64,000 nt of DNA from Clostridia bacterium (GTDB lineage: Bacteria > Bacillota > Clostridia > TANB77 > CAG-465), in the NCBI GenBank assembly GCA_017626395.1, contig JAGAIU010000068.1, positions 1-64,000 on the forward strand, written 5' to 3'. A program made the position numbers and the translations under genes. Shown piece by piece: positions 1-64,000 of the stretch; the first letter of the stretch is position 1, and the number at the start of each line of letters is the position of its first letter. Under the pieces are notes generated by a model. That model had not been told where the DNA came from and did not search any database. It was given only the letters and a program-made list of their open reading frames with translations.

Positions 1-2706
1 ATCTCCTTCTTTATATTTTGTTACTATATTTTCTATTATATTTGTATTATAGTTTTCATCTATATATTTTACTGTTACATTTGAATTTTTTCTGTATTCA
101 TATGTTACAGTGATTAAATCTACAGCCATTTCGCCTTTTGCATTATCCGGTGTAAATACTAGTTCATATCCATCTATTGTTTTAGCTTCTGTTGTGTATG
201 AGTCTTTTTCTAGTCCACCTTGATACTCTGTATCTGCTATTTCTTCTCCTGTTACTTGGTCTATAAATTTAGTATCTACTCCTGCAGATATTTTCTTATA
301 TTTATATTCTACTACTATATCTTCTCTTTCTACGGTTCCTGATGTATTAGTAGTTTTTCCGGTTAATTTATATCCATCAAAAGTTTTTTCTTCTGTTGTA
401 TATGAATCTCCTTCTTTATATTTTGTTATTATATTTGTAATTATATCTGTTCCGTAATTTTCATATATGTATTTTACTGTTACATTTGAATTTTTTCTAT
501 ATTCATATGTTACCGTTGTTAAATCCACAATCATTTCACCAGTTGTATTATCTGGTGTAAGTACTAATTCATATCCCTCTATATCTTTAGCTTCTGTTGT
601 ATATGAATCTTTTTCTAAACCGTCTATATGCTCAAATGCTAATTCTTCTCCTGTTACTTGATCTATATGTTTTATATCTACACCTTGTGAGATTTTTTTG
701 TATTTATACACTACTTCTATATTATCTCTTACAACAGTTCCTGATGTATTAGTAGTTTTATTTGTTAATTTATATCCATCAATCTTTTTCTCTTCTGTTG
801 AATATATATCTCCTTCTTTATATTTTGCTACTACATCACTTGTTAATGTGCTTCCATAATTTTCATCTATATATTTTGTTGTTACATATGAATTTTTTCT
901 ATATTCATATACTACTGTTACTTTTCCAACAGTTAATACTCCATCTGCATTATCTGGTGTTACTACTAGTTCATATCCATCTATATCCTTAGCTTCTGAT
1001 GTATATGGATCTTTTTCAAGCCCATCTATATGTATAGTTTCCGCTAATTCATCTCCTGTTACTTGGTCAATATAGCTTATATATGCACCGTCACTTGTTT
1101 TTTTATATTTATATATTACTTCTATATTTTCCCTATCAACAGTTCCTGATGTATTATCTGTTGTTCCTATTAATTCGTATCCAAAAATAGATTTTTCTTC
1201 TGTTGTATATAAATCGCCTTCTTTATATTTTGTTACTATTTGTGTAACTAATTCTTTATTATTATTTTGATCTATGTATTTAACTGTTACATATGAATTT
1301 TTTCTGTATTCATATGTTACAGTTATTAACTCTACTGTCATTTCACCATTTGTATTATCTGGTGTTTTTACTAATTCATATCCATCTATATCTTTAGCTT
1401 CTGTTGTATAAGAGTCTTTTTCAAGTCCATCTATATGCTCTGATGCTAGTTCTTCTCCATTAGCTTGATCTACATATTTTACATCAACACCGTCACTTAT
1501 TTTCTTATATTTATATGTTACTTCAATATTTGCTCTTACTACTGTTCCTGAAGTATTATCTGACTGACTTGTTAACTCGTACCCAGTTATATCTTTTTTA
1601 GCTGTTGTATATAGATCTCCTTCTTTATATTTTGTTATTACTTGCTCCGATATTTCTGTATTATAATTTTCATCTATAAATTTAACTATTACATTTGAAT
1701 TCTTTCTATATTCATATGTTACAGTTATTAAATCTACTGTCATTTCACCAGTCGTATTATCTGGTGTTTTTACTAATTCATATCCATCTATATCCTTAGC
1801 TTCTGTTGTATAAGAATCTTTTTCAAGTCCATCTATATGTTCTGAAACTAATTCATCTCCTGTTACTTGATCTACATATTTTACATCAACACCATCTGAT
1901 ATTTTCTTATACTTGTATGTTACTTCAATGTTTGTTCTTTCTACTGTTCCTAAAACATTACTTGAATTTCCTGTCAACTGATATCCATCAATATCTTTTT
2001 CAGTAGTTGTATATGAATCTCCTTCTTTATATTTTGTTACTAAATCATCTGCTATATATGTATTATGATTTTCATCTAAATATTTAACTATTACATTTGA
2101 ATTCTTTCTATATTCATATGTTACAGTTATTAAATCTACTGCCATTTCACCATTTGCATTATTTGGTGTTAATACTAGTTCATAACCATCAATTGTTTTG
2201 GCTGATGTTGTATATGAATCTTTTTCAAGTCCATCTTTATGCTCTGTTGCTGCTATTTCATCTCCTGTTACTTGGTCTACATATTTTACATCAACACCAT
2301 CTGATATTTTTTTATATGAATAAACTAATTCTATATTTGCTCTTGCCATAGTTATTGTTTCGGTACTTGGTTTTGATGTGTTTTTGTATCCAGTTATTTC
2401 TTTTGCTGAAGCTGTATATGAGTCTCCTTCTTTTAAAGGAATTGTCTCTGTTAACATTACTTCATTTGTATTAACATCTATATATTTTACTATCAAATTA
2501 GATATTTTCTTAAAGCCATAAGTTGCAGTTTGATCTGCTTGAGCATATGTATATGTAGTAGTTGAGGGTCTTGATACTAATGCATATCCTGTAATGCTTG
2601 GATCTGTAAGTGTTACTGTAGTTCCTATTGTTCCATTTTTAGTTTGTGTACTTAAAACAGCATTATTTCCTAAATCTACACATTTAACTATTACATTCCC
2701 ACCTGT
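1..2706 (-). repeat. MucBP array with 402-405 bp higher-order repeat
   Basis: Equivalent points of the repeat (the ATCTCCTTCTTTATATTTTG block or variants) fall at 1, 406, 808, 1213, 1615, 2017 and 2422, giving steps of 402 or 405 bp. Each step encodes an A-B pair of MucBP modules. A-type modules carry SNVIVKYLDEN and KEGDSYTT; B-type modules carry DGVDVKYVDQVTG and DGLEKDSYTT and end in VTYEYRK. The dimer has therefore been amplified as a unit, always in frame. The modules nearest the N-terminus (2300-2706) are more diverged. Confidence 0.9.
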
Positions 2707-3855
2707 CCATACAACTATATACTGTCCATCTACATATTTATACCAACTGCCACTTGCAGCCATAGTTACTTTACCAATTTCATTATTTGCATAAGCATTA
2801 CTATTTGTTTTTACTAATTTTCTTTTAAAAGAATAACTAGAAGGTTTAACAGATAAAGTTGGATAGCTAGTATTAGTAGTTACATAGTTATCTGCAAGTG
2901 CTAAATATATCCATCCAGATACTGTACCACCTTGAACTATACATCTATCTCCTGATTGTGCATTATATATAGCATTGCTTGCATTTCCACTAATAGTTCC
3001 ACTAGTCATTTTAAATATACCATTATATCCAGTGTCTAAAATAACTCCTTGTTGACTATTGTTTTTTATAGTACCACCAGCCAAGTTATATGTACCATTT
3101 CTAACAACCGCACCATGACTAGTATTACTATATATAGTACCACCTGTATGGTTAGTAGTTCCGCCTGCCGCATAAGCTCCCCAACTGTTATTGTATATAT
3201 TTCCACCTTTAAAATTTACAGTACCGCTAGATACTTGCATGGCAATTGAGTTATTATACATATTAGAATTTACTATGTTACATGTAGCTGATGATTCATA
3301 TAATAATCCTATATTATTATTCCAAAAATTCATACCACCAGAGTTACTATGAGTAAGGGTTCCTGTACCTTTAACTCTAACACCATATTTAGAATAAACG
3401 AAGTCTCCACGTGTAACAGTTACAGCACCGCCACTTTCAATTAACAGACCGGTATTATTCATACCACCATCTATTAAAGATCCATCGAATGTCATTTTGG
3501 CTCCACTTGGAATTTTAATACCATTAATACCAGCACTTGCAACATTACTTCTCAAGTCTACAACTACTCCTCTTAAAGTTAATGTCTTTCCACTTGCTAC
3601 CGTTATAAAACTTGATACTGAATTCATACATCTTAATGCATTATCATTAGAACCCGCATTAATAGTAACGTTATAGTTAATATTAATAGCACTATAAAAG
3701 TTTATACTATTTCCAATAGTAATAGTAGTTTGCCCTTGACTAAGTGCCGTTCTAAATCCATTTTCATCATATACAGTAACTGCAAAAGCCTCTTTTGAAT
3801 TTATTAATGTACATAATAAAAATAGGATAGAAATTATAAAAATCTTTTTTTTCAT
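1..3855 (-). CDS. Large secreted MucBP-repeat adhesin, N-terminal part (truncated by window edge)
   Basis: The frame is open from an ATG at 3855 to the left edge, so at least 1285 residues are present and the C-terminus (anchor) is missing. The ATG follows AGGGGGATATAT, a strong ribosome site. Residues 1-25 form a signal peptide ending in EAFA. Residues about 30-330 are rich in short N/G/T repeats such as GGTIYSN, as in right-handed beta-helix (pectin-lyase-like) folds. From about residue 385 to the edge runs an array of MucBP-type modules (VxVKYVDE..., DGYELV..., VTYxYRK), about 67 residues each. The family binds mucus or host surfaces, so a cell-wall adhesin is inferred. The sorting signal cannot be seen. 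Family assignment is firm; ligand is unknown. Confidence 0.88.
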   Translation of the reverse strand, partial: MKKKIFIISILFLLCTLINSKEAFAVTVYDENGFRTALSQGQTTITIGNSINFYSAININYNVTINAGSNDNALRCMNSVSSFITVASGKTLTLRGVVVDLRSNVASAGINGIKIPSGAKMTFDGSLIDGGMNNTGLLIESGGAVTVTRGDFVYSKYGVRVKGTGTLTHSNSGGMNFWNNNIGLLYESSATCNIVNSNMYNNSIAMQVSSGTVNFKGGNIYNNSWGAYAAGGTTNHTGGTIYSNTSHGAVVRNGTYNLAGGTIKNNSQQGVILDTGYNGIFKMTSGTISGNASNAIYNAQSGDRCIVQGGTVSGWIYLALADNYVTTNTSYPTLSVKPSSYSFKRKLVKTNSNAYANNEIGKVTMAASGSWYKYVDGQYIVVWTGGNVIVKCVDLGNNAVLSTQTKNGTIGTTVTLTDPSITGYALVSRPSTTTYTYAQADQTATYGFKKISNLIVKYIDVNTNEVMLTETIPLKEGDSYTASAKEITGYKNTSKPSTETITMARANIELVYSYKKISDGVDVKYVDQVTGDEIAATEHKDGLEKDSYTTSAKTIDGYELVLTPNNANGEMAVDLITVTYEYRKNSNVIVKYLDENHNTYIADDLVTKYKEGDSYTTTEKDIDGYQLTGNSSNVLGTVERTNIEVTYKYKKISDGVDVKYVDQVTGDELVSEHIDGLEKDSYTTEAKDIDGYELVKTPDNTTGEMTVDLITVTYEYRKNSNVIVKFIDENYNTEISEQVITKYKEGDLYTTAKKDITGYELTSQSDNTSGTVVRANIEVTYKYKKISDGVDVKYVDQANGEELASEHIDGLEKDSYTTEAKDIDGYELVKTPDNTNGEMTVELITVTYEYRKNSYVTVKYIDQNNNKELVTQIVTKYKEGDLYTTEEKSIFGYELIGTTDNTSGTVDRENIEVIYKYKKTSDGAYISYIDQVTGDELAETIHIDGLEKDPYTSEAKDIDGYELVVTPDNADGVLTVGKVTVVYEYRKNSYVTTKYIDENYGSTLTSDVVAKYKEGDIYSTEEKKIDGYKLTNKTTNTSGTVVRDNIEVVYKYKKISQGVDIKHIDQVTGEELAFEHIDGLEKDSYTTEAKDIEGYELVLTPDNTTGEMIVDLTTVTYEYRKNSNVTVKYIYENYGTDIITNIITKYKEGDSYTTEEKTFDGYKLTGKTTNTSGTVEREDIVVEYKYKKISAGVDTKFIDQVTGEEIADTEYQGGLEKDSYTTEAKTIDGYELVFTPDNAKGEMAVDLITVTYEYRKNSNVTVKYIDENYNTNIIENIVTKYKEGD

Positions 3856-3887
3856 ATATATCCCCCTAAAAACACTTTTTCATTATT

Positions 3888-3916
3888 ATTATACCCTAAA
3901 TTATATTTTTATTCAT
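3888..3916 (-). promoter_or_regulatory. Putative promoter of the MucBP adhesin
   Basis: A perfect -10 (TATAAT) lies at 3888-3893 with a weak -35 (ATGAAT) at 3911-3916, 17 bp apart. The start site would be about 25 nt before the ribosome site. Confidence 0.45.
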
Positions 3917-3978
3917 TTCAATCTACATTTGTAATATTATTATGATAATATTGTCATTTTGTCGAAATAAACATGTAC

Positions 3979-4008
3979 AAAAAAAACACACCTACTTTCG
4001 TAGGTGTG
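3979..4008 (-). terminator. Terminator of rny
   Basis: Nine-bp perfect stem (3987-3995 with 4000-4008), four-base loop, then a U-tract on the minus strand. Confidence 0.92.
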
Positions 4009-4016
4009 CTTATATT

Positions 4017-5561
4017 TTATTTAGCCAATTCTATAGCTCTTGTTTCACGAACAACATTTACTTTTATTTGTCCTGGATATATCATTTCTTTTTCAATTTG
4101 ATTTGCTATATCACGAGCCATAACAACGATTGAGTCATCGTCAACTTGATCAGGTTTTACTATAATTCTTACTTCTCTACCAGCTTGTATAGCAAAAGAT
4201 TTATCTACACCTTTATATGAGTTACAAATTTCTTCAAGTTTTTGTAATCTCTTAATATATGTGCTTACTGTCTCTCTTCTTGCTCCTGGACGAGATGCAG
4301 AAATTGTATCAGCAATTTGTACTAAAATTGCTTCTAATGTTCTAGGTTCAACATCACCATGGTGTGATTCTACAGCCCAGATTATTTCATCTTTTTCTTT
4401 ATATTTTCTAAGTAATTCTACACCAAGTGATACGTGTGTTCCTTCCACATCTTGATCAAAAGATTTACCTATATCATGTAAAAGCCCTGCTCTTTTTGCA
4501 ATAGTAACATTAAGTCCTAATTCTTCAGCAAGTAAACCACAAAGATTTGAAACTTCAATAGAGTGATTTAATACATTTTGACCATAACTAGTTCTAAATT
4601 TTAATTTTCCTAGTAATTTAATTAAGTCTGGATGTAAGTTCATTACTCCTGTTTCATATAATGCTCTTTCTCCTTCTTCTTTGATAGTGTTTTCTACTTC
4701 TACTTTAGCTTTCTCTATCATTTCTTCGATTTTTCCTGGATGAATTCTTCCATCGGCAATAAGTCTTTCAATAGCAATTCTTGCTACTTCTCTTCTTATC
4801 GGATCGAAGCTAGATAAAACGATTACATCAGGTGTATCGTCGATTATTAAATCAATACCAGTTAAAGTTTCGATAGTTTTAATATTTCTACCTTCTCTAC
4901 CAATAATTCTTCCTTTTAAATCATCACTTGGTAAAGATACAGTTGTTACTGTAGCTTCTGAAGTATGATCTGTTGCATATCTTTGAATTGTGCTTACGAT
5001 AAGTTCTTTAGCTTTTTTGTCTACTTCTTCTTTAGCATGTTCTTCTTCTTGACGAATGTAATCTGCCATTTCTTTAGTCATTTCATCTTTAAGTTCTCTC
5101 ATCATTGCTTCTTTAGCTTCTTCAACACTCATCTTAGCTATTTTTCCTAATGCTTCTATTTCTCTTTCTTTAGCATTTTCTAATTCTTTTTCCTTTTTAT
5201 TTAATTCTTCGTTTCTTTTTGTAATGTTATTTTCTTTTTCTTCAATTAATGCTGCTCTTTTATCTACTAGATCTTGTCTTTGGTTAATTCTGTTTTCAAG
5301 TTCTTGCATTTCTTTTTTTCTAAGCTTTGCTTCAGTTTCGTATTCGTCTTTTTTTCTCATCATTTCGTCTTTAGCTTGTAGCACAGCCTCTTTTTTTATT
5401 CTTTCAGCATCTAATTTACTATCATTAACTATTTTTTCAGCTTGTTCTTCTGCTGACCCTATTGTAGCTTCTGCAATATTTTTTCTGTAGTGAATACCAA
5501 CAAAAAAGAAAATTGCTGAACCCAAAATAAAGCAAACAGAGCCTATTATTCCTGTTAGCAT
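4017..5561 (-). CDS. rny: Ribonuclease Y
   Basis: Membrane-anchored endoribonuclease that starts bulk mRNA decay in Bacillota. The 514-residue product has the family length and order: an N-terminal membrane helix (about 5-23), a long charged coiled coil (about 30-195), a KH domain around 215-265 containing [15 protein letters not shown], and an HD domain with HSIEVS and HDIGK (about 333-365) for metal binding and phosphodiester hydrolysis. The ATG follows AAGGAGGATAGTCAAA. It is transcribed alone from its own promoter with a long 5' leader and ends at a strong hairpin. Nothing is unusual in the protein. Confidence 0.97.
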
Positions 5562-5730
5562 TTTGACTATCCTCCTTCTTATATTTATTTGTCAATGTAC
5601 AAATCAGTTTTTAAGTATTTGTATATATAATAAAAAACTTATTATTAATTATATGTACTTTTTCTTAACCTCAGAAATATATTATGTAACTTTTTCGTCT
5701 TAAAGTCTTTAATAATATATATCCACTATG

Positions 5731-5759
5731 ATTATACATTAAAATTTTAAATATAGCAA
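5731..5759 (-). promoter_or_regulatory. Promoter of rny
   Basis: TTGCTA (5754-5759), 17-bp spacer, TATAAT (5731-5736). It implies a 5' UTR of about 160 nt, long for this genome; the leader is AT-rich and I see no strong hairpin in it. Confidence 0.75.
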
Positions 5760-5783
5760 GTATTATTAGCCAAAAAATAACAA

Positions 5784-5811
5784 GAAAAAAATCAGTAAAA
5801 TTTTTACTGAT
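5784..5811 (-). terminator. Terminator of the GDPD gene
   Basis: Stem ATCAGTAAAA/TTTTACTGAT (5791-5811), flanked by A and T runs on both sides, so it could work in both directions. Confidence 0.85.
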
Positions 5812-5818
5812 TTTTTTA

Positions 5819-6781
5819 TCAAGAGATTCTCTTTATTTTCTCTATATACTCTTCTACCCCAAGCATGCTAAAATCTGCAATGTAATTTACTATATAAAGA
5901 TTTTCCATCACGTCAAACTCATCTTCGTGTGTTATAGTAAATGCAAGTACAGGTTTTTTAGTAAGCTCATGAGCAATTTTTACAAGTTGTAATTGTATTT
6001 TATCTGTAAATTTGTTTAACTTCTTAATTCCTTTGTATATAGTATGATCTAATTTTTCTAATAGCTTATCTCTCTTATTCTTAACCTTCAAGTTCTCTTT
6101 TTTAGATATGAAAAATCTCGTTCTTACTTGCCATTTAGCATCACTATGATTTTCCATATTAATTACATCTGTTCTTGCAATAAAGCATATAAAGGATATT
6201 AGCATTTCATAAATATTTGCAAGTCTTTTAGGGGTTCGAAAAGATTCTAGTATAGTCTTTCCTCTACATATTAACTGACCAGTTAATACTCCTTTTAAAT
6301 GTTTTCTAATGGATAACATGAAAAAGGGATTAAATGATTGTAATAGTATCTCACCTTTTACTGAATATTTATTTAATAGATTTGCTAAGTTATCTCTATA
6401 TTTTGAATAAAAAATATGTGCCTCTTTAGCATCGACAATTACACCTACTTTTCCTTTATTATATGATAATACATCTTCTAATTTAGTTGGTGCTTTACTA
6501 CCTAAAATATTTACAAGTTCTTCATATTTATATTTATTTACTTTTATTTTTTGTCCTTCATGAAGAATTATATTATCATGTGCAAGTACTGCTATATCGT
6601 CTGCTGTATTTCGTATATCACATTCAAAAGGTATGTCATTGTCTATTGCAAATTTGCAAGAAGTATAACTATTAGGTGTAACATATTTTTTTAGCTTCTT
6701 TGAATATCCATATATTCCTTTATGTGCAATAAGATGCTTGTCTAGAATTTCAAAATTCTTATTTAGCCTCTTAATTAGCAT
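5819..6781 (-). CDS. Glycerophosphodiester phosphodiesterase family protein
   Basis: The 320-residue protein opens with the GDPD signature: IAHKG at about 18-22 (the family normally has AHRG), ECDIR at about 53-57 (E-x-D metal ligands) and LAHD at about 66-69 (catalytic His-Asp). The family hydrolyses glycerophosphodiesters to an alcohol and glycerol-3-phosphate in a TIM barrel. Near 180-215 a hydrophobic stretch (MLISFICFIA) replaces part of the usual barrel, so membrane association is possible. No signal peptide is present. Start chosen from GGGAGGGG just upstream. It is a single-gene unit with a consensus promoter. The Arg-to-Lys change in the first motif is worth noting; activity is likely but not proven. 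Confidence 0.85.
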   Translation of the reverse strand: MLIKRLNKNFEILDKHLIAHKGIYGYSKKLKKYVTPNSYTSCKFAIDNDIPFECDIRNTADDIAVLAHDNIILHEGQKIKVNKYKYEELVNILGSKAPTKLEDVLSYNKGKVGVIVDAKEAHIFYSKYRDNLANLLNKYSVKGEILLQSFNPFFMLSIRKHLKGVLTGQLICRGKTILESFRTPKRLANIYEMLISFICFIARTDVINMENHSDAKWQVRTRFFISKKENLKVKNKRDKLLEKLDHTIYKGIKKLNKFTDKIQLQLVKIAHELTKKPVLAFTITHEDEFDVMENLYIVNYIADFSMLGVEEYIEKIKRIS

Positions 6782-6870
6782 TTTAATCCCCTCCCAACAT
6801 TTAAATTTTTAAATGTTTAGCTATATTTTCCATTAGCAAAATATTATGTCAAAATTAAAAAGCAAGAAAG

Positions 6871-6899
6871 ATTATACCATTTTTGTCGCTAATTGTCAA
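6871..6899 (-). promoter_or_regulatory. Promoter of the GDPD gene
   Basis: Perfect consensus: TTGACA (6894-6899), 17 bp, TATAAT (6871-6876). The -35 lies in the U-tract of the upstream gene's terminator. Confidence 0.9.
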
Positions 6900-6930
6900 A
6901 AAAAGAGTACTCCATTTTAATTGGAGTACT
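6897..6930 (-). terminator. Terminator of the 145-aa gene
   Basis: Nine-bp stem AGTACTCCA/TTGGAGTACT (6906-6930) followed by seven U on the minus strand. It overlaps the -35 box of the next promoter. Confidence 0.9.
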
Positions 6931-7367
6931 TATTCGTTAAAAACTAGTTTATAGTTTTTTAACATTTTGCTATAATTTCTTAATGCCACTAAATTATTAA
7001 ATTTTTCTTTAACTTTTTCAAAGTCTTTTTCGGGTAAAGACTTTCTTTTCATAGAATTTCTATGAGCTTTTTTTCCATCGTGTAATGCAGTTATTTTATT
7101 AATTAATTCTTCCTCAGTAATTGGTACTAAATTTCGTAAATCTACATAACACTCGACATCCTTTTTCTTATTCTTTATTTTAATTGGATGATAACAATAA
7201 TCTTCATCCACTTTACTTCTTCCTATTTTAAATAGATAAATATTCTCGTCAGTTACTTTGTAGATTAAATAAGGTCTTCCGTTCATTCTATAATCTATAG
7301 AATTATCATCAGGAAATCTCATAAACCTTAAGAATACAATTTCTCCTTCGCAGAATTCATCTTCCAT
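6930..7367 (-). CDS. Hypothetical protein, possible MazF/PemK-like fold (145 aa)
   Basis: Not firmly recognised. The N-terminal half has the layout of the MazF/PemK RNase fold: CEGEIVFLRF near residues 6-15, GRPYLIYKV near 30-38 (the RPxLVI strand) and YVDLRNLVPI near 75-84. The C-terminal third is a basic helical tail. Identity to known toxins looks low and no antitoxin gene is adjacent. The frame opens at a GTG at 7376, but the AAGGAT ribosome site is spaced for the ATG at 7367, which I prefer. It is a single-gene unit with a perfect promoter and terminator. It could equally be a domain of unknown function with an SH3-like barrel. Confidence 0.6.
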   Translation of the reverse strand: MEDEFCEGEIVFLRFMRFPDDNSIDYRMNGRPYLIYKVTDENIYLFKIGRSKVDEDYCYHPIKIKNKKKDVECYVDLRNLVPITEEELINKITALHDGKKAHRNSMKRKSLPEKDFEKVKEKFNNLVALRNYSKMLKNYKLVFNE

Positions 7368-7426
7368 TTTAATCACATCCTTTTTAAAAAATTTTTTATC
7401 AAGTTATATATACTCGCTGTTTGATA

Positions 7427-7455
7427 ATTATATCATACTTCTAGTTTTATGTCAA
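7427..7455 (-). promoter_or_regulatory. Promoter of the 145-aa gene
   Basis: TTGACA (7450-7455), 17 bp, TATAAT (7427-7432): full consensus. Confidence 0.9.
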
Positions 7456-7461
7456 CGTCTC

Positions 7462-7498
7462 TAAAAAATAAAAAAGCTCTAGAACAAAGTCTAAAGCT
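7462..7498 (-). terminator. Probable terminator of sdpR-sdpI
   Basis: AGCT-C-TAGA / TCTA-A-AGCT stem (7475-7498) with one mismatch, followed by a run of U interrupted once on the minus strand. Confidence 0.65.
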
Positions 7499-7506
7499 AT
7501 ATATTT

Positions 7507-8196
7507 TTATTCTATTACTCTTTCTGCTTTTCTTTTAGCTACATGTTTAGCATATACCACTGGAACATAAAAGGTAAGTGCAGCAGCAAAGATTAAACCT
7601 ACTACTAAGTATCCAATATTAAAACCTACTAATGCAAAATATACACTAAGTCCTATAACAATAAGAGATGCTACAAAACCTGTAAAAGCATTAAATCTAT
7701 TTGCTATTCTCCATACTTCTTCATCTGCTAAAGTTTCTTTAGTTCTTAGTCCAATAATACTACCAAATTTGTTTATTGGATAAGCACTATATATAGTCAC
7801 CATAGCTACACCAATAATTGCTGTTATAAAATATGCTATTGGTAGTTGCGAATTAACTACTGGAGATATTGTATAGTTATATCCTATATGTATTAACGAC
7901 CAGTTGATAACTAGTAATATACCTGTAATAAATGTAAAAAGTGCATCTTCTATTCTTTTGCCTTTTGTTACAGTTTTATCCATTGTTTTTAATCTATAAA
8001 TGACTTGGCTAATGCACATAACTAAGACTACGGCTGGTAAAATTAATAATAGATTTTTAGAACACATTTTGTCTTTAGCCACTTCTTTAAAAATATTTAT
8101 TGGAACTCTTTTAGATAAGTTACCTACTGCAACAAGTGATGCAATAGTATTTATAGCACCAATTCCTAAAATAGTAAAATTCTTTTTATTTCTCAT
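7507..8196 (-). CDS. sdpI: SdpI-family membrane protein (immunity-type)
   Basis: 229-residue polytopic membrane protein with about six membrane segments. The C-terminal half carries the SdpI signature: GLRTKETLADEEVWRIANR around 150-170 (family N/G-x-RTP-x-T-x-x-x-x-x-W). In Bacillus subtilis SdpI protects against the SdpC killing peptide and recruits the repressor SdpR to the membrane. Here it follows an ArsR-type regulator by 16 bp in the same order as sdpRI, so the same autoregulated pair is inferred. No SdpA, SdpB or SdpC gene is in the window, so the ligand is unknown. Other SdpI relatives lack a proven role. Confidence 0.82.
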   Translation of the reverse strand: MRNKKNFTILGIGAINTIASLVAVGNLSKRVPINIFKEVAKDKMCSKNLLLILPAVVLVMCISQVIYRLKTMDKTVTKGKRIEDALFTFITGILLVINWSLIHIGYNYTISPVVNSQLPIAYFITAIIGVAMVTIYSAYPINKFGSIIGLRTKETLADEEVWRIANRFNAFTGFVASLIVIGLSVYFALVGFNIGYLVVGLIFAAALTFYVPVVYAKHVAKRKAERVIE

Positions 8197-8212
8197 ATAT
8201 CCCTTTATCCCC

Positions 8213-8467
8213 CTATTTTTTTAATCCTCTTATATAATCTGAAACCTCACTAAGTGAACTTATATTAAGAGAATATATTATATTTTGTCCTTGCTTATTT
8301 GCACTGACAAGTTCTGCTTGTTTTAAAATAGATAAATGATGACTTAACGAAGGCTTAGTAATGTCAAAATAGTTATATATTTCACCTGCTGTTAATTCAC
8401 CTTTTTTCAAAATTCTTAATATCTCTCTTCTTGTTGGATCAGATAAAGCCTCCCATACATTTCTCAT
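8213..8467 (-). CDS. sdpR: SdpR-like ArsR-family repressor
   Basis: 84-residue winged-helix protein. It begins VWEALSDPTRREILRIL and contains the recognition helix KPSLSHHLSILKQAELV, typical of SdpR and other ArsR regulators without metal-binding cysteines. It probably represses its own operon with sdpI. The frame has an ATG at 8485, but GAAAGGGTG lies between it and the ATG at 8467, at proper distance from the latter, so 8467 is the likely start. The promoter lies just upstream. Confidence 0.88.
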   Translation of the reverse strand: MRNVWEALSDPTRREILRILKKGELTAGEIYNYFDITKPSLSHHLSILKQAELVSANKQGQNIIYSLNISSLSEVSDYIRGLKK

Positions 8468-8511
8468 GTCAAAACACCCTTTCATACTTATGGTATCTTT
8501 TCTACATTAAA

Positions 8512-8540
8512 AGTATATCCCATTTAAAAACATTTGTAAA
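8512..8540 (-). promoter_or_regulatory. Promoter of sdpR-sdpI
   Basis: TTTACA (8535-8540), 17 bp, TATACT (8512-8517). Confidence 0.78.
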
Positions 8541-8542
8541 GA

Positions 8543-8585
8543 GAAAAAAATACATCTTAAATATATTGTAATATTCAAGATGTAT
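8543..8585 (-). terminator. Terminator of the 475-aa gene
   Basis: ATACATCTT/AAGATGTAT stem (8550-8585) with an AT-rich 18-nt loop, then seven U on the minus strand. Confidence 0.85.
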
Positions 8586-8594
8586 TTATACTTA

Positions 8595-10022
8595 CTAACT
8601 TATTCCTATATTATTTTGTGTAGGTTCTTCTACCTTTTCTACTATTTCTTGCCCATCTTTATCTACTTGCTTTTCTAGAATATCTGATTGTGTATCTTTT
8701 AAGTATTGTTCTGCATCCATAACCGGATCTGTAAAATAATCTGGACTTGAATATTCTTCTTTTTCTTTATTTTCAGAAGCTACAACAAATTCAATTATAT
8801 TTTTATTAAAAAATTCTTTTTCTATTTCGTATATATCGTATTTTACTATAATATTATATACTTCATCTTTTCCTTCTTCTATTTTAGCAGTTATTTGAGC
8901 TAAATATCTTTTTGATGGATTTGAATATGATATATTTTTTAATTTATTTACAACATCTGTATATAAATCTTTAGCAGCTTCCTTTAAGCCATCACTATAT
9001 TCTGTTCCAATTACCAAATTACATGTATCTATAAATAAATTATCTTCCACAAGACCATAAGAATCTGTTTCTATAAATTTTTTAGTAGTATATGCATATG
9101 GTATTGCTTTAAATGTTACATCAAACATCTTCGTATCATTTGCATATCTCTTATATATTGCAACTTTGTCTTTATTTTCATATAGACTTATCTTTTCTAT
9201 AGTTTCATCTTCAAGTGGAATATATACCAATTTTGGTGAAATACTGTATTGGAAATTTTCCCCATTATATTTTTCTAAAGCTTTACTACTTAAAACATCT
9301 TCAATTTTAGTTTCAATTGTAAATACTTGTTTTATATCAAAAGGTTCAAATTTATTTAAGTCAATATTTATTCCTTTATATTCATAAGTTACATTTCCTT
9401 CTACATCACAAAATTCTTTACAATACATTGTAGATAGTACATTATTAAAAATATATACATCTGTACAGTTATATATATGATCATAAAGTACATTTTTATC
9501 TTGAATATTTGCTTCTGAATATAAATTATTTGCTTCTTGCTCTAGAATCTTATTAATTTTATCTTGAAGACTTTTATCTTTTAATCCATCTACTTTATAA
9601 TATGAAACATCTATCTTTTTACCTTCTAAGTTTCTTGAATAATCATAGAAAAAACCTATCTGATGAAGATATTCTTTTGTAACTGTATAATTAAGTCCTT
9701 CATAATAATATTTTTCACCCACAACAAGATGACTTTCGCTATTACTATCTCCCTCTTTACCTTGTTCTTCTTCGTCTTTAGTTACAACACTATATATTAC
9801 AACAGACATTATTACTGCCAAAACACATATTAAGCCAATTATAATCTTCTTATCTATTAGTTTTTTTGTGTTTTCAGTAACTTTTTCTTTATTTACTACT
9901 TCTTTTTTTGGTGTTTCTATTTCTTCTTCTAGTACAATTTCTTCTCCTGCAATGACACTTCTTCTTTTTGATGATACATTAGTATCTATCTCTTTAGTTT
10001 GATCATTCTCTGAATTATACAT
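8595..10022 (-). CDS. Single-pass membrane protein with large extracytoplasmic domain, function unknown
   Basis: 475 residues. A charged cytoplasmic part (1-74) is followed by one membrane helix (about 75-98, IIIGLICVLAVIMSVVIYSV) and an extracytoplasmic domain of about 370 residues. The stretch INIDLNKFEPFDIKQVF around 225-245 vaguely resembles the RsiV/DUF3298 type of outer domain, but I cannot confirm that. The start follows GGGAGGTAAACT. The gene is alone between its own promoter and a terminator. The topology fits an envelope sensor or a structural envelope protein. Confidence 0.8.
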   Translation of the reverse strand: MYNSENDQTKEIDTNVSSKRRSVIAGEEIVLEEEIETPKKEVVNKEKVTENTKKLIDKKIIIGLICVLAVIMSVVIYSVVTKDEEEQGKEGDSNSESHLVVGEKYYYEGLNYTVTKEYLHQIGFFYDYSRNLEGKKIDVSYYKVDGLKDKSLQDKINKILEQEANNLYSEANIQDKNVLYDHIYNCTDVYIFNNVLSTMYCKEFCDVEGNVTYEYKGINIDLNKFEPFDIKQVFTIETKIEDVLSSKALEKYNGENFQYSISPKLVYIPLEDETIEKISLYENKDKVAIYKRYANDTKMFDVTFKAIPYAYTTKKFIETDSYGLVEDNLFIDTCNLVIGTEYSDGLKEAAKDLYTDVVNKLKNISYSNPSKRYLAQITAKIEEGKDEVYNIIVKYDIYEIEKEFFNKNIIEFVVASENKEKEEYSSPDYFTDPVMDAEQYLKDTQSDILEKQVDKDGQEIVEKVEEPTQNNIGIS

Positions 10023-10048
10023 AGTTTACCTCCCTAACGTATAGTAAT

Positions 10049-10077
10049 ATATTATCATTTATATAAAAAATATTCAA
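10049..10077 (-). promoter_or_regulatory. Promoter of the 475-aa gene
   Basis: TTGAAT (10072-10077), 17 bp, TAATAT (10049-10054). It is divergent from the 263-aa gene promoter 27 bp away. Confidence 0.65.
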
Positions 10078-10103
10078 TCTTTTTATAAATTTATTACAAA
10101 CTA

Positions 10104-10132
10104 TTGCTTTTTTATGTAAATAATGATATAAT
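10104..10132 (+). promoter_or_regulatory. Promoter of the 263-aa gene
   Basis: TTGCTT (10104-10109), 17 bp, TATAAT (10127-10132). Start site about 10139, immediately before a hairpin-rich leader. Confidence 0.78.
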
Positions 10133-10138
10133 AATGTC

Positions 10139-10215
10139 TCGAAGCACAAAAGATTGTGGCTTCCAAAAATTTGGAGGCCAGACGGTCTCCATTATAATTA
10201 TTAAAAAGGAGGAAA
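10139..10215 (+). promoter_or_regulatory. Structured 5' leader with mutually exclusive hairpins
   Basis: Three GC-rich helices can form in an otherwise very AT-rich region. A pairs 10141-10149 with 10154-10163 (one bulge). B pairs 10158-10167 with 10170-10179 (one G-U). C pairs 10173-10179 with 10184-10190 (one G-U). A and B share bases, as do B and C, so the RNA can be A+C or B. It ends in a strong AAGGAGG. This looks like an attenuator or switch, but no known class is recognised. Confidence 0.55.
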
Positions 10216-10222
10216 AAAGATT

Positions 10223-11014
10223 ATGAATTTTAATTGTAATCAAAAAGAAATCAAACAGGAGGTTTGTAATCCTAAAAAAGGAAAAACTATTAAACAAACA
10301 AATTTATGTGACAGATATGTATTACTAGAATCACCTAAAGGAAAAGTGACTTACAAAGTAAGCAAACAAATATCTGATGTATTTGAAAGTAGAAACTATC
10401 AAGGATTTTTCAGATTGTTAGGCTTAATTGAAAATCAATTAGATGAGCACTTATCTTTTACTGTTGAGTTAGACTATATAACATTGGAAGCATTTAAACG
10501 TTGTTGCGAACAAGACAAACGTGGATATATTAATTTAAAAAATAGAATTGGAACCAGAATCTTTGAATTATTAAACGACTTATCTATAAGAAAGACATCT
10601 ATAAGTTCAGAAGAAATTCTAGATAAATACTTATGCAATTCAGACTTAGATGCTTTAAAAGAATATTACGAAAAATATCATGACATAGTAATGGATTGTT
10701 TTAGTAAAGACTACTCTACATTATGTTTATATGATATTATATATAATGGAAGTACAACCGCTCAATTCTTAGACAAACTACATGTTTCTATCAAAGATGA
10801 AGACGAATGCATAATAAAAAAAGACTTTGCATGTAGATTAATGATTGAGTATTTAACTGAAATGTCAGCCCATGCTAGTGAAAAGACTCGCGAAGAGCTT
10901 TCATATCAAATGTCAGTAATAAATAAAAACTTTGATAATCTTGACTGCCATACATTATCTACCATTTCAAACGAAATGAGATTAATTATTGACAGAGTTT
11001 ACAATTTAATATAA
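10223..11014 (+). CDS. Hypothetical cytoplasmic protein (263 aa)
   Basis: No family recognised. The product is 263 residues, charged and largely helical, with no signal peptide or membrane segment. The first 30 residues are Lys/Asn-rich with two Cys, and four more Cys occur in the body (CCEQ at about 93-94, LCN, DCF). It starts at an ATG after AAGGAGG. It is monocistronic, with its own promoter, a bistable leader and a perfect terminator. The leader implies control at the RNA level. Confidence 0.85.
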   Translation: MNFNCNQKEIKQEVCNPKKGKTIKQTNLCDRYVLLESPKGKVTYKVSKQISDVFESRNYQGFFRLLGLIENQLDEHLSFTVELDYITLEAFKRCCEQDKRGYINLKNRIGTRIFELLNDLSIRKTSISSEEILDKYLCNSDLDALKEYYEKYHDIVMDCFSKDYSTLCLYDIIYNGSTTAQFLDKLHVSIKDEDECIIKKDFACRLMIEYLTEMSAHASEKTREELSYQMSVINKNFDNLDCHTLSTISNEMRLIIDRVYNLI

Positions 11015-11019
11015 CTGTT

Positions 11020-11050
11020 AGAGAGAAGTATATACTTCTCTCTTTTATTT
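11020..11050 (+). terminator. Terminator of the 263-aa gene
   Basis: AGAGAGAAG/CTTCTCTCT stem (11020-11043), six-base loop, then TTTATTT. The run overlaps the next promoter's -35. Confidence 0.88.
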
Positions 11051-11077
11051 GACATAATATTACACTTATGTTATAAT
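11049..11077 (+). promoter_or_regulatory. Promoter of the 128-aa gene
   Basis: TTGACA (11049-11054), 17 bp, TATAAT (11072-11077): full consensus. Confidence 0.9.
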
Positions 11078-11130
11078 ATTATCGTTACATAAATTAATTA
11101 CCTAAATATAATTAGAAAGGAAGAAAAAAT

Positions 11131-11517
11131 ATGAAAAATAATGTAATGTATTTTGGTTATGGCAAAGAAAATTTTGGCTATGACAAGGAGCTAGGAAACA
11201 GCCTAGAAGTAAATTTTAATAAAGTTGAAGGTGCAGGAATTGCATTAATTAAAGGAAAACATATAGATGTCTTCCCTCACCAATTAAACTTAAAAATCAC
11301 TAATAACAGTGATAATAAAACTATGGTAAGAATTGAAAAGAAATTTTATAATGATGTAAAAACAGGATTTCACCTTATCTTACCTAAGTCTGATGAATGC
11401 ACAACAGTTTCTTTTGATGGTAAAGAACAAAAAGAAATTAAAGAACTAGTTGTTGCAGTACTTCATGAAGATAATTTAGGAATAGATTCTACTTCTATTT
11501 CATTACATATTAATTAA
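11131..11517 (+). CDS. Hypothetical protein (128 aa)
   Basis: No family recognised. A 128-residue soluble protein with predicted beta-rich character (alternating LNLKITNNS, MVRIEKKFY, TSISLHIN strands), no Cys-rich or membrane segment. The ATG follows AAAGGAAG. It has its own consensus promoter and a perfect terminator, so strong constitutive expression is inferred. The immunoglobulin-like strand pattern suggests a small beta-sandwich, but this is a guess. Confidence 0.85.
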   Translation: MKNNVMYFGYGKENFGYDKELGNSLEVNFNKVEGAGIALIKGKHIDVFPHQLNLKITNNSDNKTMVRIEKKFYNDVKTGFHLILPKSDECTTVSFDGKEQKEIKELVVAVLHEDNLGIDSTSISLHIN

Positions 11518-11520
11518 ATA

Positions 11521-11558
11521 AAAAAATAGCAAGCATAAATTATGCTTGTTATTTTTTT
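11521..11558 (+). terminator. Terminator of the 128-aa gene
   Basis: AATAGCAAGCATA/TATGCTTGTTATT stem (one G-U) followed by a T run. Confidence 0.9.
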
Positions 11559-11572
11559 ACATTATTTTTAGG

Positions 11573-11605
11573 TAAAAAAACTCCACCGTTTCTGTAACGA
11601 TGGAG
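11573..11605 (-). terminator. Terminator of the free-standing RNA
   Basis: CTCCA-C-CGTT / AACG-A-TGGAG stem (11581-11605), five-base loop, then seven U on the minus strand. Confidence 0.88.
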
Positions 11606-11816
11606 AAAATTGAGAAGAGTAGTAAAAGTAAGAACTCTTAAAATTATTAAAATAGAAGGATGGATCACGAGCGTTATATGATCCTTTTTTCTAAATATGT
11701 AAGGTTACCCTTACTTTAAGTTTCTCTCCCCTCTGCACTTGGGAAATAACTTATTTAATTAAATAACTTTATGTGTTCTCGATAAAAAATCTTTTTTCGT
11801 CCGTACTTTTAACTAC
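11574..11816 (-). ncRNA. Free-standing structured RNA, 6S RNA candidate
   Basis: No ORF lies here, yet the minus strand has a good promoter (11823-11851), a predicted start at 11816 and a strong terminator. The first 18 nt (11816-11799) pair with 11619-11635 in a long closing stem with a bulge and a mismatch. This encloses about 200 nt, as in 6S RNA. Inside are two clear hairpins: 11662-11667 with 11679-11684, and 11699-11704 with 11709-11714. No gene follows on this strand, so it is not a leader. The class is inferred from length and closing stem only; the upper part looks more branched than a classical 6S rod. Confidence 0.6.
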
Positions 11817-11822
11817 ATCATT

Positions 11823-11851
11823 ATTATAACATTATTTTTATGTAAAGTCAA
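11823..11851 (-). promoter_or_regulatory. Promoter of the free-standing RNA
   Basis: TTGACT (11846-11851), 17 bp, TATAAT (11823-11828). Seven nt downstream is the first base of the RNA's closing stem. Confidence 0.82.
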
Positions 11852-11880
11852 ACTTTTTTAACGTTTTTGTTTAATTTTAG

Positions 11881-12801
11881 TTAAATTTCTATTAAATTTA
11901 TGCCTTCTTTTATAACATTTGCAGATATTTCATATAATTCTTTCTCTTTATCTGACAAATTATATAACTTATTCTCTACCGCTCCATTACTATTAATTTT
12001 AGTTAATGAAGTAATATATACATCTGCCTCTTTATCATAAGAGCATACTGGTAGTTCTACATTTTCATCATATATTATAGCTTTTGTTATTCTTGTTAAA
12101 GCATTTGCCACACCGTAACAAGTATATCCTTGTAGACTAGATACTCTGAACCCTCCCCTTCTTACCTTTTCTTCTATCTCTAACATTTCTTTTTGAGTTA
12201 AATAATCTTCTATGTCATAAGTGTTATTTATTTTAACAGATGTCCATGCCACAAACTGTGTATCCCCATGTTCTCCAAAAACATAACCAGATATACTTTT
12301 AAGTGGAAATTCAAGTTTATTTGCTATTTCATACCTAAGTCTTGATGTTTCAAGCAAAGTTCCAGATCCAATTACTTTGTTATATCCTTTATTGTATAAT
12401 TTGGCAATTTTATATGTCATTATGTCTAAAGGATTACTTGCAACTAGTATAATTCCTTCAAATCCTGAAGCATTTACCTTTTCCATTATCTTGCTTATTA
12501 TTTCATTTGCACCATATATATCTTCCATTCTAGACTTTTTATTAGAACTTTGAGACATACCAGCAGTTATACATAGTATATCTGCATCTTTAATATCTGT
12601 ATATTCTCCATATTTTATATTATTTATATAACTTTTTGAAAATGCTAGACTATGGCACAAGTCTAAAGCTTTTCCTTTTGTTTTTTCTTCGTCTATATCT
12701 ATTAAAACTATCTCATTAATATCTAGTCCTTGATTTATTAAAGAGAAAGCATAACTTATTCCTACATTACCACAACCAATTATTCCTATTTTGTAGCTCA
12801 T
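11881..12801 (-). CDS. ldh: L-lactate dehydrogenase family enzyme
   Basis: 306 residues of the LDH/MDH family: NAD-binding GCGNVG at about 10-15, acidic D at 36 (VLIDID), SNPLDIMTY near 123-131, GSGTLLETSRLR near 144-155 and the catalytic GEHGDTQF near 175-182. It should reduce pyruvate to lactate with NADH. The substrate loop reads AGMSQSSNKKSR: the Gln typical of LDH (not MDH) is present, but the usual KPGETR context is not, so substrate preference could differ. Start follows AAAGGAG. The gene is alone, with its own promoter. Confidence 0.88.
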   Translation of the reverse strand: MSYKIGIIGCGNVGISYAFSLINQGLDINEIVLIDIDEEKTKGKALDLCHSLAFSKSYINNIKYGEYTDIKDADILCITAGMSQSSNKKSRMEDIYGANEIISKIMEKVNASGFEGIILVASNPLDIMTYKIAKLYNKGYNKVIGSGTLLETSRLRYEIANKLEFPLKSISGYVFGEHGDTQFVAWTSVKINNTYDIEDYLTQKEMLEIEEKVRRGGFRVSSLQGYTCYGVANALTRITKAIIYDENVELPVCSYDKEADVYITSLTKINSNGAVENKLYNLSDKEKELYEISANVIKEGINLIEI

Positions 12802-12844
12802 TTATATTCTCCTTTCGATATTAATATATCTGTATAAAAATGAT

Positions 12845-12872
12845 TTTATACCAATTATATTAAAACTTTCAA
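12845..12872 (-). promoter_or_regulatory. Promoter of ldh
   Basis: TTGAAA (12867-12872), 16 bp, TATAAA (12845-12850). Confidence 0.65.
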
Positions 12873-12942
12873 TATAAATACAAAAACAAAATAAATTTTT
12901 ACAATTTCTGGTTAATACATCTGGCATAATAATTTATAATGC

Positions 12943-12971
12943 AGAAAAGAACCTACTAAAAAAGTAGGTTC
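12943..12971 (-). terminator. Hairpin after the 63-aa gene
   Basis: GAACCTAC/GTAGGTTC stem (12949-12971), followed by a short U-rich run. It matches the hairpin after the paralogue at 13297-13318. Confidence 0.75.
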
Positions 12972-12975
12972 ATAG

Positions 12976-13167
12976 CTATACAATTAGGTTTAAGAAGGTT
13001 AAGAAAAGTGTAATTATTAATACTTTTACAACTAAAACTAATGTTTCAAACATTATATTAATAATCCCATTTTTTCTTTTATCTTTAGTATTTAGATGCT
13101 TTCTTATATGAAAAACTACCAATAATAAAGTTAAAGTCAAAATAACAATTAATAATATAATATTCAT
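12976..13167 (-). CDS. Small two-helix membrane protein, copy 2 (63 aa)
   Basis: 63 residues: helix 1 (about 3-20), a basic turn (RKHLNTKDKRKN) and helix 2 (about 40-62). The start follows AAAGGAGGG. It is a paralogue of the gene at 13304-13513, with which it shares MNIILLI at the start and FLNLI near the end. Function unknown; small basic-loop hairpins of this type include holin-like proteins, toxins and membrane stress regulators, and nothing here separates these. Confidence 0.78.
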   Translation of the reverse strand: MNIILLIVILTLTLLLVVFHIRKHLNTKDKRKNGIINIMFETLVLVVKVLIITLFLTFLNLIV

Positions 13168-13223
13168 CTTCTTTCCCTCCTTTAAAATTATTTTTAGGAT
13201 TTCCTATATTGTGCTATATTTTG

Positions 13224-13253
13224 ATAATAGCATATTTTGACTAAAATAATCAA
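13224..13253 (-). promoter_or_regulatory. Putative promoter of the 63-aa gene
   Basis: TTGATT (13248-13253), 18 bp, extended -10 TGCTATTAT (-10 at 13224-13229). TGCTAT and ATAGCA form a small dyad over and after the -10, a possible operator. Confidence 0.5.
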
Positions 13254-13289
13254 CCCTTATATAAATATTGTATTTTTGTCAAAATTCAT

Positions 13290-13318
13290 AAAAAAAGGAC
13301 CTACTAAATAGTAGGTCC
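13290..13318 (-). terminator. Terminator of the 69-aa gene
   Basis: GGACCTAC/GTAGGTCC stem (13297-13318) and a U-tract. The stop codon of the gene lies inside the stem. Confidence 0.88.
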
Positions 13319-13513
13319 AAGTTTTGATATTAAATTAAGGAAGTACAAGAAAAATATAATTACTAATATTATTGCAATTATCGTTATAGTTATAAACACT
13401 ATATTAATAATCTTCTTTTTTCTTCTGTCTATAATGTCTAAATATTTGCTTACCAGAAAACTAGCAAATAATAAAATTAAAATAAATATAATAATTAATA
13501 ATATAATATTCAT
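13304..13513 (-). CDS. Small two-helix membrane protein, copy 1 (69 aa)
   Basis: The open frame extends up to 13597, but GGAGGGG sits just before the ATG at 13513, and the paralogue starts at the same residue, so the 69-residue form is right. Helix 1 (about 3-22), basic turn (DIIDRRKKK) and helix 2 (about 36-60) resemble the downstream copy. The last four codons read through the terminator stem. Function unknown. Confidence 0.78.
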   Translation of the reverse strand: MNIILLIIIFILILLFASFLVSKYLDIIDRRKKKIINIVFITITIIAIILVIIFFLYFLNLISKLGPTI

Positions 13514-13569
13514 TTTCTTCCCCTCCTTCAAAATTATTTTTAGGATATCCTTTGTTGCATCATATTTGT

Positions 13570-13597
13570 ATTTTAACACATTTTTTCTGTTAGTCAA
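13570..13597 (-). promoter_or_regulatory. Putative promoter of the 69-aa gene
   Basis: TTGACT (13592-13597), 16 bp, TAAAAT (13570-13575). Confidence 0.55.
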
Positions 13598-13607
13598 TTA
13601 TTCTTTA

Positions 13608-14018
13608 TTAAAAAGATAAATATTGCATTATTTTGTCAAATTCATCTCGCGTAATTTCATATATTCCATTGTATGGTTCTTCGATATAACATTGACCATC
13701 TTTTTCATACACATATATTACTTGGTTTGTTTCTACAAATGTTACTTTATAATATTCTTCACAATTTGGTGTATCATTTACACTTTTTGTTTTAGTAGTT
13801 CTTTCACTAGTAATGTTTTCTACAATTTCTAAAATTAATCCTCTACTACTTACTTCTATTTTTCCACCAGAAGTGTTTTTTTGTGATACAACAGAAGCAA
13901 TATTTTCTACATCTTTTATTACTAACGTATATTTTTTTCCAGTGGCTAGTATAATAGCTACAATTATTGATATTACTGCAATTATAAATATGCCAAATCT
14001 TAGTTTATTTATTTTCAT
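13608..14018 (-). CDS. Membrane-anchored protein, DUF5301-like (136 aa)
   Basis: 136 residues: an N-terminal membrane helix (about 8-26), then an extracytoplasmic domain beginning KYTLVIKDVENIASV. Size and layout recall the DUF5301 group of Clostridia, which is uncharacterised; the match is by impression only. Two Cys (NCEEYY, GQCYIE) could form a disulfide. The ATG follows AGGAGGAATT, which overlaps the end of the upstream GNAT gene region (13 bp between them), so the two are co-transcribed. Confidence 0.72.
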   Translation of the reverse strand: MKINKLRFGIFIIAVISIIVAIILATGKKYTLVIKDVENIASVVSQKNTSGGKIEVSSRGLILEIVENITSERTTKTKSVNDTPNCEEYYKVTFVETNQVIYVYEKDGQCYIEEPYNGIYEITRDEFDKIMQYLSF

Positions 14019-14031
14019 AATTCCTCCTATA

Positions 14032-14577
14032 CTATTCTACTTCTATCCAATACTTTAAATAATCATATCCATCATCTTCATTATGATATGTTTCTTTGTA
14101 TATTCCACCATTTTTCTTTATTGTTTTTAAAGATGGTATATTAAAGTCTTTACATGTTATTAATACTCTTTTTCTATCTTTTTTCCAAATTTCAGCTAAT
14201 GTCTCTTTTAGCATATCGTAAGCATAACCTTTTCCTCTTTGAGTTGGTCTTATACTATATCCAATAAATCCACCAAATTTCATAAGGATAGGTACCTCTT
14301 TCCATCTAATATTTACCATTCCTACAATTTCGTTATTATCATTAATAACTAGATATACAGACTGAGAAGAAAAATCTTTAGGTAGTTTTTCTTCATCTTC
14401 ATCATTTTTTAGTTCTTCTAGCCATTCTTCAAAAGTCTTTTCTTTTAAATGTTCAAAATTTCTAATGCCTTCATATCTGTCTAATCCAGGTATTAGTTCG
14501 CTCTTTTCATATTCATCAAACATATCTAAAACATCCTGTTTATCTTCAATTCTAACTTTACGAATAGTAACGTTCAT
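14032..14577 (-). CDS. GNAT-family N-acetyltransferase
   Basis: 181 residues. The acetyl-CoA motif A is GYSIRPTQRGKGYAYDMLKE at about 114-133 (R/Q-x-x-G-x-G/A), followed by VLITCKDFNIPSLKTIKKNG, the motif B Asn/Ser region. It should transfer an acetyl group to an amine of a small molecule or protein; the N-terminal 100 residues are longer than minimal GNATs and resemble YhhY/YjcK-type members. Start follows TTAGGAGTG. It forms an operon with the following membrane protein gene. Confidence 0.9.
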   Translation of the reverse strand: MNVTIRKVRIEDKQDVLDMFDEYEKSELIPGLDRYEGIRNFEHLKEKTFEEWLEELKNDEDEEKLPKDFSSQSVYLVINDNNEIVGMVNIRWKEVPILMKFGGFIGYSIRPTQRGKGYAYDMLKETLAEIWKKDRKRVLITCKDFNIPSLKTIKKNGGIYKETYHNEDDGYDYLKYWIEVE

Positions 14578-14642
14578 TATATCACTCCTAACTTATATAT
14601 GTTATTTATATCATAAGAAACCAAAAATTGGAACATATAAAT

Positions 14643-14664
14643 AAAAAAACACCATAAAATGGTG
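14643..14664 (-). terminator. Terminator of the tetR-patatin operon
   Basis: CACCAT/ATGGTG stem (14650-14664) followed by seven U on the minus strand. Confidence 0.85.
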
Positions 14665-14670
14665 CTTTTA

Positions 14671-15513
14671 TTATTTATTTAAATATTCTTTTAACTTATT
14701 TATTGAATCATTTGCATCTTCTATACCTAAATCATACATTTGCTGTAATTTTTTAACATCTTTTTCTACTCTTTTAATATCTACTAGCCTAGATGGTCTA
14801 ATTACAAATATTTTATTTTCCTTTTCAAGTTCCAATATTTTTTCTACCTGCTCATTATACTTTTTATATCTGTTATTAATAGTATTTACAAAATTTGGAT
14901 ATTTACTATAAAAAATGTTAGGAATAACTTCATTACTTTTCTTTTTCCTATAATCTATTGGTCTTGTAAGTATAACTATAATCTTATCCATATCCATTTC
15001 TAGCATTTTTTCTATAGGAATACTATCTGCTGTACCACCATCTAAATATTTAACTCCATTTATTTCGACAAATTTAGATACGAATGGCATAGAACCTGAT
15101 GCACGCAAATATTCCATTTTTTGTTTTAAATCATCTATCAAAATATACTCTGCTTTTCCTGTCTCTACATTGGTTACTACTGCATAAAACTTTTCCGGCT
15201 CATTTTTATATCTTTCATAGTCAAAAATATCTAGTTCATTGGGAACTGTATCAAAGCAAAATTCTTTATTCATAATATTACCTGTTTTAAGTAAAGGTCT
15301 CATTCCCATATATCTTTTATCATTTGCATATTTTAAATTATATCTTAAAGCTCTTCCTCTTTGCTTAGATTTATAATTTACACCAAATAAAGCCCCTGCA
15401 GATACCCCAATAATAGTATCTATTTTAATATTATTATCTAAAAATATATCCAATACACCTGCTGTATAAAGCCCACGCATAGCTCCACCTTCTAAAAGTA
15501 ATCCTACTTTCAT
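14671..15513 (-). CDS. Patatin-like phospholipase (RssA/YjjU type)
   Basis: 280 residues. The oxyanion loop LLLEGGAMRGLYTAGVLD (about 5-22), nucleophile GVSAG (about 38-42, Ser) and catalytic DGG (about 158-160, YLDGGTADSIPI) make the Ser-Asp dyad of patatin lipases complete. No signal peptide, so it acts inside the cell as an acyl hydrolase of unknown lipid substrate. The C-terminal 90 residues are basic and helical, as in YjjU relatives. It starts 13 bp after a TetR gene, which probably controls it. Confidence 0.92.
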   Translation of the reverse strand: MKVGLLLEGGAMRGLYTAGVLDIFLDNNIKIDTIIGVSAGALFGVNYKSKQRGRALRYNLKYANDKRYMGMRPLLKTGNIMNKEFCFDTVPNELDIFDYERYKNEPEKFYAVVTNVETGKAEYILIDDLKQKMEYLRASGSMPFVSKFVEINGVKYLDGGTADSIPIEKMLEMDMDKIIVILTRPIDYRKKKSNEVIPNIFYSKYPNFVNTINNRYKKYNEQVEKILELEKENKIFVIRPSRLVDIKRVEKDVKKLQQMYDLGIEDANDSINKLKEYLNK

Positions 15514-15526
15514 TTTACACTCCTTA

Positions 15527-16111
15527 TTATCTTTTCATAATCCCATTTTTTAATACATCTAATTGCATTTTGTATTCTCTCATTCCATCTTCTTTAGACA
15601 CACAACCATTTAAAATAGTTACTTTAGTAACATTAGTTATAACTAAAAGCATATTAATTGCTGCTTTTACTTGATCTATTGTATCAAAATTAGTTTTTGA
15701 AAAGTCTGTTTGTTTTAAAACATTATCTAAATCTAAAGATTTAATTGGAAAAGTTTTTGCTTCTTTTAAATATTCAATCATATGAATATAATATTTAGGT
15801 TTAAAACTTGTATCATCTATATTCTTATCTATATATTCATAGCAAGCTTCAAAAATATTTCCTTGTTTTTTTCTTAAAATATCAAACAACTTTTCCTTCT
15901 CGCTTTTAAATTCTTCTTCAATTATATATTCTATTGCATCTTCTCTACTACTAAAGTATTGATAGAAACTTCCTCTTGCAATATTTGCATCTTCCACTAT
16001 GTTTTTTACAGACATATCTATTAAAGGTACTCTGTCAAATTCTTTTTTTATAGCTTGTATTACTCTTTCTTTTTTACTATCATTTAAATTAAAAAATGTA
16101 ATTGTTGGCAT
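15527..16111 (-). CDS. TetR-family repressor
   Basis: 194 residues. The N-terminal HTH is visible: KERVIQAIKKEFDRVPLIDM, VKNIVEDANIARGSFYQYFSS (about 36-56) and RED. The C-terminal part is a variable helical ligand domain. It is the first gene of a two-gene operon with a patatin lipase. A perfect TGACA-CAA-TGTCA palindrome fills the promoter spacer, so it very likely represses itself and the lipase; a fatty acid or lipid signal is a reasonable guess. Start follows AGGAGGAAAAAGGT. Confidence 0.93.
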   Translation of the reverse strand: MPTITFFNLNDSKKERVIQAIKKEFDRVPLIDMSVKNIVEDANIARGSFYQYFSSREDAIEYIIEEEFKSEKEKLFDILRKKQGNIFEACYEYIDKNIDDTSFKPKYYIHMIEYLKEAKTFPIKSLDLDNVLKQTDFSKTNFDTIDQVKAAINMLLVITNVTKVTILNGCVSKEDGMREYKMQLDVLKNGIMKR

Positions 16112-16132
16112 ACCTTTTTCCTCCTATTTAAT

Positions 16133-16160
16133 ATTATATGACATTGTGTCATTTTGTCAA
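16133..16160 (-). promoter_or_regulatory. Promoter of the tetR-patatin operon
   Basis: TTGACA (16155-16160), 16 bp, TATAAT (16133-16138). Confidence 0.88.
16139..16151. promoter_or_regulatory. TetR operator candidate
   Basis: Perfect palindrome TGACATTGTGTCA exactly between the -35 and -10 boxes; binding would block RNA polymerase. Confidence 0.75.
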
Positions 16161-16235
16161 TAAAAATAATGTGAAAATTTTATCACAAAGAATAAAGTTT
16201 AGATAAGTTAATATATTTATGATAAGGAGGACTTT

Positions 16236-17420
16236 ATGGCTTTAGTTAATGAAAATTATTTAAATTTAAGTGACAACTATTTATTTTCTAAAATAGCTAG
16301 TGAAAAGAAAAAATATATTGAAAAAAATAAAGATAAAAAATTAATAGATTTAAGTATCGGTGACGTTACCCTACCACTATGCCCTGCCTCAATAGAAGGT
16401 ATAAAAAAAGCTGCTAATCTATTATCTAAAAAAGATACCTTTGAAGGATATCCCCCTTCGTCTGGTCATAACTTTTTAAAAGAAGAAATACTTAAATATG
16501 ATTACTCGCCTTTAAATATTAATTTAGAAAATAACGAGATATTTATTGGTGATAGTTCTAAATCTGATATCGCACATATATTAGATTTATTTGATACAGG
16601 TATTACTGTTGCAATACAAAATCCAGTTTATCCTGTATACCTAGATTCAAATGTTATTCGAGGAAATAATATTATCTTTTTTAACGATGCTAGCGAAATA
16701 TTAGATATATCTAAACATATAGATATAATTTACCTTTGCTCTCCAAATAACCCTACAGGACAAATAATTCCAAAGGATAGATTAAAAGAAATCATAAATT
16801 ATGCTATTAAACATAAATCTCTAATCTTTTTTGATAGTGCATATGAAGCTTTTATACAAGGCATAGATACAGTACATAGTATATATGAAATAGCTGATGC
16901 TAAAAAAGTGGCTATTGAGTTTAGAAGCTTTTCTAAAACAGCAGGTTTTACTCCAATTAGACTATCTTATACAATTATACCAAATGATATATATCTATTC
17001 TCTAAATCTAGTAATAAAGTATCCCTAAATTCTTTATTTAAAAGATTAAAAGATACAAAATATAACGGACCTTCTTTTTTAAGCGAATATGCAATGTATA
17101 ATGTTTATTCTACAAACTCGTTGTATCAGCTAAAAGAAAATATAGATTATTATATGAAAAATGTAAAATTACTTATTAATTTCTTTAATTCTAAAAATAT
17201 AATCGGTACTACAAAAATTAATTCACCATATGTATGGATAAAATGTAAAGACAATATGTCATCATGGGATTTTTTTTATTATATGTTAGATAACTTTATG
17301 ATACTTGGCACTCCCGGAAGTGGCTTTGGAACTGAAGGTGAAGGATACTTTAGACTAACAGGATTTGGAACACGTGAAGATACACTTGAGGCAATAGAAA
17401 GAATGAAAAATATATTATAA
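16236..17420 (+). CDS. dapL: LL-diaminopimelate aminotransferase
   Basis: 394 residues of the fold-type I aminotransferase family with the DapL-specific pattern: LIDLSIGDVTLPL (36-48), FEGYPPSSGHNFLKEEI, NPVYPVYLDSNVI (about 127-139), YLCSPNNPTG (about 166-175) and the PLP lysine in RSFSKTAGFTPIR (about 230-242). DapL converts tetrahydrodipicolinate straight to LL-DAP, giving lysine and the peptidoglycan diamino acid. The mid-part is a little shorter than typical DapL. The start follows AAGGAGG. It is divergent from tetR and stands alone; no clear -35/-10 pair is obvious. Confidence 0.92.
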   Translation: MALVNENYLNLSDNYLFSKIASEKKKYIEKNKDKKLIDLSIGDVTLPLCPASIEGIKKAANLLSKKDTFEGYPPSSGHNFLKEEILKYDYSPLNINLENNEIFIGDSSKSDIAHILDLFDTGITVAIQNPVYPVYLDSNVIRGNNIIFFNDASEILDISKHIDIIYLCSPNNPTGQIIPKDRLKEIINYAIKHKSLIFFDSAYEAFIQGIDTVHSIYEIADAKKVAIEFRSFSKTAGFTPIRLSYTIIPNDIYLFSKSSNKVSLNSLFKRLKDTKYNGPSFLSEYAMYNVYSTNSLYQLKENIDYYMKNVKLLINFFNSKNIIGTTKINSPYVWIKCKDNMSSWDFFYYMLDNFMILGTPGSGFGTEGEGYFRLTGFGTREDTLEAIERMKNIL

Positions 17421-17455
17421 AAATAACCTAAACATTAAAGTTTAGGTTATTTTTT
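17421..17455. terminator. Bidirectional terminator between dapL and the 160-aa gene
   Basis: Thirteen-bp stem AAATAACCTAAAC/GTTTAGGTTATTT (17421-17452) with a T run on the + side and U-rich sequence on the minus side. Confidence 0.9.
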
Positions 17456-17459
17456 GTTT

Positions 17460-17942
17460 TTATAATTGATTAAAGTTCTCTAGTATTTGATCTGCTTTTT
17501 CATTATCCATTATTAGAACAACAAGATTTCCTCTGTTTTCAACTTTTACGTTTTGAGGATCTACTGAAACGCAAAGCCATTTAACTGGATCTACGTTAGT
17601 TTTAATCTTTTCTTTAACTTCTTCTACATTAGCATCTTCTGGTACTCTAACAAGTACTACTGAGTGAGCTATTGAGCTCATCATTGGTTCTGATGCTAAA
17701 GCTTCTGTATATTGTACATCTGCTGTTCCTAAGAAATATTCAACATTTTCAGCTGTAACTTCTGTATTAGCAAGCATTGGCAGTTCATCTTCTGGGATGT
17801 TTGCATATAATTTAGTCATTAAGTCTGTTAATGTTCCTTCAACATGCTCTTGAGGTTTATTTCCCATTAGCATAACTGCTAAAACAACTAAAGCTACTAC
17901 TACAACTACAGCTATTACAATACTTATTACTTTTTTATTCAT
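17460..17942 (-). CDS. Membrane-anchored protein (160 aa), possibly DUF4358-like
   Basis: 160 residues: a short Lys start, a Val/Ala-rich membrane helix (about 5-26) and an extracytoplasmic domain with LTDLMTKLYANIPEDELP, an ENVEYFLG segment and HSVVLVRVPEDANVEEVKEKI. That layout recalls the DUF4358 group of clostridial surface proteins, of unknown function. It could also be a lipoprotein-like protein without the lipobox Cys. The ATG follows AGGAGGAATAAGCT. It has its own promoter and shares a terminator with dapL. Confidence 0.75.
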   Translation of the reverse strand: MNKKVISIVIAVVVVVALVVLAVMLMGNKPQEHVEGTLTDLMTKLYANIPEDELPMLANTEVTAENVEYFLGTADVQYTEALASEPMMSSIAHSVVLVRVPEDANVEEVKEKIKTNVDPVKWLCVSVDPQNVKVENRGNLVVLIMDNEKADQILENFNQL

Positions 17943-17964
17943 AGCTTATTCCTCCTACACAGAT

Positions 17965-17993
17965 ATTCTATCACAAATGTAAAATATAGTAAA
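17965..17993 (-). promoter_or_regulatory. Promoter of the 160-aa gene
   Basis: TTTACT (17988-17993), 17 bp, TAGAAT (17965-17970), with TG one base before the -10. Confidence 0.7.
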
Positions 17994-18019
17994 TATGTAA
18001 GTTATTTTATCTAAAAATG

Positions 18020-18048
18020 TTGAATAAAAATTAGTGTTGAATTATAAT
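18020..18048 (+). promoter_or_regulatory. Promoter of the SGNH hydrolase gene
   Basis: TTGAAT (18020-18025), 17 bp, TATAAT (18043-18048). A second TATAAT lies at 18054-18059. Confidence 0.72.
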
Positions 18049-18076
18049 TTAATTATAATCTAAGGAGATTGATTAT

Positions 18077-18850
18077 ATGAGAAATGGTATGAAAAATTCT
18101 ACTCGTTCTGTAGGTGCTATAAGTTTTGTACTTTTACCACTTATATTTATAATTGTAATTATATGCCTAGTTTTATTAGTGCATTTAAATATAAAAACTG
18201 TAACAATAAGTATGGATAATGCTTTTGAATTTAAAATTTCTAAACAGCCACATTTAAAGGCTAATTTGTATCAATCACCAATTATAACTGAACCAAAATA
18301 CACATCTGCACAATGTGCTGAAAAATTTTCAACTGCACGTGCTATGGTTATTGGAGACTCTACAGCAGAAGGTCTTGTTGCATATGGTGCAATTTATGAT
18401 GCAAATGTTATCTGGACAAGAGGCAGAACTATTCAATATATGACTGCTGATTTAGAAAAAGCTATAAGTTATCAACCTGATCATTTATTCTTGTCTTATG
18501 GTGCAAATGATTTGTTGAGTTGGTGTGGTAATGTTGAAGGATATATTGGAGCTTATGAAAAAAGTATTTCATATATACGCTCTGTTTTACCTAATACAAA
18601 AATCTATATTAATGCAATATTACCTGTAGATGAAAGTGCTGTAAAAAGAGATGAAAACTTCAAACACGAAGCTTTATTTAATGAGCATCTACACAAATTT
18701 TGCTTGGATAATAATATAACATTTATAGATAATAGAAATCTTTTAAATCAAAATGATGGTAATAGAGTTTTTGAAAGTGACGGAGTTCATCCAAGACCAT
18801 TCTATTATAAATTATGGGCAAATAATATGATTGAAATGTCTAAGATATAG
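18077..18850 (+). CDS. Membrane-anchored SGNH/GDSL hydrolase
   Basis: 257 residues. One N-terminal membrane helix (about 17-37) anchors an extracytoplasmic SGNH domain: block I VIGDSTAEG (about 91-99, Ser), block III GAND (about 147-150) and block V DGVHPRP (about 235-241, Asp and His). Such proteins act as esterases or O-acetylhydrolases, often on surface glycans. The GDST variant is common in the DHHW/AlgX-like branch. It starts after AAGGAGATTGATT and ends at a strong hairpin shared with copA. It may remove or move acyl groups added by the nearby MBOAT pair (inference). Confidence 0.9.
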   Translation: MRNGMKNSTRSVGAISFVLLPLIFIIVIICLVLLVHLNIKTVTISMDNAFEFKISKQPHLKANLYQSPIITEPKYTSAQCAEKFSTARAMVIGDSTAEGLVAYGAIYDANVIWTRGRTIQYMTADLEKAISYQPDHLFLSYGANDLLSWCGNVEGYIGAYEKSISYIRSVLPNTKIYINAILPVDESAVKRDENFKHEALFNEHLHKFCLDNNITFIDNRNLLNQNDGNRVFESDGVHPRPFYYKLWANNMIEMSKI

Positions 18851-18851
18851 T

Positions 18852-18884
18852 AAAAAGATGAGTACATTGTACTCATCTTTTTTG
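18852..18884. terminator. Bidirectional terminator between the SGNH gene and copA
   Basis: Fourteen-bp perfect stem around loop ATT (18852-18882) with A and T runs on both sides. copA stops 45 bp away. Confidence 0.9.
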
Positions 18885-18928
18885 TCTCTTATTTATTTGT
18901 CTTTATTTCTTATTTTTCTTTTTTTATT

Positions 18929-19141
18929 TTATTTTATTCCTTTTACTTCAAATCCTTCATCTTCAATAGCTTTTTTAATTACACTATCTTCCACATCTTT
19001 TGAAAGCTCTACAACGGCTTTTTTATCCTCTAAATTAACTTGCACAGCATCTATTCCATCTATGGCATTTAAAACCTTTTCTACTGCCATCTTGCAATGA
19101 TTACAATGCATTCCATCGATTAATATTTCTTTTTTATTCAT
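18929..19141 (-). CDS. Possible internally initiated CopZ-like copper chaperone (70 aa)
   Basis: In frame inside copA, GAGGAGGAAGAAAAG directly precedes ATG at 19141. The GAGG core is 8 nt from the ATG, an ideal spacing. Initiation here would give a 70-residue protein with the [14 protein letters not shown] copper-binding motif and the exact size of CopZ. It may be a second product of copA, or only the trace of an ancient fusion of copA and copZ. Confidence 0.5.
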
Positions 19142-21397
19142 CTTTTCTTCCTCCTCAAATTTAACTTTAAATTTTCTAAGTCTTAGTGCATTTGTAACTA
19201 CACATACGGAACTCAAACTCATAGCAAGGGCTCCTAGCATAGGATTTAATTTTAATCCTAAACTACTATATATAACTCCTGCTGCAATTGGTATTCCTAT
19301 AGAATTATAGAAAAACGCCCAGAATAAATTCATTTTAATATTATTTATTACTGACTTTCCAAGACAAATAGCTTTAACTACATCTAATAAATCATTTTTA
19401 ATTAAAACTATGTCTGCAGATTCAATTGCTATATCTGTTCCAGAACCAATAGCTATTCCAACATCTGATTTTACAAGTGCTGGACTATCGTTTATTCCAT
19501 CTCCAACAAAGGCTACTACTTTTCCTGTCTTTTGAAGTTTAGATACTTCTTTTTCTTTATCTTGTGGTAGTACATCAGATATAACTTTATCTATTCCTAT
19601 TTTATTTGCAATAGAATTTGCAACGATATTGTTATCTCCAGTTAACATTACAACGTCTAAATTTCTATTTTTAAGTTCTTTTATAGCTTTTAGACTTGTA
19701 CTTTTAATTACATCCGCTACCGCTATAGCTCCTATTATTTCTTTTTCATTTGCTATATAAATAACTGTTTTACCTTCTGAAAGCAATAATTTGCTTTTTT
19801 CTACAATATCATTATTTTCTATATTTGCTTCACTGATAAAAGCAATATTTCCTGCTAAATATTTTTGTCCGTTTACTATTGCAGTTATTCCTCTGCCAGA
19901 AATACTCTTAAATTCTTTTGCCTCTTTAAGTACAATATTTCTTTTCTCTGTTTCTTTAATAACTGCTTCTGCTAAAGGATGTTCAGAAGCTTTTTCTAAA
20001 GATCCTGCTATACTTAGTAATTCGTTTTCTTCAATATTTGATATTATATCTGTTACTTGTGGCTTGCCTTCCGTTATTGTACCTGTTTTATCTAGTACAA
20101 CTGTATCTATTTCATGTAGCATTTCTAAACTTTCGGCAGATTTTATTAATATACCATTTTCAGCTCCTTTACCTGTTCCTACCATAATAGCTACAGGTGT
20201 AGCAAGTCCTAACGCACAAGGACAAGATATAACAAGTACAGATATCGCTATACTTAATGCAAATTCAAAAGATTGACCTGCAAGTAACCATACTATCGCT
20301 GCAATTATTGCTATAGCTATTACACAAGGTACAAATACAAAGCTTACTTTATCTGCAAGTTTTGAAATTGGTGCCTTTGAATTACTTGCTTCTTCTACTA
20401 ATTTTACTATTTGTGAAAGTGTTGTATCTTTTCCTACTTTTTTAGCTTCCATTTTGAAAAATCCTGTTTTATTTACAGTACCTGATACAACACTATCTCC
20501 TACATTTTTCTCAACTGGAATGCTTTCACCTGTTATACTTGATTGATCTATTGAAGAACTCCCTTCTATGACAACTCCATCAACTGGTATACTACTTCCA
20601 GGTCGTATTACAACTATATCTCCTACTTTTATTTCTTCTGTCCTTACTTGAACTTCTTTTTCATCTCTAATTACAGTAGCAATTTTAGGTGCTAAATTTA
20701 CAAGTTTACTTATTGCATCAGAAGTTTTTCCTTTAGATTTCGTCTCTAAATATTTACCAAGTGTAATAAGTGTTAAAATAGTACCTGCTGATTCAAAATA
20801 TATATCTTTTGAAAAGCTTTCTACCATATCTACATTTCCTGTATTTAATCCAGTAAGAATTTTATATATAGCATAAAATCCATAAATAATTGCAGATGAA
20901 CTTCCAATAGCAATTAGAGAGTCCATATTTGGAGATAATTTAAATAGTCTTTTAAAGCCTACTATAAAGTAATTTCTATTTAACCATACGATTGGTATTA
21001 AAAGTATTACTTGAGAAAAAGCAAACACTAAAGGATTATGAAATAGATTTTCAATAAACTTTGGTGTTGGTAACATATGATGCATTGCTATATACATTAA
21101 AGGTATTAAAAAACATATAGATATAATTAGTCTTTTTTTCATAGAACTAATTTTATCTTCATTATTTACTTTGTTTTTTTCTTCTTTACTTACCATAGCA
21201 CTATATCCCGCATCAATTACTGCTTTTATAATGTCATTATCTGTTACTTTCTTTTCATCATAATCTACTACCATATTATTTGATAGTAGATTTACATTTA
21301 CTTCCTTTACTCCATTAATTTTTCTTACTGCTCTATCTACATGTGCAGAACAACTACTACAAGTCATTCCATCAACGTCAAACTTAACATTTTTCAT
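18929..21397 (-). CDS. copA: Copper-exporting P1B-type ATPase with C-terminal CopZ-like domain
   Basis: 822 residues. An N-terminal heavy-metal domain (GMTCSSC, 10-16) precedes the ATPase core: SSITGES (about 287-293), the metal-site ISCPCALG (about 391-398), phosphorylated VLDKTGT (about 434-440), SEHPLAEA and [10 protein letters not shown]. The final membrane region has [13 protein letters not shown], as in Cu(I) exporters. Unusually a second heavy-metal domain (GMHCNHC) is fused at the C-terminus, after an EEEEK linker. The linker DNA is a strong ribosome site followed by ATG at 19141. The gene starts 19 bp after a DHHW-family gene, so it is in that operon rather than beside a CsoR or CopY. 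Confidence 0.95.
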
Positions 21398-21416
21398 AGT
21401 TATAATTCCTTTCTAT

Positions 21417-22520
21417 TTATTTTAAAGAACCACTATTATTTATTATTAGTGTACTATACAAGAATAGTACATCTTGATTATTAAATTCAATATAATTAGA
21501 AATTAAAGTTGGTGCTATATATCTAGTATCTACTAAATATATTTTACTGTATGCTTCAGTAAATAGCGGTGCTATACTACTTCCAAAAGAATCTCTAAAT
21601 ATAATTAATTCTTTATCTGTTGTAGCTTTTTCATTTCTAATTTCAATTAATGCTGTTGCACCAGATAGATATATATCATATTTATCCATTGCAGTATCTG
21701 CTTTTTGAGTATTATATACTTTAGCCTCTTTTTGTGTTTCATAATTAAATGTAACAGCACTATCTATCACTTCATTAGTTAAGTAATTTATCGTGTCTGG
21801 TGTCATATTTTTACCAAGTTGTCCATAATATGCTCCATAAAATTCACCATACTCTTTAAGCTCAAATTCTGTAGTTATTCTATCTCTAAAATTCATTTGT
21901 GTGCTTATTTTATCTGCTACATTCATTATACTTTCTTGCTTCCAGTGAGTGTCTGTATTGTAATATGAATCTAGAGCTAAAGTATCGAAAATATCTATAT
22001 ATTCTATATTAGAGTTTATTGTTTGTCTCATTAAATCTTCAATTTTTTGATAATCTAATTTTATATATTCTCCTTTATCTTCTAAAAAATAATTTTTATC
22101 TGGCACAATTGTATAGTATACATTGTTATTTTCTGTTAGATATGTATCATATATATTATTTATTTTATTTGAAATTCCTGTAACAGAACTTTCATTTAAC
22201 GGATATTCTAGCTTAAATATTTTATCTTCTATTGTAAATAATCCGTTATTTTCTTTTTGAAGTAAAACATTTAATTTTACAAATGTTTTAATACTTCTCA
22301 TATTATCCCTAGCTAAGAATTGATCCATAGCATAATTTTCCATATCGTCTGTTAAATTTCCACTCATAAGGCTTTCAGATATGTTTGGAAATTGATTAAG
22401 TTTTCTTCTTTCAGCAGTTGAAACTTCTTTATCTTTAACTATTGTGCTAATTATAAATACACCAAATATAATAACTAGAAAAAGAACTGTTACAACAACA
22501 TCTTTTATTCTCTCACTCAT
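21417..22520 (-). CDS. DHHW-family protein (AlgJ/AlgX/DltD-like acyl transfer partner)
   Basis: 367 residues: an N-terminal membrane helix (about 9-27) and an extracytoplasmic SGNH-like domain. The family motif appears as NTDTHWKQE (about 180-188) and IFRDSFGSS (about 308-316), matching the D-x-H-W and Ser parts of AlgX/AlgJ-type enzymes. Such proteins finish O-acetyl transfer from a membrane MBOAT to a surface polymer. It lies 10 bp after the MBOAT gene and 19 bp before copA in one operon. The polymer is unknown. Confidence 0.88.
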   Translation of the reverse strand: MSERIKDVVVTVLFLVIIFGVFIISTIVKDKEVSTAERRKLNQFPNISESLMSGNLTDDMENYAMDQFLARDNMRSIKTFVKLNVLLQKENNGLFTIEDKIFKLEYPLNESSVTGISNKINNIYDTYLTENNNVYYTIVPDKNYFLEDKGEYIKLDYQKIEDLMRQTINSNIEYIDIFDTLALDSYYNTDTHWKQESIMNVADKISTQMNFRDRITTEFELKEYGEFYGAYYGQLGKNMTPDTINYLTNEVIDSAVTFNYETQKEAKVYNTQKADTAMDKYDIYLSGATALIEIRNEKATTDKELIIFRDSFGSSIAPLFTEAYSKIYLVDTRYIAPTLISNYIEFNNQDVLFLYSTLIINNSGSLK

Positions 22521-22529
22521 ATTTCCCTC

Positions 22530-23921
22530 CTAAAATCTAAAATATAAAAATGGATTAAATGAACCATCTACTAAAAAGCTTACACATACAACTAGTAACG
22601 TAGTAAGAACAACAGGTTCTAAAACGTTTACTACTTTAGGTGCCTTTTCTTTTAATTTAACACACAAGTTTTTAACTAAAGGTGTAGCTGCTATAAATCC
22701 TATTATAAAGATTGAAGCATAATTTTTTAGATAGAATATACTTTCTGTTGTAACAAGCGGTACATTCCCTGTTCCAACAAGGCCACCAATATTTTCAAAT
22801 ATTTGAGACATACTTTCTCCGTTAAATAGTACAAATCCTATCATAACTACAAGTAATAAATATACTCTAGATATAAAACTTGGAACCTTTTCTAATATTT
22901 TAAGTAGCCCTACTTTTTCTATTATTAATAATACACCATATAAAAGTCCCCATAATATAAAATTCCATGCAGCTCCATGCCAAAATCCTGTTAAAAACCA
23001 TACTACTAAAATATTTCTAAACCATTTTAATTTACTTACTCTGTTTCCACCAAGTGGTATATACACATAATCTCTAAAACAGCTACTTAACGTCATATGC
23101 CATCTTCTCCAGAAATCTGTTACACTTTTTGCTATATATGGATAATTAAAGTTTTCTGGAAATTTAAATCCTAGCATTTTTCCAAGGCCGATTGCCATAT
23201 CTGAATATCCTGAGAAATCAAAATAGATTTGTAATGTAACTGCTATTGCATATATCCAGTAAAATAATACACTTTTTTCATCACTTAAATTAAATTTATT
23301 TATACAATCTCCTAGAACATTTGCAATTAATATTTTTTTAGATAGACCTATTACAAAACGTCTTACACCATTTGAAAACTCGTCAAAACTGTGTTTTCTA
23401 TCATCTAATTCTTTTTCAATAGTTGTATATCTAACTATTGGACCTGCAACAAGTTGTGGAAATAGTGCCACATACGTTGCAAGTTTTAAAAAGCTTTTTT
23501 GTGCTTTTGCCTCTTTTCTATATACATCTATAATATAACTTATCATTTGGAATGTATAGAAAGATATTCCTATTGGTAAAGCAAACTTTAAAAGCCCTAT
23601 ATCTACATTAAATATAGAATTTATATTAAGTATAAAGAAATCCGTATATTTGAAAAACATAAGTAATCCTATACTTATTACTATAGAAGAAATCATAAAC
23701 TTCTTAGCATGTTTTTCATACTTCTCCATAAGTATTCCATGTATATATGTAGATGCTATCGATATTAGCATCAATATTGCATATTTGGGTTCTCCAAAAA
23801 AGTAAAATAGCATTGATGCTATAAATAGTACCAAGTTTTTTAATTTAAATGGTACAATAAAATATATACCTAAAACAATAGGTAAAAAATAAAAAATAAA
23901 TGTTAAACTCGAAAATACCAT
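22530..23921 (-). CDS. MBOAT O-acyltransferase (AlgI/DltB-like)
   Basis: 463 residues with about 11 membrane helices. AlgI-type motifs are visible: LPIGISFYTFQMISYIIDVYR (about 112-132), QLVAGPIVRY, YFDFSGYSDMAIGLG (about 232-246), DFWRRWHMTLSSCFRDYVYIPLGGN (about 268-292) and the catalytic His in WFLTGFWHGAAWNF (about 311-324). It moves acyl groups across the membrane for transfer to a surface polymer by the DHHW partner encoded next. First gene of the operon MBOAT-DHHW-copA. Confidence 0.95.
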   Translation of the reverse strand: MVFSSLTFIFYFLPIVLGIYFIVPFKLKNLVLFIASMLFYFFGEPKYAILMLISIASTYIHGILMEKYEKHAKKFMISSIVISIGLLMFFKYTDFFILNINSIFNVDIGLLKFALPIGISFYTFQMISYIIDVYRKEAKAQKSFLKLATYVALFPQLVAGPIVRYTTIEKELDDRKHSFDEFSNGVRRFVIGLSKKILIANVLGDCINKFNLSDEKSVLFYWIYAIAVTLQIYFDFSGYSDMAIGLGKMLGFKFPENFNYPYIAKSVTDFWRRWHMTLSSCFRDYVYIPLGGNRVSKLKWFRNILVVWFLTGFWHGAAWNFILWGLLYGVLLIIEKVGLLKILEKVPSFISRVYLLLVVMIGFVLFNGESMSQIFENIGGLVGTGNVPLVTTESIFYLKNYASIFIIGFIAATPLVKNLCVKLKEKAPKVVNVLEPVVLTTLLVVCVSFLVDGSFNPFLYFRF

Positions 23922-23941
23922 ATTCCACCTCTAACACATTA

Positions 23942-23969
23942 ATTATACCATTAATTATTTTAATATCAA
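23942..23969 (-). promoter_or_regulatory. Promoter of the MBOAT-DHHW-copA operon
   Basis: TTGATA (23964-23969), 16 bp, TATAAT (23942-23947). No CsoR or CopY box is apparent. Confidence 0.72.
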
Positions 23970-23989
23970 ATACGTAATAATAAAATTAT

Positions 23990-24026
23990 AAAAAATACTA
24001 GAAAGTATTCTTCTACTTTCTAGTAT
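23990..24026 (-). terminator. Terminator of the TPR-like gene
   Basis: Thirteen-bp perfect stem ATACTAGAAAGTA/TACTTTCTAGTAT (23995-24026) and six U. Confidence 0.92.
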
Positions 24027-24032
24027 CATTTT

Positions 24033-25157
24033 TTAATCATCATTTTTCTTTGATTTTGTTGCCCTTTTCTTTTTAGGCTTTTCCTCTTTAACTTCTGTTT
24101 CTTCATTAACTTCTTCAACGTTTTCAGTTACTTCATTATCTTGAACTTCTTCATCATTCTTTTCTAATTCAAGTAATTTGTTATATATATCTGCTATAGC
24201 TTCATCACCAGTCATAGAGTAATCATTTTCTAGCATAAGTTTTGCCTCTTTAATACGACCATTTTCTATTAAATCTGTTATTAGCCCTCTTAAAGCTTTA
24301 ATAATCTTAGAATTAGCTCCAACCATAACTTCATTATCTAGTGCAAGATTATATATTTCATCTGCTGACATATCTTTTAAACTAGTATCTGACTCTTCAT
24401 ATTCAGATATTATATTAGCCATTTCATCATTGGGATAATAACTATAGCTAAGTCTATACATAGCATAAGCAGCTCTTCTGTCTTTTAAACTATCAAATAC
24501 AAAAGCATATTTATTATAACAAGCTGCTATATCTGTCGCTGTATAAGAAATCATATGTAGCAATTTCAAAGAAGATAAATATTTAACTATTTCATTCTTC
24601 TCAAAATATATATCCAATTTCTTTTCTCTTGCTTCTCTACTCAAAAAATTCCAATAGATAGCCCTATCTATTGCTTCCATTGCTTGTGTACGTTTCTTTT
24701 TCTTTAATAACAAATCAGCATACATTATATATATAACATCATTTGCATAGGGAGTTGAAATAACTTGCTTTTCATCAGCAAATATTCTTTCAAACAGTTG
24801 TTTTTCATATTCAGTTTTAAAACTACAATATAATATTCCATCTTCATTTTTAGTAAGATTTTCTATTTTAGGGATTATTTCTTCTATGCTCTTTAAAGCA
24901 TCTTCGTCGCTCTCTTCATCTATATGATTTAATAGTTCATTAATTTTTTCATCTATTTCTGTTTCTTCTGCATATTTTTCTTCTTTAGGTTGTTGTAAGT
25001 CTTTTATTTCTTCTATTACTATATTTATTGCTTCGATTGTTGCTGTAGCATCACTAATAATGGTATTTTGTTCTTCATATAATGAATTTAAAAAAATTAT
25101 ATCATGCTCAATATCTCCAGTTAAATTATTCTTAATTATTTGAATTTTTTCTTCCAT
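24033..25157 (-). CDS. TPR-like helical protein with acidic/basic tail (374 aa), function unknown
   Basis: The frame can be opened at a TTG at 25220, but the ATG at 25157 gives the natural start (MEEKIQII); its ribosome site is weak. The product has an acidic N-terminal coiled region (to about 120), tetratricopeptide-like helix pairs from about 140 to 290 (TQAMEAIDRAIYWN, RRAAYAMYRLSYSYYP), and an acidic then Lys-rich tail ending KKKRATKSKKNDD. No signal peptide. Scaffold or protein-binding role is inferred from the TPR pattern only. Confidence 0.78.
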   Translation of the reverse strand: MEEKIQIIKNNLTGDIEHDIIFLNSLYEEQNTIISDATATIEAINIVIEEIKDLQQPKEEKYAEETEIDEKINELLNHIDEESDEDALKSIEEIIPKIENLTKNEDGILYCSFKTEYEKQLFERIFADEKQVISTPYANDVIYIMYADLLLKKKKRTQAMEAIDRAIYWNFLSREAREKKLDIYFEKNEIVKYLSSLKLLHMISYTATDIAACYNKYAFVFDSLKDRRAAYAMYRLSYSYYPNDEMANIISEYEESDTSLKDMSADEIYNLALDNEVMVGANSKIIKALRGLITDLIENGRIKEAKLMLENDYSMTGDEAIADIYNKLLELEKNDEEVQDNEVTENVEEVNEETEVKEEKPKKKRATKSKKNDD

Positions 25158-25218
25158 ACTAATTACCAACACTCTTTCATAAATATATTCATATATCTTA
25201 ATGTTAGCATATATGCCC

Positions 25219-25253
25219 AAAAAAAGAAATATTTAAAAATAAATATCTCTTTT
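25219..25253 (-). terminator. Weak terminator after spoVT
   Basis: Imperfect AGATATTTA/TAAATATTTCT stem, with A and T runs on both flanks. Confidence 0.45.
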
Positions 25254-25284
25254 TTTTACTTAATTTGTAACATTTATGTAAAAT

Positions 25285-25827
25285 TCAAATTTCTAATTTC
25301 ATCGCTATAAGAGAAACAACAAATCTTAAAAGATCGTATTCTTTATCCTTTACTCCTCTTCTTGGTTCATCATCTGAAAACAATATAACAGAGCCTATAG
25401 TTTTAGATTCAACAATAATAGGTACTATTACCTTAGGATATAAATTTTCGTCAGTTTTTAGTACTTTGAAATTCGTAGCTGTGTTTACACTATATGCCAT
25501 TCTTCCATTTATTACTTCTATAACGTCTTCTGATATTTCTTCACCATTTAAAAGTGCTGTGTTCTTTCCTTTGCAAGCTATTATCTTTTCATTATCTGTA
25601 AATAATACTTTAAATCCTGTTTCCCTATGTAATAACTCTGAATATATCATGCAATCTTTTTTTAAATCTCTCATTGCAGAATATTTTTTCAAAAGAATGG
25701 TGTCTTCATTTTCTATAAACATTTCAAGTTCATCATTTTCTCTTATTTTCAATTTTTTTCTTATCTCTTTAGGAAGTACTATTCTCCCTAAGTTATCTAC
25801 CTTTTTGATAATTCCTGTAGAATGCAT
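25285..25827 (-). CDS. spoVT: Stage V sporulation regulator SpoVT
   Basis: 180 residues, as for SpoVT. The N-terminal AbrB-type swapped-hairpin DNA-binding domain (STGIIKKVDNLGRIVLPKEI, about 3-22, then RKKLKI) is followed by a GAF-like ligand domain (about 55-178) with TGFKVLFTDNEKIIACKG. In sporulating Bacillota it tunes forespore gene expression. This is a strong marker that the host forms spores. It lies 55 bp after recD2 on the same strand; I could not identify a sigma-G type promoter with confidence. Confidence 0.93.
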   Translation of the reverse strand: MHSTGIIKKVDNLGRIVLPKEIRKKLKIRENDELEMFIENEDTILLKKYSAMRDLKKDCMIYSELLHRETGFKVLFTDNEKIIACKGKNTALLNGEEISEDVIEVINGRMAYSVNTATNFKVLKTDENLYPKVIVPIIVESKTIGSVILFSDDEPRRGVKDKEYDLLRFVVSLIAMKLEI

Positions 25828-25882
25828 ATTATCACCTCAAACATCTAAATTTATTGTTTGAAGAAATAATATCTTTTATACT

Positions 25883-28090
25883 TTATTTTTTAGATTTTTC
25901 GTTAAGATATAATAACTTTTCAAGTTTCTCTTTAAGTCCTGTTTTTCTATTTTTAGATTCTAAATTATCTACCATATAATTTAATACATTTTTATTTCCT
26001 ATAATTACAAGCATTTTTTTAGCTCTAGTCATTGCTGTATAAAGTAGATTTCTAGTAAGTAACTTTTTATATCCTGTAAATATTGGAAGTATAACATAAT
26101 CAAACTCACTTCCTTGAGATTTATGAATTGTAATTGCATAAGAATGTTCTAGTTGTTCTAGTTCATCAAAATCATATTCGATTAATCTTTCATCATCAAA
26201 TTCAACATATAGCTTCTCGTTTTCATTATCTATTAATTTTATATACCCTATATCTCCATTATATATACCTTCAAAAAATTTACCTTCAATAGAATATTTT
26301 TTATCATAATTATTTACTATTTGCATTACTTTATCTTTTTCTCTAAATATTCTCCCCATATGCTCTACTTGATTTTTACCTAAAGATTTCTTATTTAATA
26401 TTTCTTGAAGTGTAGCATTTAATTCTCCAGTTCCAAGTTCTGTTTTCTTAATAGGTGTAAGTATCTGTAAATCTTTTACCGTATCTAAAGGTACATATGT
26501 CTCAAGTCTATAAGATACTAATGATGAAATTTCTGCAACAGTTTGTTCTATTGTTTTAGTAGGTATAAAGAATAAGTCTGTATCTTTAGATTTAAACTCA
26601 GGATATACTCCATCATTAACTTTATGGGCATTAACTATAATATCACTTTTAGCACTTTGTCTATAAATTTGTTTTAACTCAACAGTTGGAACTATATCTG
26701 ATTGTATAATATCTTTTAATACACTACCAGGTCCTACTGAAGGTAACTGATTTACATCCCCTACTATTATTATCTGTGTAGAAGGTTTTACTCCTTTGAC
26801 TAAATTATTCATCATCATTATATCTATCATCGAAGCTTCATCTACTATTACAACTTCATCTTCTATTTGCTTTACTTGGTATTCATAAAACATATCTATA
26901 TCGTTATCATCTATTTTAGAAATTTCAAGAAGTCTATGTAAAGTTTTTGCCTCTTTACCAGTAGTCTGTGTTATTCTTTTAGCGGCTCTACCTGTAGGAG
27001 CACATAACACATAATTTTTCTTCTGCTCTTCTAAAATATCTATTATACATTTAATGATAGTAGTTTTTCCTGTTCCAGGTCCTCCTGTTACTATAGATAT
27101 CATGTTATTTAAACATGTAAAAATAGCATTCTTTTGTTCCTCAGACAGAATTATTTCATTATTTTCACTCACTTTATCTATAAGTTTAGATATATCTTTT
27201 TGTTTAATATTTTGTCTTGTATGTTCTATTATGCATTTTGCAACATTTTCTTCAGCCCAATACATACTTTGTCTAAATACATAATCTTTTTCCTCAACCT
27301 TATCTATAAATAACTTTTGATTTAATGTAAGTCGCATTATACTTTGAGATATTTCTGCATCATCTACTTGTAATAGTTCAATGCAATATGAAAATAGACT
27401 CTCTTTTTCAACACAAGTATGACCAAATTCAGTTATTTTATTTATTGCGTAAATAATACCGTTATCTAGTCTTTCTTCATTATTTAAAGGTACGTTTAAA
27501 CTTCTACCTATTTCATCTACTACTTTAAAATCTAAAGACTTAACAAAGCCAAGTAAACTATATGGATTTTCTTTTACAATTTCTATTGTGTCTTTACCAA
27601 CTGCTTGATAAATTCTATTTGCTACAATAGTAGAAATTTGAAATTGGCTTAAAAATTCAATGGTATTCCATTTTTCCCATTCTGTATTAAAAAACTCATT
27701 CATACTTTCAATTTTCTCTGTATTAAGTCCTTTAATTTCATATAATCTATCCATCGAAAATCTAATTACATTTACTGTATCATCACCAAAAGCATCTACA
27801 ATTTTTCTTGCTGTTTTTTTACCAACTCCTGCAATGTTATCTGCTATATATGATATAAGAGCAGCTGAAGTTTTAGGAAGTACTTTTTTATATGATGTAA
27901 ATTTAAACTGTTCACCATATACTTTATGTGCTACTACTTCACCTTCAAACTCTAATTCATCGTCTACCTCTATATCTTCTGTCTCTCCAACACAAGTGAT
28001 ATACTCACTTTTTTGCTTAATTAGGAGTACAGTCCAGTTATTTGTATCATTTTTAAATATTATAGTTGCAACTTTACCTTCTAACTTCAT
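25883..28090 (-). CDS. recD2: RecD2-type 5'-3' DNA helicase
   Basis: 735 residues. Domains in order: N-terminal OB-like part (1-65), helix-hairpin-helix repeats (IAGVGKKTARKIVDAFG, about 87-103), Walker A VTGGPGTGKTT at about 334-344, Walker B VIVDEASM near 420, a GDVNQLPSVGPG motif III, a UvrD_C_2 region with SYAITIHKSQGSEF near 650 and TAMTRAK near 690. It unwinds DNA with 5'-3' polarity outside RecBCD and acts in repair. Divergent from the 188-aa gene, with its own promoter. Confidence 0.96.
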   Translation of the reverse strand: MKLEGKVATIIFKNDTNNWTVLLIKQKSEYITCVGETEDIEVDDELEFEGEVVAHKVYGEQFKFTSYKKVLPKTSAALISYIADNIAGVGKKTARKIVDAFGDDTVNVIRFSMDRLYEIKGLNTEKIESMNEFFNTEWEKWNTIEFLSQFQISTIVANRIYQAVGKDTIEIVKENPYSLLGFVKSLDFKVVDEIGRSLNVPLNNEERLDNGIIYAINKITEFGHTCVEKESLFSYCIELLQVDDAEISQSIMRLTLNQKLFIDKVEEKDYVFRQSMYWAEENVAKCIIEHTRQNIKQKDISKLIDKVSENNEIILSEEQKNAIFTCLNNMISIVTGGPGTGKTTIIKCIIDILEEQKKNYVLCAPTGRAAKRITQTTGKEAKTLHRLLEISKIDDNDIDMFYEYQVKQIEDEVVIVDEASMIDIMMMNNLVKGVKPSTQIIIVGDVNQLPSVGPGSVLKDIIQSDIVPTVELKQIYRQSAKSDIIVNAHKVNDGVYPEFKSKDTDLFFIPTKTIEQTVAEISSLVSYRLETYVPLDTVKDLQILTPIKKTELGTGELNATLQEILNKKSLGKNQVEHMGRIFREKDKVMQIVNNYDKKYSIEGKFFEGIYNGDIGYIKLIDNENEKLYVEFDDERLIEYDFDELEQLEHSYAITIHKSQGSEFDYVILPIFTGYKKLLTRNLLYTAMTRAKKMLVIIGNKNVLNYMVDNLESKNRKTGLKEKLEKLLYLNEKSKK

Positions 28091-28116
28091 ATTTGTCTAA
28101 CCTTTCAAATAAGTTT

Positions 28117-28145
28117 ATTATATTATAATATTTTTTAAATTTCAA
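28117..28145 (-). promoter_or_regulatory. Promoter of recD2
   Basis: TTGAAA (28140-28145), 17 bp, TATAAT (28117-28122). Confidence 0.72.
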
Positions 28146-28174
28146 GTATGTAAAAATTATTATGTTTACTGTAT

Positions 28175-28203
28175 TTGACTTTTCACTTTATATTTGATAT
28201 AAT
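28175..28203 (+). promoter_or_regulatory. Promoter of the 188-aa gene
   Basis: TTGACT (28175-28180), 17 bp, TATAAT (28198-28203). Start about 28210, giving an almost minimal leader. Confidence 0.85.
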
Positions 28204-28222
28204 CACGAGGTAGGAGGAAAAA

Positions 28223-28789
28223 ATGACTAGATTTTTTGAACAATTAAAAGATGAAGAAAAAGAAAAATACGTTAAGGATTTAAAGAAGAGTATAAACTTA
28301 GAAACATATCCTAAAGTTAAAGATTTTATTCTTAACAACAATCTATACATAACTAATGTAAAAGTCAATCCAATCAAATTAGATAGCAAAGATGCTACTC
28401 TAGTTTTAGATAATTCTCAAAACAAATGGTTTGTGTTATGTGTAGACGGAAAAATAAGTCTAATTGCTAAAAAAAGTGTTGTTATTCATACAGATAACTT
28501 TAAGTATGAAAAAAGAGATACTTCTTTTAACAAAAAATATAAAATAAAAAAAGCAGATTACCTTATTGAATATGTAGAAAACATTGGTGCTAACCTATCT
28601 TTAAGCATTAAAAATTATAATGATAAAATTGGTAAAAATAAATGGTGTCAAGATGATACAGAAATTGCTAATATGACACTACACTCTCAAAAAGATATCT
28701 CACTTAATGGTTATACATATAATGGTCAAGATTTTTCTCTATGTGCAATAGGAAAAAACTATGACAAGCAAAAAGACTTATTAGCATAA
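28223..28789 (+). CDS. Hypothetical cytoplasmic protein (188 aa)
   Basis: No family recognised. 188 residues, Lys/Asn-rich, with a helical N-terminus (about 1-40) and a beta-rich body (ATLVLDNSQNKWFVLCVDGKI, about 55-75). The final 40 residues contain KDISLNGYTYNGQDFSLCAIG. No signal peptide. It starts after TAGGAGG, has a near-consensus promoter and a strong terminator, and is followed by another unknown small gene built the same way. Confidence 0.85.
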   Translation: MTRFFEQLKDEEKEKYVKDLKKSINLETYPKVKDFILNNNLYITNVKVNPIKLDSKDATLVLDNSQNKWFVLCVDGKISLIAKKSVVIHTDNFKYEKRDTSFNKKYKIKKADYLIEYVENIGANLSLSIKNYNDKIGKNKWCQDDTEIANMTLHSQKDISLNGYTYNGQDFSLCAIGKNYDKQKDLLA

Positions 28790-28828
28790 AAGATACTTTA
28801 ATTTACAGATTAAAGTATCTTTCTTTTT
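28788..28828 (+). terminator. Terminator of the 188-aa gene
   Basis: AAAGATACTTTA/TAAAGTATCTTT stem (28788-28823) and a T-rich tail. The stem overlaps the stop codon. Confidence 0.9.
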
Positions 28829-28839
28829 AGTTATGTAAG

Positions 28840-28868
28840 TTGACATAAGTTATTTTTAGTGTTATAAT
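28840..28868 (+). promoter_or_regulatory. Promoter of the frameshifted gene
   Basis: TTGACA (28840-28845), 17 bp, TATAAT (28863-28868): full consensus. Confidence 0.9.
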
Positions 28869-28906
28869 AAAAATTGTGAAAAATTATATATAAGGAGGAT
28901 ATTAAT

Positions 28907-29002
28907 ATGATCTATGAAAATGAGGTAAAAAAATTTTTAGCGTTATTTGGAGTGAAATATTTCCCACGGAGATATGAGAGCTCAAAGAATAAAAATTCAT
29001 GA
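28907..29002 (+). pseudogene. N-terminal fragment ORF (31 codons), apparently frameshifted from the next ORF
   Basis: An ATG at 28907 sits ideally behind TAAGGAGGATATTAAT and downstream of a perfect promoter, but its frame stops after 31 codons (MIYENEVKKFLALFGVKY...). Skipping one base after codon 17 (GTG AAA) joins it to a long open frame (KISHGDMRAQ...). The most likely original gene is a single one of about 198 residues spanning 28907-29504. Confidence 0.6.
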
Positions 29003-29504
29003 AATTTTTGAGGTAATTAAAAATGATAACACATATGTTATGCCAGATAAAACTAAACATTATACTAAAAAAAGTTTAAGAGAATTCTTAAACTTTTCAG
29101 TGTCAGCATATAGTGCTGCTCAAGTTTTATTTAGCAAAAATGATTATGCTTATAGTGTTATAGATTACCCTAGAGAAACTGCCAAATTTGCTAATAGTTT
29201 TCTAACTGATTCAACAGCAAAATTTAATATCGTAATGCCTGCAGATTTTCCTATAGAAGAATTTACTAGTATACTTTTACAAAAATACTTTCCAAAAGAA
29301 TGGATTATAAAGCATTTCATAATTGATGAAGAAAAAATCGTCGTAAAATATGATGAAACAAAGAAAGAATTTTATCTAGAGAATTTTAAGGATGATAAAC
29401 TTTTCCTTACATGTTCTTCTATCAATGCTTCAACTGTAAAAAAAGCAGTAAATTTAGGTAGAGTTGGTGAAATTTATACTCTATACTTAAATAAAGACGC
29501 CTAA
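28974..29504 (+). CDS. Hypothetical protein (176 aa as read; probably lacks its true N-terminus)
   Basis: No family recognised. The first ATG of this frame (28974) has GGAG only 2 nt away, too close for good initiation, whereas the strong ribosome site is at 28893-28899 for the other frame. The body is soluble, Lys-rich, with FPIEEFTSILLQKYFPKEWIIKHF in the middle and SSINASTVKKAVNLGRVGEIYTLYL at the end. It could be a helix-rich domain followed by a small alpha/beta unit. Its stop codon lies in the loop of a terminator shared with the converging phosphatase gene. Confidence 0.65.
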   Translation: MRAQRIKIHEIFEVIKNDNTYVMPDKTKHYTKKSLREFLNFSVSAYSAAQVLFSKNDYAYSVIDYPRETAKFANSFLTDSTAKFNIVMPADFPIEEFTSILLQKYFPKEWIIKHFIIDEEKIVVKYDETKKEFYLENFKDDKLFLTCSSINASTVKKAVNLGRVGEIYTLYLNKDA

Positions 29505-29520
29505 GCGTCTTTATTTTTTA
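29490..29520. terminator. Bidirectional terminator holding both stop codons
   Basis: Eleven-bp stem AATAAAGACGC/GCGTCTTTATT (29490-29515), loop CTAA. The + gene's TAA (29502-29504) and the minus gene's TAG (29501-29503) both lie in the loop. T runs follow on each side. Confidence 0.92.
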
Positions 29521-30046
29521 TTTCATACATTTTTATTTCTGCATTTAAATGTCCCTTTTGTGAAATATCTCCTTTTTTAGGAAATCCATTAAAATATGTA
29601 TGTATTAATCTACATATTCCATTATGAGTAACAATAAGTATATTTTTATCTTTATATTTTTCTTTTATTTCATCTAAAAACTCATATACTCTTGTCTTAC
29701 ATTCTTCAATTGTTTCGCAATCTTGTATTTTATCTTTTCCAAGTGTCCAAAAATCTCTATAATTAAAATCTTCTGTATTAATTCCTTCTAAACTTTTAGC
29801 ATCTCTTTCTATTAATCTGTCATCATATATTACTGGTATGCTCTTAGTATTTACAATTTCCATTGTTTCCTTAGTTCTTGTTTTAGGTGAGCAAAACACA
29901 AGATTATAGTTTAAGTTTTTAACTAGTTTTTCTGCCTCTTTACACTGCTCTATACCTGTTTCATTTAAAGGTATATCTGTTACTGATAAAAGTTTTTTAT
30001 TAAGATTCCAATCTGTTTGACCATGTCTAATTACATATAAATACAT
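29501..30046 (-). CDS. Histidine phosphatase (phosphoglycerate mutase-like)
   Basis: 181 residues. The phosphohistidine motif VIRHGQTDWN (5-14) and the second half VTHNGICRLI (about 140-149) identify the superfamily, with RTRTKET-type region CSPKTRTKET near 54-63 and the general-base E in LIERDAKSLEG. It is close to GpmB/CobC-type broad phosphatases rather than a glycolytic mutase. Substrate unknown. It has its own promoter and converges on the preceding gene with a 4-bp overlap. Confidence 0.9.
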   Translation of the reverse strand: MYLYVIRHGQTDWNLNKKLLSVTDIPLNETGIEQCKEAEKLVKNLNYNLVFCSPKTRTKETMEIVNTKSIPVIYDDRLIERDAKSLEGINTEDFNYRDFWTLGKDKIQDCETIEECKTRVYEFLDEIKEKYKDKNILIVTHNGICRLIHTYFNGFPKKGDISQKGHLNAEIKMYEIKNKDA

Positions 30047-30073
30047 TTATTTCCCTCTTTTCTTTGTTTTTAT

Positions 30074-30102
30074 ATTCTACCATATATTTTAAAGTTATAC
30101 AA
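30074..30102 (-). promoter_or_regulatory. Promoter of the histidine phosphatase gene
   Basis: TTGTAT (30097-30102), 17 bp, TAGAAT (30074-30079). Confidence 0.6.
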
Positions 30103-30162
30103 TTTTATTATTATATTTTAATATTTTTTATTTAACTTAATATAATGAATTAAGGTGATTAA

Positions 30163-30951
30163 ATGTACTGTATAGTAACAAGAAAAAACATAATTTTATC
30201 TATTATATCTTTATTAATATTATCTATTATTACAGTTTCTTGCTTTGTATTTGCTTCCTCAACCTCATCTTGGGGACTATCTTTTAGTAGTCCTAATGAT
30301 GCACCTCGTGGCAATGCAACAGCAGAAGAACTTTTAGAAAATGATGCATATTTTATGGATTGTTCAGGAGAAAAATGTATATACTTAACTTTTGATGTCG
30401 GTTATGAAGCGGGATATACAAATAGTATATTGGATACTTTAAAAAAACATAATGTAAAAGCTGCTTTCTTTATTGTTGGTAATTATTTTACATCCGATGC
30501 CGATACAGTAAAACGTATGGTAGATGAAGGACATATAGTTGGAAATCATACTAAAACTCATCCAGATATGTCTAAAATGTCCACTTTAGAAGATTTTAAA
30601 GCACAAATAGAGCCTGTTGAAGAACAATATAAAGGAATTACTGGTCAAGACATGCCAAAGTATTACAGACCACCACAAGGGATATACAATACTCAAAATT
30701 TAAAAGATGCTAAAAGTCTTGGATATAAAACTATATTCTGGTCAGTTGCATATGTCGACTGGGAAAAAAATAATCAGCCATCTCACGAAAAAGCAATGAA
30801 TACCCTACTTAAAAGAGTTCATAATGGTGCTATAATACTACTCCACTCTACATCCAAAACAAATATGGAAATACTAGATGAATTTTTAACAACTTTAGAA
30901 AATGAAGGATATACTTTTAAAACACTAGACGATTTAGGTGTAACTGATTGA
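30163..30951 (+). CDS. pdaA: Polysaccharide deacetylase, PdaA-like
   Basis: 262 residues. A signal anchor (about 10-30) leads to a domain with the PdaA signature WGLSFSSPND (about 43-52), then NodB motifs: LTFDVGYEAGYT (about 75-86, catalytic and metal Asp), GNHTKTHPD (about 126-134), RPPQGIYN (about 165-172) and the final HNGAIILLHST. PdaA removes acetyl from muramic acid, a step in muramic-delta-lactam formation in spore cortex. The first motif is TFDVG rather than TFDNG/TFDDG. A TATAAT at 30141 with a weak -35 sits right before the ribosome site. The next gene overlaps by 4 bp. Confidence 0.93.
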   Translation: MYCIVTRKNIILSIISLLILSIITVSCFVFASSTSSWGLSFSSPNDAPRGNATAEELLENDAYFMDCSGEKCIYLTFDVGYEAGYTNSILDTLKKHNVKAAFFIVGNYFTSDADTVKRMVDEGHIVGNHTKTHPDMSKMSTLEDFKAQIEPVEEQYKGITGQDMPKYYRPPQGIYNTQNLKDAKSLGYKTIFWSVAYVDWEKNNQPSHEKAMNTLLKRVHNGAIILLHSTSKTNMEILDEFLTTLENEGYTFKTLDDLGVTD

Positions 30952-32417
30952 AATCTAAATTTATAAAAAACTTTCTACTCCTTACATTTTCTACACTAAT
31001 TATTAATATAATTGAAATGGTAACAAATGTGTATATTACAAATAAAATAGGAACTACTGTACTTGGTTCCTATTCCCTTATAATGAATGTATTTAACTTT
31101 TTAGTTACTATTTCTTTATTTGGTATTCCACTTGCTATAACTAAACTTGTATCTGAAAATGATGAACTGAAAAAAGATAAAGCTATCGAAATGTCGTCTA
31201 AAATTGCATGCAAAATATGTGCAATAATTTCTGTTTTAGTGTGTATTTTCACTGTTTTAAATAGAGATTTACTTGTTTCTTTCTTTTTGCATAATTCTAC
31301 TTCAAGCGATATCTTTATTATACTTGGTGCCTCTTTACCTTTTATAGCACTTACTTCATGTTTTTGTGGCTATTTTAATGCATTAAGAAAAGTAAATAAG
31401 CCTGTCTCATATGAATTTTTAACACATGTAATACGATCAACTACAATTATCGTTCTACTAAAACTTGCCTTTCCTGCATATAAAACATTTGCAATAGGAC
31501 TTTTTTTGTCTGAATTTATATCATTTTTATACTCATATAAGCTTTTTAAAAAAGATATAAAGTATTATGCAGCTTCTAAAGAAAAAGTAGTTAAAAAAAC
31601 TATAGTTAAAGATATATTTAGAATTTCTCTTCCACTCTCCTTTACTACATTTGTTCGTTCTGGGCTTTCTACTTTAAAGCATACATTGATACCTTTAAGA
31701 TTGCAAAAATTTGGTTTTTCGTACGATTTTGCTCTTTCTAGATATGGAATAATTCATGGAATAGCATTACCTTTTATACTTATGCCAAGTATATTCATTA
31801 ACAGTGCTGCATCTTTACTGTTACCTGAATATTCAAGGTATTTTGCTTCTAATAATACAGAAAAAATAAAGAAACTTACTGAAAAAATATTTAAGCTTAC
31901 TATTAATATATCTTTGTATATTTCTTTTATAATATATATTGCTTCAGATTATATATGTTTTAAACTATATAATAACATAGAAGTTTCATATTATGTAAAA
32001 ATACTAACACCTTTAATATGTATAATTTATTTAGATTATATTGCTGATAGCATATTAAGAGGCTTAGATTTGCAAGTAAGTGTTATGAAAATAAATATAT
32101 TAGATTTAATAATATCAATAACACTTATATATTTTGGTATACCTTATCTTGGAACATGGGGATATATTTTAGTTTTATATGTTAGTGAATATTTAAATGG
32201 ACTAATGAGCATAAATCAAATACTTAATAAAGCACGTATTAATTTTAAATATTTTGAATGGATTATAAAGCCACTAACTTGTCTTTTCACATCATTTTTT
32301 ATACTAAAACTTTTACATATTACAACAAATAATATTATGGAAGTAATTATTTGCGTTTTAATATTTACTTTAATCTTCTTATTTCTACAATTTTTAAGCT
32401 ATAAAAAAGAGTCTTGA
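30948..32417 (+). CDS. MOP-family flippase, SpoVB-like
   Basis: 489 residues with about 13-14 membrane helices and no catalytic motifs, typical of the polysaccharide transporter branch. The pattern NKIGTTVLGSYSLIMNVFNF and FGIPLAITKLVSE in the N-terminal third matches SpoVB/YtgP flippases, which act on lipid-linked peptidoglycan precursors. Start is TTG at 30948, overlapping pdaA's stop as TTGA, with AGGTG 7 nt upstream inside pdaA, so the genes are translationally coupled. That pairing with pdaA supports a cortex role. Confidence 0.9.
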   Translation: MKSKFIKNFLLLTFSTLIINIIEMVTNVYITNKIGTTVLGSYSLIMNVFNFLVTISLFGIPLAITKLVSENDELKKDKAIEMSSKIACKICAIISVLVCIFTVLNRDLLVSFFLHNSTSSDIFIILGASLPFIALTSCFCGYFNALRKVNKPVSYEFLTHVIRSTTIIVLLKLAFPAYKTFAIGLFLSEFISFLYSYKLFKKDIKYYAASKEKVVKKTIVKDIFRISLPLSFTTFVRSGLSTLKHTLIPLRLQKFGFSYDFALSRYGIIHGIALPFILMPSIFINSAASLLLPEYSRYFASNNTEKIKKLTEKIFKLTINISLYISFIIYIASDYICFKLYNNIEVSYYVKILTPLICIIYLDYIADSILRGLDLQVSVMKINILDLIISITLIYFGIPYLGTWGYILVLYVSEYLNGLMSINQILNKARINFKYFEWIIKPLTCLFTSFFILKLLHITTNNIMEVIICVLIFTLIFLFLQFLSYKKES

Positions 32418-32439
32418 TTTTTTCTTTCAAGGCTCTTTC
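32404..32439. terminator. Bidirectional terminator after the SpoVB-like gene
   Basis: AAAGAGTCTTG/CAAGGCTCTTT stem (one G-U) with A and T runs on either side; also serves the LRR-dockerin gene converging at 32444. Confidence 0.82.
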
Positions 32440-32443
32440 TTTT

Positions 32444-33310
32444 TTATTTTGAATATTTGTATATACTAAGTACTTTTGCTGCATCTGCTGAATTTAGCAG
32501 TCCATCACCATTTAAATCTGCTAATTCTAAATCTTTTTGGGTTGGATTATTATATTTATATTTTTCTAGTACGATAGCAGCGTCTGCTGAATTTACTATA
32601 CCATCTGTATTAATATCTCCCTCAATAATATAATTTTCAATATTTTCTGGCCAATATTTTTCTACAGTATATCCAGTAGAATATTTAGGTGCAATAATTT
32701 TAAGATTCTCTGCACCTTCAAATGTTTTTTCTGTTATTGTAGGAGCTTTAACAGTTTGGAATTTCATTTCTTTAACATTACTTAAATAAAAAGCTGTATC
32801 TCCTATACTTTTTATAGTTTTAGGAAATTCAATGCCAGATACCATTGAGTAGCATTTAAAAAATGCATCATTTCCTATTTCTTGTACATTATTAAAGTTA
32901 ACGTTTTCTAAAGATGTGCAATTTGCAAATGCACTATCTCCTATTGTTTTTAAATTGCTTCCCATACTAATACTTGTTATATTAACACAACCTGCAAAAG
33001 CTTCATCACCTATTGATTTAATTGCATCGGGTAATTTAATTTTTCCTGTAATTTGCGGTTTATTTTTAAATGCACCGTCAGCAATTCTTGTTACAGTATA
33101 TCCATCAATTTCAGCGGGAATTATATTAGTATATATTGTACTTTCATATCCAACAATAGTATACGTTCTTGTACCATCTGTATTTATTTCACATATAAAG
33201 CCATCTGTAAATGAATCTCTTGGTTCAACTTCTTGAGCATAACATATTATTAAATTTCCTACAAATAGCACTAAAAACATAATTAAAAATATCGTTGTTT
33301 TTTTCTTCAT
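32444..33310 (-). CDS. Secreted BspA-type leucine-rich repeat protein with dockerin-like domain (288 aa)
   Basis: A signal peptide (1-25, ending CYAQ) is followed by five to six BspA-type LRRs (about 60-200: SIGDEAFAGC, TIGDSAFANC, EIGNDAFFKC), a linker and a C-terminal dockerin-like pair of calcium loops: DINTDGIVNSAD and DLNGDGLLNSAD (about 230-285). BspA LRRs mediate adhesion in gut and oral bacteria; dockerins bind cohesins. No cohesin is in the window. It lies 14 bp after a larger protein of the same type, in one operon. Confidence 0.92.
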   Translation of the reverse strand: MKKKTTIFLIMFLVLFVGNLIICYAQEVEPRDSFTDGFICEINTDGTRTYTIVGYESTIYTNIIPAEIDGYTVTRIADGAFKNKPQITGKIKLPDAIKSIGDEAFAGCVNITSISMGSNLKTIGDSAFANCTSLENVNFNNVQEIGNDAFFKCYSMVSGIEFPKTIKSIGDTAFYLSNVKEMKFQTVKAPTITEKTFEGAENLKIIAPKYSTGYTVEKYWPENIENYIIEGDINTDGIVNSADAAIVLEKYKYNNPTQKDLELADLNGDGLLNSADAAKVLSIYKYSK

Positions 33311-33324
33311 ATATCCTCACTTCC

Positions 33325-36300
33325 CTAATATTCATACTTATATATCTTAAGTATTGCAGCAGCATCTGCTGAGTTTATTAATTCATCTTCATTTAAATCT
33401 CCAAGCACCCTTTGTTTGTCTGTCCAATTATTATATTTATATAATTTCAATGCAATTGCAGCATCTGCTGAGTTTACTAATCCATCTAGATTTAAATCTC
33501 CTTTTCTGCAATTATCTTTTACCACAATAATTACTTTTGCTTCGATTTCATTATATGAAGCTGTTATAGTTGCTTCACCTTCATTTAGAGTAATTACATT
33601 ACCAAATTCATCTACTTTTACAATATTTTCATCTGAAGAGGTAAATATAATATTTTCTTCTTGGTTATATATATAATATTCATATGGTAATGTCATTTCT
33701 GTTCCTTGAGAAAGTAAATATCCAAATTTTTCGAATTCGATATAATCATTTAAAATGATTTCGATACTTATATTATCACTAACATCACCATATTTAGCAG
33801 TTATGCTAGCTACACCTACACCAACTTGTATTAGTTTGTTATCTACTATCTTAATTACTTCTTCGTTATCACTTTCAAATATAATGTCTTCATATGTTGC
33901 ATTATCATTAAAGTAATACTCTATCTCTGGTATTATTTCACTATCTTTTTCAAGTCTTACTAATTGTGAATCATTAGCAAAATTAAGTGTATTTGGATTT
34001 ACTACTTTAACAAGAATAGCATCTGCAGCATCACCGCAAATTGCTGTTATACTAGTTTCTCCACATGAATTTATAGTAATAACTCCATTTTCTACAGTAG
34101 CAACTTCTTCATTAGATGATTGCCATATTATATCTTGTTCTGTTTTATCATAAGAATACCATGAATATTGTAATGTATATTCTGTTATTGTATTTTCTAT
34201 TTTTAGAGTCTCGTCATTAAATTCAAAACTATCTTCCGGTACAACTGTAATAGTTACACTATCTGATACATTTTTATATACAGCTGTTATTATTGCATCT
34301 CCTTCTAAAGCAGCCGTTACTTTTCCATTAACTACTTTAGCAACATTTGCATTTGAAGATGTCCACACTATATCTTCACTAGTTGCTTCGTCGTTGAAAT
34401 AATATTCATATTCAATATCTAAACTTCTTTTTCCTTTTAAAATAGTATCTTCTGTTTTTATATCTAAACTATTATTTTTTAATACAACAACTACAATTGT
34501 ATCACTTACATCTGCATAAGCTGCAGTAACAGTTGCACTTCCTTCTTTTAAAGCCACTAACTTACCATTTTCAACAGATAAAATTTCATTATCTGAACTC
34601 TCCCAAATAATATTTTCTGAAGTAGCTTCATCTAAGAAATGATAATCACATGAAACTAAATATTCTTCACCTATCTCTAAAGTCAAAGTGTCTTGTGCTA
34701 TCTCTAGTTTGTTTTCATCTTTCCAAACAATTAACTTAAGACTATCGCTAGCTTCTTTATATGTAGCAGTTATTGTTACTTCACCTTTTGATAGAGCTGC
34801 TATATTTCCATTTTCATCTACTGTAGCTATATCTGGATTTGAAGATGTCCATTCTATGTCTTGTTCAGTTATACCATCTTCTAAAATATATGTATACTTA
34901 ATACTATCTTCTGTTCCAACTTCTAGAGTAATTTCTTCTTCTTCAAAAGTTATTTCGTTTATTATTTTCATCATTGCATATACTTTAGTATTAGCCATTA
35001 CATCGTCTGTAAAATTGTATTCTCTTGTAAAACTAGTATCATAATACCAGCCCTCAAATGTATATCCATCTACTATTGGATTAGCAAAAGATGTAACTTG
35101 CATAGCATATGAATCTAAAGTAACTTCTTTATATGGTTGTCCGTCAACTATAAATTCTACTACTGGTTTCTCATTATATATTCTTAAATCTTTTTGTGCT
35201 AATACACTTGTATCAAAGCCAACTTTTCCTTCTAAATAGTAATATGGAATATCTGGCTTTAAGAAACTACTTTCAGTTATAGCTGGAATTTCTCCTTTAA
35301 ATATAATTCCTTTTGCTAACTCCGAATCATAAAATGCACTAGCATCTATTTGATTAACATTTTTCCCTATAATTATATATCCATCTATTGATGTTGCATT
35401 CATAAATGCAGCTATACCAATTGTTTCTACACTATCTGGTATAATTAAATCACCTTTTAAAGATTTTAGATAATCAAAAGCCCAGTTCCCTATATTTTTT
35501 AGTCCTGTTCCTAAAGTTAATGTCTCTATACTAGTACAATAAAAGAATGCTCTTTCGCCAATTGTAGTAACTGTATTAGGAATAGTTAATTCCTTTATAC
35601 TGCTACAATATCCAAACGAATCATCTAGTATTTCAGTTATTCCATTTCCAATTGTTATTTCTTCTAAACTTTCACATGCATAAAAAGCTTTTTTACCGAT
35701 ACTTGTTGTAGTATCAGGGATATTTATTGCACCATCTAATAATTTACAATTAAAAAATGCACTTTCTCCAATTATTTTTAAATTTGATGGTAAATTTATT
35801 GGTCCAACTAAATTTTCGCATCCATAAAATGCATAATCTGTAATCTCTGTTATAGTTGATGGTATAGTAACACAATTCGTTCTAGTGTCTGGACATTTTA
35901 CTAAAACTTCTTTTGTATTAGTGTTATTTTTTAATTTATATAATACACCATCATAAACAGTATATGATTTACTTTTACTATCTACAGTTATACTCTCTAA
36001 ATTTTTAGTTCCATAAAAAGCACCTGTTCCAACTCCATAGTCCCCATTTGAATCAGTACCTACAACAGATGCTGGAACATGCACACTAGTTATTTTCTCA
36101 CAATCAAAAAATGCATAATCGCAAATATAATATGTACCATCTAAAACAGTTACAGCCCCCTCTTTCCCTTCGGGTGCTCTAACTAAATAATAATAATCTT
36201 TGCTATATAAAATACCATCATTTGATGCATATATATCATTACCTTCAGCTACTTCGATTTCTTTTAAAGATCTACAATTAATAAATGAATCTTCATATAT

Positions 36301-36621
36301 CATCTCAATTGTTTCAGGAATTACTATTTTTTTTGTGTTAGTACATGTAGCAAATGTCTCTGTATAAATACCAACCACAGTTTTTCCGTCAAGTTCAGAT
36401 GGCAAATATACAGTTTCCTCATTACCAGTATATCCCACTAAATATAGTCCACTTGAATCCTCTATATATGAATAATCTCCAGATGCTATAGTAGTATCCT
36501 CTAAAGCCACTCCAACATCCCAATTATCTTCATCATTTATATCCGCACCAAAAACACAATAGTTATAATTAAGCGTTATTATACAAACTAAAACTAATAA
36601 TATTTTCTTCATCAACTTCAT
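33325..36621 (-). CDS. Secreted LRR-Big2-dockerin surface protein (1098 aa)
   Basis: Domains in order: signal peptide (about 1-25), BspA-type LRRs (about 55-450, many copies of SIGxxAFxxC type), one Listeria-Bacteroides InlB-B repeat (VDGYTFEGWYYDTSFT, near 535), six Big2 Ig-like domains (about 570-1040, each with IxWxSSNxxIAxVxxG and ITAxYxxxxDS), and a dockerin-like pair (DLNLDGLVNSAD, DLNEDELINSAD) at the end. The frame opens at 36663, but AGAGG is spaced for the ATG at 36621. An adhesive stalk displayed through a cohesin partner is inferred. First gene of the operon. Confidence 0.92.
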   Translation of the reverse strand: MKLMKKILLVLVCIITLNYNYCVFGADINDEDNWDVGVALEDTTIASGDYSYIEDSSGLYLVGYTGNEETVYLPSELDGKTVVGIYTETFATCTNTKKIVIPETIEMIYEDSFINCRSLKEIEVAEGNDIYASNDGILYSKDYYYLVRAPEGKEGAVTVLDGTYYICDYAFFDCEKITSVHVPASVVGTDSNGDYGVGTGAFYGTKNLESITVDSKSKSYTVYDGVLYKLKNNTNTKEVLVKCPDTRTNCVTIPSTITEITDYAFYGCENLVGPINLPSNLKIIGESAFFNCKLLDGAINIPDTTTSIGKKAFYACESLEEITIGNGITEILDDSFGYCSSIKELTIPNTVTTIGERAFFYCTSIETLTLGTGLKNIGNWAFDYLKSLKGDLIIPDSVETIGIAAFMNATSIDGYIIIGKNVNQIDASAFYDSELAKGIIFKGEIPAITESSFLKPDIPYYYLEGKVGFDTSVLAQKDLRIYNEKPVVEFIVDGQPYKEVTLDSYAMQVTSFANPIVDGYTFEGWYYDTSFTREYNFTDDVMANTKVYAMMKIINEITFEEEEITLEVGTEDSIKYTYILEDGITEQDIEWTSSNPDIATVDENGNIAALSKGEVTITATYKEASDSLKLIVWKDENKLEIAQDTLTLEIGEEYLVSCDYHFLDEATSENIIWESSDNEILSVENGKLVALKEGSATVTAAYADVSDTIVVVVLKNNSLDIKTEDTILKGKRSLDIEYEYYFNDEATSEDIVWTSSNANVAKVVNGKVTAALEGDAIITAVYKNVSDSVTITVVPEDSFEFNDETLKIENTITEYTLQYSWYSYDKTEQDIIWQSSNEEVATVENGVITINSCGETSITAICGDAADAILVKVVNPNTLNFANDSQLVRLEKDSEIIPEIEYYFNDNATYEDIIFESDNEEVIKIVDNKLIQVGVGVASITAKYGDVSDNISIEIILNDYIEFEKFGYLLSQGTEMTLPYEYYIYNQEENIIFTSSDENIVKVDEFGNVITLNEGEATITASYNEIEAKVIIVVKDNCRKGDLNLDGLVNSADAAIALKLYKYNNWTDKQRVLGDLNEDELINSADAAAILKIYKYEY

Positions 36622-36641
36622 AATATAACCTCTTTGAGAAA

Positions 36642-36670
36642 ATTGTATAATAAAAAAAAACAAATTTCAA
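36642..36670 (-). promoter_or_regulatory. Promoter of the LRR-dockerin operon
   Basis: TTGAAA (36665-36670), 17 bp spacer with a nine-base A run on the + strand (T on the transcribed-sense minus strand), TACAAT (36642-36647). The homopolymer in the spacer could allow phase variation. Confidence 0.6.
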
Positions 36671-36682
36671 CATATGTAACAT

Positions 36683-36719
36683 AAAAAAGAGTTTTTACAT
36701 ATATTTGTAAAAACTCTTT
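36683..36719 (-). terminator. Terminator of lepA
   Basis: Fourteen-bp stem AAAGAGTTTTTACA/TGTAAAAACTCTTT (36686-36719) and a U-rich tail. Confidence 0.9.
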
Positions 36720-36728
36720 AACATTTCA

Positions 36729-38534
36729 TTATTCATCTATTTTTAAAACAGTAATAAAAGCATCTTGTGGAAGCTCAACAGTTCCAACTCTTCTCATTCT
36801 CTTTTTACCTTCTTTTTGTTTTTCTAGAAGTTTTCTTTTTCTAGAGATATCTCCACCATAACACTTAGCAAGAACATCTTTTCTCATTGCTTTTACAGTT
36901 TCACGAGCTACAACTTTACCACCAATTGCTGCTTGAATTGGTACTTCAAATAGTTGCCTTGGAATAATTTCTTTAAGCTTTTCAGCCATTCTTCTTCCTC
37001 TAGATTCTGCATTTTGTCTATTTACAATAAAAGATAATGCATCTACTATTTGACCATTTAATAATATATCTAATTTTACAAGATTAGATCTTTGATATCT
37101 AGATACCTCATAATCGAAAGAAGCATATCCTCTTGTTCTAGATTTTAAGCTATTGAAGAAATCGTATATTATTTCATTAAGTGGCATATCATATTCAAGC
37201 ATTACACGAGTTTGATCAATATATTTCATATTAATAAACTCACCTCTTCTTTGTTGGCATAGTTCCATTACATTTCCAACATATTCTTTAGGTGTAATTA
37301 CTTCTGTTTTTGCAATAGGCTCTTCTATATAATTAATCTCTTGTGGAGATGGAAGTTCAGAAGGATTATACAACTCCATTACTTCTCCATTTGTTTTATA
37401 TATTTTATATATAACAGATGGTGCAGTTGTTATGATTTCCAAGTTATATTCTCTTTCAAGTCTTTCTACTATTATTTCCATATGTAAAAGCCCTAAGAAT
37501 CCACATCTAAATCCATGTCCTAAAGCAGATGAAGATTCAAGTTCATATTGAAGTGCGGCATCATTTAATTTAAGTTTATTTATTGCCTCTTTAAGTTCTT
37601 CATAATCTGAACCATCTGCTGGGAATATACCAGAATATACCATAGATTTAACTTCTTTATATCCAGATAATACTTCTGTTGCTCTATTATTTGTTGTTGT
37701 AATTGTGTCACCTACACGTATATCTGATAAATTTTTAATACTTGCTGCAATAAATCCAACTTCTCCTGCGCTAAGTTTATCTGCTTTAACATATCCGCCT
37801 GGTTTAAAATATCCAATATTTACTACATCATATTCTTTACCATTAGACATAGTAATTATTTTATCTCCTCTTTTTACTTCTCCATCCATAACACGTACAA
37901 ATGCTATAGCACCTTCATAGTTATCATAGACAGAGTCAAAAATTAAACATTTAGTAGGAGCATTTTCATCACCTTTTGGAGCAGGTATTTTTTCAACTAT
38001 TTGCTCTAATACATCTTCTACATTAAGACCAGTTTTAGCAGATATACAAGGTATTCCTTCAGTATCTAATCCTATTACATCTTCTATTTCTTTTTTTACC
38101 TCATCGATTCTTGCATTAGGTAAATCTATTTTATTTATTACTGGTAATATTTCAAGGTTATTATCTAAAGCTAGATATACATTTGCAAGTGTTTGTGCTT
38201 CAACACCTTGTGCTGCATCCACAACAAGAACAGCACCTTCACATGCAGCTAAACTTCTTGAAACTTCATAATTAAAATCTACGTGTCCTGGTGTATCTAT
38301 TAAATTTAATATATATTCTTTGTTATCTTTAGCAATATATTTCATTCTTACAGCTTGAGACTTAATTGTAATGCCTCTTTCTCTTTCAATATCCATATTA
38401 TCTAAAAGCTGTTCTTGCATTTTTCTTTCTTCTACAGAACCTGTAAGTTGTAGCAGTCTATCTGCAAGAGTAGATTTTCCATGATCTATATGTGCTATAA
38501 TACTAAAATTTCTTATATTCTCTTTATTTACCAT
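36729..38534 (-). CDS. lepA: Elongation factor 4 (LepA)
   Basis: 601 residues, the family length. GTPase motifs: [11 protein letters not shown] (G1, about 12-22), DTPGH (G3), NKID (G4) and SAKTG (G5). The C-terminal domain has [16 protein letters not shown] and [29 protein letters not shown], which distinguish LepA from EF-G. It back-translocates stalled ribosomes. An ATG at 38549 is in frame, but AAGG lies between it and the ATG at 38534, which I choose. Own promoter and terminator. Confidence 0.97.
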
Positions 38535-38562
38535 ACATTTTCCTTCCATATTTCGTTAATAA

Positions 38563-38591
38563 ATTATATCAAAAAAGTAGATGTTATTCAA
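38563..38591 (-). promoter_or_regulatory. Promoter of lepA
   Basis: TTGAAT (38586-38591), 17 bp, TATAAT (38563-38568). Confidence 0.78.
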
Positions 38592-38621
38592 TATATAATT
38601 AAAATTTTAAGTGCACAAGTG

Positions 38622-38650
38622 TTTAATTTTATTTACCTATATGATATAAT
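38622..38650 (+). promoter_or_regulatory. Promoter of the Smr gene
   Basis: TTTAAT (38622-38627), 17 bp, TATAAT (38645-38650). It is divergent from the lepA promoter. Confidence 0.58.
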
Positions 38651-38675
38651 AACTTTGTTGTTTAGGAGGACTAAG

Positions 38676-39113
38676 ATGTACGTAGTAGGAGACTATGTTA
38701 AAATAAAAGAGCAAAATATAGCAGGCTTTGTAACTGCTATTAAAAATAATTATGTAACAATACTTGCAAATGATAAAATTGTTAAAGTTGCAATAGAAAA
38801 TACTGAAAAAGCTATACCAAATAAAGTGCAAAGCAATTCAGTAAAAATAAATGTAAAACTATCTTCTCCACCACTAGATGAAATTATGGTAAGACACCAA
38901 ACAGTTGAAGAAGCTCTATTTAATTTAGAAAAATTTATAGATAATGCAATATGCAATAATGTAAAGATAGTAAAAATAATCCATGGAAAAAACGGTGGTA
39001 TTTTAAGACGTGAAGTTCATAAATTCTTGGATAATTCGCCTTATGTAAAAGAGCATAGACTTGGTGGTTATTATGAAGGAAGTTATGGTGTTACAATAGC
39101 ATTTTTAAAATAA
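38676..39113 (+). CDS. Stand-alone MutS2 C-terminal-like protein (KOW-like + Smr domain)
   Basis: 145 residues. The N-terminal part (VVGDYVKIKEQNIAGFVTAIKNNYVTILA) resembles the KOW-like segment of MutS2, and the rest is an Smr domain: VEEALFNLEKFIDNA (about 75-89), VKIVKIIHGKNGGILRREVHKFL (about 97-119) and GGYYEGSYGVTIAFL at the end. The MutS2 ATPase core is absent. The usual LDLRG/LDxH motif reads LDEIMVR and the GTG of HGKGTG reads NGG, so nuclease activity is doubtful. The open frame extends upstream to 38481, but the TTTAGGAGG site fixes the ATG at 38676. Confidence 0.82.
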   Translation: MYVVGDYVKIKEQNIAGFVTAIKNNYVTILANDKIVKVAIENTEKAIPNKVQSNSVKINVKLSSPPLDEIMVRHQTVEEALFNLEKFIDNAICNNVKIVKIIHGKNGGILRREVHKFLDNSPYVKEHRLGGYYEGSYGVTIAFLK

Positions 39114-39149
39114 AAAGATATCTAGAAATAACTCTAGATATCTTTTTTT
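39112..39149 (+). terminator. Terminator of the Smr gene
   Basis: AAAGATATCTAGA / TCTAGATATCTTT type stem with short internal loop, then seven T. Confidence 0.92.
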
Positions 39150-39153
39150 AACT

Positions 39154-39184
39154 AAAAAAAAGAATCCCATTTTAATGAAATTCT
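39154..39184 (-). terminator. Terminator of the second free-standing RNA
   Basis: Ten-bp stem (39161-39170 with 39175-39184, two G-U) and seven U on the minus strand. Confidence 0.8.
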
Positions 39185-39503
39185 TGTTGTGCATAATTTA
39201 TTATGTGTTTTCATTGCCATACATCTATCTTTTTTACATACAGTGCTAGTCATCTAATTTAATGACGTGTCTGTATGTTTTGTTTCGCGTACTTAGGTCG
39301 CTAACAAAATATTTTCACCTTATATGCAAAGGTGTGATGCAGAAATGTTTATATATATCAATTAACTATACAGAAAATGTATAATTTTAAACCCCTTTAA
39401 TATTGATACATATAAATCTCAAAGAGATTTACACAACAAAAAACTCATAAGAATAAGATCCTTTTGAAGCTAATTTTGTTATACTTATTAAGATAAAACG
39501 TTA
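39155..39503 (-). ncRNA. Free-standing structured RNA candidate, class unknown (about 350 nt)
   Basis: A 415-bp gap without an ORF has an extended -10 (TGATAGAAT) at its upstream end and a terminator at its downstream end, both on the minus strand. The next gene downstream is on the other strand, so this is not a leader. Local helices: 39236-39243 with 39271-39278, holding an inner 39249-39253 with 39262-39266; 39316-39321 with 39329-39334; 39414-39420 with 39424-39430; 39356-39362 with 39402-39408. It lacks the RNase P core (GAGGAAAGU) and a tmRNA-like CCA end. A long 3' UTR of the upstream gene is the alternative. Confidence 0.5.
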
Positions 39504-39509
39504 TTACTA

Positions 39510-39518
39510 ATTCTATCA
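39510..39518 (-). promoter_or_regulatory. Extended -10 element before the second free-standing RNA
   Basis: TGATAGAAT; the -35 is poor (TAATTC, lying in the 3' end of the preceding gene). Confidence 0.45.
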
Positions 39519-39528
39519 CATCTCTAGC

Positions 39529-40920
39529 TTAAGAATTAAAATTTAAAACGTTTACTGTTACAGATGTTGTTGCAGTGCTAACTCCATCAGTTCCAATAAT
39601 TGTAACCGTTAACACTGTAGCTTCATTAGGATTAGTTTCGACAGTTAAATATCCATTGGCCATAGAATATTTAAAGCCATCTATCCCAATAACACTTCCT
39701 ACGTCACCTGTAAGTTTGAATTGAACACTGTCTCCAGCGTATGCTTGATTACCATCAAGTGGTGTAATAGTAACAGGAGTTGGTATTATAACATCCTCTT
39801 CCTTCTCCTCAGCTTCAGGAGTTTTTTCTGAAATGTTACTATTTTCTTCTTGTTCAACATCCTTACCTTCTTCAGGTTTTGTTTGAGTATTATCTTCTGG
39901 TTGCTCTTTCTTGTCTTCTTCAGGTTTAACATTATCTGCTTGCTCTTCTTTATCTGTTTGACTAGGTTGTTCTACCTCTTGATTAGTTTTACCTTCAGAA
40001 TTCTCTGGTTGCTTTACTTCTTCTTGGGAATTGCTTTCTTCAGACTTATTTTCTTCTTTTGACTCTTCTTTAGAATTATCTTTAACTTCTTCTTTAGGAA
40101 CTGAGTTAGCGATATCTTCTAATTCATCAGAACTTATTTCATGCTTTGACTTGTCATCAGAAGTATTTTTATCGTCTTCAGAAGGACTAGGGGTAGGTAC
40201 ATTTTGTGTAACCTCTTTTATCTTGTTGTCTTCAGGATTTTCCCTAGTAGATTCGTCTTTAACTATTGGCTTTTCTTCCTCTTTTGGGGTATTGTCTGCC
40301 CCAGCAATTACATCCTTATTCAAAGTTTCTGTGTCTTTCCCCTCTTGTTTAGCTTTGTCAGCATCTTCAAGCTCTTTGTTGCTTGTTTGTGGACCCCCTT
40401 CTACATTATCAACCGCATCTCCTTCAACTTTAGCATCACCGTTTTTCACGCTGCTAGAAGAATTTTCGGTCGAACCTCCAAAAGATGTTTCCATCTTGTC
40501 AGGTAGTGCAGAGTATGTCCATTTCTTGGTGTTATTTTTCTTTGATGTGTTATCTTCGGTTGTGTCACTTACGATGACTTGTTGGTCATCAGTAGTAGGC
40601 TTTTCTTCTTCATTCTTATCAGTATCTTGTTCAATAACTGCACTATTTCCTGCACTAGGATCTTGTACTGGTACTTCAGGTTTATACTTGAAGTAGCACA
40701 TTAATGCAATTAAAACGATTACTAAAATAGTAAATAATACTTTAAATATTTTAGAGAATCCGTTTTTAGTGAACATTACGTCAAAGAAAAATGAAAGTAA
40801 GATTGCCATTAGAGCTATTACTAACAAATTGTTACTTAATAGACTTACACCAACAAATCCAAGTACGGTGCAAATGTTAGATAACGCTCTTCTTTTCATG
40901 GTAAATTCAGTTTTCTCCAT
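39529..40920 (-). CDS. Membrane protein with acidic low-complexity stalk and C-terminal Ig-like domain (463 aa)
   Basis: Two to three membrane helices in the first 70 residues are followed by about 300 residues very rich in Glu, Lys, Asp, Asn, Ser and Thr (stalk-like, with many EEKPE/EDNK units), then a C-terminal beta domain (about 380-463: VTITPLDGNQAYAGDSVQF, ATVLTVTIIGTDGVS). It is probably surface-exposed, holding an Ig-like domain away from the membrane. Function unknown. The ATG follows AAAAAGGAGGAG and is preceded by a well-structured leader of about 150 nt. Confidence 0.82.
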   Translation of the reverse strand: MEKTEFTMKRRALSNICTVLGFVGVSLLSNNLLVIALMAILLSFFFDVMFTKNGFSKIFKVLFTILVIVLIALMCYFKYKPEVPVQDPSAGNSAVIEQDTDKNEEEKPTTDDQQVIVSDTTEDNTSKKNNTKKWTYSALPDKMETSFGGSTENSSSSVKNGDAKVEGDAVDNVEGGPQTSNKELEDADKAKQEGKDTETLNKDVIAGADNTPKEEEKPIVKDESTRENPEDNKIKEVTQNVPTPSPSEDDKNTSDDKSKHEISSDELEDIANSVPKEEVKDNSKEESKEENKSEESNSQEEVKQPENSEGKTNQEVEQPSQTDKEEQADNVKPEEDKKEQPEDNTQTKPEEGKDVEQEENSNISEKTPEAEEKEEDVIIPTPVTITPLDGNQAYAGDSVQFKLTGDVGSVIGIDGFKYSMANGYLTVETNPNEATVLTVTIIGTDGVSTATTSVTVNVLNFNS

Positions 40921-40944
40921 GATAAACTCCTCCTTTTTAATTTT

Positions 40945-41068
40945 TTCTCATCGAAAACACATTTTTCCAAGGCAAATTCACACGTTAATTACGTAAACTA
41001 AACAGTGATTAATCATCGACTGTTAATGCATAGGCAAGTTTGCCTTATGAATAATTTATTTCGATACG
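40945..41068 (-). promoter_or_regulatory. Highly structured leader (riboswitch-like) of the Ig-like surface gene
   Basis: Two nested long-range helices close the leader: 41059-41065 with 40950-40956 (ATCGAAA/TTTCGAT) and 41039-41046 with 40969-40976 (AAGGCAAA/TTTGCCTT). Inside are hairpins 41001-41005/41020-41024 (AACAG/CTGTT) and 40982-40985/40991-40994 (ACGT/ACGT). AGGCAAACTTGCCT (41032-41045) can instead fold locally and would break the second long-range helix. A multi-helix junction with an alternative fold suggests a switch; I recognise no class. Confidence 0.55.
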
Positions 41069-41074
41069 TTATAT

Positions 41075-41103
41075 ATTATAGCACAGAGATCTAAAGTTTG
41101 CAA
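41075..41103 (-). promoter_or_regulatory. Promoter of the Ig-like surface gene
   Basis: TTGCAA (41098-41103), 17 bp, extended TGCTATAAT (-10 at 41075-41080). Confidence 0.85.
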
Positions 41104-41141
41104 TATTTTTTCAATCTTTTCGTAAATTTTATGTAACATAG

Positions 41142-41180
41142 CAAAAAGTAACCCTGAAATATATACATTTCAGAGTTACT
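41142..41180 (-). terminator. Terminator of the kinase-like gene
   Basis: AGTAAC-C-CTGAAAT / ATTTCAG-A-GTTACT stem with one mismatch, then a short U run. Confidence 0.82.
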
Positions 41181-41183
41181 TAT

Positions 41184-42182
41184 TTACTTAATTTTTTTAA
41201 TTTCAATTATAATTTTTTTATCTAATATTTTAGATTTTACATTTTTTATATATGCTATATATTTATTAATCTGTAATATTTTTTCGCTATTTTTAATTTC
41301 TGCATCTGTTTTTATATCAAAGTACCATTTATCCTCGTCTTCTCTTGTAGAAAGTTCTATATTTTTTATGCCATCTGCTCCTATTTGTTTTATTATTTTA
41401 CAAATAATAAAAATCACATCATTTAGCGGTCCGCATATATATGATGCATTCTTTATCTTTTTATTTACATTTAGTACTACATTATTTTCTTTTATAAATT
41501 CATCTATTATAAGCTTTATAATTTCAATTATATCTTCATACTGCATAATAGATTCACTAGAAATATTTGTAGCATCTGACATAAGCTGTAACAGCATATT
41601 TGCTTTTTGAAGCGAGTTATTGTTTTTAGAATATAAACTCTCCATTACATCTTTCTTTTCAGAATTTCCCGTAATTTTTTCATCATCAGTTAGCATTTTT
41701 ATTACATCAAGGCTTGCTCCTATAAGCAATAAATTTGCTTGTATTTGATGTGAAATACTTTCAACTAAATTTCCTACTATATCTAGTTTGAATTTTTCAA
41801 AATCTATACTCTCTTCTTGAGCTATTATTCTTAAAGAATACATTATTTCATCATCTAATCTATCTAAATCTACAACATTTTGTATATTTAAAGGTTTTAC
41901 TTCTTTGTATAAAGCTTTAGTAACAGTTGGTGCATAAAGAATTATCATTGCATCACTGCTTGCCTCTTTTATATAATTAATCTTTTCTACATCATATTTT
42001 ATAAATACTACTATTCTTGTCTTTTTTCGTATTATACTATTCTTTAGTTTATCTATATCTTCATATATTTCTATGTTAAAATTATCTTCTTCTAGTTTGT
42101 TTATTACTTCATCTAATATATCATCTTGTTTAGAAAAAATTGCAATCTTAGTATTTTTCTTTACATCATCATATATTATCAT
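41184..42182 (-). CDS. Receiver-like/histidine-kinase-like protein with degenerate ATPase domain (332 aa)
   Basis: The N-terminal 110 residues alternate strand and helix like a receiver domain (KIAIFSKQDDILDEVINKL, RIVVFIKYD, MIILYAPTV), without a clear phospho-acceptor triad. A DHp-like helix pair follows (SISHQIQANLLLIGASLDVIKML, about 140-162), with the His in place. The C-terminal 110 residues have the strand pattern of a HATPase domain but no N, G1 or G2 boxes, so ATP binding is doubtful. It recalls pseudo-kinase scaffolds of Spo0B type. Start at 42182 is set by GAGGGAG; a longer frame upstream is not translated. Confidence 0.62.
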   Translation of the reverse strand: MIIYDDVKKNTKIAIFSKQDDILDEVINKLEEDNFNIEIYEDIDKLKNSIIRKKTRIVVFIKYDVEKINYIKEASSDAMIILYAPTVTKALYKEVKPLNIQNVVDLDRLDDEIMYSLRIIAQEESIDFEKFKLDIVGNLVESISHQIQANLLLIGASLDVIKMLTDDEKITGNSEKKDVMESLYSKNNNSLQKANMLLQLMSDATNISSESIMQYEDIIEIIKLIIDEFIKENNVVLNVNKKIKNASYICGPLNDVIFIICKIIKQIGADGIKNIELSTREDEDKWYFDIKTDAEIKNSEKILQINKYIAYIKNVKSKILDKKIIIEIKKIK

Positions 42183-42203
42183 ATAATCTCCCTCACACAA
42201 TTT

Positions 42204-42232
42204 ATTATATATGAAAATAAAAAAATAATAAA
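42204..42232 (-). promoter_or_regulatory. Putative promoter of the kinase-like gene
   Basis: TTTATT (42227-42232), 17 bp, TATAAT (42204-42209). The -35 overlaps the uppP terminator stem. Confidence 0.5.
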
Positions 42233-42264
42233 GTATAATGTGTTAATTTCATTATACTTTATTA
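42217..42264 (-). terminator. Terminator of the uppP operon
   Basis: Fifteen-bp stem TAATAAAGTATAATG/CATTATACTTTATTA (42226-42264) and a U run. Confidence 0.9.
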
Positions 42265-42279
42265 TCCCATTAATTCAAA

Positions 42280-43134
42280 TTATATTATTCCTACTATTGC
42301 AGCTCCTATAACTAATATACCAAGAATAATTCTGTATATACCAAATGCTTTAAAGTCATTTTTCTTAATATAGTTCATTAAGAACTTGATAGCAAATATT
42401 GAAACTACAAATGCAGTTGTAAGTCCTACTGCAAGGATTATTCCTTCTGTAGCTCCAATTACTGCTCCACCAACTACAAATTTTAATAGTTTGTATAAGC
42501 TTGCACCAACCATAACTGGTATAGCTAAGAAGAATGTAAATTCTGCTGCTATATCTCTTGAAGTTCCAATTAATATTGCTCCAAGGATTGTAGCTCCTGA
42601 TCTAGATGTACCAGGTATTAATGCAAGTACTTGGAATACACCAATTATTGCAGCTGTTTTAAAAGTTATATCTTTTAAAGTATTAATTTTAGAATTTTTG
42701 TCTTTATTTCTTTTTTCTACTATTATAAATAGTATACCATAAATAATTAGCATTAAAGCAACTGTTAATGGATTATATAAATATTGATCTAGCAAATCAT
42801 CAAATAATAGTCCCATAATTGCTGCTGGAAGACATGCAACTAAAACTTTAGCCCATAGCATCCATGTATCTTTATTAGATGTTATTTTAGTTTTTCCATC
42901 TACTTTTTTAAATTCAAATGGGAATAATTTCTTAAAGTATAAGAAAACTACCGCCATTATTGCTCCTAGTTGAATTGCAACTAGGAAAAATTCTTTGAAT
43001 TCTTCTGTCATATTTAAATGAACAAAAGCATCTACTAGAATCATATGTCCGGTACTACTGATTGGTAACCATTCAGTAATACCTTCTACGATTCCTAAGA
43101 AAATTATTTTTAAAATTTCTATAAAGTCTATCAT
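42280..43134 (-). CDS. uppP: Undecaprenyl-diphosphatase (BacA family)
   Basis: 284 residues, eight or so membrane helices. Signature motifs are complete: [15 protein letters not shown] (about 17-31) and [10 protein letters not shown] (about 172-181). It recycles undecaprenyl pyrophosphate to the monophosphate lipid carrier for peptidoglycan and glycan synthesis, and gives bacitracin tolerance. Last gene of a three-gene envelope operon (17 bp after the previous gene). Confidence 0.97.
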
Positions 43135-43151
43135 TTTGTATTATTCTCTCC

Positions 43152-44207
43152 TTAATTATCTAGTAATGTTGTTGTTATTATTTTATTATTTGAAGTTCTT
43201 AAATATACTGTATCACCTTTAATAGCTTCAAAAGTTACATATTTCGAAAGTTTAGCTACTCTCTTATATGGATTTTCTCCACTTAAGTTTAATATATATG
43301 TAGGATAAATTAAATATACATCGTTATATTCATTATATGATGTTACAACGTCTGTATCACTTAACATTATAGTATCAAGTAATCTACCACCACCTACAAC
43401 ATATACCCTATCGTATGTTTCAGTATTTAATAAGTATAATTTTTCAACGTCATCAGCACTTGCAAGTTTAGAATCTATTCCTATCAATTCTACATCTGCA
43501 TAATTAAATAAATAATTTACTGATGCACCGCTTGAATATACTCCACCATCTGTATCTTCATAATATAATTTATCCGTATGTTGTAACATTCTAATTTTAT
43601 TTAATATACTACCAGATCTAACTCTTGTTATAGAATTAAATAGGTCGATTCTATATACAACATTATTTGTAGTTACACCTGTTTTTGTTTCAATATTTAT
43701 ATAGAAAATATTTACAAGTGGTGAGAATGTTATATCTTTAACTTTTGAGAAATTATATACACTTATATCGTTATATTCAGTTGTTCTTTTTGTAGTCATT
43801 TCAAAAGTTCTTAATGATAAAGTAGTATAACTTCCTGACTCATCCTCAATAAAATATATCATTAAATTTTTATCATATAGTATGTAATAATAGCAAATTG
43901 GATTTTCTTCTTTTATTACATGATATTCAGCTTTGTCTTCTGTTGTATTAATATGTATGCTTCCATCTTCTAGATATGCATAGTATTTATTATTGTATGA
44001 AAATTGTAACTGTTCTGCATTTTCTGGTATAGAAATTAAATCTGTGCTTTTTATTTCAGCTTGATTATTTGTTCTATATGTTTCTACTTCAAGATAACTA
44101 GATTGAGTAAGCTTATATAAATAACCGTCAGCTAAATGTAACACACCAAAAGTAATCCCAGTGCCAAGTACTATACAAATTATTAAAGTTTTTAAAACCT
44201 TCTTCAT
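43152..44207 (-). CDS. Membrane-anchored beta-propeller-like protein (351 aa), function unknown
   Basis: The frame opens at 44228, but AAAAGGGG fixes the ATG at 44207 (MKKVLKTL). One membrane helix (about 5-24) is followed by an extracytoplasmic domain of about 325 residues with repeated short beta segments ending in YLED, YFIED, YEDTDGGVY and YLLNT, reminiscent of a propeller. It lies between a phosphodiester glycosidase and uppP in one operon, so an envelope role is inferred. Confidence 0.75.
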   Translation of the reverse strand: MKKVLKTLIICIVLGTGITFGVLHLADGYLYKLTQSSYLEVETYRTNNQAEIKSTDLISIPENAEQLQFSYNNKYYAYLEDGSIHINTTEDKAEYHVIKEENPICYYYILYDKNLMIYFIEDESGSYTTLSLRTFEMTTKRTTEYNDISVYNFSKVKDITFSPLVNIFYINIETKTGVTTNNVVYRIDLFNSITRVRSGSILNKIRMLQHTDKLYYEDTDGGVYSSGASVNYLFNYADVELIGIDSKLASADDVEKLYLLNTETYDRVYVVGGGRLLDTIMLSDTDVVTSYNEYNDVYLIYPTYILNLSGENPYKRVAKLSKYVTFEAIKGDTVYLRTSNNKIITTTLLDN

Positions 44208-44239
44208 TCTTTTTCCCCTTTTCATCATATGTACAAATA

Positions 44240-45220
44240 TTATTTAACTATAAATGCTGTAGGAACATAACGTTCACCTGCAATATCACTTGGATTATTT
44301 ACTAGTGCTCCATCAAATACCATTGTTGAAGATGCACCACCATCCAAGTTAAACGCATTATATGCTCCATAGTTTAATAATATATCTTGTGCATGTTTTA
44401 AAGTAGCACCTACACTATCTTTTTGTCTTCCATCAATTACAAGGAACAAAACAGCTCCATCTTGTCTTTGACCAATACATGTACGTGGTTGAATTCCCCA
44501 ACCACCACCGCCACTAATACGTGGTGTTCCATTTACAATAAGTGCTGGTCCAAATGATACAGCACATCTAAGATTTAATGCATCAATAGATGCTCTACTT
44601 ATAGAGTCTGAAACATATAATTTATTATCTTGTGTAAATCCACACATACTATGATAATCATAATAGTTTATATCGTTATAGTGTTGCCCGTCAATAATTA
44701 AAAGTCCTGTTGGATCTGCTCCTGTACCATATGCATCATCTGCAAGTCCACCTGCATTTATTCCAGCTATTGCTCCATAATATTCAACTATTTGAGAAGT
44801 TGTTGAGCCAACAATTCCAACATCCGGAGATGTAACAAGTTCTACTCTTGATGGATCGTCTATAATCATAAGATAAGCTTTAAAGCTATCAGTTTCAATT
44901 GGAATTACTTCTATTCCTTCTTTAGATCCCGAGTTATCTTCTTCTATTTCCGCTATTTCAATATCCTCTAGACTTTGCTCTTCTGTTTCGTTTGTAAGTC
45001 TATTAGAAGCTAATATTTCATTAATTTTCTCATCACTTAAAAACCAAGTTGCAAAATATTGATGTGTCATAGTAGTCATAGATGTTGTTACTATCATATC
45101 TCGAGTAGTTGTAAACATATCTGTATAATATATTAGATATATTCCTAAACCTAAAATATATGCAATTTCAAATATAAAAACTGCTAACACTTTCGCAAGT
45201 TTTTTTAAGAATTTCTTCAT
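44240..45220 (-). CDS. Phosphodiester glycosidase family protein (NAGPA domain)
   Basis: 326 residues: a membrane anchor (about 8-33) and an extracytoplasmic NAGPA domain. Key motifs: AIAGINAGGLADDAYG (about 150-165), GTGADPTGLLIIDG, VSFGPALIVNG (about 223-233), PRTCIGQRQDGAVLFLVIDGR (about 247-267) and FNLDGGASSTMV (about 289-300). The family cleaves phosphodiester-linked sugars, possibly in wall polymers. First gene of the operon with the 351-aa gene and uppP. Confidence 0.92.
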   Translation of the reverse strand: MKKFLKKLAKVLAVFIFEIAYILGLGIYLIYYTDMFTTTRDMIVTTSMTTMTHQYFATWFLSDEKINEILASNRLTNETEEQSLEDIEIAEIEEDNSGSKEGIEVIPIETDSFKAYLMIIDDPSRVELVTSPDVGIVGSTTSQIVEYYGAIAGINAGGLADDAYGTGADPTGLLIIDGQHYNDINYYDYHSMCGFTQDNKLYVSDSISRASIDALNLRCAVSFGPALIVNGTPRISGGGGWGIQPRTCIGQRQDGAVLFLVIDGRQKDSVGATLKHAQDILLNYGAYNAFNLDGGASSTMVFDGALVNNPSDIAGERYVPTAFIVK

Positions 45221-45276
45221 CCTTTTCCCTCTCTTTTCCTTCGTTCAAAAAATATTTTTTCTGACTATTCTTTTCT

Positions 45277-45305
45277 ATTTTATCAGATTATATGTATTTT
45301 TTCAA
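45277..45305 (-). promoter_or_regulatory. Promoter of the glycosidase-uppP operon
   Basis: TTGAAA (45300-45305), 17 bp, TAAAAT (45277-45282) with TG just before. Confidence 0.68.
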
Positions 45306-45353
45306 CATATATGCTATTTTTTCACCAAAAATTCACAACATTAGTAAAATAAA

Positions 45354-45396
45354 CAAAAAGTGGCAGCTAGATATACATAATATTTAGCTGTCACTT
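45354..45396 (-). terminator. Terminator of the PBP1A gene
   Basis: AAGTGGCAGCTA/TAGCTGTCACTT stem (one G-U) and a U run broken by one G. Confidence 0.8.
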
Positions 45397-45403
45397 GTTT
45401 TTT

Positions 45404-47809
45404 TTATTGAACTTTACCGTTTCTATATATTACTACATTATTGCTAGTATTCTTACATGTTGAACAAGTTTCTGTTGGTTTCATATAAGCCCAGTCACCA
45501 GAATATACACCGCGAGATGGTAAATAAGATCTAGTTATACAAGATCTTTTTACTACACTCTTACAGCTTGGAGAAGCCAGCTTTCCAGAACGTTCACATA
45601 CATTTACAAATTCGTGTACTGTACATGTATCTGTTGGAATAGCATCAACTGCTATATAATCACTTGCTACTCTTGAACCTCTTGGATCTGAAATACAAGC
45701 TTCTGTAGCTATTTTTCCTGAATCTTGACATAGTTCTACTCTTGTTACAGATGCAGGTGCAGCACTAAATCCAGCTGCAGGTTTATCTGCACAAATTGCA
45801 TTCATTACAGTATTAAATAGTTTTGTTGAATCGTATGGATATCCTCTGTTTATAGGTTGAGCTTTGTCATATCCTGTCCAACAAGCGATTGTATAATATG
45901 GAGTAAATCCACAGAACCATCTATCTTTATCATCATCTGTATTACCAGTTTTACCAGCACAAGATATTGAACCACCATTAATTTTAACAGCATTATAAGC
46001 TGTACCACCTGGAGTATCAACAACACTTGCTAGACAACTTGTTAGCATAAATGCAGTTGAATCAGACATTACTTGTTTTGGTTCTATTGCTGTATTGTCT
46101 AATACGATTTCACCATTTCTATCTACAACTTTTGTATAAAGCTTTGGCGTTATATGATAACCATTATTTGCAATAGTAGCATAAGCATTAGCTACTTCTA
46201 AAGTAGTAAATCCATTTGTTACACCACCAAGTGCAAGAGCAGTAACACTCTTGTCCGCCTCAGTTAATGAAGTTAATCCGCAATTATATGCAAAGTTCCA
46301 AGCAAAATCTTGATCATTTACTGACATATTTGCTCTACATGCAGGAATATTCATAGAATCCATTACAGCCCATCTTACTGATACATATCCTCTATAATAT
46401 CCATACCAGTTTACTGGTGTCCAATTTCCCATTGAAAATTGTGTATCATCTAATCCAGCACCAGGAGATAATGTTCCTTTTTCGAATGCAGGACCATATG
46501 CACCAAATGGTTTCATACAAGAACCTGGTTGTCTATATGTTTGAGTTGCTCTATTTAATGTTAATGCTCCGTCTTTTTCACCAGCACCACCAATTAGTCC
46601 TCTTACTTCACCAGTTGTATGATCCATAACTACCATAGAACCTTGAATACGATTTCCATCCCAATCTACATAGAAAATACTTTCATCTTGGAAAGCACTA
46701 TCAATAGCAGATTGAACACTTTGATCTTGTGTTGTATATATTTTGTATCCATCTGTGTAAAGCATTTTCATAGCAATACCTCTAGATACATTCTTTTGAT
46801 CCATTAAATCAGCTATTACAGCTTCTACAACCGCATCAACGAAATATGTTTGTGTATTATCTACAGTTATGTCTTTAGCTGTAAATACAAGTTCATATGC
46901 TTTAGCTTCTACATATTGTTCTTCAGTAATATGACCTAACTGAAACATTTTATCTAAAACTACATCTTTTCTTTCTAGTAATTTTTGTTTAGCTTCATCA
47001 CTCTTATATGGATTAGTTACCTCTGGTGATTGAATCATTGCAGCTATTGCAGCAGATTCAGCTATGTTTAATTCACTTACTGATTTACCAAAGAAGTGAT
47101 TTGATGTAACTTCTATACCATAACATCCATCACCATAGTATATTGTATTAACATACGATTCAAAAATTTGGCTTTTTTCTAGTTTACCTTCTAAAGAAAT
47201 AGCTCTATACCATTCTCTTATTTTTCTTTGCCATGCTCTTTCTTTATCTGAAGTTATATTTTTTACAAGTTGTTGTGTTATAGTACTTGCACCATAATCT
47301 GATTCTCCGCCGTTTAATATATATGTTGCTACAGCACCAGCTGTTCTTTTTATATCTATTCCTTTATGTGTAAAGAATCTTTCGTCTTCAATAGCAACAA
47401 TTGCATTTACAGTATGAGCTGGTATTTCATCATAGCTTACCATAATTCTATTTTGAGTATCATATAAAGATGCAATTTCTTTACCATCTTTATCATAAAC
47501 AAATGAAGTTTGTGGTAAAAGCTCTAATTCATCTAAGCTTATACTTTCTGTATCATCAACAATTCCAGATATTACACCTAAAACTATTCCTGCTCCAATT
47601 ATTCCAAGTGCAAGGAATACAAATAAAATAACTCTGAAAATTTTCCAACCAATTTTTCTATTCTTCTTTTTAGTGTTCTTTGAATTGTTAGTATTATTTG
47701 CATTAGTATTAGTATTTTTCTTATTAGTCTTTTTTACATTATTTTTTGTTGTTTTCTTTTGTGAGTCTGACCTTAATCGTACATTTAAAGGTTTATTATT
47801 TTTTTCCAT
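45404..47809 (-). CDS. Class A penicillin-binding protein (PBP1A)
   Basis: 801 residues. A cytoplasmic Asn/Lys/Thr-rich tail (about 1-50), one membrane helix (about 53-77), the GT51 glycosyltransferase (EDERFFTHKGID about 125-136, GASTITQQLVKN, KIREWYRA) and a transpeptidase with SxxK (GSCMKPFGAYGP, Ser about 437), SMNIPA-type SxN region and KTGNTDDDKDRWF. The C-terminal 90 residues contain eight or more Cys. It polymerises and cross-links peptidoglycan. It lies 29 bp after mazF on the same strand. The Cys-rich tail is unusual. Confidence 0.95.
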   Translation of the reverse strand: MEKNNKPLNVRLRSDSQKKTTKNNVKKTNKKNTNTNANNTNNSKNTKKKNRKIGWKIFRVILFVFLALGIIGAGIVLGVISGIVDDTESISLDELELLPQTSFVYDKDGKEIASLYDTQNRIMVSYDEIPAHTVNAIVAIEDERFFTHKGIDIKRTAGAVATYILNGGESDYGASTITQQLVKNITSDKERAWQRKIREWYRAISLEGKLEKSQIFESYVNTIYYGDGCYGIEVTSNHFFGKSVSELNIAESAAIAAMIQSPEVTNPYKSDEAKQKLLERKDVVLDKMFQLGHITEEQYVEAKAYELVFTAKDITVDNTQTYFVDAVVEAVIADLMDQKNVSRGIAMKMLYTDGYKIYTTQDQSVQSAIDSAFQDESIFYVDWDGNRIQGSMVVMDHTTGEVRGLIGGAGEKDGALTLNRATQTYRQPGSCMKPFGAYGPAFEKGTLSPGAGLDDTQFSMGNWTPVNWYGYYRGYVSVRWAVMDSMNIPACRANMSVNDQDFAWNFAYNCGLTSLTEADKSVTALALGGVTNGFTTLEVANAYATIANNGYHITPKLYTKVVDRNGEIVLDNTAIEPKQVMSDSTAFMLTSCLASVVDTPGGTAYNAVKINGGSISCAGKTGNTDDDKDRWFCGFTPYYTIACWTGYDKAQPINRGYPYDSTKLFNTVMNAICADKPAAGFSAAPASVTRVELCQDSGKIATEACISDPRGSRVASDYIAVDAIPTDTCTVHEFVNVCERSGKLASPSCKSVVKRSCITRSYLPSRGVYSGDWAYMKPTETCSTCKNTSNNVVIYRNGKVQ

Positions 47810-47838
47810 TTTATCCTCCCGTTCACATTACTCCTATG

Positions 47839-48195
47839 TTAAAATACCTCCAGCCCTCTTATATTAAGATTATGTTTTACCGCTTGTTTCACTTTTTCAA
47901 GATCTATTTGTGATATACAAGTAATTTTTCTTAATAATCTTTTTTTATCTAAAGTTCTTATTTGCTCAACAAGAGCAATAGATTTTTTGTCTAGTCCAAC
48001 TGTATTTTCTAATTCTACATGTGTTGGAATACTTGCTTTAGATAAACTAGAGGTAATAGGTACTATAACAATAGTGGGGCTAAATCTATTTCCTTTGTTA
48101 TTTTGAACTACAAGGACAGGTCTTATTCCATCCTGTTCGCTACCAATAGTAGGATTTAGATTAGCATAAAATATGTCTCCTAATTTAATTTTCAA
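47839..48195 (-). CDS. mazF: MazF/EndoA-type mRNA endoribonuclease, no adjacent antitoxin
   Basis: 118 residues, close to Bacillus EndoA along its length: GDIFYANLNPTIGSEQDGIRPVLV (about 6-29), NNKGNRFSPTIVIVPITS (about 32-49), PTHVELE, LVEQIRTLDKKRL (about 77-89). Family enzymes cut mRNA at short U-containing sites. A GTG at 48222 is upstream of the ribosome site, so the start is the TTG at 48195, ten nt after GGAGG. A MazE-type antitoxin usually precedes it; here the upstream gene is an unrelated membrane protein. The antitoxin may be elsewhere. Confidence 0.92.
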   Translation of the reverse strand: MKIKLGDIFYANLNPTIGSEQDGIRPVLVVQNNKGNRFSPTIVIVPITSSLSKASIPTHVELENTVGLDKKSIALVEQIRTLDKKRLLRKITCISQIDLEKVKQAVKHNLNIRGLEVF

Positions 48196-48213
48196 ATATA
48201 CTTTACCTCCTTT

Positions 48214-48252
48214 ATTATACACTATTATACTTTTTTAGTAAATACTTTTAAT
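48214..48252 (-). promoter_or_regulatory. Promoter region of mazF
   Basis: Two TATAAT boxes in direct repeat: 48224-48229 (weak -35 ATTAAA at 48247-48252) and 48214-48219 (-35 TTTACT at 48237-48242). The former leaves room for the ribosome site. Confidence 0.6.
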
Positions 48253-48253
48253 G

Positions 48254-48904
48254 CTATTTTTTGACCACAAAATTATAAATTGTAATAAAATACATTTCTT
48301 TGTTATCTAAATCATACATTTTAATTTCCTGTATTTCTTCATCATTTTTTGACATTATTATTTCTATTCTTTTAATTTTTTTGATATACTCTTCTTCTAC
48401 TTCTATTTTATATATTATATTTTCATTTATTTCTACTCTTTTTATATTTCCATTTAAAGCCTTTTCATTAATTTTATTCACCATTTTAATGATACTAGAA
48501 AATGATATAAAATTATTATGGATATATTCATTTTGATTACTTGTAATATATTCATAATCTATATTTGTTTTGAATATTTTTATTTCACTTGGATTTATAC
48601 ATATCTGAAATTTATCATTAATAGTATATTCGTATATTTCTTCTAATAAGTTAGCTTTTTCAACTACTGAATAGGTATTGCTATTTTTATTACTATTTAC
48701 CGTTACATCAAAAGTTATTTGATACTCTTTTGCACTTAAATAATATTCTATATTTTTTTCTCCAATATCTTCTACCCTTCCTAGTTTAATACATATCGTG
48801 TAAAAAGAATATGCTATTATACAAATTGCAATAACTATACAAATTAACATGATTATTTTTGTTCTCATATCAAAATTTAAATTTATTATTTTAATATTTT
48901 TCAT
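48254..48904 (-). CDS. Membrane-anchored protein (216 aa), LolA-like possibility
   Basis: 216 residues: one membrane helix (about 15-37) and an extracytoplasmic beta-rich domain with alternating strands (YQITFDVTVNS, KFQICINPSEIKIF, RVEINENIIYKIEVEE, EIQEIKMYDLDN). The strand pattern is like LolA/YdcC-type half-barrels, which is only a suggestion. Start follows AAAGAGGAG. It sits between a beta-CASP RNase gene and mazF. Confidence 0.75.
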   Translation of the reverse strand: MKNIKIINLNFDMRTKIIMLICIVIAICIIAYSFYTICIKLGRVEDIGEKNIEYYLSAKEYQITFDVTVNSNKNSNTYSVVEKANLLEEIYEYTINDKFQICINPSEIKIFKTNIDYEYITSNQNEYIHNNFISFSSIIKMVNKINEKALNGNIKRVEINENIIYKIEVEEEYIKKIKRIEIIMSKNDEEIQEIKMYDLDNKEMYFITIYNFVVKK

Positions 48905-48923
48905 TTTTACTCCTCTTTAATAA

Positions 48924-48951
48924 ATTATATTAATTAGGAATAAAAAAATAA
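48924..48951 (-). promoter_or_regulatory. Putative promoter of the 216-aa gene
   Basis: TTATTT (48946-48951), 16 bp, TATAAT (48924-48929). It overlaps the upstream terminator's tail. Confidence 0.4.
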
Positions 48952-48974
48952 CTAATACTCAAGTATTAGTTATT
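48944..48974 (-). terminator. Terminator of the beta-CASP gene
   Basis: AATAACTAATACT/AGTATTAGTTATT stem and a U-rich tail. Confidence 0.88.
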
Positions 48975-48986
48975 TGTATTATTTAT

Positions 48987-50600
48987 CTATTCTTCGTTTA
49001 CAGCATTTATTGCATCTTGAACTTCTTTTAATTTAGCAACAACTGCTTGTAAATAATCTGATTGAACATCGCTCTTTAAATTTTTCTTAACAATATTTGA
49101 CATAGTATCTACTTCTTCTTTTAATGAAGCCATAAGCTCAAGTATATTAAATCTTGTAGCTTTATATGAATTATGACCATCAGCTAATAATTTACCATCC
49201 ATATCATATTGTTCTTGATATGCAGGTATTGCACAATTAATTTTAAATCCTTGTTCTATATATTCTTTAAGTACTGTTTGAGCTTCTTTTTCACCATGAA
49301 CAATAAATATTTGTTCTGGTTTTTTCTCCATTGCTCCAATCCAACTTAAAATACCATCTCTATCTGCATGACCTGAGAAAGCATCTAAATATTTGATTTC
49401 AGCTTTTACTGCAATTTCTTCGCCAAATATTTTTACTAAAGGTTCTCCACTTAAAATCTTTTTACCTAAAGTACCTTCTGCTTGATATCCAACAAATAAT
49501 ATTGTACATTCTGATCTGTATAAGTTGTGTTTTAAATGATGTTTAATTCTACCAACTTCACACATACCACTGGCAGATATAATTATCTTTGGTGTCATAT
49601 CTGTATTTAAAGCTTGAGATTCTTCAGCTGTTTCTACAAAATGCAGATTTTCAAAATATAATGGTTCATCACCTTTTAATAAATAGCGTAATGCTTCTTC
49701 ATCATAAAATTTATGTTGTGTTTCAAATATTTTTGTAGCATTAACAGCAAGTGGACTATCTACGTATACATGAACCTTTTCAAGTCTTTCTCTTATAGTT
49801 TCATCTGTTAAATATTTGTTTATTTCATATATTATTTCTTGTGTTCTTCCAACAGCAAATGATGGAATTATTACATTTCCGCCTCTTTCGATAGTTTCTA
49901 ATATAATTTGAATAAATTTATTTGATTGATCAGTCATATTGCTATGTAATCTATCTCCATAAGTAGATTCAGTTATTAAAACATCTGCTGAGTCTATTTT
50001 CACAGGATCATTTATTATAGGTTGGTCATCATTCCCTAAGTCACCTGTAAACACTACTTTCTTTTCAACACCATCTTCTGTTAAGTATGCCTCTATAACA
50101 GCAGAACCTAACATATGGCCTGCATCTTTTAATACGAAAGATACATTTTCATTTATTGTAACTCTTGTTTCATAATCTAGTCCAACAAATAGTTCTAAAC
50201 AATCCATTGCATCTTGTTGAGTATATATAGGATCGTTAGGTTTCTTTCCTGCACGCATTCTTTTTCTATTTACCCATTCAATTTCTTTTTCTTGGATATG
50301 TCCACTATCTGGTAGCATTATTCCACAAAGATCTTTTGTAGCAGTTGTACAATAAATAGGATTTTTATATCCTGCTTTATATAATTTTGGTATTCTACCA
50401 CTATGGTCTATATGAGCATGTGTAAGTATAACAAAATCTACATCTGTTATATTAAATGGAAATTCCTCGTAGTTTAGCATTTGATCTGTTAAGCTACCTT
50501 GGAATAAACCGCAATCTACTAAAAATTTAGTACCTGCTACTTCTACCATGTGACAAGAACCAGTTACCCCTTGTGCTGCACCGAAAAATGTTATATTCAT
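48987..50600 (-). CDS. Metallo-beta-lactamase/beta-CASP ribonuclease
   Basis: 537 residues. The MBL metal site LTHAHIDHSGRIPKL (about 59-73), DAGHMLGSAVIE, VVFTGDLGND and the beta-CASP/RMMBL part (ASGMCEVGRIKHHL about 343-356, DAFSGHADRDGI about 410-421, VHGEKEA) are all present. It belongs to the YSH1/CPSF-like bacterial branch, which processes RNA; substrate unknown. It lies 72 bp after priA with no clear terminator between. Confidence 0.93.
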   Translation of the reverse strand: MNITFFGAAQGVTGSCHMVEVAGTKFLVDCGLFQGSLTDQMLNYEEFPFNITDVDFVILTHAHIDHSGRIPKLYKAGYKNPIYCTTATKDLCGIMLPDSGHIQEKEIEWVNRKRMRAGKKPNDPIYTQQDAMDCLELFVGLDYETRVTINENVSFVLKDAGHMLGSAVIEAYLTEDGVEKKVVFTGDLGNDDQPIINDPVKIDSADVLITESTYGDRLHSNMTDQSNKFIQIILETIERGGNVIIPSFAVGRTQEIIYEINKYLTDETIRERLEKVHVYVDSPLAVNATKIFETQHKFYDEEALRYLLKGDEPLYFENLHFVETAEESQALNTDMTPKIIISASGMCEVGRIKHHLKHNLYRSECTILFVGYQAEGTLGKKILSGEPLVKIFGEEIAVKAEIKYLDAFSGHADRDGILSWIGAMEKKPEQIFIVHGEKEAQTVLKEYIEQGFKINCAIPAYQEQYDMDGKLLADGHNSYKATRFNILELMASLKEEVDTMSNIVKKNLKSDVQSDYLQAVVAKLKEVQDAINAVNEE

Positions 50601-50672
50601 ATTTCATCAACCTCTCATTATTATCTCTTACAATTTTATATTATTATATTTTAAAACTTTTTTCAACTAAGT

Positions 50673-52916
50673 TTATATAAATATAGGATTTTTAGTTATA
50701 GATAAAGATGTTCCATTCTTTTTCTTTTGATTAAATATTTTTATTTTATTATATACTTCACTATATATTTTAGTATTTAATCTAGCTTTTATCATAACGT
50801 TTACTCTAAATCTATTATTTAACTTTTGAATATATGGTGATTTAGGTGAAAACACTCTATATTCATTTTGATTATCATAATTTAATATATTATATAATTT
50901 TTCTGCATCTAGTTTTACGTCTTGTAAATTTGCACCACTTACTTCAAAAAGTAATATATCTATAAATGGTGGATATCCAAATGTTTTTCTATATTCTATC
51001 TCTTTTTCAAAAAATTCCTGATAACTGTTATGTTTTACAGCCTCTAAAATGTAATTTTCTGTATCACTTGCTTGAATTAATACTCTTCCTTCCTTTTTAC
51101 TTCTTCCAGCTCTTCCAGACACTTGATATATATTTGCAAAAGCTCTTTCAGAAGATGAGAAATCATTCATTGCAAGTAAAGCATCAGTTCCGATTATCCC
51201 AACTAGTGTTACATTTGGCATATCATGACCTTTACTAATCATTTGTGTTCCGATTAATACATTTACATTGTTATGTTTAAAATCATCAAGTATTTTTTGT
51301 TGCGAATCTCTTGCAACAGTTGTATCTGCATCCATTCTAAGCACAGAAATATTAGGAAAAGCTTCTTGTAGTTCTTCTTCTAATTTTTCAGTTCCAAGTT
51401 GATAGCTAGATATGTCCTCAGAGCCACATTTTGGGCAAATTAAGACATTTTTTTCTACATGTGAACAGTAATGACATAAAAGTAAATTACTTGATTTATG
51501 ATAGGTCATTGCCACATCACAGTTAGGGCAATTAAATACTTGCCCACAAGTCTTACAAGTAAGATATGAATTATATCCTCTTTTATTTAAGAATAACATT
51601 GTTTGTTCGTTGTTTTCTATATTTTGTTTTATTGCCTCTTTAAGTGCAATAGAAATATTCGAACTATTCCCCATTGCCCTATCATCTTTTAAATCTATTA
51701 TTTCTATATCTGGTAATTTAGCACTAGCAGCTCTATTTTTCATTTCAAATAGTTCAATTTGACCATTTAAAGCTTTATTGTATGTACTAATCTCAGGTGT
51801 AGCACTACCAAGAACTAACACTGCATTTGACTCTTTACAGATATATGCAGCTATATCTTTAGTTGAGTATTTAGGCTTAGTTTGAGAATAATAACTTGTA
51901 TCATGTTCTTCATCTATTATAATTAAGCCTATATCATCCAGTGGAGCAAATATAGCAGATCTTGCACCAATTACTATATTTACTTTTCCTGTTTTAATTC
52001 TTTTATATTCTTCTTTTCTTTTAGCAATAGTCATCTTACTATGAAGAATTGCTATATCATTACCAAATCTTGAAACAAATCGTTCTACAGTTTGATAAGT
52101 TAAAGATATTTCAGGAACTAAAACAATTGCTTTTCTTCCTTGAGATAAAACTCTATCTATTAATTGTAAATATACTTCTGTTTTACCAGAACCTGTAACA
52201 CCATGTATTAAGCATTGTTTATATTCTTCATCATAAATATATCCAGTAATACTATCTATTACATGTTTTTGTTCATCTGTTGGTGTTAGTGGATATGTTC
52301 TTTCGACTTCTAAATCTTTTAGAAAATCTACTTCCTTTTCTACTTTATCTATTTTTACATATCCATTCTTTTCAGCTGTATTTATTACACTTCTAGATAT
52401 TGAAAGTCCTTCTATAATATCATTTACAAGTACATATTCGTTATACATTAAAAATGATAATAATTGAATTTGTTTTGGACTTTTAATTACATTTGCTTCT
52501 ATATCTTGCATTATTTCCTCACTAGATTTAGCAAGTGAAATAACGCTATCTTTTCTTGTTTCTAAACTTTTACTACTATTTTTAGATTTTGTACCTGGCG
52601 GTAACATTAACTTTAATGCATCATATACATTACAAAAATATACATATGCTATATATTTAGCAAGTTTTAACCTTTCTGGACTAACATATGATACATCATC
52701 TAAAATACTTTCTATTTCTTTTAATTTATATTTAGGAGTTTCAGTAGGTTCTTCAAGTTTTACTATAATACCTTCTTCTAAATTTTTGCCTCTTCCAAAA
52801 CTTACTTGAACTCTTTTTCCTATCTCAACATCATTTATTAAATGCTCTGGAACCAAGTAATCATATACTTTATTTAGAGATTTAACCGATGTATTTATCA
52901 AAATTTTAGCTATCAT
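50673..52916 (-). CDS. priA: Primosomal protein N' (PriA helicase)
   Basis: 747 residues. N-terminal 3'-DNA-binding domain (YDYLVPE...GKRVQVSFG), Walker A HGVTGSGKTEVY (about 238-249), DEEHD (about 335-339), a zinc-binding region of eight Cys (CKTCGQVFNCPNC, CHYCSH, CPKCGS, about 453-497) and helicase motifs QMISKGHDMPNVTLVG and VSGRAGRS. PriA reloads the replisome at stalled forks. Own consensus promoter. Confidence 0.97.
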   Translation of the reverse strand: MIAKILINTSVKSLNKVYDYLVPEHLINDVEIGKRVQVSFGRGKNLEEGIIVKLEEPTETPKYKLKEIESILDDVSYVSPERLKLAKYIAYVYFCNVYDALKLMLPPGTKSKNSSKSLETRKDSVISLAKSSEEIMQDIEANVIKSPKQIQLLSFLMYNEYVLVNDIIEGLSISRSVINTAEKNGYVKIDKVEKEVDFLKDLEVERTYPLTPTDEQKHVIDSITGYIYDEEYKQCLIHGVTGSGKTEVYLQLIDRVLSQGRKAIVLVPEISLTYQTVERFVSRFGNDIAILHSKMTIAKRKEEYKRIKTGKVNIVIGARSAIFAPLDDIGLIIIDEEHDTSYYSQTKPKYSTKDIAAYICKESNAVLVLGSATPEISTYNKALNGQIELFEMKNRAASAKLPDIEIIDLKDDRAMGNSSNISIALKEAIKQNIENNEQTMLFLNKRGYNSYLTCKTCGQVFNCPNCDVAMTYHKSSNLLLCHYCSHVEKNVLICPKCGSEDISSYQLGTEKLEEELQEAFPNISVLRMDADTTVARDSQQKILDDFKHNNVNVLIGTQMISKGHDMPNVTLVGIIGTDALLAMNDFSSSERAFANIYQVSGRAGRSKKEGRVLIQASDTENYILEAVKHNSYQEFFEKEIEYRKTFGYPPFIDILLFEVSGANLQDVKLDAEKLYNILNYDNQNEYRVFSPKSPYIQKLNNRFRVNVMIKARLNTKIYSEVYNKIKIFNQKKKNGTSLSITKNPIFI

Positions 52917-52933
52917 TTCGCACCTCTTGTTAT

Positions 52934-52962
52934 ATTATATAGTAGTTATTTTTAAGTGTCAA
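52934..52962 (-). promoter_or_regulatory. Promoter of priA
   Basis: TTGACA (52957-52962), 17 bp, TATAAT (52934-52939). Confidence 0.92.
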
Positions 52963-52988
52963 TAAAAAACATCTGTTTTTTTAGGTAA

Positions 52989-53029
52989 AAAAATATACCC
53001 AAATACATTATAGTATTTAGGTATATTTT
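52989..53029 (-). terminator. Terminator of the rpoZ operon
   Basis: AAATATACC-CAAATAC / GTATTT-AGGTATATTT stem (one mismatch) and seven U. Confidence 0.85.
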
Positions 53030-53035
53030 AGCTTT

Positions 53036-53599
53036 CTATTCTTTATCTTTTAACCAAGCTTTATACTCTGTTAATATAGTAGCCGCTATTTCTTCTGGAG
53101 TTTTTTCTGTTGTATCAATTACTAAATCATAATTTGACATATCATCACGTTTTACTCCATAAGTTTTAAGATATCTCATATTTTCTTGTTCATATCTATA
53201 TTTAATATCTTTCATGGCTTCTTCTATTGATTCATATTGTTCCGTATCTTTTCTTAAAGCATCATTATATGCACGTCTTGCAGCTTCTTTTAAGTCTACC
53301 CTTAAATATACTTTAAAAGAATGTGGTACTGCATAAAAACCAAGTCTTGCATCTATAATTAAGTTATCATTTTCAGATGCATATAACGCAGCACTTTTTT
53401 CTACTTGTCTGTCAATTTCTTCGTGTGCATTCAAATATTCTTGAAATTCAACAATTGACATATTCATTTCTTTTGCAAGTTTTCTTACATACTCACCATT
53501 TTTATAAATTTCATATCCCAACTCTTGTTTTAATAGAGATGTAACTGTACCTTTACCACTAGCTATATCTCCCGCCATAGTTATAATATGTATATTCAT
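53036..53599 (-). CDS. Cytidylate-kinase-like protein
   Basis: 187 residues. P-loop MAGDIASGKGTVTSLL (8-23), then NGEYVRKLAKEMNM, DRQVEKSAALYAS and NLIIDARLGF (about 72-85), the pattern of the Cmk/AAA_18 small nucleotide kinases; YLRVDLKEAARRAYNDALR is the lid. CMP/dCMP phosphorylation is the family reaction, but this branch is often annotated only as like cytidylate kinase. It lies 5 bp after rpoZ, near where gmk is found in relatives, though the order differs. Confidence 0.85.
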   Translation of the reverse strand: MNIHIITMAGDIASGKGTVTSLLKQELGYEIYKNGEYVRKLAKEMNMSIVEFQEYLNAHEEIDRQVEKSAALYASENDNLIIDARLGFYAVPHSFKVYLRVDLKEAARRAYNDALRKDTEQYESIEEAMKDIKYRYEQENMRYLKTYGVKRDDMSNYDLVIDTTEKTPEEIAATILTEYKAWLKDKE

Positions 53600-53604
53600 A
53601 AAAT

Positions 53605-53931
53605 TTACTCCTTATTTTCTTGTGCTAGTCTTGCTTCTTCTTGTGCTTCTTTTATTTCTTTTTCCATTTCAGATTCTGGTGTAACTGCATATTCACCATT
53701 TATTTTAATGTATACTTTTCCTTCAGAGATTTCTTCAGATGCTCTGTTTACTGCATCGTATACACATTCTTTGCATTCGTCTTTACATTCTTTATTTTTT
53801 TCTTTGCATTCTCCTCTTTTAACAAGTCTGTCTGCTTCGATTTGTCTTGCTCTTTTTGCAAGTGCTAAAACAGATTGGTATCTATTACCAACTTTAGGCA
53901 TAACTTCTTTAACGTTTGGTTTTGATAACAT
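53605..53931 (-). CDS. rpoZ: RNA polymerase omega subunit with Cys-rich insertion
   Basis: 108 residues. The omega pattern is KPNVKEVMPKVGNRYQSVLALAKRARQI (about 4-31), then VNRASEEISEGKVYI (about 62-76). Between these, where most omegas have a short variable loop, sits RGECKEKNKECKDECKECVYD with four Cys (spacing C-x5-C-x3-C-x2-C), a possible metal knuckle. Omega assembles and stabilises RNA polymerase. It begins a two-gene operon, start after AAAGGGGG. Confidence 0.88.
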   Translation of the reverse strand: MLSKPNVKEVMPKVGNRYQSVLALAKRARQIEADRLVKRGECKEKNKECKDECKECVYDAVNRASEEISEGKVYIKINGEYAVTPESEMEKEIKEAQEEARLAQENKE

Positions 53932-53963
53932 TTTTATTTTCCCCCTTTAAAATTATACAATAT

Positions 53964-53992
53964 ATTATATAATACTTTTTAAAATTTGTAAA
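53964..53992 (-). promoter_or_regulatory. Promoter of rpoZ
   Basis: TTTACA (53987-53992), 17 bp, TATAAT (53964-53969). Confidence 0.85.
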
Positions 53993-54005
53993 TATATATT
54001 TAAGA

Positions 54006-54875
54006 CTAAAACTCACAAATTGTTGTTATACCACAAGGTAAGAACTCATTGCTATTCTTTTGTTTTAATCCTATTTCGTCAAATGAAATATTAAGATTTT
54101 TTCTATTTATTGCATGTCTTAATACATTAGAAATTATCGTTCCAGATAATCCACCTGTATATGTATTTACAACCATAAATAATGGTTTATCTGAAAGAAT
54201 TTGAGAACATAGTTCAATAAGCTCATAAATATTCTTTTCTATACTCCATACTTCACCATTTTTTCCTCTTCCATATGAAGGTGGATCCATTATTATACAG
54301 TCATATTTATTTCCACGTCTAATTTCTCTTTTAACAAATTTAATTACATCATCTACTAAAAATCTTACAGGTCTATCTTTAAGCCCACTTGATACTAAAT
54401 TTTCTTTTGCCCAATTTGTCATACCTTGTGAAGAGTCAACATGACATACTTGAGCACCTGCATATGCACAAGCAATAGTTGCTCCACCAGTATATGCAAA
54501 TAAGTTTAGTACTTTTATTTCTCTTCCTTTTTTAGTTTCTTTAGATATTTTATCTATCATATAATCCCAGTTAACAGATTGTTCTGGGAATAGTCCAGTA
54601 TGTTTAAATCCCATTGGTTTTAAATTAAATGTTAAATCTCTATACTTGATAGACCAACTATCTTCCATTTTCTTTAATTTTTCCCAGTGACCACCACCAG
54701 TAGAACTACGAATATATCTAGCATGTGCTTTAGACCATAAAGCTTCATTTGTTTTATTTGGCCATACAATTTGTGGATCTGGTCTAATTAAGATATAGTT
54801 TCCCCATCTTTCCAGTTTTTCACCATTTGCCATATCTAGTAATTCATATTCATTTAATTCTTTACTATAACGCAT
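54006..54875 (-). CDS. Class I SAM-dependent methyltransferase (RlmI/RlmK-like)
   Basis: 289 residues. SAM motif I VLNLFAYTGGATIACAYAGA (about 121-140), VDSSQGMTNWAKENL, and catalytic-loop MDPPSYGRGKNGE (about 195-207) match the 23S rRNA cytosine methyltransferase group. The N-terminal 95 residues hold a degenerate beta domain (LERWGNYILIRPDPQIVWP) instead of the usual PUA. A rRNA target is inferred. It starts 30 bp from the divergent ylbJ. Confidence 0.9.
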   Translation of the reverse strand: MRYSKELNEYELLDMANGEKLERWGNYILIRPDPQIVWPNKTNEALWSKAHARYIRSSTGGGHWEKLKKMEDSWSIKYRDLTFNLKPMGFKHTGLFPEQSVNWDYMIDKISKETKKGREIKVLNLFAYTGGATIACAYAGAQVCHVDSSQGMTNWAKENLVSSGLKDRPVRFLVDDVIKFVKREIRRGNKYDCIIMDPPSYGRGKNGEVWSIEKNIYELIELCSQILSDKPLFMVVNTYTGGLSGTIISNVLRHAINRKNLNISFDEIGLKQKNSNEFLPCGITTICEF

Positions 54876-54905
54876 ATTATTTTCTCCTTTTTCATAAATA
54901 TTATT

Positions 54906-55970
54906 ATGATTAAAATTAATAAAAAAACAACTAGTGTAATGTTATTAATTATATGTTTATTGTTTTTGTTTGCATTCCAACAAACTAATTATATAACAGT
55001 TAAAAATACAGTAACTATATTTTTAAACTCTGTTTTACCATCTCTATTTCCATTTATACTATTTACTAATGTTTTAATTAATAGTGATACTATATCTCAA
55101 GTTACAACTATATTTAAAAAATATAGTAATATAATTTCCGTAATAATAATTGGATTTTTATGTGGCTACCCTATGGGAGCTAAAATAACTTACAAATATT
55201 ATCTAGATGATAAAATCTCAAAAAAACAAGCATATTTTTTAATGTCCTTTGTTAATAATTGTAATCCAATATTTATCCTATCTACAATAGGTATTTGTGT
55301 ATTTAATAATATATATATTGGATTAATTTTATGCATAAGTCATTATCTAAGCTCGCTTATAATTGGATTTATATATTTTACACATAATAGTATTATACAC
55401 GAAATTGAAGAAAAATCAAATATTTTTAAGCAAAATAGCTTTAAAAAGTTACATAAGAGTTTTTTTGAAATAGTAGACGATTCAATTAAATCTTCTTTTA
55501 TAGTACTAGGTAATATTTTAGCTTTTATATTAATTTTTAATTTAATATTTGCTATTTTGGAAAATATACTACTAAAACTAAATGTATCAATTAATATAAT
55601 ATATATTCTCTCATCCATATTTGAAGTAACAAACGGTTGTAGATTACTTTACCTAAATTCTACTTTAAGCAATAATTTGGTAATTCCTATTATATCTTTT
55701 GCTTTAGGATTTAGTGGCTTTTCTATAATATTCCAGATTTATTCTTGCATATATAAAGCAGGAATAAAATTAATCCATATAGTTAAATATAAATTACTTC
55801 AAGGAACACTATCTTTTTTCATTACTTATATTATTTTAATGTTAAAAGATAATACAGTAAAAAATATCAATTTAGATTTGCTTAACTTTAATGCAACATC
55901 ATACTTTATAATATTCACTTCTTTACTTTTTATATTTGTTTACACAATAAAAAAAGTAACTCAAAAATAA
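54906..55970 (+). CDS. ylbJ: Sporulation integral membrane protein YlbJ
   Basis: 354 residues with about eight membrane helices of the nucleoside-recognition (Gate) type. YlbJ motifs: SVLPSLFPFILFTNVL (about 42-57), GFLCGYPMGAKIT (about 78-90), FVNNCNPIFILSTIG (about 109-123) and a repeat-like GFSGFSIIFQIYS (about 273-285). Required for spore cortex formation in Bacillus. The ATG has no good ribosome site, only AT-rich sequence, and the divergent methyltransferase starts 30 bp away, so its promoter must lie inside that gene. A hairpin at 55955-55989 follows but lacks a U-tract. Confidence 0.9.
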   Translation: MIKINKKTTSVMLLIICLLFLFAFQQTNYITVKNTVTIFLNSVLPSLFPFILFTNVLINSDTISQVTTIFKKYSNIISVIIIGFLCGYPMGAKITYKYYLDDKISKKQAYFLMSFVNNCNPIFILSTIGICVFNNIYIGLILCISHYLSSLIIGFIYFTHNSIIHEIEEKSNIFKQNSFKKLHKSFFEIVDDSIKSSFIVLGNILAFILIFNLIFAILENILLKLNVSINIIYILSSIFEVTNGCRLLYLNSTLSNNLVIPIISFALGFSGFSIIFQIYSCIYKAGIKLIHIVKYKLLQGTLSFFITYIILMLKDNTVKNINLDLLNFNATSYFIIFTSLLFIFVYTIKKVTQK

Positions 55971-56086
55971 TTAATATTTTTAAGTTACTCTATATAAATT
56001 AAAGAAGGGGGGTAAACTTTTCGTTTACACTATTATTATATACAATACTTTTAGTTTTATTCATAAATTTAAAAGGAGGTGATAAA

Positions 56087-56299
56087 ATGGATAAAAACCA
56101 ACCTTTTTTCGACCCATATAATTTTAACAATATGCAAAACAATATTCCACAGCAAACTCCAATGGATCCTGCACTAGACAATCTTACAAATCCTATGATG
56201 TATTATGAACAGCAATATATGTATTACAGGTATCTTACTCAAGTATTAGAGTATAAAATAAAGTTAAAAGAGTTAGAAAAACTTTCTAAAGAGCAATAA
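56087..56299 (+). CDS. Small Tyr/Gln/Asn/Pro-rich protein (70 aa), coat-like
   Basis: 70 residues, compositionally biased in the first half (PFFDPYNFNNMQNNIPQQTPM, MMYYEQQYMYYRYL), with a Lys-rich helical end. The start follows a perfect AAAAGGAGGTGATAAA. Such Tyr/Gln/Asn-rich small proteins are often spore coat or crust components; next to ylbJ this is plausible but unproven. Confidence 0.75.
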   Translation: MDKNQPFFDPYNFNNMQNNIPQQTPMDPALDNLTNPMMYYEQQYMYYRYLTQVLEYKIKLKELEKLSKEQ

Positions 56300-56304
56300 A
56301 GACA

Positions 56305-56334
56305 AAGGAGTAGAAAAAAATTACTACTCCTTCA
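56305..56334. terminator. Hairpin between the 70-aa gene and fabG
   Basis: AAGGAGTAG/CTACTCCTT stem (56305-56332); U-tract is weak on both sides. Confidence 0.65.
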
Positions 56335-56337
56335 TCT

Positions 56338-57075
56338 TTATATTACAAGTCCTCCATTTGGACTTATTACTTGTCCTGTTATATATCTAGCTTCATATGA
56401 TGCTAAAAATTTAACTGATGCCGCTACATCTTCTACTGTACCAATTTTACCAAGTGGTATTTCTTCCTTTAAAACATTTAAATCGTCTTTAGATAGTGCA
56501 CCTAGCATGTCTGTAGATATCGCACCTGGTGCTACAACATTTACTGTAATATTTGATGGTGCAAGTTCTTTGGCAAGAGCTTTGCTCATACCAATAATTG
56601 CAGCTTTTGATGTAGAATATGCAACTTCAAGAGATGCTCCTACCATTCCCCATATTGAAGAAATATTTATTATAGTACCATCTTTTCTAGGTAACATTGA
56701 TTTTTTAAGTACTGATTGTGTAGTATTAAATACACCTAAGATATTTACATTTAACATTCTTTGAATTTCTTCTTGTGTTATATCTATAAACAACTTGTAC
56801 TCACTAATTCCTGCATTATTTACAAGTACATCTACTTTTCCAAATGTACCTATAACATAATCTACCATCTTATCTACTTCTTCTCTTTTGGTTATATCTG
56901 CTTTATATATTATTACACTGCATCCATTTTTGGCTAGTGCCTCACATAATTCTTTTGCTGCTTCTTCAGAAGTATTATAATTGATACATACATTATATCC
57001 AGCATAAGCAAAATCCTTTGCTATAGCCCTTCCTATCCCTTTTGCAGCTCCTGTTACTATTACTGTTTTATTCAT
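56338..57075 (-). CDS. fabG: 3-oxoacyl-ACP reductase family SDR
   Basis: 245 residues of the classical SDR family: cofactor TGAAKGIGRAIA (8-19), NNAG (about 87-90), the Ser-Tyr-Lys triad (NISSIWG about 138-144 and YSTSKAA about 154-160), and GAISTDM. It reduces the beta-keto group in fatty-acid synthesis with NADPH. It is not beside other fab genes, so another SDR substrate is possible. Confidence 0.88.
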   Translation of the reverse strand: MNKTVIVTGAAKGIGRAIAKDFAYAGYNVCINYNTSEEAAKELCEALAKNGCSVIIYKADITKREEVDKMVDYVIGTFGKVDVLVNNAGISEYKLFIDITQEEIQRMLNVNILGVFNTTQSVLKKSMLPRKDGTIINISSIWGMVGASLEVAYSTSKAAIIGMSKALAKELAPSNITVNVVAPGAISTDMLGALSKDDLNVLKEEIPLGKIGTVEDVAASVKFLASYEARYITGQVISPNGGLVI

Positions 57076-57111
57076 TTCACATCCCTCATATATATTGTAA
57101 CATAAAACAAT

Positions 57112-57143
57112 AAAAAAAGTACATACCTAAATATGTACTTTTT
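57112..57143 (-). terminator. Terminator of the 567-aa gene
   Basis: Twelve-bp stem AAAAAGTACATA/TATGTACTTTTT with U run. Confidence 0.92.
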
Positions 57144-57151
57144 AATTTATA

Positions 57152-58855
57152 TTATTCTATTTCTGGTCCCTTTTTCTCATCTTTATTTTTTTCATCTTTC
57201 TTTACTTCTGCTACTTTTTGACCATTTTCAATAGCTTCTGCTTCTTTTTCAGCTACTTCCTCTCTAGAATTTACAGCTCCAGATAATCCACCAATAAAGA
57301 ATTCTTGTGAACCATCAACTGGTTGATATTCATTTACTTCTTTTTCCGGCTCTACATTTTGTGGTTCATTTTTTTCTACTTTAGCATCTTCTTTCTTTGG
57401 AAGTGGTAATCTTTCATTTTTGTTAAACATTCCAGAAATTTTATCTGCAGCTCTATCTCTAAATCTTTCTAATCCAGCAGCATGTGTTCTAAATTCTTCA
57501 ACATTTACTACTGATTGATATTTTTCATCTAATTCTGCTAATTGATTTTCAAGATTTGCTCTATCTTCATCGGATAAACTTTGTACATTTAATCTACTTT
57601 CTAAATCTGCTCTTCGAGAAGCATATTCATTTTTAGCATTTTCAAAACTTTCTTCAAGATTTTCTGGATGTGCATCTCCTATAGTTTCAACAGCTTTTCT
57701 TACCATTTCGCCTTTAGCTAATTTAACAAGATTTGCTCTAGTTTTATTAAATTTAATTCTATTAATAGGGTTTATTGATTTGTTTGCTTTATCCATAGCT
57801 TCTAGTATTATCCCTCTTGTTTCAGGATCATTTAACATTTCAACTCTTTGTGCATCTGTTATTTTATCACTTACATAATTTTCTAACATAGCCATTGAAG
57901 ATTTAGTATTTAATACATTACCAGGATTAAATCCAAGCATCATTAAATAGTTTGGTTTTAAATCTGCAGGAACTCCTCCCTCCATAACCGGTGCTCCATT
58001 ATTCTTTCCCTGTTGAGATGCTTGTTGCTCCTCTTTTGGCTCTTCTTGTTGTTGTTCTTCTTGATCCATTTTCTCTAAATCATCACTAATTTCTGACATA
58101 TCATTAGTAACAATTCTTCCATTTTCATCTAATTGACCAATAGAATTTTTTATTTTTTCGTCTGCTTTAACAAAGGCATCTCCACCATTAACTCTAGCTT
58201 CCATAGTTTCAGCTAAATCTTGTATAGCCATTTTTCTTACTGCCATTTGTGATTCTGCAATTTTATGTAGAGTTGCAAACAATCCTGTTTTTTCTTCTTT
58301 ATTTCCAATTTTTTCTTTTAGAGCTTCAAGTCTTTTAAGTTTTTCTTCTTGACCTTCTTTACCTCTACATTCATTTATTTCAGCATCTACTTTATTTAGT
58401 AATTCTTGTACTTTACCAACTTTTTCAGCTTCGTCTTTAGCCATTTTATTTCCATAAAGTTCATTAATTTTGTTATTTCTATCTGTAGTAATATCTATTA
58501 ATTGTGTTCTAGCATTTGCATATTGAGTTTGAACTTCTGGATCATCCATTTCTAGTTTGTATGATTCAAATTTACTTTTCATTTCTGGATCTGTTATATC
58601 TTCTTCACTTTGAATGTTTTTAGGTAAATTATTTTCTTCTTTAAATCTTCTAAACTTTAAGTTTTTCAAAAATCCATCTAATTTTGCCAATTCACTTTTA
58701 ATAGATGATTTTGTTTCTTTAAAATTAATTTCATTTGTTTCCTTTTGATAAGTTTCAAATGTAGCCTCTTGTTCTACTCTTTCCTCTTTTGTATTTGTAG
58801 TATTAACGTCTGGGTCAGTATTAGTTTTAGCATTTTGATTTATATTTTCTGCCAT
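57152..58855 (-). CDS. Large charged coiled-coil protein (567 aa), function unknown
   Basis: No family recognised. 567 residues, Glu/Lys/Asn/Gln-rich, no signal peptide or membrane helix. Helical coiled-coil regions span about 45-215 and 380-470; a Gln/Glu low-complexity stretch (about 265-285) divides them. A more ordered middle (VPADLKPNYLMMLGFNPGNVL, LNDPETRGIILEAMDKA, about 298-350) may be a globular domain. The tail is acidic with EPEKEV repeats. It follows a 43-codon ORF in one transcript. Confidence 0.8.
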   Translation of the reverse strand: MAENINQNAKTNTDPDVNTTNTKEERVEQEATFETYQKETNEINFKETKSSIKSELAKLDGFLKNLKFRRFKEENNLPKNIQSEEDITDPEMKSKFESYKLEMDDPEVQTQYANARTQLIDITTDRNNKINELYGNKMAKDEAEKVGKVQELLNKVDAEINECRGKEGQEEKLKRLEALKEKIGNKEEKTGLFATLHKIAESQMAVRKMAIQDLAETMEARVNGGDAFVKADEKIKNSIGQLDENGRIVTNDMSEISDDLEKMDQEEQQQEEPKEEQQASQQGKNNGAPVMEGGVPADLKPNYLMMLGFNPGNVLNTKSSMAMLENYVSDKITDAQRVEMLNDPETRGIILEAMDKANKSINPINRIKFNKTRANLVKLAKGEMVRKAVETIGDAHPENLEESFENAKNEYASRRADLESRLNVQSLSDEDRANLENQLAELDEKYQSVVNVEEFRTHAAGLERFRDRAADKISGMFNKNERLPLPKKEDAKVEKNEPQNVEPEKEVNEYQPVDGSQEFFIGGLSGAVNSREEVAEKEAEAIENGQKVAEVKKDEKNKDEKKGPEIE

Positions 58856-58875
58856 TTTTTCTACCTCCTTAATTT

Positions 58876-59007
58876 TTAATATTTATTTACATATTTTTTT
58901 AACGATTCGATAAACTCAAGGTGAGCATCAGCCTCTACCTCTTGTTTTAAATCGTTTACATCATTTTGTAATGCATCAAATTGAGCTTCTAATTCTTCAA
59001 CTGTCAT
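58876..59007 (-). CDS. Small coiled-coil protein (43 aa)
   Basis: An ATG at 59007 follows AGGGGGAATATTT and a near-consensus promoter. The 43 codons encode MTVEELEAQF, then DALQNDVNDLKQEVEA and an ending ESLKKYVNKY, with heptad-like hydrophobic spacing. It is the first ORF of the transcript that continues into the 567-aa coiled-coil gene, 20 bp downstream. A partner or a leader peptide is possible. Confidence 0.75.
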   Translation of the reverse strand: MTVEELEAQFDALQNDVNDLKQEVEADAHLEFIESLKKYVNKY

Positions 59008-59038
59008 AAATATTCCCCCTATCAACCTCTATACTAAA

Positions 59039-59067
59039 ATTATATAATATAAAAAAATTAAAGTCAA
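59039..59067 (-). promoter_or_regulatory. Promoter of the 43-aa/567-aa operon
   Basis: TTGACT (59062-59067), 17 bp, TATAAT (59039-59044). Confidence 0.85.
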
Positions 59068-59087
59068 TAACATTGTTTTTAATTTAC

Positions 59088-59119
59088 ATAAAAAAGTCTT
59101 GGTTTTACCCAAGACTTTT
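59088..59119 (-). terminator. Terminator of galE
   Basis: AAAAGTCTTGG/CCAAGACTTTT stem (59092-59119) with a U-rich tail. Confidence 0.88.
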
Positions 59120-59122
59120 ACA

Positions 59123-60130
59123 TTATTTATGATTTTTTTCAAAATTCCAAGAATCTCTACACATATCTTCAAGCGTTTTTTGTGCTTCAAATCCAAGTTC
59201 TTCTTTAGCTTTTTTGGGATCAGAATAGCAAGCAGCTATATCCCCTGCTCTTCTTTCAGCTATTCTATACGGTACTGCTATATTATTTGCTTTTTCAAAA
59301 GCTTTAACCATATCTAATACACTATATCCTACTCCTGTTCCTAAATTGTATATATGCATTCCAGATTTATCTTTCTTTAATCTTTCTAATGCTTTAATGT
59401 GTCCAACAGCAAGATCTACAACGTGAATATAATCTCTTACACCTGTACCATCTTTTGTATCATAATCATTACCAAATACAGATAATTCTTTTAATTTACC
59501 AGCTGCCACTTTTTGAATATATGGCATTAAATTTGCTGGAATTCCTTTAGGATCTTCACCAATAAGACCACTTTCATGTGCTCCAACTGGATTGAAATAT
59601 CTAAGTATAGCGATATTCCATTCATTATCTGATTTATATAAATCTTGTAATATTTGCTCTACCATTAATTTAGATGTTCCATATGGATTTGTTGTTCCAC
59701 CAACTTTACATTCTTCTGTAATAGGGATAATTTCCGGATCTCCATATACAGTTGCAGATGATGAAAATACTAATGTTTTTACATTATGCTTTTTCATTTC
59801 ATCTAATAGTACAAGTACTGTTGAAACATTATTTGTATAATATTCAACTGGTTTTTGTACAGATTCTCCTACAGCTTTATATGCAGCAAAATCTATTACA
59901 GCATCTATATCATTTTCAGTAAAGATTTTTTCAAGTATATTTCTATCTATCATATCTCCTTCGTATAATTTTATATCTTTACCTGTGATTTTTTTAACAT
60001 TTTCTAAAGCTTCTGGATTACTGTTTGAGAAATTATCTAATACTACAATTTCTTCCCCTCTATTTAATAGTTCTACACAAGTATGAGTTCCTATATATCC
60101 AGCTCCACCTGTTACTAATATTTTTGACAT
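59123..60130 (-). CDS. galE: UDP-glucose 4-epimerase
   Basis: 335 residues. NAD motif [12 protein letters not shown] (5-16), [10 protein letters not shown] (catalytic Ser, about 121-130), [12 protein letters not shown] (Tyr and Lys, about 146-157) and [13 protein letters not shown] near 226-238 make the extended SDR site complete. It converts UDP-glucose and UDP-galactose for surface glycans. An in-frame ATG lies at 60142, but AAAGGATGG is spaced for the ATG at 60130. It sits beside a glycan cluster. Confidence 0.95.
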
Positions 60131-60188
60131 AATTAATACCATCCTTTCATTATTTGTTATATTTATATTTTACTTTAAAATCGTGTAC

Positions 60189-60217
60189 ATTATATAATAA
60201 TATTGTGAAAAAATCAA
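60189..60217 (-). promoter_or_regulatory. Promoter of galE
   Basis: TTGATT (60212-60217), 17 bp, TATAAT (60189-60194). Confidence 0.72.
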
Positions 60218-60224
60218 CAAAATG

Positions 60225-61118
60225 TTACCATTTAGTTACCCTTGATTGACTTAAATAGTTAGCAAATGTTGATAAAGGCATATCTCTATTTGCATATATT
60301 CTAGTTATTTTATACATATCTGTTACTTCATTTGAATCATATACTCCACCTAGCATTTCAAGTCCAAAATCATAATAGTCTTTTATTATATCTAGTGTAG
60401 TTTGATTGTATCTACCACTTGGATAACAATATACTGTTACTTCTTGGCCTGTTATTTCTTCAAGTCTTTGTTTAGAACCCACAGCTTCTTCTAATTGTTC
60501 TTCATATGTCATTTGATCTAAATATTGATGTGTTTTAGTATGTGACTCAATTTTTACAAGACCACTATCTGCAATTTCTTTTAGTTGTTCTTCTGTTAAA
60601 TAATTCTCACCATTTATATAATCTGTTATTATGAATATTGTAGCTTTTTGATTATATTTTTTAAGAAGTGGGAATGCATTGTTATAGAAATAAACAAAAC
60701 AATCATCAAAAGTTAATCCTACAGGTTTTTCATATTTATATAATTCATCCATTTCATCCATAAAAATTGTTTGATATCCATTTTCAGTTATATATTTTAG
60801 CTGTTCTTCTAAAGTTGAAGGTCTTAAAAAGTTTTGAGTATCTGGATAGCTACCATAATCATCTAAAATAAAGTGGTACATAAATATAGGAACTATTGCT
60901 CTCATATTTTCTGGTACTTTATATACTTCACCATTTACTTTTTCAGAGCTATTTAAATTTACATCACTATTATTTCCTGTTTCACCTAAATTAAGTAAAA
61001 GATCTTTTTCAAATACTGTCTTTGATAGTACTACTCCCACTATACCTATAATAATTACAACTATAATTAATATTATAAGTCCTGTTAATTTTTTACTTTT
61101 TCCTTCCTTATTTTTCAT
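60225..61118 (-). CDS. Membrane-anchored polysaccharide deacetylase (PgaB-type NodB domain)
   Basis: 297 residues. One membrane helix (about 10-31), a linker rich in Asn and Ser, then a NodB domain: PIFMYHFI (about 78-85), LTFDDCFVYFY (catalytic Asp, about 136-146), ESHTKTHQYLDQMT (His pair, about 190-203) and CYPSGRYN (about 230-237). It probably removes N-acetyl groups from an exported glycan. The GGAGG at about 61126 fixes the ATG at 61118, 12 bp after the stop of the glycosyltransferase. Confidence 0.92.
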   Translation of the reverse strand: MKNKEGKSKKLTGLIILIIVVIIIGIVGVVLSKTVFEKDLLLNLGETGNNSDVNLNSSEKVNGEVYKVPENMRAIVPIFMYHFILDDYGSYPDTQNFLRPSTLEEQLKYITENGYQTIFMDEMDELYKYEKPVGLTFDDCFVYFYNNAFPLLKKYNQKATIFIITDYINGENYLTEEQLKEIADSGLVKIESHTKTHQYLDQMTYEEQLEEAVGSKQRLEEITGQEVTVYCYPSGRYNQTTLDIIKDYYDFGLEMLGGVYDSNEVTDMYKITRIYANRDMPLSTFANYLSQSRVTKW

Positions 61119-61129
61119 TACATATCCTC

Positions 61130-62263
61130 CTATTTTAATATTTCTATCCATTCGTTTACAACATTTTCACTATAGTATTTCTTAACATACTCTTTTGAAT
61201 TTTTAGATATTGTATTCCATTTTTCTTCATCTTCAATTAATTGCTTTGCCTCTTTAGCCATCTTTTCTTTATCTCTATTATCTACCAATATTCCATTATA
61301 CCCATTTTGTATAATCTCTTTTGGTCCTACATCTATATTAAAGCTTATACATGGAACACCACATTCCATTGCTTCACAAAGAACTAAAGAAAAGCTTTCA
61401 CCAAGAGATGTTAAAATAAATAGTTTAGATTTAGCAAGCTCTTCATTGATTTCATCTGAAGAGATCCTTCCTAAAAGCTTAACCTTTTCTTGCAGATTTA
61501 ATCCTCTTATTTTCTCTTCTAATGCTGCTCTTTGTGATCCTTCACCTGCTATTTTTAAAGTAATATTCTTGTTTTCTTTATATAGAATAGCAAATACATC
61601 AATTAAAGTTTCAAAATCTTTTTCTTTTTCTAATCTTCCAACACTAATTATTTGATTATTATTATATTGAGCTGTATATTCTTTAGTGTTTTTATCTATC
61701 ATATTAGGAATATTTACAACGTTTGCTTTACTATTTGAACTCTTTAAAATTTCATCATATTCACGTTTGGCTCTATCAGTCATAACAACAACTTTGTCTA
61801 TATTTTTAAAATATTTTCTTATTTTAGCAATATACTTTTCTGTCATTATATATGAATGCTCTTGTGATATATTTAGTGTATCTCTTCTTTTTATTTGTTT
61901 AGAAAATTCTATTCTTGAAGAAACTATAATATCTGTATCTAATTTTTTTAAATATTTCTTTAATTTAATAGATTTATATATACCGCATTTAATCATGATA
62001 TAAGACTCTTTTAAAAATCTTAATATTCTCTTATGTTTAAGAGCATGATAAAAAGCTTTATGATTAGGTCCAAAATCTGATAAAAATTCTACTTCAACTC
62101 TTTTATCTATCTCATAAAAAGACTGCCCATTTAACATATCATAAATAGACAAGATTTTTATTTTATATTTATTAATTTTAGCTAATTCATTAATTAAAGT
62201 TATAGTTTGTTTTTCAAGTCCACCATAATTTAAATGTAACATTAAAAACGTTATTTTTTTCAA
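61130..62263 (-). CDS. GT4-type glycosyltransferase
   Basis: 377 residues. The C-terminal donor domain shows VGRLEKEKDFETLIDVF (about 205-221), LKIAGEGSQRAALE and the E-x7-E nucleotide-sugar motif ESFSLVLCEAMECGVP (about 290-305). The N-terminal half is the acceptor domain (LNYGGLEKQTITLINEL). Start is TTG at 62263, six nt after GGAGGG; no ATG is near. It adds a sugar to a membrane-linked glycan, and is co-transcribed with the deacetylase. Confidence 0.93.
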   Translation of the reverse strand: MKKITFLMLHLNYGGLEKQTITLINELAKINKYKIKILSIYDMLNGQSFYEIDKRVEVEFLSDFGPNHKAFYHALKHKRILRFLKESYIMIKCGIYKSIKLKKYLKKLDTDIIVSSRIEFSKQIKRRDTLNISQEHSYIMTEKYIAKIRKYFKNIDKVVVMTDRAKREYDEILKSSNSKANVVNIPNMIDKNTKEYTAQYNNNQIISVGRLEKEKDFETLIDVFAILYKENKNITLKIAGEGSQRAALEEKIRGLNLQEKVKLLGRISSDEINEELAKSKLFILTSLGESFSLVLCEAMECGVPCISFNIDVGPKEIIQNGYNGILVDNRDKEKMAKEAKQLIEDEEKWNTISKNSKEYVKKYYSENVVNEWIEILK

Positions 62264-62301
62264 AATATTCCCTCCAAATTTTGTTTAAATATTTCTAAAT
62301 C

Positions 62302-62331
62302 ATTATATAATAAAAGCCAATTGTTTGTCAA
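62302..62331 (-). promoter_or_regulatory. Promoter of the glycosyltransferase-deacetylase operon
   Basis: TTGACA (62326-62331), 18 bp, TATAAT (62302-62307). The -35 lies in the loop of the upstream terminator. Confidence 0.78.
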
Positions 62332-62341
62332 CAATCGGCTT
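62312..62341 (-). terminator. Terminator of the flippase gene
   Basis: AAGCC-A-ATTGTT / AACAAT-C-GGCTT stem (62314-62341), loop TGTC, then UUUUA. Confidence 0.68.
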
Positions 62342-62353
62342 AACTCTATATCT

Positions 62354-63589
62354 CTATGTTTTGCTAGTATTTTTTCTTGAATTTTTAATATATACATACA
62401 TAAATAGTGTGCACATAAATATGAATAACATTCCCATTATCATTATGCTTGTTGTTACAGCTCCATTCATTCCATATTGATTAACAATTTTATTTGGAAC
62501 AAATAGTGCGAATATAGCAGTAATAACATATGCTAAAGTAGTTAATTTTTGACCACGCATAGTTCCAAGTGCATTGAAAAATACATTTGCAGAAGCATAT
62601 AAAAATCCAGATAATATTAATAATAGTAAATGTGTTTTATACATTGATAAATCTACTCCATATAGTAAATTTAAGAATGGTATTCCTAGTATATAGCATC
62701 CTATTTCAACACATAAAGTTGCTAGTGCTAATACTCCTATTATTATCCCTATAATTTTAAAGAATTTTTTATATTCTTTATTATTCCAATAGTCTCCAAA
62801 TGGTTTTAAGAATGGTTTTATAATAAATATACTTACCAAGTTAATAACAAATGTAGGCATATTTATAATATTAAAATATGTTTGCATTGTATAGTCGCCA
62901 CTTGCATCTATTGCATACTTTACTGCATTAATTACATACATACTAATTAATGTAGAAATTGCTAAAGGTAAACATTCTTTAAGAATTGTTTTAACCTTAT
63001 TTTTATCTACTTTAAAATTAGTTTTGGTAAATTTATTAATTAATTTTAAATCGTATAGCCAAAAAACAATAATATTAGCTAAGACCATTGCTATTAACGA
63101 TAGTATAATATTTTTAGTAATAAAATCTACTATGAAAAATGCTCCTATACCTAATAAATTTCTATATACTATAGTTTTTCCGCCTAAATCTAATCTCCCA
63201 TTAATTTGAAATTCAGCTTGATATGATTCGCTTAAATTTTCAACAACTCTAAATGCTATAAGTATTAAGCATATAAAAAGTTTTTGAGTTTCATATCCAC
63301 TAGCTATTACAAAAATAATAGCACAAATTACCATTAAAATAACTGCTATTATCCTACTTACAAGATAATCTGAAAAAGAATATTTTCTATTAGTATCGGT
63401 TACTTGAAATATTCTTATTCCAAAATCTCCTATAGAATTCAATAAGCAAGCTGTTGTATAACTTATTGAAAACATTCCTGCAATTTCAATACCATTTAGT
63501 CTTGTACAAAAGGCAAGTATTATTGCACTAAGCATTGATGATATGAAACTGCCTATAGTATTCCATATAAATTCACTTTTCTTTATCAT
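62354..63589 (-). CDS. Oligosaccharide flippase (Wzx/MOP family)
   Basis: 411 residues, about 12 membrane helices, no catalytic motifs. The start MIKKSEFIWNTIGSFISSMLSAIIL is typical of Wzx-like flippases that move undecaprenyl-linked oligosaccharides outward. The neighbouring glycosyltransferases and deacetylase support this role. It follows the right-edge gene by 12 bp with AAAGGATAAAAAG as ribosome site. Confidence 0.9.
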   Translation of the reverse strand: MIKKSEFIWNTIGSFISSMLSAIILAFCTRLNGIEIAGMFSISYTTACLLNSIGDFGIRIFQVTDTNRKYSFSDYLVSRIIAVILMVICAIIFVIASGYETQKLFICLILIAFRVVENLSESYQAEFQINGRLDLGGKTIVYRNLLGIGAFFIVDFITKNIILSLIAMVLANIIVFWLYDLKLINKFTKTNFKVDKNKVKTILKECLPLAISTLISMYVINAVKYAIDASGDYTMQTYFNIINMPTFVINLVSIFIIKPFLKPFGDYWNNKEYKKFFKIIGIIIGVLALATLCVEIGCYILGIPFLNLLYGVDLSMYKTHLLLLILSGFLYASANVFFNALGTMRGQKLTTLAYVITAIFALFVPNKIVNQYGMNGAVTTSIMIMGMLFIFMCTLFMYVYIKNSRKNTSKT

Positions 63590-63601
63590 TCTTTTTATCC
63601 T

Positions 63602-64000
63602 TTACCATTTTATATCTATTTTTAATTTGTTTATCATAAAATTATACATAATTAAAAACAACTTAAAAGTGTTAGTTTTATACATTAATCTAGTTACATT
63701 AAGTCCACATTTTTTTACAAATCTACCTTTTGCTTTTATTTTTACTTTTCTCCATTTTGGAAAATTATTATCCATATATTTTTTTATATGAACTATTCTT
63801 TTGCCAATATCTATATCTTTATTATTGTATATTCTACTTGGAATAGATACACAATTGTGTATAAATACTTGTAAAGTTAGATAATCCATATACTTTTCAC
63901 AATATTTATTTTTTTCATATATATTTTTTATTTCCAATAAATTTTCCTCAAACAGATTCGCCTTTTCTTCAGTAATACTTAAAATTAATGAACCAGGTCT
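63602..64000 (-). CDS. C-terminal end of a gene cut by the right edge, probably a glycosyltransferase
   Basis: The frame is open from the edge to the stop at 63602; at least 132 residues are seen (RPGSLILSITEEKANLF...). An internal start at 63937 (TTG) would be a false one. The fragment is basic and helical (NNFPKWRKVKIKAKGRFVKK), without catalytic motifs, like the C-terminal tails of GT2 enzymes. Position in the glycan cluster supports, but does not prove, that identity. Confidence 0.65.
   Translation of the reverse strand, partial: RPGSLILSITEEKANLFEENLLEIKNIYEKNKYCEKYMDYLTLQVFIHNCVSIPSRIYNNKDIDIGKRIVHIKKYMDNNFPKWRKVKIKAKGRFVKKCGLNVTRLMYKTNTFKLFLIMYNFMINKLKIDIKW

Follow-up and report, generated by a model that had tools for sequence, protein, structure and literature searches.

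A candidate free-standing structured RNA gene whose position and architecture outlast its sequence within a genus of gut Clostridia

Downstream of ldh in an uncultured gut Clostridia bacterium (GCA_017626395.1, contig JAGAIU010000068.1), the minus strand carries at 11574..11816 what is best read as a small RNA (sRNA) of ~242 nt, accepted by no known family and belonging to a previously undescribed, clade-restricted, fast-evolving structured family. The best explanation of the locus, to which we give about an even chance, is that this sRNA is independent, represents a new clade-restricted family, and acts in trans via a single-stranded linker; the layout comes from sequence comparison, and the linker would supply the mechanism. 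In kind it is a free-standing structured Firmicute sRNA and opens no new category; what is unusual is the rapid turnover under a fixed position and architecture. The locus contributes a family of structured sRNAs that is invisible to covariance libraries, because its sequence turns over within one genus and only position and architecture stay, and it shows that in uncultured gut Clostridia such RNAs are to be sought by synteny, not by sequence. All coordinates refer to the window, the whole 64,000-nt stretch of DNA that was analysed; its own genome is labelled G000.

Signals at the locus and the predicted fold

The sRNA sits between ldh, which lies upstream on the same strand, and the orphan gene p128 (11131-11517), which is convergent with it and ends 57 bases from the sRNA end. 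Its promoter (11823..11851, minus strand) is composed of TTGACT at 11851-11846, a 17-nt spacer, and TATAAT at 11828-11823, with a TG before the -10 box; it matches 11 of 12 consensus positions and ranks second among 38 promoter-like sites in the 3.5 kb scanned. Transcription is expected to begin 7 nt downstream of the -10 box, at 11816, and this is also the first base of a long closing stem. At the other end, a terminator scan of the region identified an intrinsic terminator (11574..11605, minus strand) with a 10-bp stem at 11605-11581 followed by T7, and the transcript is predicted to end in this T-run; terminator-like sites in the region number nine versus 0.5 expected in shuffles. The predicted transcript contains no ATG-initiated ORF of at least 10 codons, a search for a hidden peptide found no conserved ORF in the sRNA, and the next minus-strand gene starts at 10022, past two opposite-strand genes.

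The minimum free energy of a 245-nt stretch spanning the RNA is -62.8 kcal/mol versus -41.0 +/- 4.3 in dinucleotide shuffles (z -5.1), a value that 0 of 200 shuffles reach. The predicted closing stem has 12 bp (GUAGU/ACUAC, a bulged U, then AAAAGUA/UACUUUU) and joins a 5' arm, GUAGUUAAAAGUA (11804..11816), to a 3' arm, UACUUUUACUAC (11619..11630), both on the minus strand and both assigned from the fold and from the cognate-arm test described below. The branched interior is predicted to include, on the same strand, a hairpin with UGCAGA in its loop (11724..11749), the hairpin GUAAGG-GUAA-CCUUAC (11699..11716), and a hairpin with the 11-nt loop UAUAACGCUCG (11662..11684). Between the closing stem and the terminator lies a 13-nt pyrimidine-rich linker, UCUUCUCAAUUUU (11606..11618, minus strand), which is the proposed pairing region; its C+U content is 0.86 versus 0.37 at the other unpaired positions, and its mean unpaired probability is 0.90.

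An earlier note on this DNA, made from its letters, had described a TTGACT-N17-TATAAT promoter, a start exactly on the first base of the closing stem, internal hairpins with a strong terminator, no ORF, and no downstream gene on that strand, and its description held at each of these points. The sequence evidence confirms the locus as an independent RNA gene with a sigma-A-type promoter, a branched interior, and a strong terminator. The stem and the terminator are not chance features, and we infer that the sRNA is transcribed.

Counterparts in the genus and comparative evidence for the structure

BLAST with the sRNA returned two clear stretches of similarity in G003, one at each end of the RNA; most other matches covered the promoter sequence only and are not RNA homologues. 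Counterparts were traced via the neighbouring genes p128, p475, and ldh and not by RNA sequence, which placed RNAs of the same layout (promoter, closing stem, terminator) at the locus in 13 relatives, 12 of them well supported. The named carrier records are metagenome bins called uncultured Clostridia. By sequence, the copies form group A (the window copy and G003), group B (G007, G019, G012, and G010), group C (G005, G014, and record L113), and group D (G016 and G026), with G006, G004, and G025 as singletons; G020 carries the group C hairpin. In most relatives, the promoter sequence TTGACTTTACATAAA is found again at the counterpart RNA.

The gene order, a patatin-like, aminotransferase, or ldh gene, then the RNA, then p128 and p263, then p475, supports common descent of these RNAs even where their sequences fail to align. 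Fourteen of the 28 genus genomes give strong p475 scores, and these are the genomes that have the sRNA; the p128 alignment is too divergent for a scan of the genome collection. In G005 and G014, the RNA is still beside ldh, and p128 and p475 are located elsewhere. The reach of each sequence model is narrow: across 183 genomes searched, the group C hairpin model is convincing only in G005, G014, and G020, and the group B model has convincing matches only in G007, G019, and G010. Viral contigs gave 24 matches to the 17-base group C loop pattern, about the chance expectation, and 0 to the group A 3' pattern.

Fold z-scores range from -3.7 to -8.3 in 13 of the 14 copies; the exception is G025 (-1.6), whose linker is also paired and which is the weakest member of the set. 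For the cognate-arm test, the 22 nt at the start of each RNA were paired against the 48 nt before each terminator, so that the arms were not picked by folding. An RNA's own 5' and 3' arms pair at a mean of -14.6 kcal/mol versus -7.35 (about -7.4) between groups, and no foreign arm pairs as well in 11 of the 14 copies (p = 2e-8, computed ignoring relatedness). The outermost pair of the closing stem is G-C in group A, G-U in most of group B, and A-U in group C; at the sixth pair, group B has U-A and group C has A-U. The earlier note had named a lack of compensatory changes in this stem among relatives as refuting and had proposed comparative folding of the ldh-downstream region in relatives as a check; the outcome favours a structure: the outermost bases stay able to pair as G-C, G-U, or A-U from group to group, and the same layout recurs in the 13 relatives, with z at or below -3.7 in 13 of 14 copies.

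Changes inside the body follow the same pattern. Between the window copy and G003, the hairpin at 11684-11662 has compensating changes on both sides in 5 of its 7 stem pairs under an identical UAUAACGCUCG loop, and the UGCAGA loop is unchanged in G003 while its stem changes; the GUAAGG-GUAA-CCUUAC hairpin is missing from the shorter G003 copy. Group C shows rebuilding of the same kind: beneath its kept loop GGUGAGGAGAURGAUCC, the stem goes from GGGUGG/CCACCU to GUACGG/CCGUAU. The MAFFT-based consensus structure of group B is poor because G012 is without most of the interior. The sequences are few, yet the pattern is the one predicted for a selected structure and is unlike that of a chance fold. 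Taken together, sequence comparison supports the gene position, the promoter, a closing stem that runs from the 5' end to just before the linker, loops that persist while their stems are rebuilt, and the terminator.

Several features of the surrounding region deserve mention in their own right. The orphan neighbours p128, p263 (10223-11014), and p475 (8595-10022) match no Pfam or NCBIfam family over the cut-off, and matches to p128 and p475 are confined to this genus. The 5' leader of p263 (10140-10222) holds two inverted repeats, one of them terminator-like (TGGAGGCCAGACGGTCTCCA), followed by a strong Shine-Dalgarno sequence, and is possibly a second structured leader. At 12949-13318, two adjacent, similar genes for small membrane proteins have similar hairpins behind them (GAACCTACT...AGTAGGTTC and GGACCTACT...AGTAGGTCC), which looks like a tandem duplication that included the terminator. 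In many genus genomes (L005-L028), the extended promoter TTGACTTTACATAAA (window 11851-11837) also precedes a conserved protein gene (MYYDNKS..FY..QYGP); the sequence kept in the spacer of these recurring promoters suggests an operator inside it.

The linker and possible modes of action

The linker is pyrimidine-rich in 13 of the 14 copies, at 0.71-0.86 versus 0.22-0.54 at unpaired positions elsewhere in these RNAs. Directly after the stem, group A, most of group B, and G014 carry a UUCUUCU-like sequence (UCUUCUC, UCUUCUU, UUCUUCUCU, or UCUUCUUUU), and the group C linkers are mainly U. G004 lacks a pyrimidine-rich linker (0.43), and that of G025 is predicted to be inaccessible (unpaired probability 0.34).

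By its sequence signals, the RNA has what characterizes a trans-acting sRNA, namely its own promoter, an intrinsic terminator, and no ORF. In the Firmicute sRNA RoxS, C-rich single strands pair with the Shine-Dalgarno or 5' regions of mRNAs (PMC5419742), and because the linker is pyrimidine-rich and strands of this type pair with Shine-Dalgarno sequences, we rate base-pairing of the linker in trans as the likeliest mechanism, a call we regard as evenly balanced. The closed body would protect the 5' end and stabilize the RNA, and the single-stranded linker (UCUUCUC), held between body and terminator, would pair with purine-rich ribosome-binding regions of distant mRNAs and repress them, in the way that the C-rich segments of RoxS/RsaE act. 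Further contacts, or the binding of a protein, may come from the kept loops. The new RNA has no sequence relation to RoxS/RsaE, and its segment differs in being CU-rich rather than C-rich and in following a closed, branched body. The linker has no advantage over shuffled linkers in pairing with the start regions and ribosome-binding sites of ldh, p128, p263, and p475, so these neighbouring genes find no support as targets.

The main rival is an RNA that binds protein, in which the closed, branched body would serve as a scaffold or decoy, possibly for RNA polymerase in the manner of Ms1 or of a second 6S-type RNA, and the linker would be a spacer; we consider this a serious possibility on the unlikely side. 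The parts that are kept are loops of the body (UAUAACGCUCG, UGCAGA, and GGUGAGGAGAURGAUCC of group C) on stems that are rebuilt, and protein binding fits them at least as well as base-pairing does. The fast drift of the rest under fixed synteny also resembles Ms1, which is traced by synteny since its sequence diverges (PMC9130861); Ms1 is actinobacterial, has a 6S-like fold, and binds the RNA polymerase core. Against protein binding, no loop motif is common to all groups, the predicted folds are multibranched and not a rod with a central bubble, and the 6S model score is not significant. A broader version, which we find rather doubtful, would place the RNA in a novel class of structured RNAs that bind protein and possibly work alongside 6S on the machinery of transcription or translation; closing stem, branched body, and pyrimidine tail would be kept, and almost all sequence apart from a few loops would be replaced from one species of the genus to another.

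The proposed independence of the RNA has to be weighed against a cis element, either part of the ldh 3' region or a leader or attenuator of the downstream gene. The frequent position directly downstream of ldh fits such an element, as does the placement of the RNA upstream of p475 on the same strand in G016 and G026. A strong promoter of its own everywhere speaks against it, as does the aminotransferase gene that replaces ldh as the neighbour in G003 and G025; the next gene is moreover convergent in the window and most relatives, so there is nothing to lead, and we judge the cis reading improbable. Very improbable, in our view, is an AT-rich intergenic stretch that folds by chance next to an unrelated promoter and terminator: the G+C content is very low and the promoter sequence recurs at other genes of the genus, but the fold z-scores in 13 of 14 copies, the cognate-arm pairing, and the compensatory changes described above all point the other way.

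Relation to 6S RNA and other known families

The covariance-model check proposed in the earlier note yielded no family over threshold at the locus, and Rfam run on the whole window likewise brought none to threshold. On 501 bases of the locus, the best score was that of RsaOG (RF01775), at 26.7 bits of a gathering score of 50 (E 0.046), with SSRC38 on the other strand at 25.3 bits of 80. RsaOG/RsaI resembles the sRNA in having a hairpin and a pyrimidine-rich strand between helices, then a terminator; the match is sub-threshold, and we take it as chance because none appears in the counterparts up to E 1 (12 loci, most with the RNA or a counterpart). The raiA motif/ModT resembles the sRNA in being a structured clostridial RNA that stands alone between a SigA promoter and a terminator of its own (PMC11706538), but it has no match (RF03072) up to E 1 in 36 genomes of this family. 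SRP RNA (RF01854) was rejected; the genome has its own copy at G000:C61:69992-70066 (60 bits).

The earlier note had offered "a diverged 6S or a new class". Of this, the 6S part falls, and support remains for a free-standing structured RNA that Rfam lacks. The Rfam 6S model (RF00013, E up to 1) matches in 159 of 183 relatives and 0 times in the window's own genome; it has no match at the sRNA locus and none at the 12 loci just mentioned up to E 1. We extracted sub-threshold Rfam matches of the genus, which share the core AUAUGAAAAUCUACAA...GGGAAUC...GUGUUGAA...GAGAAUCCUAAU...CCCACCUU...GGGUUUUAUC, and built from it a covariance model, R1. With R1, a single strong copy turns up in 27 of 28 genus genomes, only G006 being without a match, and the true 6S of the window's own genome is located at G000:C15:16402-16523 (= L111 1003-1124 minus; 119 bits, E 4.8e-22). 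G003 holds both an R1 6S copy and the sRNA. At the sRNA locus and its counterparts, the best R1 value is E 1.2, compared with 1.3e-23 on the true 6S.

The sRNA is therefore not 6S, since the R1 6S sits on another contig and R1 gives nothing significant here, although a separate 6S gene, taken alone, leaves room for a second 6S-type copy. The two RNAs are alike in length (~200 nt for 6S), closing stem, housekeeping-type promoter, and free-standing gene; the sRNA differs in lacking the 6S core (GGGAAUC...CCUAA...CCCACCU), in predicted minimum-energy folds that are multibranched inside the closing stem in place of a rod with a central open bubble, and in its model score. Given that this genome keeps its true 6S at another site and that 27 of the 28 genus genomes have one, descent of the sRNA from 6S by divergence is barely credible.

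A by-product of this comparison is the genus-specific 6S model itself, which recovers 6S in 27 of 28 genomes; with the Rfam model, the window's own genome had yielded none. Near the 6S gene of G017, we also noted the end of a group II intron (L047 4019-4087).
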